Below are positions 1-64,000 of a DNA stretch of 64,000 nt, one piece after another. Every line of letters starts with the position of its first letter. Position 1 is the stretch's first letter. The stretch covers positions 124,001 through 188,000 of the forward strand of contig NZ_JARGDQ010000003.1 of NCBI RefSeq assembly GCF_029210385.1, given 5' to 3'. Made by a program: the position numbers and the translations under genes. Origin of the DNA: Desulfurivibrio dismutans. GTDB lineage: Bacteria > Desulfobacterota > Desulfobulbia > Desulfobulbales > Desulfurivibrionaceae. A model generated the notes under the pieces. That model did not search any database, had not been told where the DNA came from, and saw only the letters and a program-made list of their open reading frames with translations.

Positions 1-62
1 GCCAGCAGGGCCAACAACAGTGCCACCAGCAGTTTCAACTTCACCCGGTTAATGGTCTTCAT
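1..62 (-). CDS. Exported protein, N-terminal fragment only
   Basis: Only the first 20 or so codons lie in the window; the gene continues past the left edge. The start ATG is preceded by a clear ribosome binding site (GGAGGAGCAGAG). The peptide begins MKTINRVKLKLL and runs into a Leu/Ala-rich stretch, which is a typical Sec signal peptide: positive n-region, then hydrophobic core. This suggests a periplasmic, outer-membrane or secreted product. No function can be given from so little sequence. Confidence 0.6.
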   Translation of the reverse strand, partial: MKTINRVKLKLLVALLLALL

Positions 63-148
63 CTCTGCTCCTCCGGCCTCAAATTAACCCAACGTTGTCG
101 GCGTCGCAAAAAGCCGCGCCGCCTGCGGCGATGCGACGACACATTCAC

Positions 149-1114
149 TCAGTAACGCAAACCAACCCGGCGACGCACCTCGTCCAGGGTCGGCGTCGCC
201 TTGGCCCGGGCTCGTTCAGCGCCCTGGCGCAGAAGTTCCCGGACCTGACCGGAGTCGGCCAGCAGTTGCTTCCGGCGCTGACGGGCCGGGCGGAAATACT
301 CCCACAAGAGCTCCAGCAACTCCAGCTTGATCTTACCATACATGGCACCGCCGTTAAGGTAAAGATCCCGCACTTCCTGTAAACGCTCGGCGGGGGCAAA
401 AAGTTTAAAGATATTATAGAGGTTGCACTGGTCCGGGTCTTTGGGGTCATCCACCGGGGTGGAATCGGTGACAATGGCCATCACCTGTTTCTTCAGCTCC
501 TTTTCACCGGCGAAGATGGGAATGGTATTGCCGTAGGATTTGGACATCTTCTGGCCATCGAGCCCAGGCACCACCGCCAGGTCGGCGTCGATCGCCGGTT
601 CCGGCAGCACAAAGGTATCGCCGAACTGGGCGTTGAATTTGATGGCGATGTCCCGGGCCACCTCCAGGTGTTGCTTCTGGTCCTTGCCTACAGGCACCCG
701 CTGGGCCTGGTAGAGCAGAATGTCGGCGGCCATCAGCACCGGGTAGGAAAACAGGCCATGGCTGGCGGCGATCCCCCTGGCGGTTTTATCTTTGTATGAA
801 TGACAACGTTCCAGCAGGCCCATGGGGGTGAGAGTGGAAAGAATCCAGGTCAGCTCGGTCACCTCCGGCACGTCGGACTGTACCCAGAAGATGCAGCGCT
901 CGGGCTCCAGCCCCAGGGAGATGAAGTCGATGGCCGCCTCCAGGGTGCCGGTGGCCAGCCGCTGGGCGTCATGTACCGAAGTCAGGGCGTGGAGGTCGAC
1001 AATAAAGGCATACAGTTCGTGGTCGGCCATATTGGCGATCATCGGTTGCATCATGCCGAAATAGTTGCCGATGTGCAACTGGCCCGAAGGTTGAATACCG
1101 GAAAGAACGCGCAT
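149..1114 (-). CDS. trpS: Tryptophanyl-tRNA synthetase
   Basis: Class I aminoacyl-tRNA synthetase that charges tRNA-Trp in the cytoplasm. It shows the HIGN form of the HIGH motif near the N-terminus (SGQLHIGNYFG), the KMSKS loop (GQKMSKSYGN) around residue 190, and the family sequences VGKDQKQHLE and LFSYPVLMAADILLY. Length of about 321 aa is normal for bacterial TrpS. I chose the ATG that gives MRVLSGIQPSG because AGGA lies about 9 nt upstream and homologues begin there. An in-frame ATG 13 codons earlier (position 1153) has no ribosome binding site. It is a single gene downstream of a repeat and faces no obvious partner. Confidence 0.96.
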   Translation of the reverse strand: MRVLSGIQPSGQLHIGNYFGMMQPMIANMADHELYAFIVDLHALTSVHDAQRLATGTLEAAIDFISLGLEPERCIFWVQSDVPEVTELTWILSTLTPMGLLERCHSYKDKTARGIAASHGLFSYPVLMAADILLYQAQRVPVGKDQKQHLEVARDIAIKFNAQFGDTFVLPEPAIDADLAVVPGLDGQKMSKSYGNTIPIFAGEKELKKQVMAIVTDSTPVDDPKDPDQCNLYNIFKLFAPAERLQEVRDLYLNGGAMYGKIKLELLELLWEYFRPARQRRKQLLADSGQVRELLRQGAERARAKATPTLDEVRRRVGLRY

Positions 1115-1172
1115 ATTTTCAATGGTCCTGTTAATGGTTGCGGTTGAATGCAAGTGATCACAAAGGCCATAG

Positions 1173-1281
1173 GTAAGCGGACACGGGCTGCCGCAGATTG
1201 CGGCAAGCGGGACGGCGATGCGTACACCAGTACGTGAGCCGGCCCGATCACCGCAAGATGCGGTGCCCAGTGATCGTTTAC
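1173..1281. repeat. Three-hairpin palindromic repeat, copy 1
   Basis: A 109-bp imperfect palindrome between trpS and dnaK, beginning GTAAGCGGACACGGGC and ending GTGATCGTTTAC. The two ends are largely self-complementary. Inside are a side hairpin around GCCGCAGATTGCGGC, a central GCGTAC/GTAC apex and a second side hairpin, CCGCAAGATGCGG. Eight further copies lie in this window. The 340-bp gap between trpS and dnaK holds only this element and the dnaK terminator. Confidence 0.85.
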
Positions 1282-1325
1282 GGTTGGGTTTGTGGCCGTG
1301 ATTGCCAGACGCAAGGCACGAGAAT

Positions 1326-1368
1326 AAAAAAAAGGGGGGACGCAGGCAATAACTTTCTGCGTCCCCCC
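1326..1368 (-). terminator. Rho-independent terminator of grpE-dnaK
   Basis: On the minus strand a perfect 12-bp stem, GGGGGGACGCAG paired with CTGCGTCCCCCC, encloses an 11-nt loop and is followed by eight T residues. It lies about 87 bp past the dnaK stop codon and would end leftward transcripts. Confidence 0.9.
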
Positions 1369-1454
1369 CGATATAAGGTACTGTTTGTTAACGATTCCCA
1401 CACTTCAATCGTCAGGCAAGACCGACAAGCTGCCGAGCCAACCGGTCGTAATCG

Positions 1455-3374
1455 TTATTTGTCGTCCTTGACCTCTTCATAGTCGGCATCGACCACATCG
1501 TCGTCGGGCTTGGCACCGCCGGAGGCGTCATCGCCGCCGGCGCCGGCTTCGGGACCGCCTGGCTGGCCGCCGGCCTGGGAGTACATCATTTCGGCCAGCT
1601 TGTGGGAGGCCTGGGTCAAGGCCTCGGTACCCTTCTTGATCGCCTCCACGTCTTCGCCTTCCATGGCCTTCTTGAGGTTGGCGATCTCGCCTTCGACCTT
1701 GCCCTTGGTCTCGGTGTCCACCTTGTCGCCCAGATCGCGCAGGCTCTTTTCGGTGGCGTAGATCAGGGAGTCGGCCTGGTTACGGGCCTCCACCAGCTCC
1801 TTGCGCTTGCGGTCCTCCTCGGCGTGGCCCTCGGCGTCCTTTTTCATCCGTTCAATCTCTTCCTCGGAAAGACCGCTGGAGGCCTGGATCTTGATGGACT
1901 GCTCCTTGCCGGTGCCCATGTCCTTGGCCGAGACATGGAGGATGCCGTTGGCGTCCAGATCGAAGGTCACCTCAATCTGTGGCACGCCCCGGGGGGACGG
2001 CGGAATGTCGGCCAAGTCAAAACGGCCGATGGTCTTGTTACCCGAGGCCATCTCCCGCTCACCCTGCAGCACGTGGATGGAAACCGCCGGCTGGTTGTCC
2101 GCCGCCGTCGAGAACACCTGGCTCTTCTTGGCGGGGATGGTGGTGTTCTTTTCAATCAGCTTAGTCATTACCCCACCCAAGGTTTCAATGCCCAAGGAGA
2201 GCGGGGTGACATCCAGTAGCAGTACGTCCTTGACATCGCCCTGCAATACTCCACCCTGGACGGCAGCACCGATGGCCACCACCTCGTCGGGATTGACCCC
2301 GCGGTGGGGATCCTTGCCGAAGATCTCCTTGACTTTCTCCTGCACCTTGGGCATACGGGTCATGCCGCCCACCAGGATCACCTCGTCGACGTCGGAAGCG
2401 TTAATGCCGGCGTCTTTCAGGGCGGTGCGGCAGGGGCCCTCGGTGCGGTCGATGAGATCCGCCACCAGCGACTCCATCTTGGAACGGCTCAGCTTGATGT
2501 TGAGATGCTTGGGCCCGGAGGCATCGGCGGTGATAAAGGGCAGGTTGATGTCGGTTTCCATGGTGGAGGAAAGCTCCATCTTGGCCTTTTCCGCCTCTTC
2601 CTTGAGGCGCTGCAGGGCCATCTTGTCCTGTCGCAGGTCGATACCCTGGTCGCGTTTGAACTCGTCGGCCAGCCAGTTGACAATCCGCAGGTCGAAGTCC
2701 TCGCCGCCCAGGAAGGTGTCGCCGTGGGTGGATTTGACTTCGAAGACCCCGTCGCCGATCTCCAGGATCGACACGTCGAAGGTGCCGCCGCCCAGGTCGA
2801 AGACCGCGATCTTCTCTTCGCTCTTCTTGTCGAGACCGTAGGCCAGCGAAGCGGCGGTGGGCTCGTTGATGATCCGCTGGACATTGAGACCGGCGATCTG
2901 GCCGGCGTCCTTGGTGGCCTGGCGCTGGGAGTCGTTGAAGTAGGCCGGCACGGTGATCACCGCGTCGGTGACCTTTTCGCCCAGGTATTCCTCGGCGGTC
3001 TGCTTCATCTTGCCCAGCACCATGGCGGCGATCTCCGCCGGGGCGTAGACCTTGCCGTCCACTTCCACGGCGGCATCACCACCGCTGCCCTCGACGATCT
3101 TGTAAGGGCTGATTTCAACGCTTTTCTTAACCTCGGCGTCGGTGAACTTACGGCCGATCAAACGTTTGATGGCGTACAGGGTGCGGTTGGGATTGGTAAC
3201 CGCCTGGCGCTTGGCCACCTGGCCCACCAGCCGCTCGCCGGCATCGTTGAAGGCCACCACCGACGGAGTGGTGCGAGTGCCCTCGGCATTAGTGATAACC
3301 TTGGGGTCACCGCCTTCCATGATCGCCACGCACGAATTTGTGGTTCCCAAATCAATTCCTATGATCTTACCCAT
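1455..3374 (-). CDS. dnaK: Chaperone DnaK (Hsp70)
   Basis: ATP-dependent Hsp70 chaperone that folds and rescues cytosolic proteins with GrpE and DnaJ. The N-terminal nucleotide-binding domain starts [16 protein letters not shown] and carries the phosphate loop [15 protein letters not shown] and [11 protein letters not shown]. The substrate-binding domain and helical lid follow, ending in the conserved acidic tail [14 protein letters not shown]. About 639 aa, full length. The ATG at 3374 is chosen because AAGGAG sits 8 nt upstream; a TTG two codons earlier is less likely. It is downstream of grpE with a 101-bp gap and followed by a strong terminator. No CIRCE operator or hrcA gene is visible nearby. 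Confidence 0.98.
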
Positions 3375-3475
3375 GATCAAATCTCCTTGTCTGAAAGACT
3401 AAAATATCCCGGCCTTGCGGCCGCTTTAATTTAAGCACGGTATTTCCGTGTGGTTTTAACAGTTACCGACCGGGG

Positions 3476-4075
3476 CTATTGCTCTTTTTGGCCGGAGCCG
3501 CTGGACACTACCACTTTGGCGGCCCGCAACAACCGGTCTTTGAAGAAATAACCCCGCTGAAATTCGCTGATGATAGTGTTGACCGGAGCTTCATCACTGG
3601 CCTCCATGACCATGGCCTCGTGCAGATTGGGGTCGAAGGTCTGCCCCATGCTGTCCATGGGTTTTAAGCCGAACTTTTCCAGGCTGGCCAGCAGACCCCG
3701 GTAAGTCATCTCCACTCCTTCCAGCAGGGCGGAAGCATCGTCGCTGTTGCGGCCCTGCTCGATGGCCCGTTCCAGATTGTCCAGCGACGGCAGCAACTCC
3801 TTCATCAGGCCTTCCTCGGCATACTTGAAGGAATTTTCCCGCTCCCGCTGCATCCTTTTCTTGTAGTTTTCAAACTCGGCGGCCAGTCGCAGCATCCGGT
3901 CTTCCAGGTCGTGGGCCTCGCTACGAGCCTCACTGAGCTGCACCAGCAGGTCATCGCTGCTGCCCTCATGGCTCTCCTGTTCGGCGGCCTGCAAATCAGA
4001 CTGCTCCTGCTGCTCCGCCTCCACCTCGAGATCCGGTCGCGGGGTGGGATTTTCAAATTTCTCCTTCTCACTCAT
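3476..4075 (-). CDS. grpE: Nucleotide exchange factor GrpE
   Basis: Co-chaperone that releases ADP from DnaK. A charged, glutamine-rich N-terminus leads into a long coiled coil (about residues 45-85, RSEAHDLEDRMLRLAAEFEN), followed by the compact beta domain with the family pattern MGQTFDPNLHEAM and NTIISEFQRGYFFKDRLLRAAKV. About 199 aa, normal length. The start at MSEKEKFE is preferred because GGAGGA lies upstream at usable spacing; an in-frame ATG six codons earlier (4093) is possible. It is the first gene of the grpE-dnaK unit; dnaJ is not beside it. Confidence 0.96.
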   Translation of the reverse strand: MSEKEKFENPTPRPDLEVEAEQQEQSDLQAAEQESHEGSSDDLLVQLSEARSEAHDLEDRMLRLAAEFENYKKRMQRERENSFKYAEEGLMKELLPSLDNLERAIEQGRNSDDASALLEGVEMTYRGLLASLEKFGLKPMDSMGQTFDPNLHEAMVMEASDEAPVNTIISEFQRGYFFKDRLLRAAKVVVSSGSGQKEQ

Positions 4076-4408
4076 ACTCACTGGTTCCTCCATAAAAAAC
4101 GAGCCCCTTCCGAACCCTCAAAAATTCCGGGCCGCCCGTTTTTTTCGTATTGTCGGGGCAATTCCGTGATCACCGGGAACGTTAAGTACGGCCCCGGAGC
4201 TTGTCAAGGCAAGGAAAACCATTAAATGGAAAATGACCGGGGCCGACAGAACATCACATGCACATTCACCACAGTTTCAGGCTGCCTTATTTGGGCTTTC
4301 ACTACGACACGGCGCTTGCCGACGGTTTGACAATTACCCGTTTTGCCCGTAAAGTTGTCATGATCCGCTGTTTGACCGGCACCACCACAACCCTCGGGGA
4401 AAACAACC
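4076..4408. other. Intergenic region, divergent promoters
   Basis: About 330 bp between divergent grpE and the carbonic-anhydrase-like gene. It holds the putative grpE promoter given separately and a short GC-rich tract followed by seven T residues near 4130-4147. Nothing coding is convincing here. Confidence 0.5.
4179..4207 (-). promoter_or_regulatory. Putative sigma70-type promoter of grpE-dnaK
   Basis: Read on the minus strand, a perfect TTGACA (-35) is followed after 17 nt by TAACGT, a weak -10. It points toward grpE, about 100 bp upstream of its start codon. No CIRCE inverted repeat or clear sigma32 -10 element is seen. Confidence 0.35.
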
Positions 4409-5194
4409 ATGATCGGAAAAAAAATTTGCACCCTGCTTCTGTTTGGCTGCCTGCTGGCCCTGTTGCCGCCCGCCGCCGCGGCTTTGGAACCGCTGCCCAA
4501 GATTCGGGCCGGCACCCCTCCCCATGCGGTGCTGGGTAATATCATGGGGGCCAACCGCCAGGCCCTGGGCGGAGTCAGTGCCACCGCCGCCGGGCGGCAA
4601 CTGGACCAGGCCCCGCACCTGGTCTGGCTGGCGGACCCGGACCCCCGGGTTAAGCCGGAGTTGATCTGGACCCACCAGGACGGCGGTATTTACACGGTGC
4701 GCAATCTGGGCAACCAGATGGAAACGGGCGCGGCGGCCGTCGATTACGGGGTCCGCAGCCTGCATGCCACCATTCTGCTGATCACCGGCAACACCGACAG
4801 CCAAGCCATTACCCTGTTCAACGATGGTTATGAACATTTGGGGGCGGATATCCGCCGGGAGTTGAATCAGCTTCACCCGGCGCTGGGCCGCCTGGTCGCC
4901 GAGACACCCCGAGATAGCGAGGACCGGAAAAAAATGCTGCTACGGCAGGTGGAGAGCAATGTCGATTACCAGGTTACCCGGGCTCTGGAACGCTACCGCG
5001 ACCGGGTTGATGGCGGCCGCCTGGTGGTGGTCGGCGGGGTGATCGACCTGGCCAACCACTATGGCGGCGGGTCGGGCCGACTGTACCTGATTAACCTCAA
5101 CGGCGAAACCGATCCGCGTCGCATCCGCGATGCCAGCCATATCGTGCGGGTGCACCCGGAAATGCGCGGCTACCTTGGCCGCCCCCAGCGATAG
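4409..5194 (+). CDS. Exported beta-carbonic-anhydrase-like protein lacking zinc ligands
   Basis: A 261-aa protein with a clear signal peptide (residues 1-25, cleavage near AAAALE). The body follows the beta-carbonic-anhydrase fold pattern. The DPRVKPELI and GGIYTVRNLGN segments align with the family's CSDSRV-PELIF and DLFVVRNAGN, and LLITGNTDSQA aligns with the zinc site VxGHSDCGA. In that alignment the three zinc ligands are replaced: Cys by Asp76, His by Asn128 and Cys by Ser131. The Asp-Arg pair (D78, R80) is kept. Classical zinc catalysis is therefore unlikely. It may be a structural, binding or regulatory descendant. It stands alone, divergent from grpE. The fold assignment is from motif alignment only. 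Confidence 0.7.
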   Translation: MIGKKICTLLLFGCLLALLPPAAAALEPLPKIRAGTPPHAVLGNIMGANRQALGGVSATAAGRQLDQAPHLVWLADPDPRVKPELIWTHQDGGIYTVRNLGNQMETGAAAVDYGVRSLHATILLITGNTDSQAITLFNDGYEHLGADIRRELNQLHPALGRLVAETPRDSEDRKKMLLRQVESNVDYQVTRALERYRDRVDGGRLVVVGGVIDLANHYGGGSGRLYLINLNGETDPRRIRDASHIVRVHPEMRGYLGRPQR

Positions 5195-5232
5195 CGAAAC
5201 AGGGACGGGGGGACGTACTTAACGAAAACAGC

Positions 5233-5293
5233 GGGGACGTACATAAAATTATAAGTTTCCTTGCGGGAAACTTATAATTTTATGTACGTCCCC
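5233..5293. repeat. Perfect 28-bp inverted repeat (long hairpin)
   Basis: Two perfectly complementary 28-nt arms, starting GGGGACGTACATAAAA, are separated by a 5-nt loop (TTGCG). The flanks carry further GGGACG/GTCCC words, such as GGGGGGACGTACTTAA at 5208-5223 and TACGTCCCCCC at 5303-5313. The hairpin lies between two rightward genes and could terminate transcription or be the end of a mobile or REP-type element. No transposase is nearby. Confidence 0.8.
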
Positions 5294-5336
5294 CGGTCCC
5301 TATACGTCCCCCCTACGGACGAGAGCACCCCACACC

Positions 5337-6251
5337 ATGATCAGTGAACAGCGCAAAGGGGAATTTTACCTGCTGGCCGAGGAGTTTCTCTGGGGCTGGT
5401 TTCCCATCGTCACCCTGCTGAGCTACCCCTACCTGGCGCCGTTGTGGTCCATGGGGTTGACCCTGGCGGTGGCCGCCGTTTTTTTCGGGGTGCTGATGGG
5501 CCGAGGAAAGAAGGGGCGCAGCCGATGGCGGGAACTTAAGTACCGGCGGGCCTGGGCCGACCTGGCCTGGTCGTCGTTTTACATCATGCTGCTCTTTGTT
5601 CTGCTCTTTACCGGGCTTTCCTATACCACCGCCGGCAATGCCGCCCTGATCCTCTTTATGCAGGTCTTTTTCGCCTTCCTCTTCTTCAACCTGCTGCAGG
5701 GCGAGAAGATGAACCCGGTCCACCTGGCCGGCGCCGCCATGATGAGCGTGGGCGCCTTCCTGGTGCTTTTCCCCGGTGAAGCCGGGCTCAACAAGGGCGA
5801 CCTGCTGGTGCTGCTGGCAGCCGTGGTGGCACCCATCGGCAACCGCTACCAGCAGCGGGCCCGCCGTTATGTGCATGCCACCACCCTGCTCTTTGTCCGT
5901 ACCGTCACCAGCCTGCCGGTGGTACTGCTGCTGGCCTGGCTGTACGCCAGCCCGCCCGGCCTGACCGATCTGCAGGCAACCTGGTGGCTTATGGCCATCA
6001 ACGGGGTTTTCCTGATGGGATTATCGAAAATCTACTGGATCGAGGCCCTACACCGGCTCAGTGTTACCAAGATCAGCGCCATGACCGCCCTCTCGCCGCT
6101 GTTTACCATGCTGTTTGCCTTTTTCGTGCTGCATGAAATTCCCGGCGGTTGGCAGTTGACCGGCATCCTGCCGATTCTGGCCGGCGGCATCCTGATTACT
6201 CGCCCGATCGACCCCGGCGTGGCGGTTCGGAACTGTCGTCCCGGGCGCTGA
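5337..6251 (+). CDS. DMT-superfamily (EamA) membrane transporter
   Basis: A 304-aa integral inner-membrane protein with about ten hydrophobic segments in two repeated halves, the layout of EamA/RhaT-type drug/metabolite exporters. The second half carries the typical ALHRLSVTKISAMTALSPLF segment, which precedes the last two helices. Substrate cannot be told from sequence; family members export amino acids, nucleotides or metabolites. The ribosome binding site is weak (GAGAG). Its last 56 bp overlap the convergent DUF4405 gene. Confidence 0.85.
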   Translation: MISEQRKGEFYLLAEEFLWGWFPIVTLLSYPYLAPLWSMGLTLAVAAVFFGVLMGRGKKGRSRWRELKYRRAWADLAWSSFYIMLLFVLLFTGLSYTTAGNAALILFMQVFFAFLFFNLLQGEKMNPVHLAGAAMMSVGAFLVLFPGEAGLNKGDLLVLLAAVVAPIGNRYQQRARRYVHATTLLFVRTVTSLPVVLLLAWLYASPPGLTDLQATWWLMAINGVFLMGLSKIYWIEALHRLSVTKISAMTALSPLFTMLFAFFVLHEIPGGWQLTGILPILAGGILITRPIDPGVAVRNCRPGR

Positions 6252-6849
6252 CCGCCTTTTCCTTGATCACCAGGTAAATCTGCTGCGGCGGCACCCGGTT
6301 GGCCTGGGCAATGGCCAGGATGGTCTGCTGCTCATCATTGAACTCCATGCCGGCCTGCCGCAGCACCGCTTTAACCTGGGGCAATTCATAACGGAGGCGG
6401 GAGGCAAATTCCGCCAGCGTGGAAAGCTCGGCATGGCCATAGGGCGGCTCCCCATATTTGACCGCCGCCCGCTCTTTGAGAGTATCGCTCAACTGGGTGA
6501 TATTGACAAAAGGGGGCACTTCGAAATAGGTTCCCAGTCCGCACAGCAGACTGAGCAACAGGGCCAGGCAAAAATTGCCGTTGAACACCCGCAAGCGGCC
6601 GGCCCGATCCTTTAAGTAGGCCTTGATGGGTTGCCAGTTGTAATAGGTGTGCAAAAAAATACTGAGCAAGAAAAGAATGCCGAGGTTGAGATGGAGATCT
6701 TCCCACTGGGATTTGCTCAACCACAGCAGTTGCCAGTCGGCCCAATAGGCCACCCGGCCGGCCGGGACAATATAGAGGACCACGCTGGTCACCAGCACGA
6801 AAACAAAGGTTATCAGGGCGGTAAGGGAAGTAATGCGACGGACGTTCAT
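6196..6849 (-). CDS. DUF4405 family membrane protein
   Basis: About 217 aa with three or four membrane segments in the first 120 residues, then a soluble tail. The segment WEDLHLNLGILFLLSIFLHT carries His residues at both ends of a helix, as in DUF4405 proteins and small cytochrome-b-like membrane proteins, so heme binding is possible but unproven. The start MNVRRITS has AGGAG nine nt upstream; the ATG ten codons earlier does not. It converges on, and overlaps, the DMT transporter gene. Confidence 0.7.
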   Translation of the reverse strand: MNVRRITSLTALITFVFVLVTSVVLYIVPAGRVAYWADWQLLWLSKSQWEDLHLNLGILFLLSIFLHTYYNWQPIKAYLKDRAGRLRVFNGNFCLALLLSLLCGLGTYFEVPPFVNITQLSDTLKERAAVKYGEPPYGHAELSTLAEFASRLRYELPQVKAVLRQAGMEFNDEQQTILAIAQANRVPPQQIYLVIKEKAVSARDDSSEPPRRGRSGE

Positions 6850-7025
6850 GGGGCTGGCTCCTGGACTGTAAATGCACAAAGATAAGAAGGCCCGGTCGGA
6901 CCCGCATCACTTTTTCAGGCCCGGGGGAAGGCGGCAACAACTGCCACAATGGAACCAGCATTCTATAATGACCAGCGAGGCTAAAGCAAGGACAAATATC
7001 GTCGAAAAGACGGCGGCGCAGGCCC

Positions 7026-8087
7026 TCAGGCCCGGATGTGGAGCTGGGCGGCGGTCTGGTCAAAGGCCGCCAGGGCGGCGGTGGCCCGGCGGGCGGCAAT
7101 GGGAGAGGCGGGTCCAAAGGGAGAGGTGTAGCCGGTGCCTTCAGCGTCCGGGGCAGTGGCGACCTCGGAGTCGTGCTGCTCGGGGCTGGGGAGATCACTC
7201 CCCAGCATGCGCATGTCCAGTTCGCGGCGGGAGGCCTCCCGCTGCTGCTCCAGCCGGATCATCTCCAGTTCCCGGCGGGCTTCGGTCAGGGCGGCATCGG
7301 CCTGGGAGGCCACTTTCCGGTCCTGGGACGAAGGATCGGCCGGGGCCATGGCGGCGGCCCGGATGACCTGCATTTTGCGGATGGTGGCCTCGGGGCTGGG
7401 TTCTTTCGAAGTATCAATGCTCACTTCCCCGCCCACGGCGTAGTTCTTGCCATCGGGGCCGGTGGCATAGGTGAAGTTGGCCCCGCCCCGGGCGTAGGGG
7501 CCGGCCACCGCCAGGTGGGCCATTTCATGGGCCTTGACTCGGGTATCAAGCTGCTGCAGCCGAGCCACCTCCAGCTTTTCCTCCCGGCTGAGTTCCTGCA
7601 CTGCGGCTCGACCCGCTTCTCGCCTGATTGCCGGCTGATCGTGATCATCGGGCTCATCAAGCGGGTCCGCTGTCGGCGGCGCTGAAGGTTTTGCGGCAGC
7701 GCCACCAAAGCGCCCAGCCTCACCTGCTCCACCAGCCGAAGGATAAAAACCGCCACCCGCATCAGCCCTGCCGCCAGCGGGGACAGACTCACCGCCAACA
7801 ACCCTGGCGGCCGCCGCCCCACTATTCAGCCCCGGCTCCCGGGTAAAGGCGGCATAGGCACGAACCCCGCAAGAGGAACAACTGCCACAACTGCAGGCCC
7901 CGGCCGCGGCAGCATCAACCTTGGCCATGGCCCGGTTTTTCCACCATTGCCCCGGTTCAAAGACATCCTGGCCGGCGGACGGAGCCCGGGCCTCGGCCGC
8001 CGAAGGCGGCTTAACCCCCGGTGGTCCACCACCGGCCGACTTCACCGGCCAGGCAGACATTCCTGAAAGAATGGCATTAAGGTTCAT
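7026..8087 (-). CDS. SprA-related putative metalloprotease family protein
   Basis: A 353-aa protein of the SprA-related family (Pfam PF12118 type). The diagnostic core is RVKAHEMAHLAVAGPYARGG followed by an aromatic/Gly segment and YAVGGEVSIDTS. The HEMAH sequence has the form of an HExxH zinc-protease motif. The N-terminal 150 residues are low-complexity Ala/Gly/Pro with a Cys cluster, CSCGSCSSCG, that could bind metal. The C-terminus is a Gln/Glu/Arg-rich helix. There is a good ribosome binding site (AGAGG, 5 nt). Family function is not established; it is commonly called a catalase or metalloprotease-related protein. Confidence 0.75.
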   Translation of the reverse strand: MNLNAILSGMSAWPVKSAGGGPPGVKPPSAAEARAPSAGQDVFEPGQWWKNRAMAKVDAAAAGACSCGSCSSCGVRAYAAFTREPGLNSGAAAARVVGGESVPAGGRADAGGGFYPSAGGAGEAGRFGGAAAKPSAPPTADPLDEPDDHDQPAIRREAGRAAVQELSREEKLEVARLQQLDTRVKAHEMAHLAVAGPYARGGANFTYATGPDGKNYAVGGEVSIDTSKEPSPEATIRKMQVIRAAAMAPADPSSQDRKVASQADAALTEARRELEMIRLEQQREASRRELDMRMLGSDLPSPEQHDSEVATAPDAEGTGYTSPFGPASPIAARRATAALAAFDQTAAQLHIRA

Positions 8088-8256
8088 TACAGCCTCTGCC
8101 CCTTGCGCTTAACCCGTAACCGCCACCATGATGACGATCCCGGTTTTCTGGATCCTTAAAAACCCGACTCCACGCTTCACGCGGAACTCGGTACATAACC
8201 CATCGGTCAGTCTCCCAAGGGACTTAAATTTTTTTACCGGCCTGAGCGCAACAATT

Positions 8257-8285
8257 TTGCGCATTTATCAACTGCCGGATAATAT
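8257..8285 (+). promoter_or_regulatory. Putative promoter of the AsmA gene
   Basis: TTGCGC and TAATAT hexamers are separated by 17 nt, about 70 bp upstream of the AsmA start codon. The -35 overlaps a small hairpin (GCGCAA/TTGCGC, 8247-8262). Both hexamers deviate from consensus. Confidence 0.35.
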
Positions 8286-8355
8286 GATATCATGGTCGTA
8301 TTCGACGGCCAACCGTCACTCAAGCAACCGCTCACTTTGCCGGGAAGATATAACC

Positions 8356-11346
8356 ATGAAATTCGTCAAGATTACCCTGATCACCATTCTATCCCTCGTC
8401 CTGCTGCTGGTTGTCGGCCTGGTGGCGGCGGCGCACCTGATTGACATCAACCGCCACCACGACCGCATCGCCCAGGTGGTTTACGACCAGACCGGCCGCA
8501 CACTCTCTATTGATGGCGATCTGGAGTGGGGCCTGTGGCCCAATCTCTACCTCAAAGGCGGCCCTCTGAGCCTGAGCAACGCCCCCGGGTTTGCCCGGGA
8601 ACCATTTTTCCGCCTGGAGAGTTTCCATTTCTCGGTGGCCACCTGGCCCCTGCGCCGCTCCGAAGTCCACCTGGAAACCCTGCGGCTTTCCGGCCTGCTG
8701 TTGAATCTTGAAAGCAACGAGGATGGGGTCGGCAACTGGGAAGATCTGGTGAGTGAGCCCGCCGCCGAACCGGCCAAACCACGAAAAAAACCGGCCGGCG
8801 AGGGACTGCCCCTGGCGGCCCTGGCCCTGGGCGGCATCAACATTGACCAGGGCCAGGTCAACTGGCATGATCACGGCACCGGGCAGCAGGCCCGGGTCAG
8901 CGACCTGCGATTGACCGTGGGCGCCTTGAGCTTCGGCGAACCCATGCAGCTTGTGCTGGCCTTCAACGCCGCCAGCAACCAGCCGGAAATTGAGGTCGCC
9001 GCGGAAGCGGAGGCTACCCTGCTTTACGACCTCAACATCGGCCGTTACGCCATAAAACCACTGCAGGCGGCCGCCACCTTCCGCGGCCCCACGGTGCCCG
9101 GCGACGAGGCTGTCCTCACCTTGCATACCCTGCTTGAACTGGACAGTGAAGCGGGCCGGGCGGAAATCGAAGATTTCCGGCTGGAAGGGCTGGGAGCCCT
9201 GGTTCAAGCCCGGATGAGTATGCATGATCTGGAGGCAGACCTGCCCAGCTGCCGGGGCGAAATCAGCGTCGACATCGCCGACCTGGTACAACTGCTGAAT
9301 GTTTTCGACGCCCCCCTGGGACAACAATTGGCCGGGGTGCGGGAGCGCAGCGTCCGGCTGGCCACGGAGTTTAACGCCGAACCCGGCCAGGGCCGGATCA
9401 TGGTTCCCAATCTTACCGCCCAACTGCTGGGCACCACGATACGCGGCCGGCTGGAAGCTGATAAAATCCATTCCGACCAGCCCGAAGTGCTGGGGGGTAT
9501 AAGAGCTGAAGGCTCAGACCTGCCCGCCCTGCTGGCCATCGGCGCCCGGCTGCAGCCCGGCGCCGACCCGGAGGCCCTCGCCCGGGCCCTGGCCGGCCTG
9601 CGCGAACGAGGACTGCTGGCGGAGGCAACCTTCAGCAGCGAAGGAGACGAGATCGTCATCCCCCATCTACATCTGCGGGCCCTGGCCACCGAAATTACGG
9701 TGGACGGCCGGCTAAGCAAACTGGAGGCCGAAATGCCGGCCATCAGCGGCCAGGCCAGGGTTGCCGGCCGCGACCTGCCGCTGCTGCTCAAGGTCGCCAG
9801 CGCCTTCCAGGGGGGTCCCGACGCCAGTGACTCCAAGCCCGAGGAAATTGACGAACCCACTCCGGGAGCCGAACTGTGGGCCCTGGCGGACCGCATTGCC
9901 GCCGCCCGCCGCAACTCCTTCAACCTGACCACCGGCTTTACCGCCGACTTGGACCAGGAACGGCTGTCCATCAACAACCTCAAGGCCGCCGCCCTGGGTC
10001 TGGAAGCCCAAGTAGAACTGGCGGCTCGGGGGATTATGTCTGAGCCGGACTTTAAAGTGGCCGTCTCTCTGGACCCCTTCAACGCCCGTCAGTTGCTGCC
10101 CATCCTGGCGGTGGAGCTACCGGAAACCGCTGACCCCCGCACCCTTACCCGCTTGCGCCTGCAGGCCGACATCGACGGCACCCCGGAGCGCTTCACCATC
10201 AAACCCCTGAATCTACTCTTGGACGACACCAACATCCAGGGCGAAGTAACGGTGCATGACCTGGAAAAGCAGGATCTGGCCTTCAACATAAAAATCGACG
10301 GCATCGACCTGGATCGCTATCTGCCGCCGGAAAGCGAAGACCAGCCGGTCACCCCGGACACCGCCGCCGTCGGCGCCGCCCTGCTGCCGGTGGAGTTGCT
10401 GCGCGAACTGCGCCTGGAGGGAGAATTAAAAATCGGCGAGTTGAAACTCACCGGGCTGCGGGTCAGCGACTTAAACCTGAAAACCCGGGCCCGCGACGGC
10501 CAGATCCGGGTGGCCCCGCTGCAGGCCGCTCTTTACCAGGGTGAGATGGACAGCACCATTGCCATCGACGCCCGGGGCGAGCAACCGGCCCTGCAAACCA
10601 CCAATCGCCTGCGGGGAGTCCAGGCCGGGCCGCTGCTGCGTGATCTCACCGGAGAAGAGGAAAAAATACGGGGCCAAGCCGACATCAGTTATGAACTGAA
10701 CACCAGGGGCAACGAAGTTGAAACCCTGAAATCCAACCTTAACGGCAGGGCCGAGTTCAGCTTCCGGGACGGCGAAGTGGTAGGCATCAATATCGGCCGC
10801 CTGCTGCGGCAGACCACCGCCCTGATCGAGCGGCGCACCTTTGCCGCCGATGAGCAGGCGGTCACCGACTTTACCACCCTAAGCGGCAGCGCCCAGATCA
10901 GCAATGGCCTGGTCAGCAACCAGGATCTCCGCATGATGTCGCCCATGCTGCGGGTAACCGGCGAAGGCACGGCCCACCTGGTCAGCGAAGAGGTTGACTA
11001 TCTGCTGACCGCCGCCGTGGTGGCCACCGCCGAAGGTCAGGAAGGCGCCGAACTGGACGCCCTGCAGGGCATCGTGGTTCCCATCCGGATCAGCGGCACC
11101 TTCGACGATCTGACCTTCCGTCCCTCGTTGGACGGCGCCGCCCGGGCCAAGTTAGAGCAAAATCTGCGGCGGCTGGAGGACCGGCTGGAACGCGAAGGCC
11201 GGCGAGCTCTGGAAGACTTGCTGGGGGTGCCGCTGGACCGGCCTGACCGCAAGGAAACCGATAGCGCCCCTGACCAGCAACAGCAGCTTGAAGAAGAACT
11301 GGAAGAACGCCTGCGCGACGAATTGCGCCGCCGCCTGCGTTTTTAA
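8356..11346 (+). CDS. AsmA family protein
   Basis: A 996-aa protein anchored by one N-terminal membrane helix (residues 5-27) with a long periplasmic beta-rich body. The N-terminus (FVKITLITILSLVLLLVVGL, then DRTGRTLSIDGDLEWGLWPN) is typical of AsmA. The C-terminal region GRAEFSFRDGEVVGINIGRL followed by LSGSAQISNGLVSNQDL is the AsmA C-terminal signature. A charged Arg/Glu coiled tail ends the protein. AsmA-like proteins are bridge-type proteins linked to phospholipid transport to the outer membrane. I chose ATG 8356 rather than an ATG 76 codons upstream because the hydrophobic anchor begins there and GGGAAGA precedes it. The gene ends 4 bp inside the convergent kinase gene. Confidence 0.9.
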   Translation: MKFVKITLITILSLVLLLVVGLVAAAHLIDINRHHDRIAQVVYDQTGRTLSIDGDLEWGLWPNLYLKGGPLSLSNAPGFAREPFFRLESFHFSVATWPLRRSEVHLETLRLSGLLLNLESNEDGVGNWEDLVSEPAAEPAKPRKKPAGEGLPLAALALGGINIDQGQVNWHDHGTGQQARVSDLRLTVGALSFGEPMQLVLAFNAASNQPEIEVAAEAEATLLYDLNIGRYAIKPLQAAATFRGPTVPGDEAVLTLHTLLELDSEAGRAEIEDFRLEGLGALVQARMSMHDLEADLPSCRGEISVDIADLVQLLNVFDAPLGQQLAGVRERSVRLATEFNAEPGQGRIMVPNLTAQLLGTTIRGRLEADKIHSDQPEVLGGIRAEGSDLPALLAIGARLQPGADPEALARALAGLRERGLLAEATFSSEGDEIVIPHLHLRALATEITVDGRLSKLEAEMPAISGQARVAGRDLPLLLKVASAFQGGPDASDSKPEEIDEPTPGAELWALADRIAAARRNSFNLTTGFTADLDQERLSINNLKAAALGLEAQVELAARGIMSEPDFKVAVSLDPFNARQLLPILAVELPETADPRTLTRLRLQADIDGTPERFTIKPLNLLLDDTNIQGEVTVHDLEKQDLAFNIKIDGIDLDRYLPPESEDQPVTPDTAAVGAALLPVELLRELRLEGELKIGELKLTGLRVSDLNLKTRARDGQIRVAPLQAALYQGEMDSTIAIDARGEQPALQTTNRLRGVQAGPLLRDLTGEEEKIRGQADISYELNTRGNEVETLKSNLNGRAEFSFRDGEVVGINIGRLLRQTTALIERRTFAADEQAVTDFTTLSGSAQISNGLVSNQDLRMMSPMLRVTGEGTAHLVSEEVDYLLTAAVVATAEGQEGAELDALQGIVVPIRISGTFDDLTFRPSLDGAARAKLEQNLRRLEDRLEREGRRALEDLLGVPLDRPDRKETDSAPDQQQQLEEELEERLRDELRRRLRF

Positions 11347-13250
11347 GGTACCGCCCTGCCGTCAGGTCCGCAGGAGTTACCGGCTGGGGCGTGGTCGAGA
11401 ACCCGGCGCACCAGACGGGCGATGTCATCCAGGCTGAATGGTTTCATCAGGTAACCCTGGATACCATCCCGCCGGGCCTGTTCGGCGGTCATACGGGTGC
11501 TGAAGCCGGTACAGATAATCACCGGCAGATCGGGCCGAATCTCCCGCAGGGCCCGGGCCAGCTCGCCGCCGGTGAGCCCCGGCATGGTCTGGTCGCTGAT
11601 CACCAGGTCAAAGGCCCAGGGATCCTGGCGGAACAACTCCAGCGCCTGCCGGCTGTCGGTCAGCCCCATTGCGCGGTAACCCAGATGCTCAAGCAGGCTG
11701 GCAAGCATTTCCACAATCTTGCTTTCATCATCCACCACCAGGACTCGCTCCCCGCCCCGAGGCAGGGACTCTCCACCATCCGTGACCATTTTCGTCGCAC
11801 CATTGGCGTTGGCCACCGCCAATGGGAGAAAAATCCGCACCACCGTACCTTTGCACGGCTCGCTGTATACCGTCAGCCGTCCCCCATGCCCTTTGACGAT
11901 CCCGTGCACCATGGCCAGCCCCAGACCTGTGCCCTTACCCTGCTCCTTGGTGGTAAAATAAGGCTCAAAGATCCGCTCCAGGGTGGCGGCATCCATCCCC
12001 ACCCCGGTGTCGCTGACCGTCAGGCATGCGTAACTGCCCGGCAGCAGTGGCTCCCTGCCAAACTGTTCACTGTCTCCGATCTCCACCCGGCGGAGGTTGA
12101 TCTCCAGCGTCCCGCCCCGCTCTTCCATGGCCTGGGCGGCATTGGTGCAAAGATTTAAAATTACCTGCTGCATTTGGGTAAGGTCCGCCAGCACCGGGCC
12201 GCATGCCGCCTCCAGATCAAACTTAATTTCAATGGTGGCCGGCAGGGAGGAGCGCAGCAGTTTGATATTCTCCTTGATGATCGGCTGCAACTCAAGCAAG
12301 CTGCGTTCCTGGTCCTGGCGACGGCTGAAGGTCAGGATCTGCTGCACCAGATCCCGGGCCCGCTTGGCCGCCTGGAGAATTTCATGGACCTGGAATTTCT
12401 CCTGCTCCGCCGGGGTGAGCTGCATCTTGGCCAACTCACAGTAGCCAATGATAGGGGTCAGTATATTGTTGAAATCATGGGCCACTCCGCCGGCCAAGGT
12501 GCCCACCGCCTCCATCTTCTGGGCCTGGCGTAACTGGGCGGCCATCTTTTCCCGCTGCTGGTTTTCGGCCAACAGGGCCTGGCGCATCTCGTTGATGGCC
12601 GCCGCCACCTGCCCCAGCTCATCCTGGTCGGAACCGCCCAACCCTCCGCGATCCAGCATCAGCGGCCGGTCCAGACGGCTGAGTTTGAGCGAGCGGGCGT
12701 AATCGGCCAGCGCCACCAGATGCCGGCCCACCAGGAAATAGAAGAGAAAAAAGATAAAGGTGGAAACAAAAAAGGTCTTCACCGCCTGGGTGGCAAAGAT
12801 CACCAGCACCCGGCTCCATAAACGGGCATAGACCTCATCCAGCCCCACCACCACCAAAAGGGTGCCCAGGGATACCTGCTGCCCCCGGTGGCTGTAGGTC
12901 AAGGGGAATTCATAGCTGAGGTGCTGCTCTGCCACCGGCTCCCCCACAAACAGCGACGGCTCTCCCTGCCGATGGATTGCCAGATAACGGATATCGGGCA
13001 GATCAAGGATACCAAGCATTTGCACATTGATCATGCGCTCGTTGAAGGACCATAACCCCTCGCTGAGGCTCTGCAGATAGCCGGTTTCAATCTGGCTGAT
13101 ATTGGCGTCGATACTTTGCAGGTCGCGGCGGTACTCGAAATAGAGCTGTACCGCCGTGCCCAGCAGGGTCACCACCGAGCTGAAGAGCAGAATAAAGATG
13201 ATGAAACGGCGGCCGATACTGTGCCACCAGGGAAACCGGGATGGGCTCAT
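11343..13250 (-). CDS. Hybrid sensor histidine kinase with receiver domain
   Basis: A 635-aa membrane kinase. TM1 (about 14-38), a periplasmic sensor of about 110 aa, TM2 (about 150-170) and a HAMP-like linker lead to the H-box [20 protein letters not shown]. The N and G boxes follow ([31 protein letters not shown]). A C-terminal receiver domain carries VLVVDDE, the phospho-acceptor Asp in [10 protein letters not shown], and Lys in YLMKPFS. No DNA-binding domain is present, so output must pass through a partner not seen here. The start overlaps the stop of the upstream solute-binding gene by 1 bp (TGATG), implying translational coupling and a shared signal. Confidence 0.93.
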
Positions 13251-14035
13251 CAGGGCAGGTGCTCCTCGGGATCGAATTGCTCAAAGGCGCCGAAAGCTTG
13301 CCGCCTTACGCGTTCGTAGGTGCCGTCCTCTTTCAGGCGCCGCAGTTCCCGGTCGATGGCCGGCAGCAGGTGCTGATGCCGCTGATGCAGATAAAGATAC
13401 CAATGGCCCTGGAGCAGCGGCGGCTCCAGAATTTTCACCCCCTGGATCCCCAGCCGGGCCACCGCCTCCAGCCCCAGGATGCGATCAATCAGCACCAGTT
13501 CCAGGCGATCGTGGGCCAACATCAAAAAAAGCTGATCGGTTTCGTCCACCAGCCGCCGACGAGGATGCTCCTCGGTAGCGTACTCCAAAATCTTCCAGCC
13601 GCTTAAAAATCCCAGTTCATAAGGCAGCAGGCTCTCAGAACCAAGCACCGTAAAGTCATGCTTCCGGCTGAAAACGGTCATCCGGTATTCCAGCACCGCC
13701 TCGGTGGTGCGGCGCAGGTTGGGGTAAACCTCATCCAGCCCGGCAATTCGGCAGACATCACCGTCGTCGATCCCGGCATCGGCATTGCGCAGGGCCCGTT
13801 CCCCGGGCAACAGTTGAATCTCGAAGGTAGTACCCAGACGGTCAAACAGTTCGGCATACAGCAGGTCGAGGAAACCGTCGCCGGCAGGCGAGGTGATGGG
13901 AGCGGAGAAAGGGCTGTTGAGCACCAGATGGAGCGGCTCTGCGGCACCGCCTTCCAGGTCGTCGCCGGCAGCTACCGTCGCCGCCGGCAGCAACAGCAGA
14001 GCCACCGCCAGCCAGGAGCAAAAAAACTCACGCAT
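13250..14035 (-). CDS. Periplasmic solute-binding protein (SBP_bac_3-like)
   Basis: A 261-aa protein with a signal peptide (residues 1-22, ending TVAAGD) and a body resembling type 3 extracellular solute-binding proteins. It includes DLLYAELFDRLGTTFEIQLL and the C-terminal LRRLKEDGTYERVRRQAFG typical of that family. It sits directly upstream of, and is translationally coupled to, a membrane histidine kinase rather than ABC transporter genes. This favours a role as a periplasmic ligand sensor that feeds the kinase. The ligand is unknown. Confidence 0.8.
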   Translation of the reverse strand: MREFFCSWLAVALLLLPAATVAAGDDLEGGAAEPLHLVLNSPFSAPITSPAGDGFLDLLYAELFDRLGTTFEIQLLPGERALRNADAGIDDGDVCRIAGLDEVYPNLRRTTEAVLEYRMTVFSRKHDFTVLGSESLLPYELGFLSGWKILEYATEEHPRRRLVDETDQLFLMLAHDRLELVLIDRILGLEAVARLGIQGVKILEPPLLQGHWYLYLHQRHQHLLPAIDRELRRLKEDGTYERVRRQAFGAFEQFDPEEHLP

Positions 14036-14073
14036 GCTGCCCCTCCCGGATTATGCGGTCCCAAAAATCCACG

Positions 14074-14691
14074 TTAAGCTCTGGCCGGCCACCAGCGGCG
14101 GATCAGCCCCGCCACCTGCTCGGCGTAAAAACAAAACAGCATTCCCAGCACCACCGCGCCGGTGGTGATCCAGAAAAGCACCAGGTGCAGGGTGTGGTAA
14201 CGGTGAAAGTAGAGGTCCAGCACAAACAGTATCAGCCCCAGATGCACCAGGGAGGAGCCCAACCGGACCCAGTAGTTCTTGCTCTCGAAGTTGAGGCTGG
14301 CGCTGCCGGCCAGGGCCATGCCCAGCACCACCAGTTGCAGGGCCAGGGAGGCAAAGAGGATCAGCAGCAGGGCCGGATGGCCGCCGAGAGCCAAAAAGGT
14401 AACCAGGGCCACGGCCAGCAGGACGATGGTGAAACGGTTGAGCCAGCGCTCCGGCAGCAACCGTTTGGGCACGCAAATCCCCAGTAGCAGAATCAGGGCG
14501 ATGATAAAGGGCGCCACGATGCCGTTCATGGTGTTCAGGTAGGCCATCTGAGCGGTGGCGGCCATTTCATGCACGGCGGCGGCCTTGAAATAAAACATGG
14601 CCGCCACGCAGATCACCGAAATGCCCCCCAGCACCACGGTGGTCGCCAGGATCAGCTTATAATCGTATGAACTCGAACTTTTGTCTTCCAT
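14074..14691 (-). CDS. Six-helix membrane protein of unknown function, last gene of the nqr/ccsA unit
   Basis: A 205-aa protein with about six hydrophobic segments and little soluble mass. I do not recognise a family. One segment has HRYHTLHLVLF, several His in a membrane-proximal stretch, which could bind heme or a quinone, but that is speculation. It follows ccsA by 13 bp on the same strand, so it is probably co-transcribed and may help cytochrome maturation or quinone chemistry. Confidence 0.6.
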   Translation of the reverse strand: MEDKSSSSYDYKLILATTVVLGGISVICVAAMFYFKAAAVHEMAATAQMAYLNTMNGIVAPFIIALILLLGICVPKRLLPERWLNRFTIVLLAVALVTFLALGGHPALLLILFASLALQLVVLGMALAGSASLNFESKNYWVRLGSSLVHLGLILFVLDLYFHRYHTLHLVLFWITTGAVVLGMLFCFYAEQVAGLIRRWWPARA

Positions 14692-14704
14692 GATTCACCT
14701 TATA

Positions 14705-15745
14705 CTACATCAGGGAATGTTCGCCGGGGAAGATATATGACGCGACAAAGGTGAAAATCATCGCCACGAAACAGAGCAGCCCCAGGGCGGCGGAAAAATA
14801 CCACATCCCCTTTTTGTTGGCATACAGTCGGGTGTGAAGATAAGTACTGAAAATGGCCCAGAGCATGATGGAACTGCTGACCTTGGGGTCCCACCACCAG
14901 TTGGGGCCCCAGGCCTTCAGTGCCCAGGGGTAACCCAGCAGCATGCCCAGGGTGAGCAGAAAATAGCCGAACTTGGCGTAATCATACCCCACCTTCTCCA
15001 CTTCCAGCTCCCGGCGGATCAGCATCAGCAGCGACACCGCAAAAAAGATGGTGATACAGGCATAGGAGATAAACAGCAGGGGCGGATGAAACCACATGTA
15101 GGAAGCGGTGTAGTAAAACTCCAGCCGGGGGTAAAGCCGCATGAACATCCCCAGCTGTTCCCAGGCCGACGGGGCGGTGAACCAAGGGGTGATCTCGGCA
15201 AAAAAGCGCGGCAGGGGCTCGCGGAAGGGATCGGCCAGAAAATAGAGCACCACCAGTTGGGCCGCCAGCAACAGGTAGAGACTGCCCCTGAAACGATGAT
15301 TTTCCAGGCGGCGATGGGCCAGCACCGCCATCAAGGCAAAGCAGAAAAACCAGAAGTAATAACGCTGGTACTCGATCCAGGGCGGGATCAGGTAACGGGG
15401 CGGGGACTGGGGATCGTACAGAGGAATCCCGTAAGCGGCACCCCGGTTCATCGCCGCCAGTTGCTGGTTGAGCATGGCCGCCAGCTGCTCTGGCAGTTCC
15501 AGCACCGCATGCTGGGCAATCTGCCAGTGAAACCAGATCATCCCCAGAAAACCCAGCAACATTAAGCCGGCGGTGGCCAGCAGCAGCCAGAACGACCAGC
15601 GGGGCAGCAAGGGCCGCCGACCAAAAAGATTGCCCAGGCCGGTAACCGCCAACAGCAGGGCGCAAAGCAGCAGCAGGGGCATCAGTACAGCTCCGCCCCG
15701 GCTGTAGGTTTCTACCGCAACAGCCAGATTTTCCATAGTTTTCAC
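14705..15745 (-). CDS. ccsA: CcsA/ResC-type cytochrome c assembly protein
   Basis: A 346-aa multi-helix membrane protein. The tryptophan-rich heme-handling motif WGPNWWWDPKVSSSIMLW is near residue 285, with flanking conserved His residues (YMWFHPPLLFISYA and YLHTRLYANKKG). This is the mark of CcsA/CcmC/CcmF heme-handling proteins that deliver heme to apocytochrome c outside the cytoplasmic membrane. The partner ResB/Ccs1 is not seen in this window. The start is GTG or the ATG three codons later; neither has a strong ribosome binding site. It lies 9 bp after the small NqrM-like gene, in line with the nqr operon. Confidence 0.85.
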   Translation of the reverse strand: MKTMENLAVAVETYSRGGAVLMPLLLLCALLLAVTGLGNLFGRRPLLPRWSFWLLLATAGLMLLGFLGMIWFHWQIAQHAVLELPEQLAAMLNQQLAAMNRGAAYGIPLYDPQSPPRYLIPPWIEYQRYYFWFFCFALMAVLAHRRLENHRFRGSLYLLLAAQLVVLYFLADPFREPLPRFFAEITPWFTAPSAWEQLGMFMRLYPRLEFYYTASYMWFHPPLLFISYACITIFFAVSLLMLIRRELEVEKVGYDYAKFGYFLLTLGMLLGYPWALKAWGPNWWWDPKVSSSIMLWAIFSTYLHTRLYANKKGMWYFSAALGLLCFVAMIFTFVASYIFPGEHSLM

Positions 15746-15754
15746 AGCACGTTT

Positions 15755-16003
15755 TTATTGCTTATTGGTGTGCCAACGTTGACGGGATCCGGCAGGCATG
15801 CTTCCATGCCATTGGTTGTGGCCAGGGGGTGGGGGCCGCATCCCCTCAACACAGGTGGCACATAGCCGACCGCCGTCTTTATGGCACATGCCGGTCAAGC
15901 CATGGGGGGTATTGCGCAAACGACGACGAGCATAATTGATCAACAGCCCGAAGGCAACCACCACCGCCAGGGTCAGGGCCAAGGTCAGCAAAAAAGTTTG
16001 CAT
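15755..16003 (-). CDS. Small membrane-anchored Cys-cluster protein, NqrM-like
   Basis: An 82-aa protein with one N-terminal membrane helix (residues 3-23) followed by a basic stretch and a Cys cluster, MCHKDGGRLCATC. Size, topology, Cys cluster and position directly after nqrF resemble NqrM, the iron-delivery factor needed to mature the Na+-NQR iron site. However, the Cys spacing differs from the classical NqrM pattern and the Pro/His-rich tail is unusual. I call it NqrM-like by context; sequence identity is too low to be sure. Confidence 0.55.
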   Translation of the reverse strand: MQTFLLTLALTLAVVVAFGLLINYARRRLRNTPHGLTGMCHKDGGRLCATCVEGMRPPPPGHNQWHGSMPAGSRQRWHTNKQ

Positions 16004-16009
16004 AACGGC

Positions 16010-17239
16010 TCACCCCCCGAAGTCGTCAAAGAAAATGTGATCCCGTTCAACTCCCAGTTCCTGCAACATCTCGATCAGGGAGGCGGTCATACCCGGCGGC
16101 CCGCAGGCGTAATACTGGACATCCTCGGGCGCCTCATGGTCCTTGAGATAGTTTTCATAAAGCACCTTGTGAATATACCCCACGTGCCCGGTCCAGTTGT
16201 CCTCCGGCCGGGGGCGGGACAGCGACAGATGAAAGGAGAAATTGGGAAATTCCCGGGCCAGATCCACAAAGTCATCCAGGTAAAACACCTCCCGCAAACT
16301 GCGTCCACCGTACCAGAAGGAAATCTTGCGTTTGCTTTGTCGCCCCTTGAGCAGCTCAAAGATATGGCTGCGCAACGGCGCCATGCCGGCCCCGGCTCCG
16401 ACATAGACCATTTCCGAATCGCCTTCACGGATGAAAAAATCGCCGTAAGGACCGGAAATGGTGACTTCATCGCCAGGTTTGAGGTTGAAGATATAAGATG
16501 ACGCTTTGCCAGGGGGGGTAGGGTTAATCTCCTCTTCATCCAAGGGCGGAGTGGCCAGTCGCACGTTAAGCTTGAGCAAGCCCTTTTCGCCGGGGTAGTT
16601 GGCCATGGAGTAGGCCCGGGTCACCGGCTGGTGGACCTTGGACATGTACTGGAAGAGCTTGAAGCGGGTCCAGTCGCCCTGGAATTTTTCGGCCACGTCG
16701 AAATCGGCAAAAGAAAGTACATAGGGCGGAATCTCGATCTGGATATAACCGCCGGGCTTGAAATTCACCTCTTCATCGGGGGGCAGCTTGAGCACCAGCT
16801 CCTTGATGAAGGTGGCGATATGGTGGTTGGATTCAACCACGCAGCGCCATTTCTTGGTTTCCAACATCTCCGGCGGCAGTTCGATCTCCATGTCCCGCTT
16901 CATCGGCACCTGGCAGGCCAGCCGCACCCCATCCCGGGCCTCCCGCCGGTTGATGTGGGATCGTTCAGTTGGCAGAATCGCTCCGCCGCCGCTTTTCACC
17001 GTGGCCCGGCACTGGCCGCAGGAGCCGCCGCCGCCGCAGGCCGAGGAGATGAAAATGCCCTGGTCGGCCAGGGCGGTGAGCAGCTTGCCGCCGGGCTCCA
17101 CGGTGAGCTTTTTTTCGCCGTTGATCAGGATGCTCAGGTCGCCGCCGGGCAGCAGTTTGCGCTTGGCGGCGATGATCAGCACCACCAGGAAGGTCTGGAT
17201 CACCAGGTAGGCAACTATGGCAATAACTATTTCCTGCAA
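16010..17239 (-). CDS. nqrF: Na+-translocating NADH:quinone reductase subunit F
   Basis: A 409-aa electron-input subunit. An N-terminal membrane helix (4-26) is followed by a plant-type [2Fe-2S] ferredoxin domain with [16 protein letters not shown]. Then come the FAD-binding domain ([13 protein letters not shown]) and the NADH-binding domain ([17 protein letters not shown], ending YYACGPPGM and DDFGG). It oxidises NADH and passes electrons into the sodium-pumping complex. The start appears to be TTG, with GGAG 12 nt upstream. A palindromic repeat separates it from nqrE, so the operon is interrupted by about 145 bp of non-coding DNA at this point. Confidence 0.97.
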
Positions 17240-17279
17240 ACCAATTTCTCCAAATGTAACTGATCACGGGGGCGACGGG

Positions 17280-17384
17280 GTAAGCGGTCACGGGGTGCCG
17301 CAGGTTGCGGCAAGCGAGACGGCGATGCGTACATCGGTACGTGAGCCGGCTCGATCGCCGCAAGATGCGGTGCCCCGTGATCGC

Positions 17385-17388
<4 letters not shown>
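17280..17388. repeat. Three-hairpin palindromic repeat, copy 2
   Basis: A 109-bp palindrome inside the nqr operon between nqrE and nqrF. The outer arms (GTAAGCGGTCACGGGG and CCCCGTGATCGCTTAC) pair over 16 bp with one G-T wobble. The inner hairpins are GCCGCAGGTTGCGGC, GCGTACATCGGTACGT and CCGCAAGATGCGG. The stop codon TAA of nqrE lies inside its right end. Confidence 0.9.
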
Positions 17389-17990
<602 letters not shown>

Positions 17991-17999
17991 GGCGGTATC

Positions 18000-18626
18000 C
18001 TATCCCCTTTCCTTCTGTGACGGATAAATCTCCCGCAGCAACCAGATCAGCAGGGCCACCAGAAAGAAGGCGCTGGCCGGCAGCAGCATCAGGCCGTTGC
18101 CCTGGTACCAGCCGTCCCGGGAAACCAGGGGCAGCACGGTGACCCCGAACAGGGTGCCGGCCCCGAACAGTTCACGGCAAAAGGCCACACTCATCAGGAT
18201 AAAAGAATAGCCCAGGCCGTTGCCCAGGCCGTCCAGGAAGGCCTTGTCCGGTGGGTTACTCATGGCAAAGCCTTCGGCCCGGCCCATGACGATGCAGTTG
18301 GTGATGATCAGCCCCACGTAGATGGAAAGCTGGCGGGAAAGCTCGTAGAAATAGGCCTTTAGCACCTGGTCCACCAGGATCACCAGGGTGGCGATGATGG
18401 TGATCTGGATGCCGATGCGCACCGTGTTGGGAATACGTTCCCGCAGCAGGCTGATGATGGAACTGGCCACGGCGGTGACCATGGTCAGGCAGACCGACAT
18501 CACCAGGGCGGTGGCCATGTGGCCGGTAACCGCCAGGGCCGAACAGATCCCCAGCACCAGAACGGTGATGGGGTTGCGCTCAAAAATCGCCTTAAAAAAC
18601 AACTGCCCCCGGGTTTCATCGGCCAT
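18000..18626 (-). CDS. nqrD: Na+-translocating NADH:quinone reductase subunit D
   Basis: A 208-aa six-helix membrane subunit. [20 protein letters not shown] near the N-terminus and [16 protein letters not shown] in the middle are characteristic of NqrD/RnfE, where the conserved Cys takes part in the membrane iron centre. It overlaps nqrC by 11 bp and precedes nqrE by 9 bp, consistent with a single transcript. Confidence 0.97.
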
Positions 18627-19416
18627 GATCGCTGCCTCCTTCCTCCATAATACCGTCCCGGTGGCGTTCCAAAAACGGCTTGAAACCGTGGTCGCCGAAC
18701 CAGAATTGCAGCAGGTCGCTGACGCCGTCCAGGGTCCGGGTGGCGGCGGAGATGCCGTCGATGCGATGACGGCCCTCTTCCCCCGCCGGGGCCTCGCCCT
18801 TGATCACCCGCAGGGCCGGTTGCCCCTCTTCATCGTATATTTTTTTGTCCTGCCAACCGGCCAGCCAGCGGGGATTTTCAATCTCGCCGCCCAGGCCCGG
18901 CGTTTCGCCGTGGCGATAAAAGGTGGCGCCCGCTACGGTGTTTAAATCACGGTCCAGGGCCACATAACCGAACATCATGGACCACACCCCCCTTCCCCGG
19001 ATGGGCAGCACCACCTTGGCCAGTTCACCGTTTTCCCGCACCAGGTAAACCAGGGAATAGTTTTCTCGGCGCCCCAGGCCGGCCAGGTCTTGATCTGCCG
19101 GCAGTTTCCGCCCCAGTTCCGGGTCGAGAGCGGCTTTGAGCTGGTTGAATTCCGCCGGGGCCAGCTCCTCAGGCGGCACGAAGGAACCGTCTTCCAGGCG
19201 AACAATCCGGGTTTCCACCGTCGCAAAAAGTGCTTCGATGTCAGCGCCGGACTGGTACAAATCGGCGGCGACCAGGATGTTTTTCATTTCGTCCAGGCGC
19301 TGGTTGGCCTCCTGTCGATCCCGCAAGCCCACTGCGGTACCGGCCACCAGGGTCGAACAGACCAGGGCCAGCAGCAACACGGTGAGCACCGTTTTCGGGG
19401 TACTTTCCTTAGCCAT
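18616..19416 (-). CDS. nqrC: Na+-translocating NADH:quinone reductase subunit C
   Basis: A 266-aa subunit with an N-terminal membrane helix (9-29) and a periplasmic FMN domain. The covalent flavin site is near residue 236, [14 protein letters not shown], matching the flavinylation motif SxAT; the usual second residue Gly is Ala here, which is tolerated in many NqrC/RnfG proteins. The FMN is attached through the Thr by ApbE, encoded at the head of this operon. It overlaps nqrB by 8 bp. Confidence 0.95.
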
Positions 19417-20620
19417 GGCGCAGTGCCCTCCGCCGGATATTGGCCTGCACCACCAGGTAATCGAACAGCGGGGCGAAGATGTTGCCCAGCAGAATGGCCA
19501 GCATCACCCCTTCGGGAAAGGCGGGGTTGAGCACCCGCAAGATGATGGTCAACGCGCCGATAAAAAGCCCGTATAACCACTTGCCCGCCTCGGTGTGGGG
19601 GGCGGTCACCGGGTCGGTGGCCATGAAGACCAAACCCAAGGCAAAGCCGCCCAGCACCAGGTGCCAGTGGGGTGGCACGTTAACCATGGGGTTGTCCGGC
19701 GAACCGATGAGCCAGAACGGTATCATGATCGCCATGGCCCCCAGCAGCATGGCAGTCATGATGCGCCAGGAGGCAATGCGGGTAGCCAGCAACAGGGCCG
19801 CGCCCAGCAGGCAGGCCAGGGCCGAGGTTTCCCCCATGGAACCGGGAATGGTGCCGGCAAAGGCCGCGCCCCAGGTAAAGTCCAGGGCGGCCACCGGCTG
19901 CTCGACGGGGCCGGCGGCCAAGGCGACCAGGGGGGTAGCGCTGCTCAGGCCGTCAACCCCCACCCACACCTCTTCCCCGCTCATCTGGGCGGGATAGGCA
20001 AAAAAGAGAAAGGCCCGGGCGGTCAGCGCCGGGTTCATGAAGTTGCGCCCCACCCCGCCAAACACCTCCTTGGCGAAAATCACCCCGAAGCTGGTGCCAA
20101 CCGCTACCTGCCACAAGGGAATGGTGGGCGGCAGGGTCAGAGGCAGCAGCAGGCTGGTGACCAGGAAAGCCTCAGAAAACTCATGGCCACGGATAATATT
20201 GAAGATGGCCTCCCAGACACTTCCCACCGCCAGACAAACCAGGTAAACGGGCAGGAAATAGAGCGCCCCGTGCACCAGGTTGGAATTCAGGCTGACCGGG
20301 TCCACCCCCACCCGACTCATCACCACCCCGCGCCAGCCGGCGGGCAGCTCCAGTCCCAGGCTGGTCAGGGCCAGGTTGGCCTGGTAGCCGGTGTTCCACA
20401 GGGCCATCAGGACACAGGGGATCAGGGCGACGATCACCATCACCATGATGCGCTTAAAATCGATGGCGTCCCGCACGTGGGGCGCGCCGGGGTTGGTGAG
20501 CCGGCTGCCCATGAGGAAGCTGTCGGCGGCCTCATACAGCGGGTACCAGCGCTCCAGCTTGCCGCCCTTATGAAAATGCGGCGCCAGTGAGCGCATATAT
20601 CGGTCGAGAGCCCTGATCAC
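19409..20620 (-). CDS. nqrB: Na+-translocating NADH:quinone reductase subunit B
   Basis: A 403-aa subunit with about ten membrane helices. It carries the sodium channel, riboflavin and a covalent FMN. The motif VDGLSSATPLVALA holds the expected Thr for FMN attachment. GRNFMNPALTARAFLFFAYP and the C-terminal FPEGVMLAILLGNIFAPL match NqrB/RnfD. It follows nqrA by 3 bp. Confidence 0.97.
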   Translation of the reverse strand: MIRALDRYMRSLAPHFHKGGKLERWYPLYEAADSFLMGSRLTNPGAPHVRDAIDFKRIMVMVIVALIPCVLMALWNTGYQANLALTSLGLELPAGWRGVVMSRVGVDPVSLNSNLVHGALYFLPVYLVCLAVGSVWEAIFNIIRGHEFSEAFLVTSLLLPLTLPPTIPLWQVAVGTSFGVIFAKEVFGGVGRNFMNPALTARAFLFFAYPAQMSGEEVWVGVDGLSSATPLVALAAGPVEQPVAALDFTWGAAFAGTIPGSMGETSALACLLGAALLLATRIASWRIMTAMLLGAMAIMIPFWLIGSPDNPMVNVPPHWHLVLGGFALGLVFMATDPVTAPHTEAGKWLYGLFIGALTIILRVLNPAFPEGVMLAILLGNIFAPLFDYLVVQANIRRRALRHG

Positions 20621-20623
20621 CGG

Positions 20624-22183
20624 TTACCCCTCCTCCTCAATCCTGCTCAGCATTTCCCGCAGCATGGGGCCGAAGTCGTTCTTGCCGGGGCAGACAAAGC
20701 TGCACAGAGCCAGGTCCTCTTCCACCAGTTCCAGCACTCCCAGTTCCAGGCAGCGCTCCAAGTTGCCGGAAGCCAGGCTTTTGAGCAGGGCGGTGGCGAT
20801 GATATCCAGCGGCATCACCTTTTCGTAGGTGCCCAAGGGAAAAATGGCCCGGCGACCGCCCCAGGTGGCGGTGCTCATGGCAAAAGGCCGGCGGCGCAGG
20901 ACGGAGAGGAAGGCCGGCACCAGGGAAAAACGATCCCCGCCGGGCCGCAGCCAGCCGAACAGGCAACTGCCGTCATCCTCGGGCAGGGCGGTGACCTGCT
21001 GGTGGTAGCGGCCCAGGAAGGCGAAGGGGCCGTGGGCGTGGTGGCCGTCCAGCACCGAGCCGGAGATCAACCGGTGGGGGGTGCCGGCGGCCGGCGACGC
21101 GCCGGGGACGTCGGCCCCGGCCAGGGATACGCCGGCGCCGGCGTCAGCTTCAGTGCCCCGGGCATCGTTGGGGTCATGGTCTTCGAAGGAAGCGAAAGGC
21201 GCTACGGAGGGAAAGGCGCCAGCCACCAGTTCATGACGGAGCAGTTCAAGCAGCGCCGCGCCGCGCACCACCCGCACCAGGCGGGGGTCCTTGATCCCCG
21301 GCCCGCCCAGGGCCAGCACCTGGGAAGTGGCCAGCCGCCCTTGGCGGAAGAGATGGCCGATGGCCATCACATCCTGGTAACCGATCTGCCAGACCTGCTT
21401 GCCCGGCCCCACCGGCTCCAGAAAATGGATATGGGTGGAGGGCAGCCCGGCGGGATGGGGGCCGGCAAAGCGGGCCACGGTGATTTCCGGCAGCTCTTCG
21501 CCGGGCAACGGGGCCGCCATGACGTCGGGTTGTCCACCCGGCGAAGCCGCGCGGGACGGGACCGGGATGGCGGGCGGCTGCCCGGATGCTGCCCCTGCCG
21601 CCAGCGGCGGGGTGCAAAGGTAAGTTTTAGGAACCAGGGCGGTGAGCAACTGCAACCCGGCCCGGAAATCTTCCGGCGTTTCAGCAATCACCACCGCCGG
21701 CGGGGCGGCCAGGGGCCGGGTATCGATGGCGGTGACAAAGAGGGCGGCGGGGGTGGCTGCCGGCGAGGCTACCTTGCCGTAAGGCCGGGAACGCAAAGCC
21801 GTCCAGAGTCCGGAGTCCAGCAACACCTGCCGGATCTGGGCCGGCGCCAGGCGGTCTTCCCCGCCGCTGACCGGAAAAGTTTGCTGCTGGTCGCCTTCCA
21901 GGGCGATCACCACCGACTGCAGCCGGCGGCGCGCCCCCCGGTTAATGGCGCTGACCACCCCGGCAGCCGGGGCGGTGAAGTTGACCCCGGGGTTTTGCTT
22001 ATCGGTGAACAGCGCCTGGCCGGCAGCCACCTGATCGCCCACCCGCACCTCCATGGAAGGGCGCAGGCCGGGGTAATCGTCGGCCAGCAGGGCGACGTGG
22101 CTCACCGCGCCAGCGGCTTCAAGCACCGGCCGCGGCGCACCGCTGATGGGGATATCAAGCCCACTGGAAATGGTAAAGTCCAT
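20624..22183 (-). CDS. nqrA: Na+-translocating NADH:quinone reductase subunit A
   Basis: A 519-aa cytosolic-side subunit, longer than the usual 445-450 aa. The N-terminus (SGLDIPISGAPRPVL) and the domain DYPGLRPSMEVRVGDQVAAG are typical, as is the C-terminal CSFVCPGKNDFGPMLREML. The extra length comes mainly from two Ala/Pro/Gly-rich insertions, about residues 196-230 and 340-370, which look like surface linkers. The reading frame is intact and the rest of the protein is conserved. It lies 2 bp after apbE. Confidence 0.95.
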   Translation of the reverse strand: MDFTISSGLDIPISGAPRPVLEAAGAVSHVALLADDYPGLRPSMEVRVGDQVAAGQALFTDKQNPGVNFTAPAAGVVSAINRGARRRLQSVVIALEGDQQQTFPVSGGEDRLAPAQIRQVLLDSGLWTALRSRPYGKVASPAATPAALFVTAIDTRPLAAPPAVVIAETPEDFRAGLQLLTALVPKTYLCTPPLAAGAASGQPPAIPVPSRAASPGGQPDVMAAPLPGEELPEITVARFAGPHPAGLPSTHIHFLEPVGPGKQVWQIGYQDVMAIGHLFRQGRLATSQVLALGGPGIKDPRLVRVVRGAALLELLRHELVAGAFPSVAPFASFEDHDPNDARGTEADAGAGVSLAGADVPGASPAAGTPHRLISGSVLDGHHAHGPFAFLGRYHQQVTALPEDDGSCLFGWLRPGGDRFSLVPAFLSVLRRRPFAMSTATWGGRRAIFPLGTYEKVMPLDIIATALLKSLASGNLERCLELGVLELVEEDLALCSFVCPGKNDFGPMLREMLSRIEEEG

Positions 22184-22185
22184 GG

Positions 22186-23208
22186 TCAGACGATAAACCC
22201 GCCGGTGTGTTGGACCTTGAACTCCTTGTCGACAAAGTAGCCCTCACAACCGGGAAAGGCGGCCAGCAGGTCCAGGGCATCGGGCAACCCCAGCACCAGG
22301 CAGGCAGTGGCCAGGGCGTCGGCCAGAGCCGCATCCGGCGCGGTGATGGTGCAACTGGCCAGTTGCGGCGGGGAAAAGCCGGTGCGGGGGTTGATGATAT
22401 GATGATGCCGGTAGTCGTTGCTGAAATTCTGCTGATAGTCGCCGGAGGTGGCCACCGCCAGGTTGTTGCCGGCCACCACCGTAAGCTCCCGGTTCATTCC
22501 CGGCCGGGGCGGGGCGATACCGATGCGCCAGGGCTTATTGCCGGGCTTGCCGCCCCGGGCCGCCAGATCGCCGCCGGCCTCCACGTAAACCCGGCCAAAG
22601 CCGTGGGCCGCCAGGGTAGCCACCCCCTGGTCGACGATATAGCCCTTGCCGATCCCGTCCAGGGTGATCCCCATACCCGGCTGGGTCAGGCGCAGTTGCC
22701 GACCATCAATCTGCAGCCGGGTAAAATCCACCGCCCGGCGAGCCGCCGCCAGCTGTTCATCGGCGGCCGACAAACCCTGCCGACTCTGCTGATGCCGGGT
22801 CAGCAGGGGCAACATGGTGACATCGAAAGCGCCGTCACTTTTGGCGCTGACCTGTTGCGCCAAAGCCAGCACCGCCAGCAGATCGGCCCCGGCCCCGGCC
22901 AATTCTCCGGTACGGTTGAGTCGCCCCACCTCGCTATCGGGCCGGAAACGGCTGAGCCGGGCCTCCAGTTCGCTCATCCGGCTCAAGGTGGCGACCGCCG
23001 CCGCCTCGGCCTGCTCCCGGTCGTGGCTGTAAACCGTCAGGTTAACCGGCGTGCTCATCAGCACCCGGCTACGGCGCACCACCTGCAAGCCTCGCTCCCG
23101 GCCGGTAAAGGTCAGTCCCAGGGCGCCAGCGGCGCCAGCCACGGCCAGGATCTTCAATGCTGAGCGGCGACTGAACACGTTTTTTCGGGACTGCCCGGCG
23201 TCCACCAT
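22186..23208 (-). CDS. apbE: FAD:protein FMN transferase ApbE
   Basis: A 340-aa exported flavin transferase that uses FAD to attach FMN to Thr in NqrB and NqrC. The N-terminus has a twin-arginine-type signal (SRRSALKILAVAGAAGALGL). The body shows the ApbE patterns DGAFDVTMLPLL, ITLDGIGKGYIVDQG and the C-terminal HHIINPRTGFSPP with the Mg-binding DAALADALATA. The ribosome binding site is AAGGA, 8 nt upstream. It is the first gene of the nqr operon, the expected partner. Confidence 0.96.
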   Translation of the reverse strand: MVDAGQSRKNVFSRRSALKILAVAGAAGALGLTFTGRERGLQVVRRSRVLMSTPVNLTVYSHDREQAEAAAVATLSRMSELEARLSRFRPDSEVGRLNRTGELAGAGADLLAVLALAQQVSAKSDGAFDVTMLPLLTRHQQSRQGLSAADEQLAAARRAVDFTRLQIDGRQLRLTQPGMGITLDGIGKGYIVDQGVATLAAHGFGRVYVEAGGDLAARGGKPGNKPWRIGIAPPRPGMNRELTVVAGNNLAVATSGDYQQNFSNDYRHHHIINPRTGFSPPQLASCTITAPDAALADALATACLVLGLPDALDLLAAFPGCEGYFVDKEFKVQHTGGFIV

Positions 23209-23250
23209 GATTTTTTCCTTGCCTGCGCCTTGATGTTTAATGGAAATTAT

Positions 23251-23280
23251 TCACTACAACAAAAATGGCCTAAAAGTCAA
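23251..23280 (-). promoter_or_regulatory. Putative promoter of the apbE-nqr operon
   Basis: On the minus strand TTGACT is followed after 18 nt by TAGTGA, about 45 bp upstream of the apbE start. The -10 is poor. A nearby inverted repeat (GTGTCG-N10-CGACAC, about 23312-23333) lies between the OFA transporter stop and this site and could act as a terminator stem or operator. Confidence 0.3.
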
Positions 23281-23336
23281 CCCACCGCCGACCCACAAAG
23301 TCAGCATCGGGTGTCGATATCAGGGCCGACACTCAA

Positions 23337-24713
23337 TCAGTGTCTCTGCTCCTTGAGCAGCAGGGCCAGAAGGGCGGCGAAAACGCAGGCGCCACCGGCA
23401 ATATTGAAGGAAATCTGCCAGGTGGTGATGTCGCCAACCAAGGCCATGTCACGGAAATATCCGGCGATTTGCGGCCCTATGATGCCGGCCACTCCGTAAG
23501 AAAGAAACACCCATCCGTAGTTGCGACCCAGGTTGGCGGAGCCGAAATAGTCTGCGGTGGCGGCGGGAAAGAGGGCAAAGTTACCACCGAAGTTGAACCC
23601 GATGATAGCAGCGGCAATGATCAGGCTGCTGGCGGCGGCGCCCAGTTCGAAAAAAGAGAAAACAATGAACGCCTGGAAGCAGCACATCATAAACAGTGAC
23701 CACTTGCGGCCCAGGCGGTCGGACACCCCGCCCCAGGCGATCCGACCCAGACCGTTGAAGATGGCGTACCAGGCCATGGCGGTGCCGGCGATCCTGGTGG
23801 CCTCGGCCGGATCAACCACCGCCTGGCTCATCTGCAGGGCATCGGTGCCGAAAAGGCTGATGCTGTAAATCACCATCAGCCCGGCCAGAGCGGTGCTGCA
23901 GAACATCAGCCAGAGGAGGTAGAAATGGCCCGAGCGCAACATCTCGCTGCTGCTGTATTCACGGGGTGCGTCGGCCAACGCGGCCGGCGGCGCCGGCGAG
24001 TTCTTGATGTCTACGGTCCCGGCGTTGCTTAAGCCGGGGCCGTTCAGGGGAGCAGCAGCGGGCACCGGAGCATAACCCGGCGGCGGGTTGAGCATCACTT
24101 GGCTACCCAGCAACACCAGCAGAGCGAAGGTGGCCCCGTAGAGCAAAAAAACCGACTGGACGCCGGGCAATCCGAACAGGCTCACCGTTTGCAACAGACC
24201 GCCGAACCAACTACCGGCCAACTTGACCCACAGGGTGGCCCCGAAGCCGAAACCAGCCACCGCCAGCCCCGAGACCAGTCCCTTCTTGTCCGGAAACCAT
24301 TTCACCCCAACCGCAATGGGAACCACGTAGGCCAGGCCTATACCGGCCCCGCCGATCAGGCCGATACCCACAAACTGACCCCAGAAACTGGCACCCAGCA
24401 GCCCGCCCAGAACATAACCCGCCCCCAACACCAAACCGCCGGCGACGGCCAGCAGCCGGGGGCCATAACGGGGCAACAACCGGCCGGCTCCCACCATCAC
24501 CACCGCAAAGGTGGCAAGCCCGGCGGAAAAGATCCAGGCGGTCTGACGGGCGGAAAAACCGTAATCGCCCCCTGCGCTTAGCGGCTGGGTCAGGGGACCG
24601 GTAAAGACGCTCCAGGCGTAAATGGCGCCCAGGCAGAACTGGATTATCACCGCCCCGACCACCACCAGCCAGCGCCGTTGCCCCACGCTAAGATATGCCG
24701 TCAAATCCCGCAT
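23337..24713 (-). CDS. OFA-family MFS transporter (oxalate/formate or monocarboxylate type)
   Basis: About 458 aa with 12 membrane helices. The OFA subfamily signature is clear: FCLGAIYAWSVFTGPL in TM1, FSARQTAWIF, and GGAGIGLAYVVPIAVGVKWF in the first half, with NGLGRIAWGGVSDRLGRKWS in the second. OFA carriers exchange or import small carboxylates such as oxalate, formate, lactate or acetate. The start MRDLTAYLSV is preferred (AGGGGA just upstream); an ATG 23 codons earlier would add a hydrophobic stretch not usual in the family. A Pro/Ala-rich cytoplasmic loop (about residues 215-250) is longer than typical. Confidence 0.9.
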   Translation of the reverse strand: MRDLTAYLSVGQRRWLVVVGAVIIQFCLGAIYAWSVFTGPLTQPLSAGGDYGFSARQTAWIFSAGLATFAVVMVGAGRLLPRYGPRLLAVAGGLVLGAGYVLGGLLGASFWGQFVGIGLIGGAGIGLAYVVPIAVGVKWFPDKKGLVSGLAVAGFGFGATLWVKLAGSWFGGLLQTVSLFGLPGVQSVFLLYGATFALLVLLGSQVMLNPPPGYAPVPAAAPLNGPGLSNAGTVDIKNSPAPPAALADAPREYSSSEMLRSGHFYLLWLMFCSTALAGLMVIYSISLFGTDALQMSQAVVDPAEATRIAGTAMAWYAIFNGLGRIAWGGVSDRLGRKWSLFMMCCFQAFIVFSFFELGAAASSLIIAAAIIGFNFGGNFALFPAATADYFGSANLGRNYGWVFLSYGVAGIIGPQIAGYFRDMALVGDITTWQISFNIAGGACVFAALLALLLKEQRH

Positions 24714-24997
24714 CCTGTCCCCTGAAAAAACTCGCCAAAAAATATATGAGCCAACGGCCAGCGCCGCTGCCAAAGAAATCAAAACTTTCCCGAAGCCCTG
24801 TGTCCTGTGTCCTGTGTCCGATGAGCCATGGTATCATCTCCGGCTCCCAACCTCAAACTGCAGGAGAAATCTTTTGTTGATGGTTACCACCTCTTCATCC
24901 TTACTAGGCCACCCCGCGACCCAGGCGATCATGATAAATCGTGCCCGTTTCTTTTCAGCCTTGACACTGCCCGGGCTTTGGGCGATAAATTGCCATC

Positions 24998-26032
24998 ATG
25001 CTAGAATTCGCCTGCCTGCTCCATTTCGCCCTCACCGCCCTCACTGCCTGGCCTGGCCAAGGGGGAGCGCTGCTGACTCCAGACGTCAACACCCACGGTT
25101 TTATCGGAGTGATGGGATTCAGCTATACCATGTTGCTGCACTTTCTGGTCAATTCCTCCCGTTACGGCGGAAAAACCACGGCTCTGCGGCGGTTGCTGGC
25201 GCTGCTCTCCCTGCTGCTGGCCGGCGGCGCCCTGCTGGTCAGCAAATTTCTGCTTACCATTACCGGCACCGCTTTTCTGCTGACCTCTGCCGCCCTGTTT
25301 TTTTATTTTACCCCGACCCCCAATCGCCGCGAGGATCTGTTTCTGACCTGGGCGGTGACCATCTCCCTGCTGAGCTGGCTTTATTTTGTGTATGCCCTGA
25401 ACTTTACTCACCTCTGGGGCTTTGAAACTCGTTTTTCCTACATTATGCTTGCCTTTTCCTTTCCAATTTCGCTGCTGCTCTTCTCCCGCTATGTGGATTT
25501 CCTGCAAATCAGCCCCAAACATGTAAAGCAGACGGCCCTGGTACTGGTGGGCGGGGTGCTAAGCCTTTTTGCCGGCATGCTGCTGGTATGGCCGCCCCTG
25601 GAACTGGCCAGCGCCGGTCTGCTGCTGCTGCTCATTGCCTGGTACATGCTGCAAGCTCACCGCCTGCGGGAACCCTTTCTACTGTCGGCCTTTATTGGTC
25701 TGCTGCTAACCGGCCTGACCGGCGTCTGGTATCTGCTGGCCTACATCATGGGTCATGGCCAGGAAACCAAGGTGATGCTGAGCCTGCACGCCCACCTGGC
25801 CCATTTCAGTTGGGCCATCTTCGGAATTTACTACCTGCTGCTGCGCGACAACGGCGATCAGCACCGCAACCTGCTGCCCGCCCTGGCGCCATTGCTGACG
25901 TCCCTGCTGCTGCTGGCGGTTTACCTGCTAACCGAGCACCCCTGGCTGCCGGCAGCGGCGGTCATCCTGTTTCTGGTGTCGGGCTTGGCCCCGGCCCGGG
26001 CGCTGGTAAAAGCTCGGCAACACCGCAACTGA
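24998..26032 (+). CDS. Multi-helix membrane protein of unknown function, upstream of zwf
   Basis: A 344-aa protein with about ten hydrophobic segments and short loops. I do not recognise the family. NTHGFIGVMGFSYTMLLHFL near residue 32 and LSLHAHLAHFSWAIFGIYYL near residue 265 resemble the paired His helices of heme-copper oxidase-like or NnrS-like membrane proteins, so heme or metal binding is possible but unproven. The initiation region lacks a good ribosome binding site. It ends 12 bp before zwf, so the two are likely co-transcribed. Confidence 0.65.
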   Translation: MLEFACLLHFALTALTAWPGQGGALLTPDVNTHGFIGVMGFSYTMLLHFLVNSSRYGGKTTALRRLLALLSLLLAGGALLVSKFLLTITGTAFLLTSAALFFYFTPTPNRREDLFLTWAVTISLLSWLYFVYALNFTHLWGFETRFSYIMLAFSFPISLLLFSRYVDFLQISPKHVKQTALVLVGGVLSLFAGMLLVWPPLELASAGLLLLLIAWYMLQAHRLREPFLLSAFIGLLLTGLTGVWYLLAYIMGHGQETKVMLSLHAHLAHFSWAIFGIYYLLLRDNGDQHRNLLPALAPLLTSLLLLAVYLLTEHPWLPAAAVILFLVSGLAPARALVKARQHRN

Positions 26033-26044
26033 ATGGAGTGAGTA

Positions 26045-27595
26045 ATGAATTCTCAACAACCTGGCATGGAAAGACGCGACATCCAAGACGACTGCAGCCT
26101 GCGTGATAGCTCCGAGTTACCTTCCTGCAGCATCGTGATCTTCGGGGCCTCCGGCGATCTTACCGCCCGCAAGCTGATCCCCGCCCTGACCAATCTGTTC
26201 AACCACGGCTGCCTGCCGGTGCGTTTCAACATCGTGGGCTGCGGCCGCAGCGCCATGAGCCATGAGGAGTTTCGCCGTCATCTGGCGGAGTTTAATTCCA
26301 GCCAGCGAACAGTAAACAGCGGTGATGCCTGGGCAAGCTTTGCCGCCAATATCTTCTATCAGGAACTGACCTACGACAACCCCGATTCATACCGGCGACT
26401 GGCGGAACTGCTGAATCAGCTGGACCGGGAACGGGGCACCGCCCCCAACCGGATGTACTACCTCTCGGTACCGCCAGCCCTTTATCCGGTGATCGCCACC
26501 CAACTGGGTCCCGCCGGGCTGGCGCAGCAGGGCGCCGGCCACTGGTCGCGGATCGTGGTGGAAAAACCCTTCGGTCACGACCTGGCCTCCGCCGAAGCCC
26601 TGGACAAAACCCTGCACGCCGGCTTTTCCGAAAAGCAGATCTTTCGAATCGACCACTACCTGGCCAAAGAAACGGTGCAGAACATCCTGATGCTGCGTTT
26701 TGCCAACGCCATCTTCGAGCCTTTGTGGAACCGCAACTACATCGATTACGTAGGGATCATCAGTGCCGAAAAGCTGGGAGTAGAGCACCGGGCCGGGTTT
26801 TACGAGCAGGCCGGAGTACTACGGGACATGTTCCAAAACCACATGATGCAACTGCTGGCCCTGACCGCCATGGAGCCCCCCAGCCGCTTCAGGGACATCC
26901 AGGTGCATGATGAAAAGACCAAAATTTTCCGGGCCTTAAAACCATTGACCCCGGGGCGGCTTAGCGACAACCTGGTGCTTGGCCAGTACGGCCCCGGCAC
27001 CATCGACGGCCACGAGGTAGTGGGTTATCGCCAGGAACCGGGAGTGGCGCCGGACTCTCTCACCCCCACCTTTGCCGCCATGAAGCTGGGCATCGACAAC
27101 TGGCGCTGGCGGGGAGTGCCCTTTTACCTGGTCTCCGGCAAACGGATGCCGGCCAAGGAAACCCGCATCATCATCCAGTTCAAGGAAGTCCCCCACTCCA
27201 TGTTCAATCATGAAACGGCGGCCAACCTGCTGGCAAACCGGCTGGTGCTGGGTATTTACCCCGAGGAAAAGATCACCTTGAACTTCCAGGCCAAAAGCCC
27301 GGGCAGCAAGGAATGCCTGCACCAGGCGGCTATGAATTTCAAGTATGAGCGCCGGCAGGACCAGGGCGGCGGTACTTTCGACGCCTATGAAATGGTCCTG
27401 CTGGACTGCATTATCGGCGACCACATGCTGTTCTGGCGCCAGGACGGGGTGGAGTTGTCTTGGGCCTTCCTCACCCCCATCATGGCGGAGTGTGAAAGCT
27501 ACCCGGAAACCGCCGCCAAGATGCTGCAAACTTACCCCGCCGGCACCCCCGGCCCGACCGCCGGGCACCGGTGGATGCAACTGCTGACCGGCTGA
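26045..27595 (+). CDS. zwf: Glucose-6-phosphate 1-dehydrogenase
   Basis: A 516-aa cytosolic enzyme that oxidises glucose 6-phosphate with NADP to 6-phosphogluconolactone, the first step of the oxidative pentose phosphate pathway. It has the N-terminal nucleotide-binding motif VIFGASGDLTARKLIPAL, the substrate-binding signature RIDHYLAKETVQNILMLRFA near residue 201 and the following FEPLWNRNYIDYV. It has a strong ribosome binding site (GGAGTGAGTA). Length is normal. A strong terminator follows. The lactonase and 6-phosphogluconate dehydrogenase genes are not adjacent. Confidence 0.97.
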   Translation: MNSQQPGMERRDIQDDCSLRDSSELPSCSIVIFGASGDLTARKLIPALTNLFNHGCLPVRFNIVGCGRSAMSHEEFRRHLAEFNSSQRTVNSGDAWASFAANIFYQELTYDNPDSYRRLAELLNQLDRERGTAPNRMYYLSVPPALYPVIATQLGPAGLAQQGAGHWSRIVVEKPFGHDLASAEALDKTLHAGFSEKQIFRIDHYLAKETVQNILMLRFANAIFEPLWNRNYIDYVGIISAEKLGVEHRAGFYEQAGVLRDMFQNHMMQLLALTAMEPPSRFRDIQVHDEKTKIFRALKPLTPGRLSDNLVLGQYGPGTIDGHEVVGYRQEPGVAPDSLTPTFAAMKLGIDNWRWRGVPFYLVSGKRMPAKETRIIIQFKEVPHSMFNHETAANLLANRLVLGIYPEEKITLNFQAKSPGSKECLHQAAMNFKYERRQDQGGGTFDAYEMVLLDCIIGDHMLFWRQDGVELSWAFLTPIMAECESYPETAAKMLQTYPAGTPGPTAGHRWMQLLTG

Positions 27596-27658
27596 CCGGC
27601 CCGGCTGCGGCAAGCACTTCAGCCAACCCGAAAGCCAACGGACAAAGACGCAAAAAAA

Positions 27659-27698
27659 AGCCCGCCAACCGTTAATTATCGGTTGCGGGCTTTTTTTA
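27659..27698. terminator. Bidirectional rho-independent terminator after zwf
   Basis: The stem AAGCCCGC-CAACCG pairs with CGGTTG-CGGGCTT around an 8-nt loop, with A-runs on the left and T-runs on the right. It ends zwf from the left and the tRNA-Leu/secG transcript from the right. Confidence 0.9.
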
Positions 27699-27729
27699 CC
27701 GGCCAAAACTGCCGGCCTGGTTACATATC

Positions 27730-27814
27730 TGGTGCCGAAGGCGAGACTCGAACTCGCACGGGTTGCCCCACTACCCCCTCAAGATAGCGTGTCTACCAGT
27801 TCCACCACTTCGGC
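27730..27814 (-). tRNA. tRNA-Leu (anticodon GAG)
   Basis: Read on the minus strand, an 85-nt class II tRNA. The acceptor stem GCCGAAG pairs with CTTCGGC, followed by an encoded ACCA end. There is a long variable arm (GTGGGGCAACCCGT) and a T loop GTTCGAGTC. The anticodon stem-loop CTATC-TTGAGGG-GGTAG gives GAG. It lies 23 bp downstream of secG, an arrangement common in this group. Confidence 0.96.
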
Positions 27815-27837
27815 CTTTGTAAACGTTCAGCTTTACT

Positions 27838-28212
27838 TTACTGCTCTTCGCCGGGGAAGGTGCGCGGCACCTCACCGTCCGAGGCGCCGGGCAGCGGGAT
27901 GGTTACCGGTTCGTCGCTTTCCGGCAGCGCTTCCTCGATGGGCGCCGGCGTGGTGCGCACCCTTTCCATCACCGAACCGTCACCGGCCCGGCTGGAGATG
28001 TAAGCCAGCGAAATCGAGGTGATCATGAACACCACGGCGGCCATGGTGGTGATCTTGTTCATCATCGGCAGCGGCCCTTCGGTGCCGAACACCGTCTGGC
28101 TGGAGCCGCCGAAAGAAGCCCCAATGGAGGCACCTTTACCGTGCTGCAGCAGCACGATGGTCACCAGAAAAAGGCAGACCAGGATGTGAAAGACAATCAA
28201 AACTGTATACAT
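27838..28212 (-). CDS. secG: Protein translocase subunit SecG
   Basis: A 124-aa inner-membrane subunit of the SecYEG channel. Two membrane helices (about 4-23 and 54-72) flank the conserved loop VLLQHGKGASIGASFGGSSQ and TVFG. The C-terminal 45 residues are an acidic/Pro-rich tail, longer than minimal SecG. It follows tpiA by 42 bp and precedes tRNA-Leu. Confidence 0.95.
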   Translation of the reverse strand: MYTVLIVFHILVCLFLVTIVLLQHGKGASIGASFGGSSQTVFGTEGPLPMMNKITTMAAVVFMITSISLAYISSRAGDGSVMERVRTTPAPIEEALPESDEPVTIPLPGASDGEVPRTFPGEEQ

Positions 28213-28254
28213 ACTTCAATCACCGACAATAAAAAACAGCGCCCATCCGGCAAA

Positions 28255-29004
28255 TTAAACAAAGCGGATGATGCGCTCGAAAGTTTCGGCCGACAATGAC
28301 GCGCCGCCGACCAGGGCCCCGTCAACATCCGCCTGAGCCATAATCTCATCAACGTTGGCGGCATTGACGCTGCCACCATACAGTATTCTAATACCGGCGG
28401 CAATATTTTTCTCATAGACCTCAGCCAGCAATCGGCGCACAAATTCATGGGCCTCTTGGGCCTGGGCGGGGCTGGCGGTTTTACCGGTACCGATGGCCCA
28501 GACCGGCTCATAGGCGATCACCAGGCGGGCCGGATCATCCACCGCCACCTGCTCCAGCCCGGCCCGCATCTGCCGCTCCAGCACCGCCATGGTTTGGCCG
28601 GCCTCCCGCTCTTCCAGCGTCTCGCCGATACAGAGGATGGGGATCAGGCCATGGGCCTGGGCACCGCGCAGGCGGCGGTTGACCATGGCGTCGTCCTCAC
28701 CGAAGACGTGGCGGCGCTCGGAGTGCCCCACGATCGCCATCCGGCAACCCAGCTCCCGCAACATGGGCGGGGCGATCTCGCCGGTAAAGGCCCCCTTGTC
28801 CTCCCAGCAGACGTTCTGGCCGGCCAGCATCAGCCGCTCCCCGGCCACCTCCCGCACCCGCGCCAGGGCGGTAAAGGGCGGGGCGATCATCACCTCGCGG
28901 TCATCGCACGCGGCCGCCACTCCGGCCACCGCCGTCGCCAGCGCCGCAGCCTCATCCAGGCTCAGGTGCATCTTCCAGTTACCGGCAATCAACGGGGTAC
29001 GCAT
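28255..29004 (-). CDS. tpiA: Triosephosphate isomerase
   Basis: A 249-aa TIM-barrel enzyme interconverting dihydroxyacetone phosphate and glyceraldehyde 3-phosphate. The N-terminal PLIAGNWKMHLS holds the catalytic Asn and Lys. The catalytic His is in IVGHSERR and the catalytic Glu in VIAYEPVWAIGTGKTAS. The phosphate loop LYGGSVNAAN and GALVGGASL close the barrel. It lies between pgk and secG. Confidence 0.98.
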   Translation of the reverse strand: MRTPLIAGNWKMHLSLDEAAALATAVAGVAAACDDREVMIAPPFTALARVREVAGERLMLAGQNVCWEDKGAFTGEIAPPMLRELGCRMAIVGHSERRHVFGEDDAMVNRRLRGAQAHGLIPILCIGETLEEREAGQTMAVLERQMRAGLEQVAVDDPARLVIAYEPVWAIGTGKTASPAQAQEAHEFVRRLLAEVYEKNIAAGIRILYGGSVNAANVDEIMAQADVDGALVGGASLSAETFERIIRFV

Positions 29005-29031
29005 AAATCCTCCTTTTCATCCATGGGCGCG

Positions 29032-29057
29032 TTGATGACTTCTTGCGAAGTCATCAA
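29032..29057. repeat. 11-bp-arm hairpin, copy A (pgk-tpiA junction)
   Basis: TTGATGACTTC and GAAGTCATCAA are perfect complements around a TTGC loop. The right arm includes the pgk stop codon. A second copy with the same flank (CATGGGCGC just before it) lies at 50371-50396. It may weaken read-through from pgk into tpiA or be a small REP-like element. Confidence 0.75.
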
Positions 29058-30232
29058 TCTTCCAAGGCTTGAACACCGGGCAATTTTTTGCCTTCCATCA
29101 GCATCAGGAAGGCGCCACCGCCGGTGGAGACGTAGGAAATGCTGTCCACCTCGCCGGCCCGGTGGATGGCCACGTCGGTATCTCCGCCGCCGACGATGGT
29201 CAGGGCGTGGGAGCGGACCAGGGCCTGGACCATGGCCATGGTGCCGCGGGCGAAGGCGTCCACTTCAAAGACCCCCATGGGGCCATTCCAGATGATGGTC
29301 TTGGCGTCGTCCAGGGCCTCGGTGAAAAGCATGGTGGTGGCCGGGCCGATATCGAGGGCCATCCATTCAGCGGGGATCTCCTGGCAGGTGACCCGCTTGG
29401 TTTCGGCCTTGGCATCAATCTCCTGGGCGACAATGCAGTCCACCGGCAGGTAGAGCTTGATCCCCTTGGCTTTGGCCTTGGCCAGCAGTTCCCGGGCAGT
29501 GTCCAGCAGGTCTTCTTCCACCCTGGAACGGCCCACCTCCAGGCCCTGGCTTTTGAGAAAGGTGTTGGCCATGGCGCCGCCGATGATCATCTTGTCCACC
29601 CGGTCCAGCATGTTGGTCAGGGCCCCCAGCTTGCTGGAAACCTTGGCCCCGCCGATGATGGCCACTAGGGGGCGGGCCGGCTCGCCCACCGAACGGTGGA
29701 AGTAATCCATTTCCTTTTGCAGCAGAAAACCCGCCGCCGCCTCCTTGGTAAAGCGAGGCACCCCCACCACCGAGGCGTGGGCCCGGTGCGCCACGGCAAA
29801 GGCGTCGTTGATGTAGACATCGGCCAGATCGGCCAGGCGGCGGGAGAAATCATCATCGTTGGCCTGCTCTTCGGAGTGGAAGCGCAGGTTTTCCAGCAGC
29901 AGCACCTCGCCGGGCTTGAGCTCGGCGGCCAATTTTTCCACCTCGGGCCCCACGCAGTCCGGGGCCAGCTTAACCTCCTTGGCAATCAGTCGGGAGAGCC
30001 GTTTGGCCGCCGGGGCCAGGCTGAACTCCGGCTTGGGCTGACCCTTGGGGCGACCCATGTGGGAGCAGATGATGACGGCGGCGTTTTCATCCAGGGCGTG
30101 GTTCAGGGTGGGCAACACCGAACGGATACGGATATCGTCGGTGATGTTGCCCTGCTCATCCAGGGGCACGTTGAAATCCACCCGGATCAGCACCTTTTTC
30201 CCTTTCAAATCAATGTCCCTGATATTTTTCAC
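29054..30232 (-). CDS. pgk: Phosphoglycerate kinase
   Basis: A 392-aa monomeric kinase that makes ATP from 1,3-bisphosphoglycerate. The N-terminal signature [20 protein letters not shown] and HMGRPKG bind the substrate. [14 protein letters not shown]-like ([17 protein letters not shown]) and the C-terminal nucleotide loop [14 protein letters not shown] with [13 protein letters not shown] are all present. Normal length. It is followed by tpiA after a hairpin. Confidence 0.98.
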
Positions 30233-30256
30233 GCGTTCCCTCCGTTTTTACACTGT

Positions 30257-30841
30257 TCAACTGGTGCCAGTTACGGGCCGCCGGCCTTTTGCCGCGACCG
30301 CCACCCCGTGATCGGGAACAGATTTCGAACCTGCCCCCTTACGTGTCCTCTTCCGGGCCGGCCCGATCACCGCTTTCGACGGTGCCTCGTGATCGCTTAC
30401 CACCGGCCGGGCCAGCACCACCGCGTCATCCTCGGGGTCGTGGTAGTAGCCCGGCCGCAGGCCGCAGCGCACAAACCCCATGGCCCGGTACAACTCCAGG
30501 GCGGCCAGGTTGGCGGATCTGACCTCCAGGAAGCAGGAACTTACCCGCAGGCCGGGCAGCAGCCGCCACAGGTGCTTGAGCAGCCCGGTGGCCACCCGGC
30601 GCCGACGGCAATCCGGGGCCACCAGCAGGCGGAAGATCTCCGCCTCTTCACCGACGACCATGCCGGCCATATATCCTATCAGTCGGCCGCCGTCCTCATC
30701 AAGGGCTGCCAAGCGCCAGCCGCCGGCACGGGCCAGCTCGGCGGTCCACTGGCCCAGGCTCCAGCCGCCGGGCTCCCCGGCCTCCAGGGCCGCCACCGCC
30801 GACAGGTCCGCCGCCACCAGGTCTCTGATCAAAATTTTCAC
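30257..30841 (-). CDS. rimI: Ribosomal-protein-alanine N-acetyltransferase (RimI-like GNAT)
   Basis: A GNAT acetyltransferase of 194 aa, longer than the usual 150. Residues 1-145 show the GNAT core: acetyl-CoA loop LLVAPDCRRRRVATGLLKHL and the RimI-type SSCFLEVRSANLAALELYRAMGF followed by YYHDPEDDAVVL. The family acetylates the N-terminal Ala of ribosomal protein S18, but relatives modify other proteins. The last 45 residues after VLARPV are basic, unlike any RimI, and are encoded by a degenerate palindromic repeat, so they are probably a read-through tail. It lies between gap and pgk. Confidence 0.85.
   Translation of the reverse strand: MKILIRDLVAADLSAVAALEAGEPGGWSLGQWTAELARAGGWRLAALDEDGGRLIGYMAGMVVGEEAEIFRLLVAPDCRRRRVATGLLKHLWRLLPGLRVSSCFLEVRSANLAALELYRAMGFVRCGLRPGYYHDPEDDAVVLARPVVSDHEAPSKAVIGPARKRTRKGAGSKSVPDHGVAVAAKGRRPVTGTS
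30270..30400. repeat. Three-hairpin palindromic repeat, degenerate copy 3
   Basis: The right end (GGTGCCTCGTGATCGCTTAC) and the hairpin CCGCTTTCGACGG match the family. The left end carries GCCGCGACCGCCACCCCGTGATCGGGAAC, a displaced family arm. The centre lacks the normal GCGTAC apex. It overlaps the 3' end of rimI and encodes its extra C-terminal residues. Confidence 0.6.
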
Positions 30842-30890
30842 CGCCCACCTTCCCGGCCGCTCCGGACGGCCCTACCGCCCGCCGACCCGC

Positions 30891-30934
30891 TTCACTACGG
30901 ATTCACTGCAGATTCGCTGCAATTTCACCGCAGG
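30891..30934. repeat. Four degenerate 11-bp tandem units
   Basis: The run TTCACTACGGA, TTCACTGCAGA, TTCGCTGCAAT, TTCACCGCAGG lies in the 103-bp gap between rimI and the GAPDH gene. Each unit has TTC, then C-TG/CG-CA. It may be slippage-derived or a protein-binding array; no function can be assigned. Confidence 0.45.
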
Positions 30935-30944
30935 GGCCGACCGG

Positions 30945-32153
30945 TCAGACCATTTCTTCGGCGATGCTGACGGTGCGATCACCCAGCATGTTGGTGTAGC
31001 TGCCCAGCTCGTTGTCGTACCAGCCGTAGATCACCGCCTGGGTTACCGGCACTTCCACCTTGTCCGGAGCGCCTTCACATTTGAACTGGCCCAGGTTGAC
31101 ATTGATGGTGGCAGTCCGGGTATGGGTTTCCTGGCCCTCGATCACCGCCGCGGCGGCCGGGGCACCGACGATATCGCCGGACACCAGCTGCTCGTCGCTG
31201 TACATCAGGTAGCTGGTCTGCTTACCGTAGTCGCGGTACACCGAGTTGAGCAGGGCGCGATTGATGGGGTTGGCCGGGTCATCCTGAAAGTTGACCACCA
31301 GGATGATCAGCGAACCGGTGGAGGTGGGAATCCGCACCGACTCGGCGATAAAGCCGATCCGCTGCATCTCGGGCAGCACCAGGAACAGGGCCTTGGCGGC
31401 GCCGGTGGAGGTCAGCACGATGTTGTTCAGGATGCTGCGGTTCTTGCGCAGGTCGGTGGCCCCGGCGGCGGGCACCCGGTCCAGCACCGGCTGGCTGCCG
31501 GTGGCAGCATGGACGGTAACCATGGAGGCGCTGAGGAACTTGTCCGCCCCGAAGTAATCCAGCAGCGGCTTGACCATGAAGGCCAGGCAGGTGGTGGTGC
31601 AGGAGGCGGCGGAGATCAGGGCGTGGCGGGCGGGGTCGTAGTCGGTGTCGTTGATCCCCATCACCGTGGTCACTGCGTCTTCGGGCATCTCCAGGCCCTT
31701 CTGCTTGATCTTGAAGGGAGCGGAAAGCAGCACCTTCTCGGCCCCGCCCTGCAGATGGCCGCGCAGGGAGCCCCGGGGGGCGTCGGCATCGGCGGTGGGG
31801 TCGGTGAAGGCGCCGGTGGTATCCACCACCAGCCTGACGCCGTTGTCCTTCCAGGCAATTCCCTTGGGATCGCGGGACTGGCGCAGGATGGTCACCGGCA
31901 CCCCGTTGACCTTCATGGTGCCCGTGCTTTCGTCCAGGTCGGTGATCACCGACAGCGGGGCCTTGCAACCGTACAGGTAGTTGGCCAGTCGGCCGTAGGT
32001 GCTGTCCCGTTCGATCACCCCGGCGATATCGGCCAGCGAGCTACCAACCTCGCGCCCCACGTTGACCACCAGCTCGGAAAAATGCTGCCGGGATACGTGG
32101 TGCCAGAGAGAGAGTTTACCGATCCGGCCAAGGCCGTTGATCCCTAACTTCAT
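30945..32153 (-). CDS. Divergent glyceraldehyde-3-phosphate dehydrogenase
   Basis: A 402-aa protein with the GAPDH fold: N-terminal NAD-binding LGINGLGRIGKLSLWHH, catalytic Cys185 in SAASCTTTCLAF, the His of TVHAATGSQ, and the C-terminal STGAAKALFLVLPEM and YGWYDNELGSYTNML. It departs from the usual 330-340 aa enzyme. The active-site loop is SCTTTC instead of SCTTNC, the NAD-adenosine region reads VVNVGREVG rather than a NDL-type sequence, and there are insertions near residues 55-65 and 120-140. It may be a phosphorylating GAPDH of an unusual clade; cofactor preference is uncertain. Strong ribosome binding site (AAGGAG) and a good promoter upstream. Confidence 0.85.
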   Translation of the reverse strand: MKLGINGLGRIGKLSLWHHVSRQHFSELVVNVGREVGSSLADIAGVIERDSTYGRLANYLYGCKAPLSVITDLDESTGTMKVNGVPVTILRQSRDPKGIAWKDNGVRLVVDTTGAFTDPTADADAPRGSLRGHLQGGAEKVLLSAPFKIKQKGLEMPEDAVTTVMGINDTDYDPARHALISAASCTTTCLAFMVKPLLDYFGADKFLSASMVTVHAATGSQPVLDRVPAAGATDLRKNRSILNNIVLTSTGAAKALFLVLPEMQRIGFIAESVRIPTSTGSLIILVVNFQDDPANPINRALLNSVYRDYGKQTSYLMYSDEQLVSGDIVGAPAAAAVIEGQETHTRTATINVNLGQFKCEGAPDKVEVPVTQAVIYGWYDNELGSYTNMLGDRTVSIAEEMV

Positions 32154-32215
32154 GGTTGCAAGTCTCCTTTTGATTTAACAATGACGCAATTCGAGCCGGG
32201 TTGACAAAGACGTGA

Positions 32216-32244
32216 ATTATACGAAAGGCACCCCCGGGAGGCAA
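32216..32244 (-). promoter_or_regulatory. Promoter of the gap gene
   Basis: On the minus strand TTGCCT and a perfect TATAAT are 17 nt apart, placing the transcription start about 55 bp upstream of the GAPDH start codon. This may also drive rimI, pgk, tpiA and secG downstream. Confidence 0.6.
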
Positions 32245-32270
32245 GAACAAAAACCGCCGGGGGGGGTGCA

Positions 32271-32455
32271 TCAGTACCAGTCTTCCAGTTGCAGTTTGTT
32301 GATTTGCTGGAATTCTATTGCGATTTGGCAATCCCGACTTTCAGTTCATACAGAACAATGGTGGGCAGACCGATCTCGGATGGTGATTTCTTGAACAGCT
32401 CCGCTGCCACCTTGCCGCTGCCCTTGAAAAAACAGATCAGGGTGCCGGGGTAATT
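32271..32455 (-). pseudogene. VapC (PIN-domain) toxin remnant
   Basis: Minus-strand translation gives TLICFFKGSGKVAAELF and PSEIGLPTIVLYELKVGIAKS, the N-terminal third of a VapC PIN-domain RNase, but the first catalytic Asp (DTN) is lost. It then hits a stop at 32315-32317. One frame over, the next bases read EFQQINKLQLEDWY and stop, the usual C-terminal ending of VapC. The middle half is therefore deleted and the two ends joined out of frame. A Fic remnant abuts it directly upstream. Confidence 0.7.
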
Positions 32456-32740
32456 TCAGCCGTAGGCGGCCAGGGCGTTTTTCACCTCCTGCACCTCGCG
32501 GGGCGGGGCGATGACCCGCTTGCCCTCCAGAATCGCGGTGATCTGCGATTCGGTCAGAGTGTTGTCCTCGATGGCCAGCGAACCGTGAATGGTGCGGATG
32601 CGGTTGATGCGCCGCAGCCGCAAGGCTCTCGCCTGGTCGGCGAGCACGGTCAGCCGCCCGATGGCCTCGCTGATCGCGGCGACCCGGTTCAGGATCTCAG
32701 GTGTGATGGTGTAGGGTGGCTGATATTTCATGTCGCCCAC
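32456..32740 (-). pseudogene. Fic-family protein, N-terminal remnant
   Basis: A 94-aa open frame starting MGDMKYQPPYTITPEILN and including IHGSLAIEDNTLTESQITAI, the N-terminal region of Fic-domain AMPylator-type proteins. It stops at NALAAYG, before any HPFxxGNG catalytic motif, whereas such proteins normally have about 330 residues or more. Directly downstream comes a VapC fragment, so the 3' part was lost by deletion. The SLAIEDN segment fits the (S/T)xxxE(G/N) inhibitory-helix motif. Confidence 0.7.
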
Positions 32741-32806
32741 CGTAACTGCGTGGGGAATTCCCCCGGCGTCTTGTCCTGGCCACGGACGCTGCTTATAACG
32801 CCTTTA

Positions 32807-33424
32807 TTAATCAAGCATTGCCAGCACCATCCGCCCGACCAGGCCGAGCAGGACGGCACCGAACAGACGCTCCAGCCAGACCGCCCGGCTTGTGAGGCGG
32901 TCCATAAAAAATGGTATCGACAACAACCAGGCAACTGACAAGTACCAGCCGGCATCTATCACCATGGCGGTCACCGCGTAACCAAGCTTGGCCGCCATGG
33001 TAGTATCAAGCCCCACCACCTGGCTGAACAGGGCCAGAAAGAAGACGGCGATTTTGGGGTTGAAGAAAACCACCAGAAAGCCGTCGCGGGCGGCGCCGGC
33101 GGTGGTGGGCGCCTGGGCCAGCTCCGGCTGATCTGGCCGACGGCGGGCCAGCAACCCCTTAATCCCCAACCAGGCCAGAAACACCGCCCCACCCACCTGC
33201 AGCATGGTAAAAGCCGGCGGCGAGGCGGCAATAACCGCCGCCAGGCCGGCAATGCTCAGCAGGGCATACAGCCCCACCCCAAAGCCGTGGGCCAGGGCCG
33301 CCACCACCCCGTTGCGCCGCCCGCCGCTAACGGTCTGGCGCAGCACCACCGCCAGGGAAGGCCCCGGCGACATGGCCCCCAGAATACAAATGGTCACAAC
33401 GGTGAGCCAGGTGGTCAGGGTCAT
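32807..33424 (-). CDS. LysE/RhtB family amino-acid exporter
   Basis: A 205-aa inner-membrane protein with six hydrophobic segments. The N-terminal ICILGAMSPGPSLAVVLRQT is the LysE-family signature, and DGFLVVFFNPKIAVFFLALF in the middle carries the conserved FNPK. Members export basic or neutral amino acids or homoserine lactones; the substrate is not determined. It stands alone between two toxin-remnant segments. Confidence 0.92.
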   Translation of the reverse strand: MTLTTWLTVVTICILGAMSPGPSLAVVLRQTVSGGRRNGVVAALAHGFGVGLYALLSIAGLAAVIAASPPAFTMLQVGGAVFLAWLGIKGLLARRRPDQPELAQAPTTAGAARDGFLVVFFNPKIAVFFLALFSQVVGLDTTMAAKLGYAVTAMVIDAGWYLSVAWLLSIPFFMDRLTSRAVWLERLFGAVLLGLVGRMVLAMLD

Positions 33425-33531
33425 GGGGTGTCCTTACAAGCGCCAATCGCGGCGGGAGAACGGGCCAGAAGATCGCGCAGAGATTCCATCCAGCAGGAGT
33501 TCGTAAAGGCCGAGGCTGAGCTCGGAGCAAG

Positions 33532-33762
33532 TCATACAGGTTCACTATGGCTTTGCTCACGGCAGTAATCGGCAATGCTCGACAAATCAGCTTCCGCGCA
33601 GTCCAGGGTTGGCAGTTCATCCGGCGGCAGCCAGCGCAGGGCCGCATGTTCATATTGCGCAATTCGCCCCCGACCAAGGCGCAGACAAAAGGGAGCAAGG
33701 CCCGCGGCAATCAGATCCGCATTGTTGAAGATGTCGCAGTTGGCCTCCTTGTTGCGGATCAT
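33532..33762 (-). pseudogene. Zeta-toxin / NUDIX chimeric remnant
   Basis: A 76-aa open frame made of two unrelated parts. Residues 4-25 (NKEANCDIFNNADLIAAGLA) match the NADLIAAGLSPF region of zeta-toxin-like kinases. Residues 34-65 (IAQYEHAALRWLPPDELPTL and DCAEADL) match the C-terminal end of MutT-type NUDIX hydrolases. Neither catalytic core is present. It looks like a deletion scar joining two broken genes. A further short frame downstream (about 33433-33535, MTCSELSLGLYELLLDGI) resembles the start of a helicase-type protein but is too short to name. Confidence 0.6.
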
Positions 33763-33807
33763 TCAGTATCTGCGAGGCTTTGCAACATCTTGCACAAAGC
33801 ATTGTCT

Positions 33808-34590
33808 TTATCTAGAATTGAACACCTCTGTGCGATGGCGGGCGATAAATTCCTTGCTCGGGAAAAAACGATCTGGCAATTCAATCGATCTGCCATGGAG
33901 TTCCGCTATGGCAAATCTCATCAAATCGTTATCGTTGTTAAGCAATTGCTTTGAGACAATGACGGTAAAATCTTCGGCCAGTGTGATCAAGCCCTTGTCA
34001 AAGGCCCGGTCATGCAACGCCGATAGACAAAGCCCGTTACTTGGGTTCAAGCGATTGGCTTTATCTTTGCTCCACGGCACTATATGACTTGCGAGAAGGA
34101 GACACGGCTCCGATAACCCTGACATACAGCAACGCCCTCGATAACTACTCAGAACGGCCCTACGAAAAAAATGCTGCTTGATCCGTTGCTCGGTAATCAC
34201 CTGGCGTGTCTCACCTGTGAAGTCTTCTCGGTCAACGGTTTCATCCAAGTAGAAATTCGTGGGCCGGCGTATCCCTTTCTCCTCCTCAATCGTTACCCTC
34301 AAACGATTGCATTGCACGACAAGCCCTTCCCAATCGGCATTAAATTCCGCCCAAATCTCTCGATCCAACGATGAGGCGTTCCCTAACCCGGCACGCCCAG
34401 TTGCAGTTATTGCCGGATCAATACTCGCGAAATTGACAAGTTTCATCGCCACGGCAGATGGCGTGCGACCAATGAGTTGAGCGAGCTCCACGATTTCATG
34501 GTTTCGACTATGCAGCTTACCGAACGGGATCTGGCAATACAGATGAAAAGCCAATTTAAGTTGATCTTTGGTCCAACGATTATTGCTCAT
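33808..34590 (-). CDS. HNH endonuclease domain protein
   Basis: A 260-aa protein. The N-terminal half carries a helix-turn-helix-like segment, ELAQLIGRTPSAVAMKLVNF. The C-terminal half is an HNH_2-type nuclease: YRGRCCMSGLSEPCLLLASH, IVPWSKDKANRLNPSNGLCL and LHDRAFDKGLITL give the His-Asn-His metal site. Such proteins are found in restriction or defence settings and are assumed to cut DNA. Local GC is lower than in neighbours, and flanking sequence is full of gene remnants, suggesting acquisition by transfer. No methyltransferase partner is adjacent. Confidence 0.85.
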   Translation of the reverse strand: MSNNRWTKDQLKLAFHLYCQIPFGKLHSRNHEIVELAQLIGRTPSAVAMKLVNFASIDPAITATGRAGLGNASSLDREIWAEFNADWEGLVVQCNRLRVTIEEEKGIRRPTNFYLDETVDREDFTGETRQVITEQRIKQHFFRRAVLSSYRGRCCMSGLSEPCLLLASHIVPWSKDKANRLNPSNGLCLSALHDRAFDKGLITLAEDFTVIVSKQLLNNDNDLMRFAIAELHGRSIELPDRFFPSKEFIARHRTEVFNSR

Positions 34591-34975
34591 GCTTATTTTT
34601 CACCGCCTGAGAGAGCTGTTTTACCATACTGTCAATTTCTTCAGTAGAGACATTTATTGAACCAAGCTCAGCATGCAGACCTCTTTCACTCCCGCCTCTG
34701 TGCGAGGCATATCACGTTGATTTTCGTGACAATTTACGATCCATGGCAACGTATTCTGATTGTTGGCCCGCCCATCCTACCATACTCAACCTGTCAGCCA
34801 GTGTCAGGGTAACGGATTTTCCCCCGTCATCCACCTACTTTTTCCCCGCCTCTTACTCCGCCTCCGGCGCTGCCAAATCCTGCGGGTCCAGAACTGCTTT
34901 CAGTCGGGAGAAGGTTCGCATGGTTGCGGCGGCGAGCAAGTTTGGTGGGTGGTGATTTGTTCCACCAGCGCCGGG
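34591..34975. other. Gene-poor stretch between two HNH genes
   Basis: No complete gene is supported. On the minus strand, an open frame enters from about 34712 and ends at 34590-34594 just before the HNH gene, reading ERGLHAELGSINVSTEEIDS then MVKQLSQAVKNKHEQ and a stop. This looks like the C-terminal end of a lost protein that I cannot identify. The rest (34720-34975) shows no coding signal. Confidence 0.4.
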
Positions 34976-35962
34976 CTACAATCGCCAGTCGTGGCGGTGG
35001 GCGGCGAAGTTTTCCGTTGCCGGTTGCAGGTCCGGGTCGGCGGGTGGGATAATGGGACGGCCAGCCAGGGCGGTGAGGAAGCCGGGGGCGTTGGGGGCGG
35101 CAGCCACCCGCCCCGGCACAATGATGGCAAAAGCATCGGAAACCCCCATCATGCCATGATCGAATGCCCAATGGCAGAGCTTGCACAGGGCCAAGCCGTT
35201 GCGGATGTCATCGTTGTGGCTTTTACACCAGGGGACGATATGGGCGGCGTCAACCACCGTATACCCATCCGGGGTGATGATCCGAACTCCGCACAGAGCG
35301 CAACGATGCTCATAGGCCTTAACCACCACCCGGCGAAAACCCTGATCCCGAGCCGGCGGCTTATAGGCATCAATATCCATGGCTTCGGCGACCTGCGGCT
35401 GATGATGGTGGGCTTTGGCCAGCAAATCCAGGCTGTAATGGTAAGCTTCGGCATTGATGGCGGCCTGTTCCGCCAGGGACGCCCCGGCTTCGGGGGAAAA
35501 GCAGGAACACAGCAGAACTTCTCGCAGGGCGGACCGCCCATCCTCGGTTTGGATGATTTGGAAAAGTTCTTCATCCAATTTAGCGCCAAGGGCATAACGA
35601 CGCAGATAACTAACCGAAGCGGTGTTGTTAATCCTGGACGTGGTAACGGCCTGATCTTCACGGGAAACCAGATACCAGAACGGCTCCCGATCCAGGCGGG
35701 AAAAGGGAAAGGCGATGCTACTGACCTGCCCCAAGGGCACGACCCGTCGCCAGTAATGGTTGAACAACTCGTTGAGTTCCACCAGATCGCCGGAAACATC
35801 AATGAACGGCGAGCTAATCCCACCCCTGGCCGCCAGGTCAAGTACCGCCAGCAACAGGATGGGCTTGTGCGGTGCGCGGTTTTTGGTAGCCTCACCCCAA
35901 ACGCCGCCGGGAGCACGCTTGAGGCTGGTGAATTGTTGAAGGTAGGTGGCAATGTTGCTCAT
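34976..35962 (-). CDS. HNH restriction endonuclease (ScoMcrA/COG3440-like)
   Basis: A 328-aa protein. The N-terminal domain has NRAPHKPILLLAVLDLAARG, the pattern of the DNA-recognition domain in COG3440 predicted restriction endonucleases, some of which bind phosphorothioate DNA. The C-terminal HNH nuclease shows YEHRCALCGVRI, VVDAAHIVPWCKSHNDD and NGLALCKLCHWAFDHGMMGV, with a CxxC pair likely for zinc. It is probably a modification-dependent type IV nuclease, since no cognate methyltransferase gene is adjacent. Its target modification is not determined. Confidence 0.82.
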   Translation of the reverse strand: MSNIATYLQQFTSLKRAPGGVWGEATKNRAPHKPILLLAVLDLAARGGISSPFIDVSGDLVELNELFNHYWRRVVPLGQVSSIAFPFSRLDREPFWYLVSREDQAVTTSRINNTASVSYLRRYALGAKLDEELFQIIQTEDGRSALREVLLCSCFSPEAGASLAEQAAINAEAYHYSLDLLAKAHHHQPQVAEAMDIDAYKPPARDQGFRRVVVKAYEHRCALCGVRIITPDGYTVVDAAHIVPWCKSHNDDIRNGLALCKLCHWAFDHGMMGVSDAFAIIVPGRVAAAPNAPGFLTALAGRPIIPPADPDLQPATENFAAHRHDWRL

Positions 35963-36100
35963 ATATTCATAACAGCTGAACAGCAGCCCTCATCTCAAAC
36001 TTTTTTCTGTCCCTGGCAACAAGAGTTTTAACCTAAGGCACCCATAACATGGTACCTACACGCTCATCACAAAGACTGCCAACCATTTTTTGCCATAAGT

Positions 36101-36724
36101 TCACAGCATGCCGCCGGTGATCAGCTTGTCCGGGGCGGCAGGGCGGCGGCGGACCAGGGCGTTAAGCCAGGTTTCTGTGCGGTCCGGGCGGCTGTCCGGG
36201 GTGGTCCAGTATTCCCGGTGGGTAGTGTCGGGCAGGGTGTCCAGCAGGGCGTGGAGTTCGTGTTCGCCAAGGTCGGTGAAGTGGCGGCCGTCCTTTTGCC
36301 GTTCGCCCTGCCCTTCCTTGAAGCTGACATACATCACCCCGCCGGGCTTCAGGGCCGCCCAGAGCCGGGCCAGGGCGCCGGGGATCTCCCGCCGGGGCAG
36401 GTGCAGCAGGCTGGCGCAGGCCCAGATGCCGTCGTAAGCGTCCCGTTCCCCGACCTCGGCAAAGGTGCGCACCGCCACCGGCTGGCCCAGGTGTTCCCCG
36501 GCCAACCGGGCCAGTTCCGGCGAGGCGTCGAAGGCCGCCACCTTAAAGCCCTGCTCTTTGAAGGCCAGGGCATCCCGGCCGGAGCCGCAGCCGGCATCCA
36601 GGATCAGCCCGCCGGCGGGGACCAGGGCGGTGAACCTTCGCTGCAGGGCGGCCATCTCCACCCCGGCGGTCTCTCGGAAGAAGGCGGCGGCGTGGCGGTT
36701 GTAGTAGTCGATGGTGGGGTTCAT
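36101..36724 (-). CDS. Class I SAM-dependent methyltransferase
   Basis: A 207-aa enzyme with the Rossmann-fold SAM site ILDAGCGSGRDALAFKEQGF (motif I) and VAAFDASPELARLAG (motif II). Motif IV is represented by YDGIWACASLLHLPRREIPG and a late strand by LKPGGVMYVSFKEG. It resembles the YdjH/Methyltransf_11 small-molecule methylases. Its first nine codons plus a few bases are exactly duplicated at 38207-38237, where they overlap the stop codon of the VTT protein gene. This shows it was once directly downstream of that gene. Confidence 0.88.
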   Translation of the reverse strand: MNPTIDYYNRHAAAFFRETAGVEMAALQRRFTALVPAGGLILDAGCGSGRDALAFKEQGFKVAAFDASPELARLAGEHLGQPVAVRTFAEVGERDAYDGIWACASLLHLPRREIPGALARLWAALKPGGVMYVSFKEGQGERQKDGRHFTDLGEHELHALLDTLPDTTHREYWTTPDSRPDRTETWLNALVRRRPAAPDKLITGGML

Positions 36725-36725
36725 T
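36695..36725. repeat. 31-bp direct repeat, copy 1 (flank of Fic insertion)
   Basis: A 31-nt sequence beginning GCGGTTGTAGTAGTCGATGG covers the first codons of the methyltransferase gene (minus strand). It is repeated perfectly at 38207-38237. The two copies bracket a 1.48-kb segment holding the broken Fic gene. Confidence 0.95.
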
Positions 36726-36779
36726 TAAAAAAATCCGGCAAGGGGGAACGGCGTTATGGGGAGGGCCTCTTCCAGTTCT

Positions 36780-38035
36780 TCAATCCGGGCAAAATCCACC
36801 ACCAAAAACCTTCTGGCCAAAAACCTCCTGATAGATGCCTTCGAGGCGCTGCGCCTCCTCATCGCTCAGCGCCTCGAACTCCCGTTGGCGCGCCCGGTTG
36901 GACAAGTGGCCGTCATTCTGGTTCAAGAACCGGAACAGAAGATCGACCATGCGGTCCGGCATATCGATGAAGCCGGTAACCAGTTGCCGGAACCGGTCGT
37001 AGCGGCGCAGAAAATCGGTTTCGTAAGGCAGGTCTTCTTCGACGGTCTTGCGAACGCAGGCATAAAGAAATTCGGCATGCGGCGTCGCGTCGAAGAACCG
37101 GTAAAAATCACCGGTGTCGTTGAGCACCCGGACATTGAACCGGTCGGTCGGCTCCCATTCGACCAGGGGCAATAACCGCGACGAATAGTTTTCCAGCACG
37201 CGCCGGTATTCATCGATCTGTCCCAGAATGGCGGCGGAGATCGGAAAAACGACGCCGGGCGGATTAAAGCCGCGCTGTGCCAGTACATGATGAATGAGAT
37301 AGCGGTGAATGCGGCCGTTCCCGTCTTCGAAGGGATGGATATAGACGAAGCCGAAGGCGAGGATGGTGGCCGCGATCACGGGATCGAGTTGGCGGGCCGG
37401 CCCGCGATCGAAAGCGATCACGCCATCAATCAGCGCGGTCAGGTCTTCCGGCCTGGCACTGATATGACCGGGCAGCGGCATTTGCGTATCGCGTTCATGG
37501 TCGCCGACAAAGCCGTCCTCATCCCGCAGCCCCAGCTTCGTAAAACGGGCATCGCCGATAACGATCCTTTGCAGGCGCAGGAATTCTTCGAGGTCCAGCG
37601 CCTGGCGGCCGGCTTCGCCAATCACCCGTCCCCAGCGCTGAATGCGGTCCTGCGGGGCGCGCTCGCCCTCGATCGCGTAGCTGGATTTGGAATCTTTGAG
37701 CAACAGGAAGGCGGCGGTGCGTAGGTCCCTGTCGGGGTTTCGCGCACCAGCGCCTCGATGGCCGCGGCGCCGACCGTCAGGAACAGGCGCTTGAGGACGG
37801 CCAGATCAAGCCCCTCATATTTAAGGGCGAAGGTGAGATGGCCTTCAAGAGTCGGATGCGGCGCATGGCGCGGCGTCAGGATGCGCCACCCGCCTTTCTC
37901 CACCACCCGGTGACGTTCGCCAGTGGCATAGAGAGTCCGTGGCAGGGGCACGGACAAGCCGCAGGCATCGATCAGGGCGGCATAGCCGACCGGCGTTGCT
38001 TTTTCAGGAAGGCGCTTGTCCTGAAAAACGGTCAC
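36780..38035 (-). pseudogene. Fic-domain protein (AMPylator-type), frameshifted
   Basis: The gene is split into two frames. The N-terminal part (38035 down to about 37735) reads MTVFQDKRLPEKATPVGYAA through LKYEGLDLAVLKRLFLTVGA and ALVRETP. After a short C-run (37734-37737) the frame shifts by one base into DRDLRTAAFLLLKDSKSSYA, which continues as the catalytic part. That part has the full Fic motif HPFEDGNGRIHR (near 37290) and an inhibitory-helix motif SYAIEGE. One lost C in the run would explain it, giving an ancestor of about 418 aa. Start is probably GTG at 38035, with a 13-bp direct repeat around it. Sequencing error remains possible. Confidence 0.8.
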
Positions 38036-38206
38036 CGTCCTGAAAAACGATATCCTGTCTGATTATCCATGAAAAATGGCCATCCCACATGAATACTATT
38101 ACAAAACCAGCCGTTTGGCTGAAATATCATCATGCACTATGAATATTGTACCGTCAACGGCAAAACGCATGAAATACCGTATCCAAAAGTCCGCTAAAAA
38201 TCGCCT

Positions 38207-38237
38207 GCGGTTGTAGTAGTCGATGGTGGGGTTCATT
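38207..38237. repeat. 31-bp direct repeat, copy 2
   Basis: Perfect second copy of the sequence at 36695-36725. On the minus strand its end overlaps the stop of the VTT gene in the form ATGA, exactly as expected if the methyltransferase once began here. Between the copies lie the Fic remnant and about 170 bp of AT-rich DNA. Confidence 0.95.
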
Positions 38238-38895
38238 CTGGCTCAGTTGCCTTATGGTCCCGGCTTCTCAGTCTTTTGATCAGGTGGTAGATGGCAAGCC
38301 CCGGCAGGGCCAGCAAGACCAGCACCAGGAGGGCGATGAACTGATAGGTGAAGGGAATCCGGCCCGCATACGCCAGGATGAAGGCAAAGGGGATAATGCC
38401 GATCAGGGTCGCCCAGAAATAAAGCCCGGCCCTGACCAGGCTGAAAAGCCCCAGGGCATAGCTCAGCAGATCGACGGGAATGACCATCCGCAGGAAAACG
38501 ATGGCCCCGAACATCCCCTTTTCGGGAATCATTCGTTCTATTTTCTCCAGTCGTTCCAGGGAAACCACCTTCCGGACAAACCTCACGCCGACGACCCTGG
38601 CGATACCAAAAGCGATCATCGAGCCGACCAGCCAGGAAAAAATATTGAGCAGGCCGGTAATAAAACCGCCCCAGAGACTTGCGGCTATGGGAATGAGAGG
38701 GATGGTCGCCACCGGCGCCAGAACGATGGTGACCATGCTGACCAGGACGTAGATCGCCATGCCCCGGCCGTCGTCGCCGATAATCCTGGCAATGGCCTCC
38801 AGATTGTTCTGTACCAGCCATGAAGAGAACACGAAGAGTAGCGCCACCCCGACCGCCGCCAGTATTTCTTTGGTGTTTAGAACCTTACTCTGCAT
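38233..38895 (-). CDS. TVP38/TMEM64 (VTT-domain) membrane protein
   Basis: A 220-aa inner-membrane protein with about six hydrophobic segments and the SNARE-associated/VTT domain: TIPLIPIAASLWGGFITGLL and FLRMVIPVDLLSYALGLFSL are the typical re-entrant helix pattern of DedA/TVP38 proteins. The family is linked to lipid scrambling and membrane homeostasis. The start MQSKVLNT is open to question, as the upstream region is short and shared with the radical-SAM gene end. Its stop overlaps the duplicated methyltransferase start. Confidence 0.88.
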   Translation of the reverse strand: MQSKVLNTKEILAAVGVALLFVFSSWLVQNNLEAIARIIGDDGRGMAIYVLVSMVTIVLAPVATIPLIPIAASLWGGFITGLLNIFSWLVGSMIAFGIARVVGVRFVRKVVSLERLEKIERMIPEKGMFGAIVFLRMVIPVDLLSYALGLFSLVRAGLYFWATLIGIIPFAFILAYAGRIPFTYQFIALLVLVLLALPGLAIYHLIKRLRSRDHKATEPE

Positions 38896-38904
38896 GGTTA
38901 AAAC

Positions 38905-39876
38905 TTACAGCCGAAAAAGCCGCCGCATCAGCCGTTCGGCACCGCGTTCGTCCAGGCGTTTCAGGCCGGCCTGGCTGGCCAGCTCCAGGGCCTGCTGGTA
39001 TTCGGCTCGGTCCAGGGGGCGGTCGATGGGTGGGAACTTATGGGCCTGGCCGGCGGGGTGGTACTGCTCCATGATGTTGGTGTAGGTGTGGGGCGAGATA
39101 TCCTCGGCCAGGAAGCGGAAGATGGCCTCGCTGTCGGCCAGGCCGCCGGGCATCACCAGGTGGCGCAGCAGCAGGCCCCGGCGGGCCAGGCCCTGGCCGT
39201 CGAGCTTAAGGTCACCTACCTGGCGGTGCATTTCCTTGATCGCCTCCCGGGCGCGCTGGGGGTAATCTTCGGCCCGCAGCAGGCGTTTGGCTTCCGACGG
39301 GCGCCAGTACTTGAAATCGGCCAGGTAGATATCCACCACCCCGGCCAGCAGTTGCAGGGTGGCCAGGCTGTCGTAGGAGCCGGTGTTGTAGACCAGGGGC
39401 AGCTGCAGCCCCTGCCGGCGGGCCTCCACCAGGGCCGCCAGGATCTGGGGCACCACGTGGCTGGGGGTGACCAGGTTGATATTGACGCAGCCCTGCTCCT
39501 GCAGCTCCAGCATCATGCCGGCCAGGGCGGCGGCGTCCACCGCCATGCCGCCGTCCTGGCCGGCATGGGGATGACTGATGTCGTAGTTCTGGCAAAAGAC
39601 ACAGCCCAGGTTGCAGTTGCCGAAAAAGATGGTGCCGGAGCCTCCCCGCCCCACCAGGGGTTCTTCTTCGCCGAAATGGGGGCCGTAACTGGCCACCTGG
39701 GCCATGCCCCCGGTGCGGCAGAAGCCAATTTTGGCGGGCTGGCCGGCCAGGCGATCGCCCCCGCAGCGTCGGGGGCAAAGATCACAGGCACGCAGGCGTT
39801 CATGGCCGACGGCGGCCCGGCGGGCCAGTTCCGCGACGGGCAGTTGCCGGTAGGCGGGCTCAAACTTCTCGCTCAT
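38905..39876 (-). CDS. Radical SAM protein (PflA-like activase family)
   Basis: About 323 aa. The radical-SAM cluster motif is [17 protein letters not shown], of the CxxxCxxC type, around residue 80. An upstream pair of Cys-rich sequences, [13 protein letters not shown] and GFCRTGG, resembles the accessory cluster seen in AmmeMemoRadiSam/PflA-like uncharacterised proteins. [19 protein letters not shown] lies in the C-terminal half. Substrate is unknown. The start MSEKFEP has a strong ribosome binding site (GGAGG) and overlaps the end of rmuC by 17 bp, so translation is coupled. Confidence 0.85.
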
Positions 39877-41452
39877 CCACCTCCACCTCCCTGTCGGCCT
39901 CCATCTCCCTGTCGACCACCCTCTCCTGGTCGGCCTCCGGTTTTGCTGCCGGCTCGGGGTTTGTCGCCACCGCCGGGGTCTCGTCGCCGGGATCGGGGGC
40001 TTCGGCGTCAAGATCTCCGGGGTCCAGATCTCCGGGGTCGATGTCTGCCGGTGGCTGCATCAGCCGGGGCTGCAGGTCCAGCGCCTCGGGGCGTTCCAGT
40101 TCCCGGTCCAGGCCCGGGTCCAGTTCCTTGAGTTTTCTGGCCGTCACCAGCACCCGGTTTTCCATCGAACCCACCGCCCTGTTGTAAGACTCCACGGCGC
40201 CGGACAGCCCCCGGCGGATCGCCTGGAAATGGCCGGCCAGCACGCACAGGCGTTGGTAAAGCTGCCTGCCTAGCTCACCGATGCGGTGAGCGTGCTCGGC
40301 GATCTTTTCCTGCCGCCAGCCGTAGGATACCGCCCGCAGCAGGGCGATCAGAGTGGTGGGGGTAGCCAGGATCACCCGCTGGTTGACCCCGAATTCGATC
40401 AGCTCCGGGTCCTGCTCCAGGGCGGCGCTGAAGAAGTTCTCCCCCGGCAGGAACAGCACCACGAACTCGGGGTTGGGCTGAAACTGCTCCCAATAGGACT
40501 TGGCCGAAAGCTGATTGAGGTGGGTGCGGATCTGGCGGGCGTGTTCGGCCAGCTTGCTCTGCCGGGTCTGCTCGTCCGGGGCCTCCAAGGCTTCCAGGTA
40601 GGCCGACAGGGCCGCCTTGGAGTCCACCACGATATTTTTGTCGTTGGGCAGGCGGATCAGCAGGTCCGGGCGCAGGCGGCTGTCGGCGGCCGCGGCCGAT
40701 TCCTGCTCATAGAAGTCGCAGTAGTTGACCATGCCGGCCATCTCCACCACCCTTCGCAGCTGGATCTCGCCCCAGCGGCCCCGGGTATTGGGGGTGCGCA
40801 GGGCGCGGACCAGGTTGGCGGTCTCGCCCTGCAGCCGAGCCTGGGTGGTGGCCAGCGATTTCACCTGTTCGCTCAGCCCGGCGTAGGCCGCCGACCGCTC
40901 CTTTTCCACCTGGCGCAACTGGTCGTCCACCTTCTGCAGCGACTCCCGCAGGGGGTTGACCATCTCGGCAATGGCCCGGCGGCGCTGCTCCAGCTCGCCG
41001 CTGGCCTTCTCCTGCAGATGCCCGAAGGTGGATTTGGCCATTTCCATGAAAGACCGGCTGTTCTGCTGAAAAATCTCGCCGGACAACGCCTTGAAGGTGT
41101 CGGCCAACTCCCGCCGGGCCTCCATCAGCAGGGCCTGTTTTTCTTCAGTGACCTTGCGCTCTCCGGCCAGGCTGGTGGTCAGTTCCGCCGCCCGGGCCTG
41201 CAGGGTAGCGTTTTCCTGCTGCAGGTCGGTGATTTTGTCGTTGAGCCGGGCGATCTCGGCGCGGGCCTCCTCCAGGCGACCATCCCGACCGGCCAACCGT
41301 TCGGCCCACAGCTCCTGATCGGCCAGGCGCCGCTGCTCGGTACTTTCCCGCAGCCGCCGCCAGTGCTGGCGCCAGTACAGCCAGGCGACCAGCCCCCCGG
41401 CCAGGGTTGCGGACACAACGGCCGCCATAAAGTAGGAAATGCTGACAGACAT
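39860..41452 (-). CDS. rmuC: DNA recombination protein RmuC
   Basis: About 530 aa. One N-terminal membrane helix (residues 5-25) is followed by a long coiled coil (about 35-200). The RmuC domain shows [40 protein letters not shown] and [20 protein letters not shown]. It resembles nuclease-fold proteins that limit inversions at repeats; this is family knowledge. The C-terminal 60 residues are an acidic Asp/Pro/Glu repeat tail not typical of the family. I chose the ATG at MSVSISY (GGAG six nt upstream) over a GTG four codons before it. Confidence 0.92.
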
Positions 41453-41524
41453 GGGCTGCTCCACCTTGATAGTCGACTACGGGCTCCGCCAAAGAAGCAA
41501 ACGTTCAACCGTTTCTTGGCCCCG

Positions 41525-41682
41525 GTAAACGCTTGGCCAAAGGATTTCAGGAACTCCCCCTGCAGCGGGCGGCCACGGGCCTACGCGGGTTACGACAGGC
41601 CCCGGCGGCGATCCGTACTTCAGCACTTCGAGCCGTGAGCCGGCCCTGTGGCCACTTTCGGCGACGCCCCATGGCCGTTTAC
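41525..41682. repeat. Three-hairpin palindromic repeat, degenerate copy 4
   Basis: It begins GTAAACGCTTGGCC and ends ATGGCCGTTTAC. Family words TACGCGGGTTACGACAGGCC, CGTACTTCAGCACTTCGAGC and GAGCCGGCCC are present but inner hairpins are imperfect. It is longer than other copies (158 bp), perhaps because of an internal insertion. It lies between rmuC and the sulfite-reductase-like gene. Confidence 0.6.
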
Positions 41683-41747
41683 GTTAACATGATCCGGGCC
41701 GGTGAGCGAGGCTGCCAGTGACATCTGCTTGACTTTTGCGGCTAAAA

Positions 41748-41762
41748 AAAGCAAATTGCTTT
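41748..41762. promoter_or_regulatory. Perfect palindrome AAAGCAA-A-TTGCTTT
   Basis: Seven-base arms flank a single central A, about 120 bp upstream of the sulfite-reductase-like start. TTGACT lies at 41729-41734 and AGTCAA at 41763-41768. It could be an operator for a dimeric regulator near the promoter. Confidence 0.4.
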
Positions 41763-41880
41763 AGTCAATCATTAAACACCCGGTTGTCGGCGACCGCAGA
41801 AGACGCCAGGCAAGCGGCCAGAAAAAACAAAAATAACCAAGAATACAAATATTAAACCATTACACCACAAGGAGCAAATT

Positions 41881-42540
41881 ATGTTGAAAGACGGTGAAAA
41901 AGGCGCGGTACTGCAGCGCGACAAGGAAAGTTACGCCATTGTCCCCCACCTGCCCCTGGGGCTGATTACCCCCGAGCAGTTGCGGCGGATTGCCGACGTG
42001 GCAGAAAAATACCAGTGCGCGGCGATCAAGGTGACCAGTGCGGCCCGGATCGCCATTGTCGGGCTCAAGGAAGGGGAGATCGACCAGGCCTGGAAAGACC
42101 TGGACATGGCCCCCGGCGCGGCGGTGGGCCTGTGCGTGCGCAGCATCAAGACCTGCCCCGGCAACACCCTGTGCCGCCTTGGCCAGCAGGACTCCATGGG
42201 CCTGGCCAAGGAACTGGACGAAAACTACCACGGCAAGGAACTGCCCGGCAAGCTGAAGCTGGGGGTTTCCGGCTGCCCCAACCAGTGCGGCGAAAGCTCG
42301 GTGAAGGATATCGGCTTTGTCGGCAAGGCCAAGGGCTGGACCATCGTGGTGGGCGGCAACGCCGCCTCCCGGCCCCGGCTGGCCGAGACCCTGATCGAAA
42401 ACGTGGATGACACCCAAGCCCGGCGGATCACCGCCGCCATCATCGACTACTTTGCCCAAGAGGGCAAAAAGGGCGAACGGATGGGGCGGTTCATCGACCG
42501 GGTGGGTTTCGAGACCTTCAAGCAGCAGGTCTGCAGCTAA
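41881..42540 (+). CDS. Small siroheme/[4Fe-4S] sulfite (nitrite) reductase-type protein
   Basis: A 219-aa single-unit siroheme protein, about half the size of full sulfite reductases. The cofactor motif is SIKTCPGNTLCRLGQQ followed by GVSGCPNQCGESSVKDIGFV, giving the Cx5C...Cx3C ligands for the [4Fe-4S] cluster coupled to siroheme. It matches the low-molecular-weight assimilatory-type sulfite reductase of sulfate reducers. It probably takes part in cytoplasmic six-electron reduction of sulfite or nitrite; electron donor unknown. Strong ribosome binding site (AAGGAG). It is monocistronic and followed by a tRNA gene. Confidence 0.88.
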   Translation: MLKDGEKGAVLQRDKESYAIVPHLPLGLITPEQLRRIADVAEKYQCAAIKVTSAARIAIVGLKEGEIDQAWKDLDMAPGAAVGLCVRSIKTCPGNTLCRLGQQDSMGLAKELDENYHGKELPGKLKLGVSGCPNQCGESSVKDIGFVGKAKGWTIVVGGNAASRPRLAETLIENVDDTQARRITAAIIDYFAQEGKKGERMGRFIDRVGFETFKQQVCS

Positions 42541-42603
42541 AAAGGTTGACAAAACTTGCGCCAGGGGATATAAGTACCGGTTTCCGTAGTTTTGGAACAA
42601 CTT

Positions 42604-42680
42604 GGGCCTATAGCTCAGTTGGTTAGAGCCACCGGCTCATAACCGGTCGGTCCCTGGTTCGAGTCCAGGTGGGCCCACCA
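42604..42680 (+). tRNA. tRNA with CAU anticodon (Ile2 or elongator Met)
   Basis: A 77-nt cloverleaf. The acceptor stem GGGCCTA pairs with T-GGGCCC, an encoded ACCA end is present, and the D arm is AGCTCAGTTGGTTAGAGC. The anticodon stem ACCGG/CCGGT encloses CTCATAA. CAU can be elongator Met or Ile with lysidine. The pattern around the anticodon and variable loop (CATAACCGGTCGGTC) resembles bacterial tRNA-Ile2 more than Met, but I cannot settle this. Confidence 0.93.
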
Positions 42681-42802
42681 ACTTTTTGCCAGTTTCAATA
42701 CAACTAATGATAATGGGCCGCTGTAAATTTATTTCTTTTAGTCGAGCAACCAATCTTCTGCGAAAGCTTCCCGGATTCCGGGCAGCCGCTGCCGCAGAAC
42801 TC

Positions 42803-42840
42803 AAAAAAGGTGCGATCTCTCCGGATCGGCACCTTTTTTT
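42803..42840. terminator. Rho-independent terminator (bidirectional)
   Basis: AAAAAAGGTGC-GATC pairs with GATC-G-GCACCTTTTTT around a 6-nt loop, with A and T tails on either side. It follows the CAU tRNA and precedes the Nif3-like gene, whose start lies 63 bp further on. Confidence 0.85.
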
Positions 42841-42902
42841 ACGCCCAAAAGTCGGCCCGGGCGGCCCTTGCAGGGCTACCGCCATCACCGCGATCTGATT
42901 TT

Positions 42903-43733
42903 ATGAGCAACACTTTTACCGTCAATAAACTGCTTAAACTGCTCGACTCCTTCAGCCCTTTCGCCCGAGCCGAGGAATGGGACAACGTGGGGCTGATGGT
43001 GGGCGATCCGCAGCGGGAGGTGCGCGGCATCCTCCTGGCCCTGGACCCCACCGAAGACCTGCTGGCGGAATGCCGGGCCAACCAATGTAACACCATCATC
43101 ACTCATCACCCCCTGATCTTCAAGCCCCTGCCCCATCTCCGCCCGGACATGCCACCAGGACGCCTAATCTTCACCGCTATCCACCAGGAAATCAATATTA
43201 TTGCCTGCCACACCAACCTGGACGTGGCCCCCGAAGGGGTTAGCGATCAGCTTGCCCGGCGCCTGGAACTTGCCAAACTGCAGGTTTTGCAGCCCACTGC
43301 CCCCCCGGCCGCCAACGGCCGCGACGGAATCGGTTTCGGCCGCCTCGGCGAGTTGGCGGAACCGGTCAGCGGCAAAGACTTCCTGGCCCGGCTGCTTGAC
43401 GCCCTAGAGCTGGAAGCGGTGCCGGTGGCCGGTCCTCTGCCGGCCATGGTGCGCAAGGTGGCAGTTTGCGGCGGCAGCGGCTCGGACCTGGCCCCAGCCG
43501 CCCGCCAGGCCGGGGCGGACATCTATGTTACCGGCGAAATAAAACACGCCGTGGCCCGCTGGGCGGAAATGGAGGAGTTCTGCCTGGTGGATGCCGGCCA
43601 TTATCACAGCGAAAACCATGTAATCGACGCCCTGACCGTTAGGCTGGCCCGTGAACTGGCCGCCGCCGGCCACGATCTGCCGGTAATGCACAGTCGCCGC
43701 CAGCAAAGCCCCTTCAGGCTACACAAAAAATAA
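42903..43733 (+). CDS. Nif3-like dinuclear metal-centre protein
   Basis: A 276-aa protein of the NIF3/DUF34 family, which forms a toroidal hexamer with a two-metal site and is also annotated as GTP cyclohydrolase 1 type 2. AEEWDNVGLMVGDPQREV and TIITHHPLIFKPL near the N-terminus, NIIACHTNLDVAPEGV in the middle and VTGEIKHAVARWA with LVDAGHYHSEN near the C-terminus supply the conserved His/Asp/Glu ligands. Cellular role is not settled. It is upstream of the zinc-ribbon gene, with which it is commonly paired. Confidence 0.93.
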   Translation: MSNTFTVNKLLKLLDSFSPFARAEEWDNVGLMVGDPQREVRGILLALDPTEDLLAECRANQCNTIITHHPLIFKPLPHLRPDMPPGRLIFTAIHQEINIIACHTNLDVAPEGVSDQLARRLELAKLQVLQPTAPPAANGRDGIGFGRLGELAEPVSGKDFLARLLDALELEAVPVAGPLPAMVRKVAVCGGSGSDLAPAARQAGADIYVTGEIKHAVARWAEMEEFCLVDAGHYHSENHVIDALTVRLARELAAAGHDLPVMHSRRQQSPFRLHKK

Positions 43734-43801
43734 ATATTTTAGATAGTTAAAGGTAAATAAAAAGCCCCACACTAACCAGGAACCACACGAGAGGCGACAA
43801 T

Positions 43802-44527
43802 TTGAAAGACGAAATTGCTCAACTGAAAGCCCTGCAGGCCATCGACTTGGAAATCTCCGCCCTGGAAGAACAACTGGCGGCGGTGGATTCCGAACTGGAC
43901 CAACGGCGGCAGACCATCAGCGATTACCAGCAGGAAGGTGAACAGCTCCGGGAAAAACAAAGCGCCTTGCAGCAGCGCAAGCAGGAACTGGAAACCAGCC
44001 TGGAGGAGGATCTGGAAAAGATCCGCGACCGCCAGGCCAAAATGATGAATATTCAGACCAACCGCGAGTACCAGAGCCTGCTCAAGGAGTCCGACGACGC
44101 CAAGAAGGCCAACAAGGAGCGGGAGGATGAACTGCTGCGGATCGCCGAGGAGCTGGAGGAGATCGAGAAAAAGATTACAGAGCTCGACAATCTCCGCTCC
44201 GGCGAGGAAAAGCTACTGAAGGAAGACACCAAAAAGGCCGAAAAGCGGCACATTGAGCTGACCGGCAGCAAAGAAAAAATTATTAAAAAGCGCAACACCA
44301 AGGTCAAAAACGTGCCGCCGGCCATGCTCAAAAAATATGATACCCTGCGGGAGCGGCGCAACGGCCTGGCCCTGGCCGGGGTGGAAGCCGGAGTCTGCCG
44401 GGGCTGCTTCATGAACATTCCGCCCCAACTTTACAACGACCTGCTCAAGGAAGAGCAGTTGCTGCTCTGCCCCACCTGCAACCGCATCATGTTTCCCCAG
44501 GCCGCCGAGGAAACGGAAAAGGCGTAG
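43802..44527 (+). CDS. Coiled-coil C4-type zinc-ribbon protein
   Basis: A 241-aa protein, nearly all coiled coil (residues 5-175, rich in Glu, Lys and Gln). A C-terminal zinc ribbon has GVCRGCFMNIPPQ and LLLCPTCNRIMF as CxxC pairs. This is the CT398/COG1579 family, thought to bind nucleic acid or partner proteins in late flagellar or translation-related roles; function not established. The start is TTG with GAGAGG six nt upstream. It follows the Nif3-like gene, an order frequently conserved. Confidence 0.9.
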   Translation: MKDEIAQLKALQAIDLEISALEEQLAAVDSELDQRRQTISDYQQEGEQLREKQSALQQRKQELETSLEEDLEKIRDRQAKMMNIQTNREYQSLLKESDDAKKANKEREDELLRIAEELEEIEKKITELDNLRSGEEKLLKEDTKKAEKRHIELTGSKEKIIKKRNTKVKNVPPAMLKKYDTLRERRNGLALAGVEAGVCRGCFMNIPPQLYNDLLKEEQLLLCPTCNRIMFPQAAEETEKA

Positions 44528-44584
44528 CGAGGGACTATCGCCTTCCTTGTCTTTTACAGGCAAAAGGCTTATTGTTCGAAATTC

Positions 44585-44941
44585 GGGGCGGGCGCATGGT
44601 CGCCGGGGTTTTGTTTCCGACAAACCCCCGGAGGAAAGTCCGAACTCCGCAGGGCAGGGAGGTTCGTAACGCGAACCGGGGGCAACCCCAGGGAAAGTGC
44701 CACAGAAATTATACCGCCGGGTAACCGGTAAGGGTGAAATGGTGGGGTAAGAGCCCACCGCTTGCCTGGTGACAGGCAAGGCAGGGTAAACCCCTCCCGG
44801 AGCAAGATCAAATAGGGAAACGTTTGAGGGCGGCCCGTCCGATGTTTCCGGGTAGATCGCACGAGGCGCCGGGCGACCGGCGTCCTAGAGAAATGACCAT
44901 GGCCCGGCAACGGGTACAGAATTCGGCTTATAGCCCGCCCC
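44585..44941 (+). ncRNA. rnpB: RNase P RNA, class A
   Basis: About 357 nt. The ends GGGGCGGGC and GCCCGCCCC form the P1 helix. The conserved P4 halves and core are clear: GAGGAAAGTCCGAACTCC near the 5' part, CAGGGTAAACCCC in the middle and CCGGCAACGGGTACAGAATTCGGCTTATAG at the 3' end read in shorter pieces. A T-run follows at about 44946-44952. It is the catalytic RNA that matures tRNA 5' ends. Confidence 0.97.
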
Positions 44942-44957
44942 GATCCTTTTTTAAACT

Positions 44958-45065
44958 GTAATCGCCCAGCAGCACCACATCTTCGGGCGACCAGCCAGGC
45001 TTACGTAAAGAGAGTACGCCGCGCCTGGCCGCTTACCCGAACCTGCGGCACTGCTGACCGATTAC
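44958..45065. repeat. Three-hairpin palindromic repeat, copy 5
   Basis: A 108-bp element, GTAATCGCCCAGCAGCACC to GGCACTGCTGACCGATTAC. Inner parts are GACCAGCCAGGC/GCGCCTGGCC and ACGTAAAGAGAGTACG. It is followed within 65 bp by GTTACGTGCCAGAATGAGCT, a flank also found beside copies 7 and 9. It lies between rnpB and ispDF. Confidence 0.85.
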
Positions 45066-45140
45066 GGCCCGTTATATCAGCGGGTTATACCCCTGCTGAA
45101 CCGTTACGTGCCAGAATGAGCTGGATAGTTACTAACTATT

Positions 45141-46601
45141 ATGGCCCAAAAAACCGACAGTGCCGCGATTATTGCCGCCGGAGGGAGCGGTACCCGGATG
45201 GGCGGCGGAGTACCCAAGCAGTTTCTCGAACTGGCCGGGGTACCGCTTTTTGTGCACTGTGTGCGGGCCTTTGTCGCCGTGCCTGAAGTGGGCCGGGTGG
45301 TGGTGGTGGCCAGGAACGATTTTCTGGAAGCCGCCCGGCAAATGCTGGCCCGCCATGGCCTGACCGAGGTGCTGGTGGTGGCCGGCGGCGCCAGCCGCCA
45401 GGATTCGGTGGCCTGCGGCCTGCGGGCGCTGGCCGCTTTACCCGAACACTACGAACTGGTGGCGGTCCACGACGGGGCCCGGCCACTGGTCAGCCCGGAA
45501 CTGATCCGCCATTGCCTGGCGGCGGCCCGGCAACAGGGGGCGGCCATCGCCGCCGTGGCAGTGCGGGACACCCTTAAAAAGGCTGCCGCCGCCAAAAAAT
45601 TCACTTCCGCGGACGTCTCCCCTGCGCCAACCACGGACGATACCGCCGGACCAGCAACGGCCGATACCACCACCACACCCCTCACCCCCCCGAACTCGAC
45701 AACCACCGGCGCCCCGGCGCTTGATTCTCCGTCCCTGATCGACACCACCGTGGACCGCGACGGCCTGTGGCAGGCGCAAACCCCGCAGGTGGCCCGCTTC
45801 AACTTGCTGCAGCAGGCTTTGCATGCCGCCGTCGCCGACGGCTTCACCGGCACCGACGAGGCCTCGCTGCTGGAAAGAATCGGCTGCCCGGTGGCCCTGG
45901 TGGCCGGTTCGGCCACCAATCTCAAGATTACCACCCCGGAAGACCTGCCCCTGGCACAAGCCCTGCTGGCGGCCTACGAACAAACTGCTACTGACGGACA
46001 GGCCCACCTTGCCACCGCCCCGGCCAACCACCCCCAGGCAACCGGCGGCGACCGCCACTCTCGCTTATCCAGTACCTCCACGACTCAAACCAGCTCTGCC
46101 CAAGATGCTTCCGCCGGCACCCCGGACCTGCGTATCGGTCACGGCTACGATGTGCATCGGCTGGTGACTGGCCGCGACCTGATCTTGGGCGGCGTCAAAA
46201 TCGACCACCCCTTGGGCCTGCTGGGCCACTCCGACGCCGACGTACTCACCCACGCCCTCTGCGACGCCATCTTGGGCGCGATAGGGGCCGGCGACATCGG
46301 CCGCCATTTTCCCGACCACGACCCGCAGTTCAAAGGAATCAGCAGCCTCAAGCTGCTGGCCCGGGTCATGGAACAGGTACGGGCCAGGGGTGGCCGGCTG
46401 AGCAACGCCGACCTCACCATCATCGCGCAAAAACCCAAGCTGGCCGCTTATCTGCCGGCCATGCAGACCAACCTGGCCGCCGCCTGCGGGGTCTCCCAAA
46501 GCCAAATCAACCTTAAAGCCACCACCACCGAGGGCCTGGGCTTTGCCGGCCGCGAAGAAGGGATGGCCGCCCACGCCGTCGCCCTGGTAAACGCCCAGTA
46601 G
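45141..46601 (+). CDS. ispDF: Bifunctional IspD-IspF (MEP pathway)
   Basis: A 486-aa fusion catalysing two steps of the methylerythritol-phosphate isoprenoid pathway. The IspD domain (residues 6-280) has AAIIAAGGSGTRMGGGVPKQ for CTP binding and VAVHDGARPLVSPELI. The IspF domain (residues 329-486) has LRIGHGYDVHRL for the metal site, LLGHSDADVLTHALCDA and TTEGLGFAGREEGMAAHAV. A Thr/Pro/Ala-rich stretch of about 50 residues (150-200) splits the IspD domain, and a further low-complexity linker (285-328) joins the domains. The last codons and TAG stop are part of palindromic repeat copy 6. No strong ribosome binding site is seen. Confidence 0.94.
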   Translation: MAQKTDSAAIIAAGGSGTRMGGGVPKQFLELAGVPLFVHCVRAFVAVPEVGRVVVVARNDFLEAARQMLARHGLTEVLVVAGGASRQDSVACGLRALAALPEHYELVAVHDGARPLVSPELIRHCLAAARQQGAAIAAVAVRDTLKKAAAAKKFTSADVSPAPTTDDTAGPATADTTTTPLTPPNSTTTGAPALDSPSLIDTTVDRDGLWQAQTPQVARFNLLQQALHAAVADGFTGTDEASLLERIGCPVALVAGSATNLKITTPEDLPLAQALLAAYEQTATDGQAHLATAPANHPQATGGDRHSRLSSTSTTQTSSAQDASAGTPDLRIGHGYDVHRLVTGRDLILGGVKIDHPLGLLGHSDADVLTHALCDAILGAIGAGDIGRHFPDHDPQFKGISSLKLLARVMEQVRARGGRLSNADLTIIAQKPKLAAYLPAMQTNLAAACGVSQSQINLKATTTEGLGFAGREEGMAAHAVALVNAQ

Positions 46602-46693
46602 CACCGCCGAAAGCGGCGATCGGCCCGGCTTGCGTACCTGAGTACGCGGCGCCGGGCCGCTTGCCGCAACCTGCGGCACTACTGGGCGTTTAC
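46587..46693. repeat. Three-hairpin palindromic repeat, copy 6
   Basis: The best-formed copy. A perfect 15-bp outer stem (GTAAACGCCCAGTAG with CTACTGGGCGTTTAC) contains a GCCG-AAAG-CGGC hairpin. A central 8-bp stem, GGCCCGGC/GCCGGGCC, is capped by GCGTAC-CTGA-GTACGC, and a third hairpin is GCCGCA-ACC-TGCGGC. The left arm overlaps the last four codons and stop of ispDF. Confidence 0.92.
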
Positions 46694-46751
46694 TGGTGGC
46701 TACAGGAAAGAAATGGTTGTCACTTTAGCCAGAGATAAAATTGATTATTTT

Positions 46752-46784
46752 CTGCTTTAACCTTGATTTTTGCTTTTAAAGCAG
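46752..46784. promoter_or_regulatory. Inverted repeat upstream of hipB (putative operator)
   Basis: CTGCTTTAA and TTAAAGCAG are perfect 9-bp complements spaced by 15 nt, ending 10 bp before the hipB start. A nested palindrome TGCTTT-T-AAAGCA overlaps the right arm. HipB-type antitoxins bind such repeats to repress their own operon, so this is a likely autoregulatory site. Confidence 0.55.
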
Positions 46785-46793
46785 TTTACAATC

Positions 46794-47102
46794 ATGCTTA
46801 TGAACGAGAAGCATGAGAACTTTTTGCGGCAATTAGGGAAACTTTATCGCCGGTTGCGGATTGAGCACCAGCTGCGGCAGCGTGATGTGGCCGCCCGGCT
46901 GGGAGTTTCGGTGGACACGGTGCGGGCCGTTGAGCGGGGAAGCGGCTCGGTGGCAATAGAAACCTGGCTGGATCTGGCCGAACTGCTCGGGGCCGGCCGC
47001 CCGTGGGAGCAGTTGCTGCAGGTACCGGTGGACCCCTTTGCGGAGTACGACCGGAAGCAACAGGAAGAGGCATGGCTGGAAAAGGCGCGAGTAAGACGAT
47101 AG
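46794..47102 (+). CDS. HipB-like XRE-family antitoxin/regulator
   Basis: About 102 aa. An XRE-type helix-turn-helix (RIEHQLRQRDVAARLGVSVD then TVRAVERGSGSVAIETWLDL) covers residues 25-75. The ORF lies directly before a broken hipA-like gene and overlaps it, so it is the antitoxin half of a HipBA toxin-antitoxin pair whose toxin is now inactive. Start is either ATG 46794 or 46800; neither has a good ribosome binding site. The region upstream is AT-rich and contains an inverted-repeat operator. Confidence 0.75.
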   Translation: MLMNEKHENFLRQLGKLYRRLRIEHQLRQRDVAARLGVSVDTVRAVERGSGSVAIETWLDLAELLGAGRPWEQLLQVPVDPFAEYDRKQQEEAWLEKARVRR

Positions 47103-47684
47103 CCGACGAACTTCACCTTTACGTCCAGGCGGTGATGCCAGCGGGCGAGGTGGTTCCGGTGGGACGACTCCTGGGGCGCAACCTGGGAAAACCGGGCCGG
47201 AATTCACCGGCAACGCTTCGCCGAGGCCCATCTGTTGGCCGCCCTGGGTTGCAGCGGCCTGGGCCGCCTGCTATTTCTTGAAACGGAACAGCGGCGGAAA
47301 GCGGCGACAACCGACAACAGCATCGATTTTACCGCAATCACCCGGGCCATGCAGGAGGCGGCCTGGCATGAAAACGATCTCGACACCGAGGCGGCCGAAC
47401 TGCGCCACCTGCTGGCCTGCGGTAGCTCCGCCGGCGGAGCCCGGCCCAAAGTATTGACCAAAAAGGATGGCCGCCACTGGCTGGCAAAATTCAGTTCCAT
47501 CCGCGACCTCCACCCGGATCTTTTTGTTGCCCTGGAAGAGGCCGGAATGGAGCTGGCCGGACTGGCCGGCTTAGAGGTGCCGGCCATCGAGCGGACCACC
47601 AATGGAACATACCCGGGAGCTGCGGGCAAGTATCACCAGCAAAAGCCGTCTACTAACGCCGTAAATGCTCGGCGGTGCGGCTGA
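47072..47684 (+). pseudogene. HipA-like kinase toxin, frameshifted and truncated
   Basis: The first frame (from ATG 47072) reads ADELHLYVQAVMPAGEVVPV then GRLLGRNLG, the N-terminus of a HipA-type protein. Near 47170-47190 the frame shifts by one; the continuing frame reads WENRAGIHRQRFAEAHLLAA and then the HipA pattern GSSAGGARPKVLTKKDGRHW with LAKFSSIRDLHPDLFVALEE and LAGLAGLEVPAIE. Homology ends near 47590, far short of the kinase catalytic loop of a 400-aa HipA. The Lys-bearing ATP region is present but the catalytic Asp region is lost. Confidence 0.75.
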
Positions 47685-47688
47685 ACAT

Positions 47689-48228
47689 TTACGGCAGGTC
47701 GTAGCTGGCTTCCAGGTAGTGGATGGCGCCTTTGTTGGTGAGCTGGCTGGAGTAGAGGTGGAACTGGTTGACGGTGAACTCTTCGCTGCGGTAAAGGTTG
47801 TTGCCGGCCAGGAAGTTGCCCAGCCGGCTTTTGGGGGGCTGCTGCAGGCGGGCCACGGTTACATGGGGGGCGAACTTGCGTTTTTCCGGGTCCGCCAGGC
47901 CCTGGCGGACCAGCACATTTTCCACCTTGCGGTAAAGGGCGGCCACCGGCGCCGTGGGCTCCACCCCGGCCCAGAGAATGCGGGCCGGACCCCGGGGCGG
48001 GAAACAGCCAAACCCCTGCAGGTGCATGGTGAAAGGTTCGGCCCGGACATCGGCCAGGGCCTCCCGGATCTCGTAGAACCGGCCGCCATCCACCTCGCCG
48101 ATAAAGCGCAGGGTAAGATGCAGCTGGTCTTCGGGCAGCCAGCGGGCGCCGGGCAGGCCGAAACCCATGGCGGCCAGGCGGGCCGCCAGCTCCGGCGGCA
48201 GATCAATGGCGGTGAATAAACGATACAC
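47689..48228 (-). CDS. thpR: RNA 2',3'-cyclic phosphodiesterase (2H family)
   Basis: About 179 aa. Two HxT motifs of the 2H phosphoesterase fold are seen: LHLTLRFIGEVDGG around residue 40 and FAPHVTVARLQQPP around residue 125. The N-terminal RLFTAIDLPPELAARLA is typical of ThpR/LigT. The enzyme opens 2',3'-cyclic phosphates on RNA; its role in vivo is unclear. The start is uncertain: GTG at 48228 has GGAG 12 nt upstream, and a TTG six codons earlier (48246) is the alternative. It ends 5 bp from the end of the hipA remnant, tail to tail. Confidence 0.88.
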   Translation of the reverse strand: MYRLFTAIDLPPELAARLAAMGFGLPGARWLPEDQLHLTLRFIGEVDGGRFYEIREALADVRAEPFTMHLQGFGCFPPRGPARILWAGVEPTAPVAALYRKVENVLVRQGLADPEKRKFAPHVTVARLQQPPKSRLGNFLAGNNLYRSEEFTVNQFHLYSSQLTNKGAIHYLEASYDLP

Positions 48229-48325
48229 TATGAATTGACACTCCAACGGTTGATGATATAGTTCGCGCGAAACGTTGACAAACTTTTTAAAACACCGGCC
48301 CTAAGCATCCAGCCCATTCTGGCAC

Positions 48326-48434
48326 GTAACTGTTCAGCAGTGCCCCAGGTTGCGGTAAGCCAGGTCGGCGTAGCGTACATCAGGTACTCAAGCCGACCTG
48401 ATCGCCGCAAGATGGGGTGCTGCTGGACAGTTAC
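48326..48434. repeat. Three-hairpin palindromic repeat, copy 7
   Basis: A 109-bp element, GTAACTGTTCAGCAGTGCCC to GGGGTGCTGCTGGACAGTTAC. On the opposite strand it is almost identical to copy 9 over the whole length, including the outside flank with CCAG-N6-CTGG (48310-48322). It separates thpR from aroD. Confidence 0.9.
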
Positions 48435-48484
48435 ACCGGACCCGCATCATAAACCAATACAGGCACCGCCGACAACCATATGAC

Positions 48485-49204
48485 ATGACTACCGTAACTT
48501 CTTTAAGCCGACTTTGTGTCTCCATCGCCCGCCGCACCGTGGACGAAGCCTTGCCGGCCGCCACTGCGGCGGGCCGCACGGCGGACATGATCGAGATTCG
48601 CCTGGACGCCTTGCGCGACCGCAATACCGCCATGGCCGCCGTCAATTCACTGCCGGCGGCGGTGGCCACCCCCCTGCTCTTCACCAACCGCGCCGCCTGG
48701 GAGGGCGGGGAGGCCCGGGAGCCGGAGCAACAGCGCCTGGCCCCGCTGCTGGCCGCCCTGGCTGATAACCGGGCCTGGGTGGATATCGAACTGCGCACCG
48801 CCCCGGATTTGCGCCGGCAGGTCATCGCCGCCGCCCGCCGCGAGAGCGCCGACGACAGCCGGGTGATCGTCTCCTGGCACGATTTCGCCGCCACCCCCGA
48901 CGCCGCCACCCTGCGCGCCATCCTGCGGGAACAGCATGAAAGCGGCGCCGACGTGGGCAAGATGGTCACCATGGCCCGCTCCCCGCTGGATGTCCTGCGG
49001 GTACTGGCCCTGCAGGAACAGGCCGCCGAGCTGGATTTTCCGCTGATCGCCTTCTGCATGGGCGAAAGCGGCAAGATCAGCCGCCTGGCCACCTGCCTGC
49101 TGGGCGGCTTCATGACCTACGCCGCCGAGGACGACGGGGCGGCCACGGCCCCGGGCCAACTGCCGGCATCGACACTGCGGCAACTGGAACAACTGCTGCA
49201 GTAA
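48485..49204 (+). CDS. aroD: 3-dehydroquinate dehydratase, type I
   Basis: A 239-aa TIM-barrel enzyme removing water from 3-dehydroquinate in the shikimate pathway via a Schiff-base Lys. ADMIEIRLDALRD supplies the conserved Glu/Arg, VIVSWHDFAATPD the catalytic His, and ADVGKMVTMARSPLDVL the Schiff-base Lys. LIAFCMGESGKISRL follows near the C-terminus. The start ATG has no strong ribosome binding site. The stop TAA is the first codon of the adjacent palindromic repeat. It is part of an aroD-aroE-aroA run. Confidence 0.94.
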   Translation: MTTVTSLSRLCVSIARRTVDEALPAATAAGRTADMIEIRLDALRDRNTAMAAVNSLPAAVATPLLFTNRAAWEGGEAREPEQQRLAPLLAALADNRAWVDIELRTAPDLRRQVIAAARRESADDSRVIVSWHDFAATPDAATLRAILREQHESGADVGKMVTMARSPLDVLRVLALQEQAAELDFPLIAFCMGESGKISRLATCLLGGFMTYAAEDDGAATAPGQLPASTLRQLEQLLQ

Positions 49205-49304
49205 ACGTGCAGCACCAGCGAAAACGGCGACCGGCCTGGCTTGCGTATTGATGTGCGCGGTACCGGTCCACTTGCCGCAACCAGCGGCACCGCTGAACGT
49301 TTAC
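49201..49304. repeat. Three-hairpin palindromic repeat, copy 8
   Basis: A 104-bp element, GTAAACGTGCAGCACCAGCG to GGCACCGCTGAACGTTTAC. Inner parts include CGACCGGCCTGG/CCGGTCCACTTG and GCGTATTGATGTGCGC. It begins exactly at the aroD stop codon and fills most of the gap to aroE. Confidence 0.85.
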
Positions 49305-49439
49305 CGCCGGTTAAATCGGTAAATTATTGGCCATGATAAACCGTTACCCCAAAAAAATACCATGCGCCCGGCGGTGAAAGCGCTTTGCCCTGCTCCCGCC
49401 CTGCCTGGCGCGCAACCGCATTACATGGTAGAAACGCCT

Positions 49440-50246
49440 ATGAACATCAGCGGCCGCACCGAAGTTTACGGTATTATCGGCAACCCCGTCACCCACAGCC
49501 GCAGCCCGGCGCTGCACAACGCCGCTTTTGCCGCCACCGGGCTGGACAAGGTTTACGTTCCTCTACCGGCCCTGGACGGCGCCGCGGCGGTGGCCGCCAT
49601 CCGCGCCCTGGGTATTGCCGGAGCCAGCGTCACCATTCCCCACAAAGAGACGGTGATCCCCGAGCTGGACAGCGTCGACCCGGTGGCGGCCAAGATAGGC
49701 GCGGTAAACACCATTGTCCGCCGGGGCGACCAACTGCACGGCGCCAACACCGACTGGCTTGGCGCCAACCAGGCCCTGGGCGAGGCCCTGGAGCTGGCCG
49801 GCGCCCGGGTGCTGCTGCTGGGGGCCGGCGGCTCGGCCCGGGCCATCGGCTTTGGCCTGCTGGAAGCCGGGGCAATGGTAACCCTGGCCAGCCGCACCCC
49901 GGCCAAGGGGCAGGAACTGGCCCGCCAGCTGGGCTGTCCCTGGCGGCCCCTGGCGCAGGCCGCCAAGCAACCGGCCGACGCCCTGGTCAACGCCACCTCG
50001 GTGGGCATGGGACCCATGGCTGACCAGAGCCCGGTAGCGGCCGCCGCCCTGGCCAACTTTCCGGTGGTGATGGATATCGTTTATTCGCCGCTTGACACCC
50101 GGCTGCTGCGGGAAGCGGCGGCGGCGGGCTGCCGCTGCATCGACGGCCTGGCCATGCTGCTGTACCAGGGCGCGGCCCAGTTCACCATGTGGACCGGGCA
50201 GGAAGCGCCGGTTGAGGTGATGCGCCAGCAACTGTCGGCGCCGTAA
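49440..50246 (+). CDS. aroE: Shikimate dehydrogenase
   Basis: A 268-aa NADP-dependent enzyme reducing 3-dehydroshikimate to shikimate. The substrate-binding N-terminus VYGIIGNPVTHSRSPALHN, the Lys/Asp pair SVTIPHKETVIPELD and GANTDWLGANQAL are present. The NADP loop is LLLGAGGSARAIGFGLLEAG. The ATG giving MNISGRT is chosen from homology; ATG 49425 is an alternative five codons earlier, and neither has a clear ribosome binding site. It lies between aroD and aroA, with short hairpins in both gaps. Confidence 0.95.
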   Translation: MNISGRTEVYGIIGNPVTHSRSPALHNAAFAATGLDKVYVPLPALDGAAAVAAIRALGIAGASVTIPHKETVIPELDSVDPVAAKIGAVNTIVRRGDQLHGANTDWLGANQALGEALELAGARVLLLGAGGSARAIGFGLLEAGAMVTLASRTPAKGQELARQLGCPWRPLAQAAKQPADALVNATSVGMGPMADQSPVAAAALANFPVVMDIVYSPLDTRLLREAAAAGCRCIDGLAMLLYQGAAQFTMWTGQEAPVEVMRQQLSAP

Positions 50247-50370
50247 AAAGCGGCACCGACGGGGCACGTTTCGCCACTGCTTATTTTAGCATTACCGCTC
50301 AACACCTTTGGCGGGGTTCTGCGAGACTGTCAAAAATGATGAATCCGGAAAAAGTCCGCCCATGGGCGCC

Positions 50371-50396
50371 TTGATGATTTCTTGCGAAGTCATCAA
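50371..50396. repeat. 11-bp-arm hairpin, copy B (aroE-aroA gap)
   Basis: TTGATGATTTC and GAAGTCATCAA pair around TTGC with one wobble. The preceding CATGGGCGC is shared with the copy at 29032-29057. The rest of the 234-bp gap shows nothing else. Confidence 0.7.
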
Positions 50397-50480
50397 AAAT
50401 TGAACAACCAGACCTAAACGCTACCGGCGGTTGGCCCTGGTCAACGGCTGCAACCAGATAATTCAAAAAAGGCACCACCC

Positions 50481-51770
50481 ATGAGCGACCCGAAAGCTTG
50501 GCAGGAAATCACCCCCTCCGGTCCCATTACCGCCACCGTGGCGGTACCCGGCTCTAAAAGCATCACCCAACGGGCCCTGATCGCCGCCGCCCTGGCCAAG
50601 GGGGAAAGCTTCCTGCACGGGCCGCTGGCCAGCGAGGACACCGACTACACCACCAAGGCCCTGCAGGCCATGGGCATGACCATCGACCCCGGGGGCGAAA
50701 AGTGGCGGATCTTCGGCCAGGGCGGGCTGGTGGCGCCGCCGGCCACCGAGATCTACCTGGGCAACAACGGCACCGCCACCCGTTTTCTTACCTCGGTGGC
50801 GGCCCTGGGGCAGGGAATCTTCCTGATCAACGGTGACGAGCGGATGCAGCAGCGCCCCATCGAACCCCTGCTCCAGGCCCTGCGGGGCTGGGGGGTGCAA
50901 ATCCGCAGCATCCACGGCACCGGCTGCCCGCCCCTGGAGATCCAGGCCGATGGCCTGGCCGGCGGCCCCACCGTGCTGCCGGAGGGCAAGAGCAGCCAGT
51001 ACCTCTCCTCACTGCTGCTGGTCTCGCCCTACGCCCGCCAACCCGCCGAACTCAAGGTCGAAGGCGAGGTGCTCTCCAAGCCCTACGTGGTGATGACTTT
51101 GGCGGTGATGCGGGAGTTCGGCATCGAGGTGGAAGCCGCCCCGGAACTCAATTATTTCAAAATCCCCCGGGGGGGTTACCGGGCCCGGGAATACCGGGTG
51201 GAAGGCGACGCCTCCAGCGCCTCTTACTTCTGGGCCGCCGCCGCGGTTACCGGCGGCCAGGTGACGGTGACCAACGTGCCCTTCCCCTCGCTGCAGGGCG
51301 ATGCGGTGCTGGTGGATATTTTCGAAAAAATGGGCTGCCGGGTGGAACGCAACCATTCGGGCATCAGCGTGGCGGCCCCCGAGGAGTTGCAGGGGGTGGA
51401 GGTGGACATGGGCGACTGCCCGGACGTGGTGCCCACCCTGGCGGTGGTGGCGGCCCTGGCCCGGGGCCGCACCCGGATCAACAACATCGCCCACCTGCGG
51501 ATCAAGGAATGCGACCGGCTGGGGGTCATGGCCGCCGAACTGGCCAAGCTGGGGGTCAAAACCGAGGAAGGCCCGGACTACCTGGTAATCGAAGGCCGGG
51601 GCCGCCAACACAACTACCAGGGGGCGGAGATCGCCACCCACAACGACCACCGCATCGCCATGAGTTTTGCCGTCGCCGGCCTGGCCATTCCCGGCATGGT
51701 GGTGGAAAACCCCGGCTGCGTGGCCAAATCCTTCCCCGATTTCTGGCAGCGCTTTGCTGCTATCGGGTAA
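50481..51770 (+). CDS. aroA: 3-phosphoshikimate 1-carboxyvinyltransferase (EPSP synthase)
   Basis: A 429-aa two-domain enzyme joining PEP to shikimate 3-phosphate, the target of glyphosate. N-terminal VAVPGSKSITQRALIAAALA carries the conserved Lys and Arg, and YLGNNGTATRFLTSVAAL is the phosphate-binding loop. The C-terminal domain has GDCPDVVPTLAVVAALARG with the catalytic Asp, and AHLRIKECDRLGVMAAEL with THNDHRIAMSFAVAGL. Length is normal. The gene ends 3 bp from the convergent pgi gene. Confidence 0.96.
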   Translation: MSDPKAWQEITPSGPITATVAVPGSKSITQRALIAAALAKGESFLHGPLASEDTDYTTKALQAMGMTIDPGGEKWRIFGQGGLVAPPATEIYLGNNGTATRFLTSVAALGQGIFLINGDERMQQRPIEPLLQALRGWGVQIRSIHGTGCPPLEIQADGLAGGPTVLPEGKSSQYLSSLLLVSPYARQPAELKVEGEVLSKPYVVMTLAVMREFGIEVEAAPELNYFKIPRGGYRAREYRVEGDASSASYFWAAAAVTGGQVTVTNVPFPSLQGDAVLVDIFEKMGCRVERNHSGISVAAPEELQGVEVDMGDCPDVVPTLAVVAALARGRTRINNIAHLRIKECDRLGVMAAELAKLGVKTEEGPDYLVIEGRGRQHNYQGAEIATHNDHRIAMSFAVAGLAIPGMVVENPGCVAKSFPDFWQRFAAIG

Positions 51771-51773
51771 CCA

Positions 51774-53390
51774 CTACAACCCGGCGTTTTGCAACAGCGC
51801 CCGACCCACCGGGTCATCGGGCGGGGTCTCGCTGCGGCGGCGGGCTGCGAACTGCTCCAGCAGGCGGTTGGCCAGCCGTTTACCCAGTTGCACCCCTTCC
51901 TGATCGAATGAGTTGATGTTCCACATAAAGCCCTGGAAGACCACCTTGGCCTCATACAGGGCCAGCAGGGCCCCCATCCGTTCCGGGGTCAGGCGGTCGG
52001 CCAGCAGGATGCTGCTGGGGCGGTTGCCGGGGAAACGGCGGTTGGGGTTGGGATCGTCCTGACCCACCGCCAAGGCCAGGGACTGGGCCAACAGGTTGGC
52101 CAGCAGCTTTTCCTGGGCGGTGGTTTCCTGGATCTCCAAATCCTGGCCGTACTGGCTTTGGCGGAAACCGATAAACTCCGCCGGCGCCTGACCGGTGCCC
52201 TGATGCAGCAACTGGTAGAAGGCGTGCTGACCGTTGGTGCCCGGCTCACCCCAGACGATGGGGCCGCTGTCCCAGCTAAGCGGCTGGCCGCGCCGGTCGA
52301 TGGACTTGCCGTTGCTCTCCATGTCCAACTGCTGCAGGTGGGCGGCAAAACGCACCAGGGCCTGGCTGTAGGGCAGCACCGCCAGGCTTTGATGGCCCAG
52401 GAAGTTGCGGTTCCAAACACCCAGCAGGGCCAGCAGCAGGGCCGGATTTTTCAGGATATCCGGTTCCATGGCCGCCTCATCGGCGGCATGGGCCCCTTGC
52501 AGGATCTCCAGCACCCGCTCGTAACCCAAGGCGAAACCCAGCATCACCAGACCCACCATGGAAGTGGCGCTGTAGCGGCCGCCGATGTAGTCGAACATGT
52601 AAAAGGAGCGCAGGTAGTTGGCGGGGTTGTCCATGGGGCTGCCCTGGCCGGTGACCGCCACGAAATAGGCGTTGGGGTCCAGCCCCGCCTGCCGGTAGGC
52701 CCGGCGCACCAATTCCTCGTTGGCCAGGGTTTCCAGGGTGGTGCCGCTTTTGGAGACCACGTTGACCAGGGTGCGCGACAGATCCATCTCTTGCAGCACC
52801 CGAGCGGCGTCATCGGGATCGACATTGCTGATGAACTCCACCCGGCGGTCCGGGCGAGCGTAGGCCTGCAGGGCCAGGTAGAGGGCCCGGGGGCCGAGGT
52901 CGGAGCCGCCGATGCCCACCTGGATCATGCCGGTAAAAGGCTCACCACCGGGGGTGGTCAGCCGCCCCTCATCGAGATCGGCCAGAAAGTGCCGCAGTTT
53001 ATCCAATTCCGCTTTGGCCTGGGCGGTGGCCTGCGGTTCGGCGGGTGGATCGCGGAAAATATCCCGGCAGCTGCAGTGCAGCACCTGGCGCTCCTCGCTG
53101 GCAAAGCCGGCGATCTTATTAAATACCGCGCCCCGGCGCAGGGCGGCAAACTGCTCCACCACCCGGACCTCGTCGGCCAGTTCCTGCAGCGCCGCCAGCC
53201 CCGACTCATCCACCCGCTGGCCAAAAAAGAGCAACTCAAAGCCGCTGCCGGCCGCCCGACAGGCGGCGATCCGCTCCGGGCTCATCACCCCGGAGGCCCT
53301 GAGATTGAAGGGCTCGGTGGCAAGCGCCTGCAGTTTTGCACAAGCTTTATGGGACGTAAAATCGACAAAATATTCGTCTGCACCAACCAT
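51774..53390 (-). CDS. pgi: Glucose-6-phosphate isomerase
   Basis: About 538 aa. PGI signature 1-like FISNVDPDDAARVLQEMDLS, followed by TLVNVVSKSGTTLETLANEE, and signature 2 IVWGEPGTNGQHAFYQLLHQ near residue 375 identify it. The conserved Lys/His catalytic region is FQGFMWNINSFDQEGVQLGK near the C-terminus. It interconverts glucose 6-phosphate and fructose 6-phosphate, linking zwf to glycolysis. The start MVGADEYF is chosen because AAAGGAG lies five nt upstream; an ATG ten codons earlier is weak. It converges with aroA. Confidence 0.95.
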   Translation of the reverse strand: MVGADEYFVDFTSHKACAKLQALATEPFNLRASGVMSPERIAACRAAGSGFELLFFGQRVDESGLAALQELADEVRVVEQFAALRRGAVFNKIAGFASEERQVLHCSCRDIFRDPPAEPQATAQAKAELDKLRHFLADLDEGRLTTPGGEPFTGMIQVGIGGSDLGPRALYLALQAYARPDRRVEFISNVDPDDAARVLQEMDLSRTLVNVVSKSGTTLETLANEELVRRAYRQAGLDPNAYFVAVTGQGSPMDNPANYLRSFYMFDYIGGRYSATSMVGLVMLGFALGYERVLEILQGAHAADEAAMEPDILKNPALLLALLGVWNRNFLGHQSLAVLPYSQALVRFAAHLQQLDMESNGKSIDRRGQPLSWDSGPIVWGEPGTNGQHAFYQLLHQGTGQAPAEFIGFRQSQYGQDLEIQETTAQEKLLANLLAQSLALAVGQDDPNPNRRFPGNRPSSILLADRLTPERMGALLALYEAKVVFQGFMWNINSFDQEGVQLGKRLANRLLEQFAARRRSETPPDDPVGRALLQNAGL

Positions 53391-53557
53391 CTTTTCTCCT
53401 TTAACCATTATGGGCGACACGAGCCGGCAACGGCCCCGCCTGCTTACGCCGCCTGGCGCCTTTCTCCTTGCCCCAAGGTTCCTTTTTTGCTAGAAAGTTA
53501 ATTAATCACAAAGGGTTGCTCTTGCCGTTTTCGCACTTAGCAAGCACTTAAGTCAAG

Positions 53558-53601
53558 AACCGGTTGCGACCGATAGTAAAAAATATCGGTTTCAACCGGT
53601 T
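53558..53601 (+). promoter_or_regulatory. Leader stem-loop just before the J-domain gene
   Basis: AACCGGTTG pairs with CAACCGGTT, and an inner CCGATA pairs with TATCGG, around an A-rich loop (GTAAAAAA). The stem ends one base before GGAG, the ribosome binding site of the J-domain gene at 53612. It could gate translation (for example by temperature), or belong to a transcription factor site. Confidence 0.5.
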
Positions 53602-53611
53602 GGAGCCAGGC

Positions 53612-54496
53612 ATGACTTTAATGGTGGCGGAAAAAGATCTTTATCGAGCCTGTGAAGTTATCTTCGGTCCGGAGCTTGATATTTCCCGGGATTTTCTGGA
53701 GTACCTCCAGCTGTCCGGGGTTAAGTGCGCCTACCGTAAACGGGCTCTGGAAACCCACCCCGACCGTTTTGTCGCCACCGGCAACCTGCCCCCCGAACAA
53801 AATAACAGCCTGCTTTTTCATGATGTCCAGCAAGCTTACGAATCTTTGCGGCAATATCTGGAAGCCCGGGAAAAGGGGCTCAAGCTGCCAGGCAGCGAAC
53901 CCATCGCCACGACCGGGGGACGCTCACGGGGCGCAGCTTACCGGAGCAAAACCTACCGCTACACCCACCGCGGGGCAAACAGCACCGGCCAGACCAGGAC
54001 CCGGACCGAAACCAGAGGCTTCCAGGGCCAAGACCATAACTCTGGCACCATCCATCCTTTCTGGAGCATTGACCAACTGTACCGCGGCCCCCTGCCCAAC
54101 CGCCGTTTACTGCTGGGTCACTTTTTGTACTACTCCGGGGTGGCCTCCTGGCGCAACATTGTCCAGGCGTTAGCCTGGCAACGCAGCCAGCGGCCACGGA
54201 TCGGCGAAATCAGCCGCCGTTACGGCCTGCTCAACGACCGGCAAATCGCCACGATCCTGCAGCAGCGCCAGATCAACCGGCGCTTTGGTGAAACCGCCCG
54301 GGCCATGGGGCTGCTCACTGAACCCCAGTTGCGCCTGCTGATCCAGGCCCAGAACCGGCTGCAACGCAAGTTCGGAGAATATTTCGTGACGGAAAAGATC
54401 CTTACCAGTGAAAAACTATCCCGCCTGCTGGCGGCATACCACCGTCACAACAGCCGCCTGGTTCGGGAGTTCACCCGCCGCCACAGCGGTTTTTAA
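53612..54496 (+). CDS. J-domain protein with C-terminal helical repeats
   Basis: A protein of about 294 aa. Residues 5-80 form a J domain: KCAYRKRALETHPDRFVATG carries the HPD motif required to stimulate DnaK, followed by a helix SLLFHDVQQAYESLRQYLE. A basic, Gly/Arg/Thr-rich linker (about 100-145) leads to three repeats such as RLLLGHFLYYSGVASW, RFGETARAMGLLTEPQLRLL and KFGEYFVTEKILTSEKLSRL. These repeats resemble the N-terminal domain of type II/IV pilus ATPases. The combination is unusual and the partner is unknown. The start ATG has GGAG six nt upstream. It precedes an M48 protease gene by 11 bp. Confidence 0.75.
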   Translation: MTLMVAEKDLYRACEVIFGPELDISRDFLEYLQLSGVKCAYRKRALETHPDRFVATGNLPPEQNNSLLFHDVQQAYESLRQYLEAREKGLKLPGSEPIATTGGRSRGAAYRSKTYRYTHRGANSTGQTRTRTETRGFQGQDHNSGTIHPFWSIDQLYRGPLPNRRLLLGHFLYYSGVASWRNIVQALAWQRSQRPRIGEISRRYGLLNDRQIATILQQRQINRRFGETARAMGLLTEPQLRLLIQAQNRLQRKFGEYFVTEKILTSEKLSRLLAAYHRHNSRLVREFTRRHSGF

Positions 54497-54507
54497 AAGG
54501 TTTATTC

Positions 54508-56331
54508 TTGCCCTACAACAACCTCATTTATCTCCTGGTGGTGATCATCATCCTCGCCACCAAGGGCATTCCAGAGGAACCGGCTTTCTCGGGGCCGGCC
54601 ACTTTTCTGCTGCTGGCCGGCAAGGCCGCCCTGTTCGCCGGCTTTTGCCACTATTACTTTCGCCGCCCCGGTCCCTTCCAGGCAGCCGCTTACTTCAGTA
54701 TCGAAAAACGCCTTTCCATCCTGGCGGTTCTCAACTTTGCCCTCGACGTATATCTGCTGGATATCAAGTTTTACTTTGCCTCGCTGCCGGGCTCCACCGC
54801 ACTGCCCACCCTGGTCCCTTATGCCGGAGTGGCGCTGTTTCTGACTTACCTGCTGCTGGTCTGGAACCGCGGTCGGCCTGCTTACAACCTGATCTTCGGC
54901 GCCCGCCATTCCCCCCTGGTCTTTCTGGCCTCCAATCTCAAGCTCAACCTGGTGATCCTGCTGCCCTGGCTGCTGATCACCGTGGCCGCCGATCTGCTGC
55001 GCCTGACCCCCCTGGATTCGGTTAAACAGCTGCTGACCTCACCATGGGGTGAGCCCCTGCTGATTTTAACCTTCTTTCTGCTTCTGCTGCTGGTTTTCCC
55101 CTGGCTGGCCACCCGCCTCTGGGGCTGCCAGCCCTTGCCCGACGGCCCCTTGCGCCGCCGACTGGAAGATTTCTGCCGCCACCACCGGGTCGGATTTCGC
55201 GAGATCATGCTCTGGCCCCTGTTCGAAGGACGACTGCTCACCGCCGGAGTTATGGGGCTGAGCCGCCACTTCCGCTATCTGCTGATTACCCCCGGCCTGC
55301 TGCATACCGTTAACCAGGAAGAACTGGAGTCGGTGGTGGCCCACGAGATCGGCCATGTGCGGCATCGCCATCTGCCCCTGTATCTGCTGTTCTTCATGGG
55401 CTTTGCCTTTCTTACCCACCTGGCCTCCCTGCCCCTGCTCGCTGTTTTTCTGGATTCCGAACTGCTGGGTGGCCTGATGGCCTTAAGCGGCCAAACGCCG
55501 GCGGCGATCATCAGTCTGCTGGGAACCGTTGTACTGCTGACCGTGGTCATTGTCTATTTTCGTTTTCTTTTTGGTTTTTTCATGCGCAATTTTGAGCGCC
55601 AGGCCGATCTTTACGCCCTGACGGCGGTGGGACACGCCGCCCCGCTGATCCGGGTCTTTGAAAAGATCGCCGGCCCCGACGGCCGCATCCGCGACCTGCC
55701 GAGTTGGCATCACTTCAGCCTCGGCCAGCGGATTAACTTTTTGGCCGCTTGCGAGGATAATCCACAGCTGGTCAAGCATCACCACCGCAAGGTACGCCGG
55801 GCCCTGGGCCTGTTTTTCCTGCTGCTGATCGGCCTGCTTATGGCTTTCTGGCAGTTGCCCAGCGAACAGGCGGAGGAGCAGGCCCGGATGCGGCTGGCGG
55901 AAATCATCATCAAGGAAGAGATTCGCCGGGCGCCGGAAGAGCCGGCCTGGCAACAACATCTGGCCGACCTGCATTATTTTCAGGGGCAATACGAAAAAGC
56001 CATTACCGCTTACGAGGAGGCCCTGACGCTGGCCCCAGGACATCCGGACGTTTTGAACAACCTGGCCTGGCTGCTGCTCACCGCCGAGGATACCGCCGTC
56101 CACGACTACCCCCGAGCGCTGGAACTGGCCCGTCGGGCGGCGGTCCTGGCCCCGCAGGCTCACATCCTCGACACCCTGGCGGTGGCCTGGTGGCGCAACG
56201 GCGAGCGGGAAAAGGCGGTGGCCGCCGCCCAAGCCGCCCTGGCCGCCTCCGACAACGGCCGCTACTACCGGCAGCAACTTGAGAAGTTGCTGCGCCGGGA
56301 GCCGCCGCAACCCTTGGATGAAAGACCATGA
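54508..56331 (+). CDS. M48-family membrane metalloprotease with C-terminal TPRs
   Basis: A 607-aa protein. The N-terminal 250 residues hold five or six membrane helices. The zinc site HEIGHVRHRH (HExxH) is in VVAHEIGHVRHRHLPLYLLF near residue 278, followed by two further membrane segments and a Glu ligand region FERQADLYALTAVG. The C-terminal third has tetratricopeptide repeats (HLADLHYFQGQYEKAITAYE then VLNNLAWLLLTAED). M48 proteases perform membrane-protein quality control. Start is TTG at 54508, AAAGGT upstream. It follows the J-domain gene and overlaps the next gene by 4 bp. Confidence 0.85.
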   Translation: MPYNNLIYLLVVIIILATKGIPEEPAFSGPATFLLLAGKAALFAGFCHYYFRRPGPFQAAAYFSIEKRLSILAVLNFALDVYLLDIKFYFASLPGSTALPTLVPYAGVALFLTYLLLVWNRGRPAYNLIFGARHSPLVFLASNLKLNLVILLPWLLITVAADLLRLTPLDSVKQLLTSPWGEPLLILTFFLLLLLVFPWLATRLWGCQPLPDGPLRRRLEDFCRHHRVGFREIMLWPLFEGRLLTAGVMGLSRHFRYLLITPGLLHTVNQEELESVVAHEIGHVRHRHLPLYLLFFMGFAFLTHLASLPLLAVFLDSELLGGLMALSGQTPAAIISLLGTVVLLTVVIVYFRFLFGFFMRNFERQADLYALTAVGHAAPLIRVFEKIAGPDGRIRDLPSWHHFSLGQRINFLAACEDNPQLVKHHHRKVRRALGLFFLLLIGLLMAFWQLPSEQAEEQARMRLAEIIIKEEIRRAPEEPAWQQHLADLHYFQGQYEKAITAYEEALTLAPGHPDVLNNLAWLLLTAEDTAVHDYPRALELARRAAVLAPQAHILDTLAVAWWRNGEREKAVAAAQAALAASDNGRYYRQQLEKLLRREPPQPLDERP

Positions 56332-56855
56332 CAACCGGACTGTTGATGATTTATACCGGCCCCGGCAAAGGCAAAACCTGCGCCGCCTTCGGCCAGGCGA
56401 TGCGGGCCGTCGGCCAGGGGCTGCGGGTTTGCCTCATCCAGTTTGTCAAAAATCGGGCCTGCGGGGAACTGGTCTCCCTGGAGAAACTGGCCGCCACCAC
56501 CGGGCTGGTGGAAATCCATCAGGTCGGCTCCGGCTTCAGCTGGCAAGATCGGGAGATGACCCGGTTCAGGGAAAGCGCCTTGGCCGGCTGGCAACTGGCC
56601 CGCGAGAAGCTCGACGCCGGCGCCTGCGACCTGCTGATCCTGGATGAATTCACCTACCTGCTGCACTTTGAAGTGCTCTCAGCGGCGGAAGTGCTGCCGG
56701 TTTTCCGGCAGCGGCCGGCGGCCATGCATCTGCTGGTCACTGGTCGCAACCCGGGCGAGGAACTGCTGGCCGCCGCCGACCTGGTGACGGAAATGCAGGA
56801 AATCCGGCATCCTTTTAAAAAGGGGGTGAAGGCCCAAAAAGGGGTAGAGTGGTAA
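56328..56855 (+). CDS. Corrinoid adenosyltransferase (CobO/BtuR-like)
   Basis: A 175-aa enzyme that transfers adenosine from ATP to cob(I)alamin. Walker A GPGKGKTCAAFGQAMRAVG lies at the N-terminus; RVCLIQFVKNRACGEL and LLILDEFTYLLHF carry the family's Mg/ATP residues, and VTGRNPGEELLAAADLVTEM is the C-terminal signature. It acts in coenzyme B12 synthesis or salvage. It overlaps the M48 gene by ATGA, so is co-translated, although the functional link is not obvious. No other cob genes are adjacent; cbi-type metal transporters lie 5 kb on. Confidence 0.9.
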   Translation: MTTGLLMIYTGPGKGKTCAAFGQAMRAVGQGLRVCLIQFVKNRACGELVSLEKLAATTGLVEIHQVGSGFSWQDREMTRFRESALAGWQLAREKLDAGACDLLILDEFTYLLHFEVLSAAEVLPVFRQRPAAMHLLVTGRNPGEELLAAADLVTEMQEIRHPFKKGVKAQKGVEW

Positions 56856-56858
56856 GGT

Positions 56859-57536
56859 TCAGGGCAGGTTTTTAAAACTTCTAAGCTGTTCCTGGGTGGA
56901 GCCGGTCTTCAGGCGGGCGGCCAGTTGCCGGCCCAGGGCGTAGGCCTCGTCACACTGCTGGCGGGTATGGCCAAAACGGGGGTAAAAACGGCTGAACAAC
57001 GAAGATGAGCGCTCCGGAGCCATGCCGGCGACTTTCAGAAAAACCCCGAAAGTGCGCCATGGCTCTCGCTGGGGATGACTGAAAACCAGCGGCCCACAGG
57101 GGTTGGCCGCCATCCCGAGCAGACGTTTTCGCAGATAGCGCCAATGACTGCGCCAGTAGCCCCGACAGGAAATCACCGCCAGCACCGAACGCTGCCGGAA
57201 CAGGCCGGGATACTGGTCCAGCAGGGCCAAGACCGGCCCGCTGGGATTCCATGACCAGGTGGGGCCGGCCAGCACCATCATATCATATGACTCGTCATCG
57301 GCCAGGGTCAGGGGCTGAATGGCGAAACGGGTGCGGAACAGGGTGATGAACATCAGCCACAGAGTTTTGCTGATGGATCCCAGCGGAAAACGCAAAGTCT
57401 GCTGGGGCTGCAAGCGCTCCTGGCGCACCTCCACCCCTTCGTCGAGCAGCCCGGCGGCCAGCCGGCGGATCAACACCGAGCTCTGACCGCTGTAAGAATA
57501 AAAAACAATAAGCACCCTGACCGGGGCAAAGGGCAT
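56859..57536 (-). CDS. Flavodoxin-like family protein
   Basis: About 225 aa. The N-terminal RVLIVFYSYSGQSSVLIRRL is the FMN-phosphate loop of flavodoxin-like proteins, and MMVLAGPTWSWNPSGPVLAL is the second FMN-contact loop. A Trp-rich SCRGYWRSHWRYLRKRLL follows. The redox partner is unknown. The start MPFAPVRV has GGGAG six nt upstream; the ATG 19 codons earlier is less likely. It converges with the corrinoid gene and is divergent from hemY. Confidence 0.8.
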   Translation of the reverse strand: MPFAPVRVLIVFYSYSGQSSVLIRRLAAGLLDEGVEVRQERLQPQQTLRFPLGSISKTLWLMFITLFRTRFAIQPLTLADDESYDMMVLAGPTWSWNPSGPVLALLDQYPGLFRQRSVLAVISCRGYWRSHWRYLRKRLLGMAANPCGPLVFSHPQREPWRTFGVFLKVAGMAPERSSSLFSRFYPRFGHTRQQCDEAYALGRQLAARLKTGSTQEQLRSFKNLP

Positions 57537-57744
57537 GGTGATCTCCCGCAGAAAACAGTTACCGGGCCGCCGCCATCCCCCCAACCGATTCAACAGGCGG
57601 CTTGCGTAAAACTCTGGTATTTTGTTGTCTTGGCACAGCCGGCCAGGACGCTTGAAGTTTCTTTACAAGGTCATCATAATTAGGCCAGATTAAAGAGAAA
57701 AACAAGCTAAACCTGCCGCAAAAAAACATTATCAGCGAGGGATC

Positions 57745-59163
57745 ATGGACCAACAGCACGAGGTAATTATCGTCGGCGCCGGGCTTTCCGGCCTGGTCAC
57801 CGCCCATTTCCTGGCTGCAGCCGGCATTACCGCCCTGCTGCTGGAAGCCGACCAACGGCCCGGCGGAGCCATCCGTTCTTTCCACGAAGAAGGTTACCGG
57901 GCTGAATGGGGGCCGCATGGTTTCCTTGATAACAATCCGGCCAGCCGGCAGTTGCTGGCGGAAACCGGCCTGGAAGCGGAGGCCCTCAAGGCTCCCCTGG
58001 GGCAAAATGTCCGTTTTGTCTGTCACCATGGCCGGCTGGTGGCCCTGCCCCAGAGCCCCAAGGCCCTGCTGACCACCCCCCTGCTCTCCCTGCTTGGCAA
58101 ACTGCGGCTGGCCATCGAGCCCTTCAAAAAACCCCTGGCCGACGGGGCCAGCATCGGCCAGTGGGCCGAACACCGATTCGGCCGGGAAGTACTGCCCTTG
58201 GTGGACGCGGCGGTCACCGGCACCTTTGCCGGCGATTATCAGCGCTTAAATATCGATACGGTCATGCCCGGCGTGCGCCGCCTGGAAAAAGAGCATGGCT
58301 CCCTGCTGCGCGGGCTATGGCGGGAACGGCGGCAGCGCCGCAAAACGCCTTCAGCCGATGCCAAACACGATAAGTCCGGCCGCCAGCCTCAGCCGCCAGC
58401 GGCCGGCCTGCCGGCCATGACCAGCTTCCCCCTGGGCATGGAATACCTGGCCACCCGTTTAAGCCAGGACAAAGAAATTGTTTACCAGTGCGAGGTGGAA
58501 AAAATTCGGCCACTTACCGAAGGCGGCTGGGAGATTACGGCCCAAAAGGGGATATTCCAGGCGCGCCGCCTGGTGTTGGCCCTGCCGGTGAACCAGGCCC
58601 TGGAGTTGCTGGCTAATTTCAAACCGCCGGTCAACGCCGTCCCCGAAGCGAGAATTGTCACCGTGGCCCTGGGGTTCAGCCGGGAAGAGGCCGAAATCCC
58701 GGCCGGCTTCGGCTACCTGGCACCGGAACGGGAAAACCGTTTCACCCTGGGGGCCCTGTTTTCCTCGCACATGTTTCCGGAGCGGGCCCCGGCCGGCCAC
58801 GTACTGCTGGAAGCCCTGGTGGGCGGGCGGCGCCACCCGGAAAGACTGGAACTGGATGATGCCACCATAATCGCCAACATCTATCAGGATCTGCGCCAAC
58901 TGCTGCCCATCAAGGCCCCGCCGGCGTTTTCCCGGGTGCTGCGGGGATCCGGCGGCATCCCGCAACTGGAACAGGACCACCCCAAGTTGCTGGCCTGGCG
59001 GGAGCAACTGGCCCAAAAACATCCGAGCCTGCAACTGACCGGTTTCGGGTGGGAAGGCATCGGCATGAACGACATGATCAAGGCCGCCCAAAAAACCGCC
59101 GACCTCATCACCCAGGGCCACCAAGCGGATGAACAGGCGGCCGTCCGCCCGGTCTATTTCTGA
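57745..59163 (+). CDS. hemY: Protoporphyrinogen/coproporphyrinogen oxidase HemY
   Basis: A 472-aa FAD enzyme of the late heme pathway. The N-terminal dinucleotide loop VIIVGAGLSGLVTAHFLAAA and LEADQRPGGAIRSF bind FAD. Family segments YRAEWGPHGFLDNNPASRQL and VDAAVTGTFAGDYQRL are characteristic. It uses oxygen in well-studied members, which is notable in a supposed anaerobe; some anaerobes encode the same fold with other acceptors. It ends 10 bp inside the convergent dnaA gene. Confidence 0.92.
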   Translation: MDQQHEVIIVGAGLSGLVTAHFLAAAGITALLLEADQRPGGAIRSFHEEGYRAEWGPHGFLDNNPASRQLLAETGLEAEALKAPLGQNVRFVCHHGRLVALPQSPKALLTTPLLSLLGKLRLAIEPFKKPLADGASIGQWAEHRFGREVLPLVDAAVTGTFAGDYQRLNIDTVMPGVRRLEKEHGSLLRGLWRERRQRRKTPSADAKHDKSGRQPQPPAAGLPAMTSFPLGMEYLATRLSQDKEIVYQCEVEKIRPLTEGGWEITAQKGIFQARRLVLALPVNQALELLANFKPPVNAVPEARIVTVALGFSREEAEIPAGFGYLAPERENRFTLGALFSSHMFPERAPAGHVLLEALVGGRRHPERLELDDATIIANIYQDLRQLLPIKAPPAFSRVLRGSGGIPQLEQDHPKLLAWREQLAQKHPSLQLTGFGWEGIGMNDMIKAAQKTADLITQGHQADEQAAVRPVYF

Positions 59164-60512
59164 CGCTGTTTGAGCTTATCGGTGAGATGCTCGACCTGGC
59201 CGCGCACGCTGCCGTTGCGGGCCACCGCCTCGGTGATCACCCGGATGGAGTGCACCACTGTGGAGTGATCGCGGTTGAAGACCTTGCCGATCCCGGCCAG
59301 GGCCTCGTCGGTGAGCTTGCGGGCCAGGTACATGGAAACCTGGCGGGGGAAAGCCACATCCTTTTTCCGGGACTTGGACTGCAGTTCATCAACGCTGACC
59401 TGAAACTGCGCGGCCACAAAGTCGCGAATCGCCTCGGCGGACAGGCCTGGGTCATCGCCACCCACCACCACCGTGGCCACCACCTCTTTGACCATGGCCA
59501 TGGTGGGTGGAGCTTTGCGCAGATTGGCCTTGGCCTTGAGCCCCACGATGGCGCTTTCCAGCCGGCGGACATCGCCCCGGACCTTTTCCGCCATATACTC
59601 CACCATCTCCTCGTCGAGGATCAGCTTGTGATAATCGGCTTTGCGCCGGGTGATCAGTCGCCGGGTCTGCATATCCGGCGGGTTGATGGAGGTGACCAGG
59701 CCGGCGGCCAGCCGGGAGCGGACCCCGTCGTCAAGGTCCGGAATCTCCCGCGGCCCGACCGCCCCGGTAAAGAGCACCCGGCGACCGTTTTCCAGCAGAC
59801 AGTCCACCGCCTCTGCCAGCTCGACCTGGGTTTTGCCCCGACCGGAAAGGGTCTGCACATCCTCCACCAGCAGTACATCACACTGGCGCTGAAATTTTTC
59901 CTTGAACTGATCCATGGTGTTGCTGCGAATATGCCGGACCAGCTCCGCAGTGAGCTGCTGCGAGGTCAGGCAGCAGAGCCTGGTACTGGGGGAGTAGTTA
60001 TATAAATGATGGGCCACGGCGTGGGCCAGATGGCTCTTGCCCAGGCCGGTGCCGGCGTTGATGAACACGCAGGGTTCGGCCTCGGCGGCGCCGGCGGCAA
60101 TGGCCTCGCAGGCGGAAAAGGCCAGGGCGTTGGATTCCCCCACCATGAACTCGTCGAAGGTATATCGGGGATGGAGCGTGCGGATCCGGGGGCGCCCTTT
60201 GGGCATCTGCGGCAGCCGCAACTGCTCCTTTCCCCCTCCGGCCACGCCGGCCTCATCGGCGGCCCGGTCATCCGCCAGGTCCGGATCAACCCGAAAACTG
60301 ATCCTGATCCCGGGCCTTTCAAGGCGCCCCAAAGCCTCCTGCATCGCCGCCAGATAATGATCGGCCACCCAGGAGCAGAAAAAACGATCCGGACCGGCCA
60401 ACTCCAGAGTCTGATTATCCTCAGCCAGACACCGCAACGGTTCGACCCAGAGGTTAAAAACACTTTCAGGAAGTTGATGCTGCAAAATCTTTCTTACTTC
60501 AGGCCAAATCAT
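59154..60512 (-). CDS. dnaA: DnaA-type replication initiator, divergent
   Basis: About 452 aa with all four DnaA regions: N-terminal domain (MIWPEVRKILQHQLPESVFN then LWVEPLRC), a variable linker (80-115), an AAA+ domain starting with TFDEFMVGESNALAFSACEA, and a DNA-binding domain ending VFNRDHSTVVHSIRVITEAV. Walker A is NAGTGLGKSHLAHA rather than the usual GGVGLGKTH. Walker B is LLVEDVQTLSG rather than LLIDDIQ, and the signature RDHSTVVHS differs slightly from RDHTTVLHA. The start MIWPEVRK has AAGGGG six nt upstream. It is not next to dnaN or gyrB, so it may be a second initiator. Confidence 0.88.
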   Translation of the reverse strand: MIWPEVRKILQHQLPESVFNLWVEPLRCLAEDNQTLELAGPDRFFCSWVADHYLAAMQEALGRLERPGIRISFRVDPDLADDRAADEAGVAGGGKEQLRLPQMPKGRPRIRTLHPRYTFDEFMVGESNALAFSACEAIAAGAAEAEPCVFINAGTGLGKSHLAHAVAHHLYNYSPSTRLCCLTSQQLTAELVRHIRSNTMDQFKEKFQRQCDVLLVEDVQTLSGRGKTQVELAEAVDCLLENGRRVLFTGAVGPREIPDLDDGVRSRLAAGLVTSINPPDMQTRRLITRRKADYHKLILDEEMVEYMAEKVRGDVRRLESAIVGLKAKANLRKAPPTMAMVKEVVATVVVGGDDPGLSAEAIRDFVAAQFQVSVDELQSKSRKKDVAFPRQVSMYLARKLTDEALAGIGKVFNRDHSTVVHSIRVITEAVARNGSVRGQVEHLTDKLKQRQK

Positions 60513-60715
60513 GCTCATCCCCTTTCCCTCACTTCTTTCCTTGCTGAAAAGCTACGGACGAAAACACAACGCCCCAACCGACTACCCCACTGTGGCACCA
60601 AACAGAACGCCTGAAAGAACCCGGTCTATAGAAAAAAGCTTCCGGCTGGCTGTTAACAAACCACCGATGCCGACGGTAACGGCATCTTCAGGCAATCAGT
60701 ATTGTAATAAAAGAG

Positions 60716-60823
60716 GTAACTGTCCAGCAGCACCCCATCTTACGGCGATCAGGTCGGCTTGAGTACCTGATGTACGCTACGCCGACCTGCTTACCGCAAC
60801 CTGGGGCACTGCTGAACAGTTAC
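60716..60823. repeat. Three-hairpin palindromic repeat, copy 9
   Basis: A 108-bp element, GTAACTGTCCAGCAGCACCC to GGGGCACTGCTGAACAGTTAC, followed by GTGCCAGAATGAGCTGGATAG. It is nearly identical, inverted, to copy 7. The central stem is CAGGTCGGCTT/GCCGACCTG and the apex is GAGTACCTGATGTAC. Confidence 0.9.
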
Positions 60824-61262
60824 GTGCCAGAATGAGCTGGATAGTTATTAAAAGAGTAAAGCCGGCACAGCGATACAAAATCGCGGCAGGTCGTCGCCCG
60901 TGTTCGCGGTGTTGTATTCAACCCACGGCCGACTGTCAAAAGCCCCTTGCCGCTATTTCTCGGTGCGCCAATGGGAAGTTTTCAACAGCCTACAAAGGAC
61001 GCTAACCAGTAAAGTTAGCTCCGACAATCCGCTAACGAGCCTTAAACATGTAGATTTTTTTCGATCTATTATTTGGCTGTAGTTTCCGTCAACTAGCCGC
61101 CGAAGGTGGAGTTTATCCAGTGTTTAATGAAAATCTAAAAGACAGTCTTTTCTCTGAATTACTCTAGATTACTCTTTTTTACTCCTGTTTTCTCTTTTGA
61201 AAATTGCTTCCCACGTGTTTCCAAGCAGATCAAAGAGTGGGACCATAAATCTTTTTCTCTCC

Positions 61263-61308
61263 TTGACAATGCCGGCCAATTCTGCTTTATGAGCAGTAAC
61301 ACTATAAT
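61263..61308 (+). promoter_or_regulatory. nikR promoter region
   Basis: TTGACA is at 61263-61268 and a perfect TATAAT at 61303-61308; they are 34 bp apart so belong to two candidate promoters. A GTAACAC word (61296-61302) overlaps the TATAAT promoter and equals one half of the GTGTTAC-N-GTAACAC operator reported for NikR in several proteobacteria. The other half is not seen. Confidence 0.4.
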
Positions 61309-61327
61309 CAAAAAAGGTGCTACCAGA

Positions 61328-61735
61328 ATGCTGAGAAGATTTTCCGTTTCCCTGGAAGATGGCCTTTTGGCCGATTTTGACGATTTTATCAAACGCCGCC
61401 AGTACACCAACCGCTCCGAGGCCATCCGCGACCTGATCCGCCGGGAGTTCGTGCAGGAAGAATGGGGCGAGGACAAAGAGGTGATCGGGGTCATCAGCCT
61501 GGTTTACGATCATCACCAGTTTCAGATCCTGGAGCGGATTAACGATATCCAGCACGACCACCACCAGATGATCACCTCCACCACCCACGTCCACATGGAT
61601 CATGACAACTGCCTGGAAATCCTGATTGTCCGCGGCCGAGCCAGCATGGTGCGGCAACTGGCCGACCGACTCATCGCGCTGCGGGGGGTCAAGGACGGGC
61701 ACCTGGCCATGACCAGCACCGCCCAGAGCTTCTGA
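61328..61735 (+). CDS. nikR: Nickel-responsive regulator NikR
   Basis: A 135-aa ribbon-helix-helix regulator. RRFSVSLEDGLLADFDDFIK and YTNRSEAIRDLIRREF form the DNA-binding domain. The C-terminal ACT-like domain carries the nickel ligands in QHDHHQMITSTTHVHMDHDN then C. Counting from this start gives His76, His87, His89 and Cys95, the same numbering as E. coli NikR, which supports ATG 61328 over an ATG 13 codons upstream. It represses metal uptake genes when nickel is sufficient. It overlaps the next gene by TGATG. Confidence 0.96.
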   Translation: MLRRFSVSLEDGLLADFDDFIKRRQYTNRSEAIRDLIRREFVQEEWGEDKEVIGVISLVYDHHQFQILERINDIQHDHHQMITSTTHVHMDHDNCLEILIVRGRASMVRQLADRLIALRGVKDGHLAMTSTAQSF

Positions 61736-62373
61736 TGCATATCGCCGATGGAATTTTGCAGCTACCGGTGGTGATCGGCGGTTTTACCGGCGCCGGGGCT
61801 GTGACCTGGTACAGCCTGCACCGGATCAAGCACCAGGGCGACCCCCGGGAACGTATCCCCCGGGCTGCTCTGCTCACCGCTACTTTTTTTGTCGCCTCTT
61901 TAATCCACCTTCCCCTGCCACCGGCCGGGGTGCATCTGGTGCTTAACGGTTTGCTGGGGATCATGCTGGGCTGGTTCGCCTTTCCGGCCATTTTGATCGG
62001 CCTTTTTTTACAGGCGGTAATGTTCGGCCACGGCGGGCTCACTTCTTTGGGGGTCAACAGCCTGATTCTGGGCCTGCCGGCGTTGATGGCCTGGCAACTG
62101 TTCCACTGGCAAAGGGATGTAACGGCCACCCCCTACCGTACCGGCTGGCGCGGGCTGCTGGCTGGCTCAGGCGCCCTGTCCGCCTCCCTGGTCCTCTTTA
62201 TGGTCGCCCTGCTCCTGGGACTGCCAACAGCGTTCAACCGGGAAAGCACGCTCACCGCCATGGCCGTCATCACCGCCGCCCACCTGCCACTGGTTATCAT
62301 GGAGGGGGTTGTCACCGGTTTGCTGGCGGCCTTTCTGCAACGGGTCAAGCCAGCCCTGTTGAGGGGGGTATGA
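61735..62373 (+). CDS. cbiM: CbiM/NikM-type nickel/cobalt ECF transporter S component
   Basis: A 212-aa membrane protein with about seven helices. The N-terminal MHIADGILQLPV carries the invariant His2 that binds Ni or Co via the free amino terminus. LIHLPLPPAGVHLVLNGLLG and LFLQAVMFGHGGLTSLGVNS give the remaining ligand and signature loops. It is the substrate-binding component. NikR control and overlap with nikR suggest nickel rather than cobalt. No CbiN/NikN gene is adjacent. Confidence 0.93.
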   Translation: MHIADGILQLPVVIGGFTGAGAVTWYSLHRIKHQGDPRERIPRAALLTATFFVASLIHLPLPPAGVHLVLNGLLGIMLGWFAFPAILIGLFLQAVMFGHGGLTSLGVNSLILGLPALMAWQLFHWQRDVTATPYRTGWRGLLAGSGALSASLVLFMVALLLGLPTAFNRESTLTAMAVITAAHLPLVIMEGVVTGLLAAFLQRVKPALLRGV

Positions 62374-63191
62374 GCAGCCGCAGCCCCCATAAAACTGATC
62401 ACTGGGGTCAACCTGGCGCAAGCGGTGATGGAGCGACTGGTGAACGCTTGCCCCCCAAAGCCCTGCTGCAACGCTGGGATCCCCGCTGTAAGATGCTGGG
62501 CCTGCTGGGCTTAGTGCTGGCCATCGCCATGGTCAATGACCCGGCACTGCTGCCCCTGGTGCTGGCGATCCCCCTGCTGCTGGCCCTGTTTTCCGGGCTT
62601 TCCTTAAGCTTTATCCTGCGGCGGCTGTGCTATCCTTCCCTGTTGATCGTTCTGCTGCTACTGTGGCTGCCTTTCGCCGTCGGCGACACCCCCTGGCGGA
62701 CCTTCGGACCGCTCACCCTTTACCGAGAAGGTCTGGCCGCCGCCCTGCTCATTGGCGGCCGCTTTCTGGGTATTGTTTTAACCGCCATGATTGTTTTCAA
62801 CTCCACCCCGCTGGCCACCAACCTCAAAGCCATGCGGGCCCTGGGTCTGCCCTGGGTGATGGTGGACATGGCGCTGCTGACCCTGCGTTACCTGCAGGTC
62901 CTGAAGCGTGACCTGCAACAGATGCGCACCGCCATGCGCAGCCGGGGCTGGCGGAACCGGCTGCAGCCCCGTAACCTGAAAACCATCGCCTGGCTCACCG
63001 GCAGCCTGCTGCTGCGCAGCCACGAACGAGCCGACTGGATATACCGGGCCATGCGCTTGCGGGGTTACGGCCAGTCCGACCACCGGCCATCCGAATTCAA
63101 GGTCGGCGCCATGGATCTCCTGCTGCTGGGGCTGACCATGGCCATTGCCCTGCTGCTGGCATTGTTTAATCTGGAACTGGTGGTGATATGA
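62370..63191 (+). CDS. cbiQ: CbiQ/NikQ-type ECF transporter transmembrane component
   Basis: A 273-aa T component of the energy-coupling factor transporter. About five helices are followed by the coupling-helix region, which has MVDMALLTLRYLQVLKRDLQ, MRTAMRSRGWRNRLQP and SHERADWIYRAMRLRGYGQS. These are the two Ala-Arg-Gly-type motifs that contact the ATPases. The N-terminal 30 residues are hydrophilic and longer than usual. It overlaps cbiM and cbiO by 4 bp each. Confidence 0.93.
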   Translation: MSSRSPHKTDHWGQPGASGDGATGERLPPKALLQRWDPRCKMLGLLGLVLAIAMVNDPALLPLVLAIPLLLALFSGLSLSFILRRLCYPSLLIVLLLLWLPFAVGDTPWRTFGPLTLYREGLAAALLIGGRFLGIVLTAMIVFNSTPLATNLKAMRALGLPWVMVDMALLTLRYLQVLKRDLQQMRTAMRSRGWRNRLQPRNLKTIAWLTGSLLLRSHERADWIYRAMRLRGYGQSDHRPSEFKVGAMDLLLLGLTMAIALLLALFNLELVVI

Positions 63192-63943
63192 AACCGCTGC
63201 TGACCATCAAACACCTCAGCTTCACTTATCCGGACCCTGCCCTGCCCGACGGGGCCGGGGCCATCCGGGAGTTGGACCTGCAGGTTGGGGCCGGTGAACG
63301 GGTGGGACTTATCGGCCCCAACGGAGCCGGCAAAACCACTTTCTTTCTGTTGACCTGTGGGATCCTGCGCCCCACCGCCGGCGAGGTTCTTCTGCATGGC
63401 AAGCCGCTGCCAGCCAATAACTTCACCCCACGAATCGCCCTGGTCTTCCAGAAATCAGATGACCAACTGTTCTGCCCTTCAGTGTGGGAGGACGTGGCTT
63501 TCGGGCCGCAAAACCTGGGGCTGAATAACGACATGGTGGAACAGCGGGTCAAAGAGGCCCTGCAGGCGGTGGGGGCCGAAACTTTAGCGCCGCGGCCGGT
63601 ACATCATCTATCGGAGGGCGAGAAAAGGATTGTCGCCATCGCCGGCGCCCTGGCCATGCAACCGGAACTGGTTATCTACGATGAACCCAGCGCCAGCCTG
63701 GATATCCGCTCCCGCCGACGCCTGATCACCTTGCTGAAACAAAGCCGACAAACCTTCCTGCTGGCCTCCCACGACCTGGAGTTGATCCTGGAGGTCTGCG
63801 ACCGGGTGCTGCTGCTGGACGGCGGCCGCCTAATCGCCGACGGCCCGCCGGCCCAAATCATGGCCGACGAGGAACTGATGCAGGCCCACGGCCAGGAAAA
63901 ACCCCATTCCCTGGTGCCACACCAAAACCAGCACCACCGGTAA
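63188..63943 (+). CDS. cbiO: CbiO/NikO-type ECF transporter ATPase
   Basis: A 251-aa ABC ATPase. Walker A VGLIGPNGAGKTTFFLLTCG, Q-loop IALVFQKSDDQLFCPSVWED (the QKSDDQ typical of ECF ATPases), signature HLSEGEKRIVAIAGALA, and Walker B LVIYDEPSASLDIRSRRRLI with switch His in LLASHDLELILEVCDRVLLL. It powers import by the CbiM/CbiQ pair. It probably works as a homodimer as there is only one ATPase gene. The last 57 bp of the window hold nothing further that I can assign. Confidence 0.95.
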   Translation: MKPLLTIKHLSFTYPDPALPDGAGAIRELDLQVGAGERVGLIGPNGAGKTTFFLLTCGILRPTAGEVLLHGKPLPANNFTPRIALVFQKSDDQLFCPSVWEDVAFGPQNLGLNNDMVEQRVKEALQAVGAETLAPRPVHHLSEGEKRIVAIAGALAMQPELVIYDEPSASLDIRSRRRLITLLKQSRQTFLLASHDLELILEVCDRVLLLDGGRLIADGPPAQIMADEELMQAHGQEKPHSLVPHQNQHHR

Positions 63944-64000
63944 ACGGGCAGCAGCATCTTATGGGCAAGTTCACGTCCTGCGACGGCCGATCAATCGTTG

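Follow-up and report, generated by a model that had tools for sequence, protein, structure and literature searches.

A putatively exported, zinc-less protein of the beta-carbonic anhydrase fold encoded beside grpE-dnaK in the Desulfobulbales

The locus beside grpE-dnaK

The window, that is, the whole stretch of 64,000 nucleotides of Desulfurivibrio dismutans that was analysed, carries at positions 4409-5194 of the forward strand a gene for a protein of 261 amino acids. According to its open reading frame, its Pfam match and its predicted fold, the product is a putatively exported protein of the beta-carbonic anhydrase (beta-CA) type without zinc ligands. The divergent neighbour is grpE (3476-4093, reverse strand) and the next gene beyond it is dnaK (1455-3380, reverse strand), as seen in the list of open reading frames and in the related loci. 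grpE and the gene are separated by 315 bp (4094-4408), which include a sigma-70-like sequence facing the gene (TTGACA-17-TAAAGT, 4327-4355, forward strand).

This arrangement is widely conserved among the loci of the proteins that resemble the window protein, referred to here as class A. grpE is adjacent and divergent, followed by dnaK, in 48 of the 51 loci; in two of the remaining three, grpE-dnaK is found on the opposite side at a distance of no more than 5 kb, and the third lies at a contig end. The outer neighbours of the class A gene differ between lineages, and its distance to grpE ranges from 172 to 585 bp (median 296, 26 measured loci). The shared divergent intergenic region suggests that the gene is co-expressed, and hence co-regulated, with the grpE-dnaK stress operon, but the association may also reflect the mere linkage of a slow-evolving region. 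HrcA/CIRCE control was rejected because no CIRCE element appears in the window, even with up to three mismatches allowed, and Rfam gave no match around the gene. A direct partnership with DnaK or GrpE is unlikely since both are cytoplasmic.

Just downstream of the gene, positions 5201-5314 hold a 28-nt perfect inverted repeat (GGGGACGTACATAAAATTATAAGTTTCC, with a 5-nt loop) within a larger imperfect palindrome. The GGGGACGTACATAAAATTATAAGTTTCC arm recurs at G000:C33:80503 (locus L181), about 160 bp upstream of the MPRQARIDAPGIAHHI... gene, which we take to encode a REP-associated (IS200-like) transposase. The downstream repeat is probably a REP-like mobile element.

Sequence and predicted fold of the protein

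The first 25 residues (4409-4483) read as a signal peptide, with Lys4-Lys5, a hydrophobic run and a likely cleavage site between AAAA and LEP. This feature, already pointed out in the earlier note on this DNA, is organised in the same way throughout the family, where a hydrophobic run directly precedes the conserved mature motif in 57 of 63 rows. The protein is thus predicted to be exported by the Sec system to the periplasm. The mature N-terminal motif KIRAGTPP (KxRxGxPP, 4499-4522) belongs to the zinc-less clade only, being present in 57 zinc-less rows and in none of 54 zinc-type relatives. Trp73 (4625-4627) is placed by the family-profile alignment at the position of Trp39 in HICA, the beta-CA of Haemophilus influenzae. 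In the DPDPR segment (4634-4648), Asp76 replaces the first zinc cysteine and the Asp78-Arg80 dyad is retained, while in NTDS (4790-4801) Asn128 and Ser131 replace the zinc histidine and the second zinc cysteine, respectively. Column conservation distinguishes Arg195, Tyr196, Arg199 and Arg204 (4991-5020) as a stretch in which basic positions were gained in the clade. The C-terminal extension NHYGGGSGRLYLINLNGE (5054-5107) is shared with exported zinc beta-CA paralogues and is missing from ordinary beta-CAs. All these features lie on the forward strand.

The Pfam scan returned Pro_CA (PF00484) with an E-value of 2.5e-13 and 51 bits against a cut-off of 25.7, so the resemblance to beta-CAs is not due to chance, and Pro_CA also matched 20 of 20 aligned zinc-less family members. 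Solved beta-CAs were matched by sequence as well, with E-values of about 4e-4 for the single sequence and 3e-13 for the family profile. The AlphaFold2 model (pLDDT 86, pTM 0.79) was compared with the PDB by Foldseek, and the matches listed were all beta-CAs, the best being Rv3588c of Mycobacterium tuberculosis (E 3e-11, TM 0.76 by target length). The control, an exported zinc-bearing paralogue modelled likewise, reached TM values of about 0.65-0.80 against single-domain beta-CAs, which indicates that the zinc-less protein resembles beta-CAs no less than a genuine one does. Hence, the beta-CA core that the earlier note had read from the letters is also what structure prediction yields, and no different fold emerged. 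Chance resemblance is ruled out by the Pfam, PDB profile and fold searches together, and a single-sequence or assembly error by the existence of 62 homologues.

Regarding other families, Pro_CA was the only Pfam match, with none to the CsoSCA, alpha-CA (PF00194) or iota (metal-free) CA families, and the protein has a single domain. The NCBIfam scan gave one unrelated match far below its cut-off. In the genome, no gamma-CA was evident among the Hexapep matches, two of which were read.

Loss of the zinc site in one clade

A scan of genome contigs with the single sequence gave no match, and 77 loci were recovered with the family alignment; 46 of 58 related genomes present a match at E 0.001 or better. 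The sequences were assigned by alignment to class A, to class B (exported proteins with Cys/His/Cys and the C-terminal GxGxLxIxNxNGE) or to class C (ordinary beta-CAs without the extension), and ligands were counted in a non-redundant set of 62 class A and 54 class B and C members. None of the 62 keeps any zinc ligand, whereas all 54 keep the three of them. Position 76 is Asp in 60 class A members, Glu or Pro in the other two and never Cys, and positions 128 and 131, which together with 130 are variable, are never His and never Cys, respectively. The replacement of Cys, His and Cys by Asp76, Asn128 and Ser131 proposed in the earlier note agrees with the alignment to zinc-type relatives, and the loss of the ligands extends to every homologue.

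The ligands are not supplied elsewhere either, because in class A (n = 62) no Cys column is conserved above 35% and no His column above 56%. An ADCDAR variant, in which a Cys immediately follows the position of the lost first ligand, was observed in 22 of the 62 members (class A loci of genus g4, such as L009 and L013); the window protein has Pro at that position. This Cys could possibly provide an alternative thiol in the pocket, but it is insufficient for a zinc site since the other ligands are still missing. These proteins are accordingly expected, judging from their alignment, to be free of zinc and devoid of CA activity.

Other residues around the site have been lost to different degrees. 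The Asp-Arg dyad, said in the earlier note to remain, does so in the window protein but not universally, as Asp78 is found in 60 and Arg80 in 55 of the 62 members; seven have lost the arginine and two have neither residue. Position 113 is Tyr or Phe, with Tyr113 mostly kept, and class A members mostly lack the substrate Gln (-9), which 40 of 40 exported zinc relatives have. Two loci of one family (f2), L054:647-1348 and L055:3512-4312, both on the reverse strand, encode further decayed members where the Asp and Arg of the dyad are both gone and no Pfam match is obtained. Both retain the signal peptide, a KKRAGLPP motif and the C-terminal extension, a pattern hinting that the conserved function resides in the termini rather than in the pocket.

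The tree comprised 80 rows, and the 45 of class A all came together in a single clade (SH-aLRT 100). The only other row without the exact triad, Cys-Tyr-Cys in L136, lies outside this clade. It comes from a Desulfurobacteriaceae (Aquificota) metagenome-assembled genome (MAG) and is an exported beta-CA relative (L136:5734-6576, forward strand) with GYTHC in place of GHxxC, so that the zinc His is changed to Tyr and a His stands two residues further on. When 258 genomes of the bacterial class were searched, profile matches at E 1e-20 were confined to the order of the window, Desulfobulbales by record names, and their full-length scores formed two groups (about 197 bits and more for class A, about 154-180 bits for class B). 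The named loci belong to Desulfurivibrio, Desulfobulbaceae, Desulfurivibrionaceae, 'Ca. Desulfobia' MAGs and loosely named bins. The zinc-less proteins are therefore one clade, found in these searches only in this order, and the zinc site was most simply lost once.

The window gene compared with four homologues gives dN/dS values of 0.20-0.43. Moreover, several columns are fixed in class A and absent or rare in class B: Lys31, Arg33, Gly35, Pro37 and Pro38 at the mature N-terminus (Lys31, Gly35, Pro37 and Pro38 at 100%), Trp73, Leu74, Asp76 and Thr126 on the old zinc floor, and a C-terminal Gly-Arg. Arg195, Arg199 and Arg204 reach conservation values of 0.95, 1.00 and 1.00 in class A against 0.00, 0.00 and 0.17 in zinc relatives. 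These columns read as remodelling and not as simple decay. A new conserved function, as the earlier note had suspected, is supported by the origin in one clade, the purifying selection, the synteny and the clade-specific invariant residues. This function is very probably not an enzymatic one.

Possible function and relation to known systems

The reading that we favour, and consider fairly probable, is that of a non-catalytic, Sec-exported periplasmic binding protein of the beta-CA fold derived from a duplicated exported zinc beta-CA. The zinc site of the duplicate would have disappeared a single time, in some ancestor belonging to the order, and the duplicate would then have been retained as a periplasmic protein working by binding, which is its most likely role. 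The former active-site floor would have been rebuilt with the hard, polar residues Asp76, Asp78, Thr126, Asn128 and Ser131 beneath the invariant Trp73, and the new basic set (Lys31, Arg33, Arg195, Arg199, Arg204 and Arg258) could offer a partner or an anionic ligand a surface to dock on. Expression could run together with the grpE-dnaK stress operon through the shared divergent intergenic region. Counting against a role in binding only, the largely kept dyad and the Tyr or Phe at position 113 could be remnants of a chemical function.

Bicarbonate or other anion sensing was also proposed in the earlier note, and the periplasmic protein could in principle bind bicarbonate, carbonate or another oxyanion in its rebuilt pocket and report it to a partner. 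Bicarbonate is a known effector of type II beta-CAs (PMC11086599), and among the PDB titles are the HICA variants W39V/G41A and Y181F, the second of them studied together with bicarbonate. In the family-profile alignment, Trp73 (62/62 in class A) falls on HICA Trp39 and Arg98 (58/62) on HICA Arg64, the numbering being counted from the alignment. The position that we take, from the alignment and general knowledge, as the equivalent of HICA Tyr181 is Tyr in 40 of 40 exported zinc relatives but Leu or Ile in 53 of 62 class A members (Ile212 in the window protein). The type II allosteric site formed by Trp39, Arg64 and Tyr181 is thus incomplete in the window protein, with the Trp and the Arg only. 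These two counterparts, the sole hint of this function, weakly favour bicarbonate binding; with the Tyr replaced and the Gln mostly lost, anion binding is possible but unproven. Since position 128 is variable and no partner or signalling gene is linked at the loci, sensing of this kind is doubtful. The more specific picture in which a dead beta-CA, wired to the grpE-dnaK stress locus across the order, acts in the periplasm as a free-standing receptor or effector of inorganic carbon or some other oxyanion seems quite unlikely.

The pocket of Asp, Asn, Ser and Thr might instead activate water without zinc, or bind Mg or Ca, which would make the protein a CA or other hydratase with no metal or with a different one. 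The exchange of soft for hard ligands (Asp76 in 60/62) and the mostly kept dyad and Tyr113 are compatible with this, and there is a precedent in KsCcr, an unrelated enzyme with metal-independent CA-like activity (PMC10966969). Furthermore, the family member is the sole Pro_CA protein in four genomes of the window's genus (G000, G002, G003 and G004), and PF00194 had no match in the G000 genome. Such an enzyme is nonetheless very unlikely given the variation at 128, 130 and 131, the two members with Glu or Pro at 76, the losses in the dyad and the mostly missing Gln. A non-catalytic subunit or scaffold of an active beta-CA, in the manner of the CsoSCA pseudo-dimer, would fit other genera, where class A coexists with a strong beta-CA (about 195 bits) and often with class B. 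In CsoSCA, a zinc-less C-terminal beta-CA domain is paired with an active one (PMC11086599). In the window's genus this is contradicted by the absence of any other Pro_CA protein (two of the genomes are rated 100% and one 99.99% complete), so an active beta-CA partner is not obligate; the class B gene is also unlinked to the class A gene, and the scaffold is highly improbable. A decaying pseudogene or functionless relic, which the further decay in L054 and L055 might suggest, is barely credible considering the dN/dS values, the intact frames, the conserved position, the invariant columns despite about 40% identity, and the termini that even these two members retain.

A non-catalytic binding protein would have parallels in known systems. 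The zinc-less protein resembles beta-CAs such as Rv3588c, HICA and the pea enzyme in fold, Pfam match, Asp-Arg dyad and order of elements, but it lacks the three zinc ligands and mostly the substrate Gln, and it adds the N-terminal motif and the C-terminal extension. Class B proteins, from the Desulfobulbales paralogue to those of Nitrosomonas, Thiobacillus and Gallionella, are closer, with the signal peptide, the core and GxGxLxIxNxNGE in common (about 30-41% identity). They differ in keeping Cys/His/Cys and GQxP, and a second N-terminal helix predicted in the zinc paralogue is not predicted in the zinc-less protein. Their genes in the order also occupy another place, often (loci L032-L044) with an ABC-F ATPase gene on one side and, on the other, a dGTPase-like gene and then the valyl-tRNA synthetase gene, these identities being read from the sequences.

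The vertebrate carbonic anhydrase-related proteins CARP VIII, X and XI are CA relatives without zinc ligands that are kept for non-catalytic roles, although they belong to the alpha class, with an unrelated fold. The closest precedent of the beta class is the C-terminal beta-CA domain of CsoSCA, which has no zinc site left and has turned into a binding or regulatory element; RuBP is bound close to the defunct site in the enzyme of cyanobacteria (PMC11086599). That domain, however, is fused to an active CA domain, cytoplasmic and carboxysomal. A binding role separable from catalysis has also been described for the Arabidopsis beta-CA CA4 acting on SLAC1 (PMC13128974), but this eukaryotic protein keeps its zinc and its activity. 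Our literature search, with subscription journals mostly outside it, found no zinc-less beta-CA family beyond CsoSCA and, to our knowledge, a free-standing exported one is undescribed.

The alpha class is well known to have zinc-less relatives, the CARPs, whereas the only beta-class example in the searchable papers is a domain joined to an active enzyme. Single in origin, retained throughout the order and fixed in position, the family described here would be a clear example of how an enzyme fold is put to a new use in binding. Annotation based on Pfam would label the protein 'carbonic anhydrase', which would mislead anyone reconstructing the carbon metabolism of Desulfurivibrio, a genus with no other Pro_CA match.
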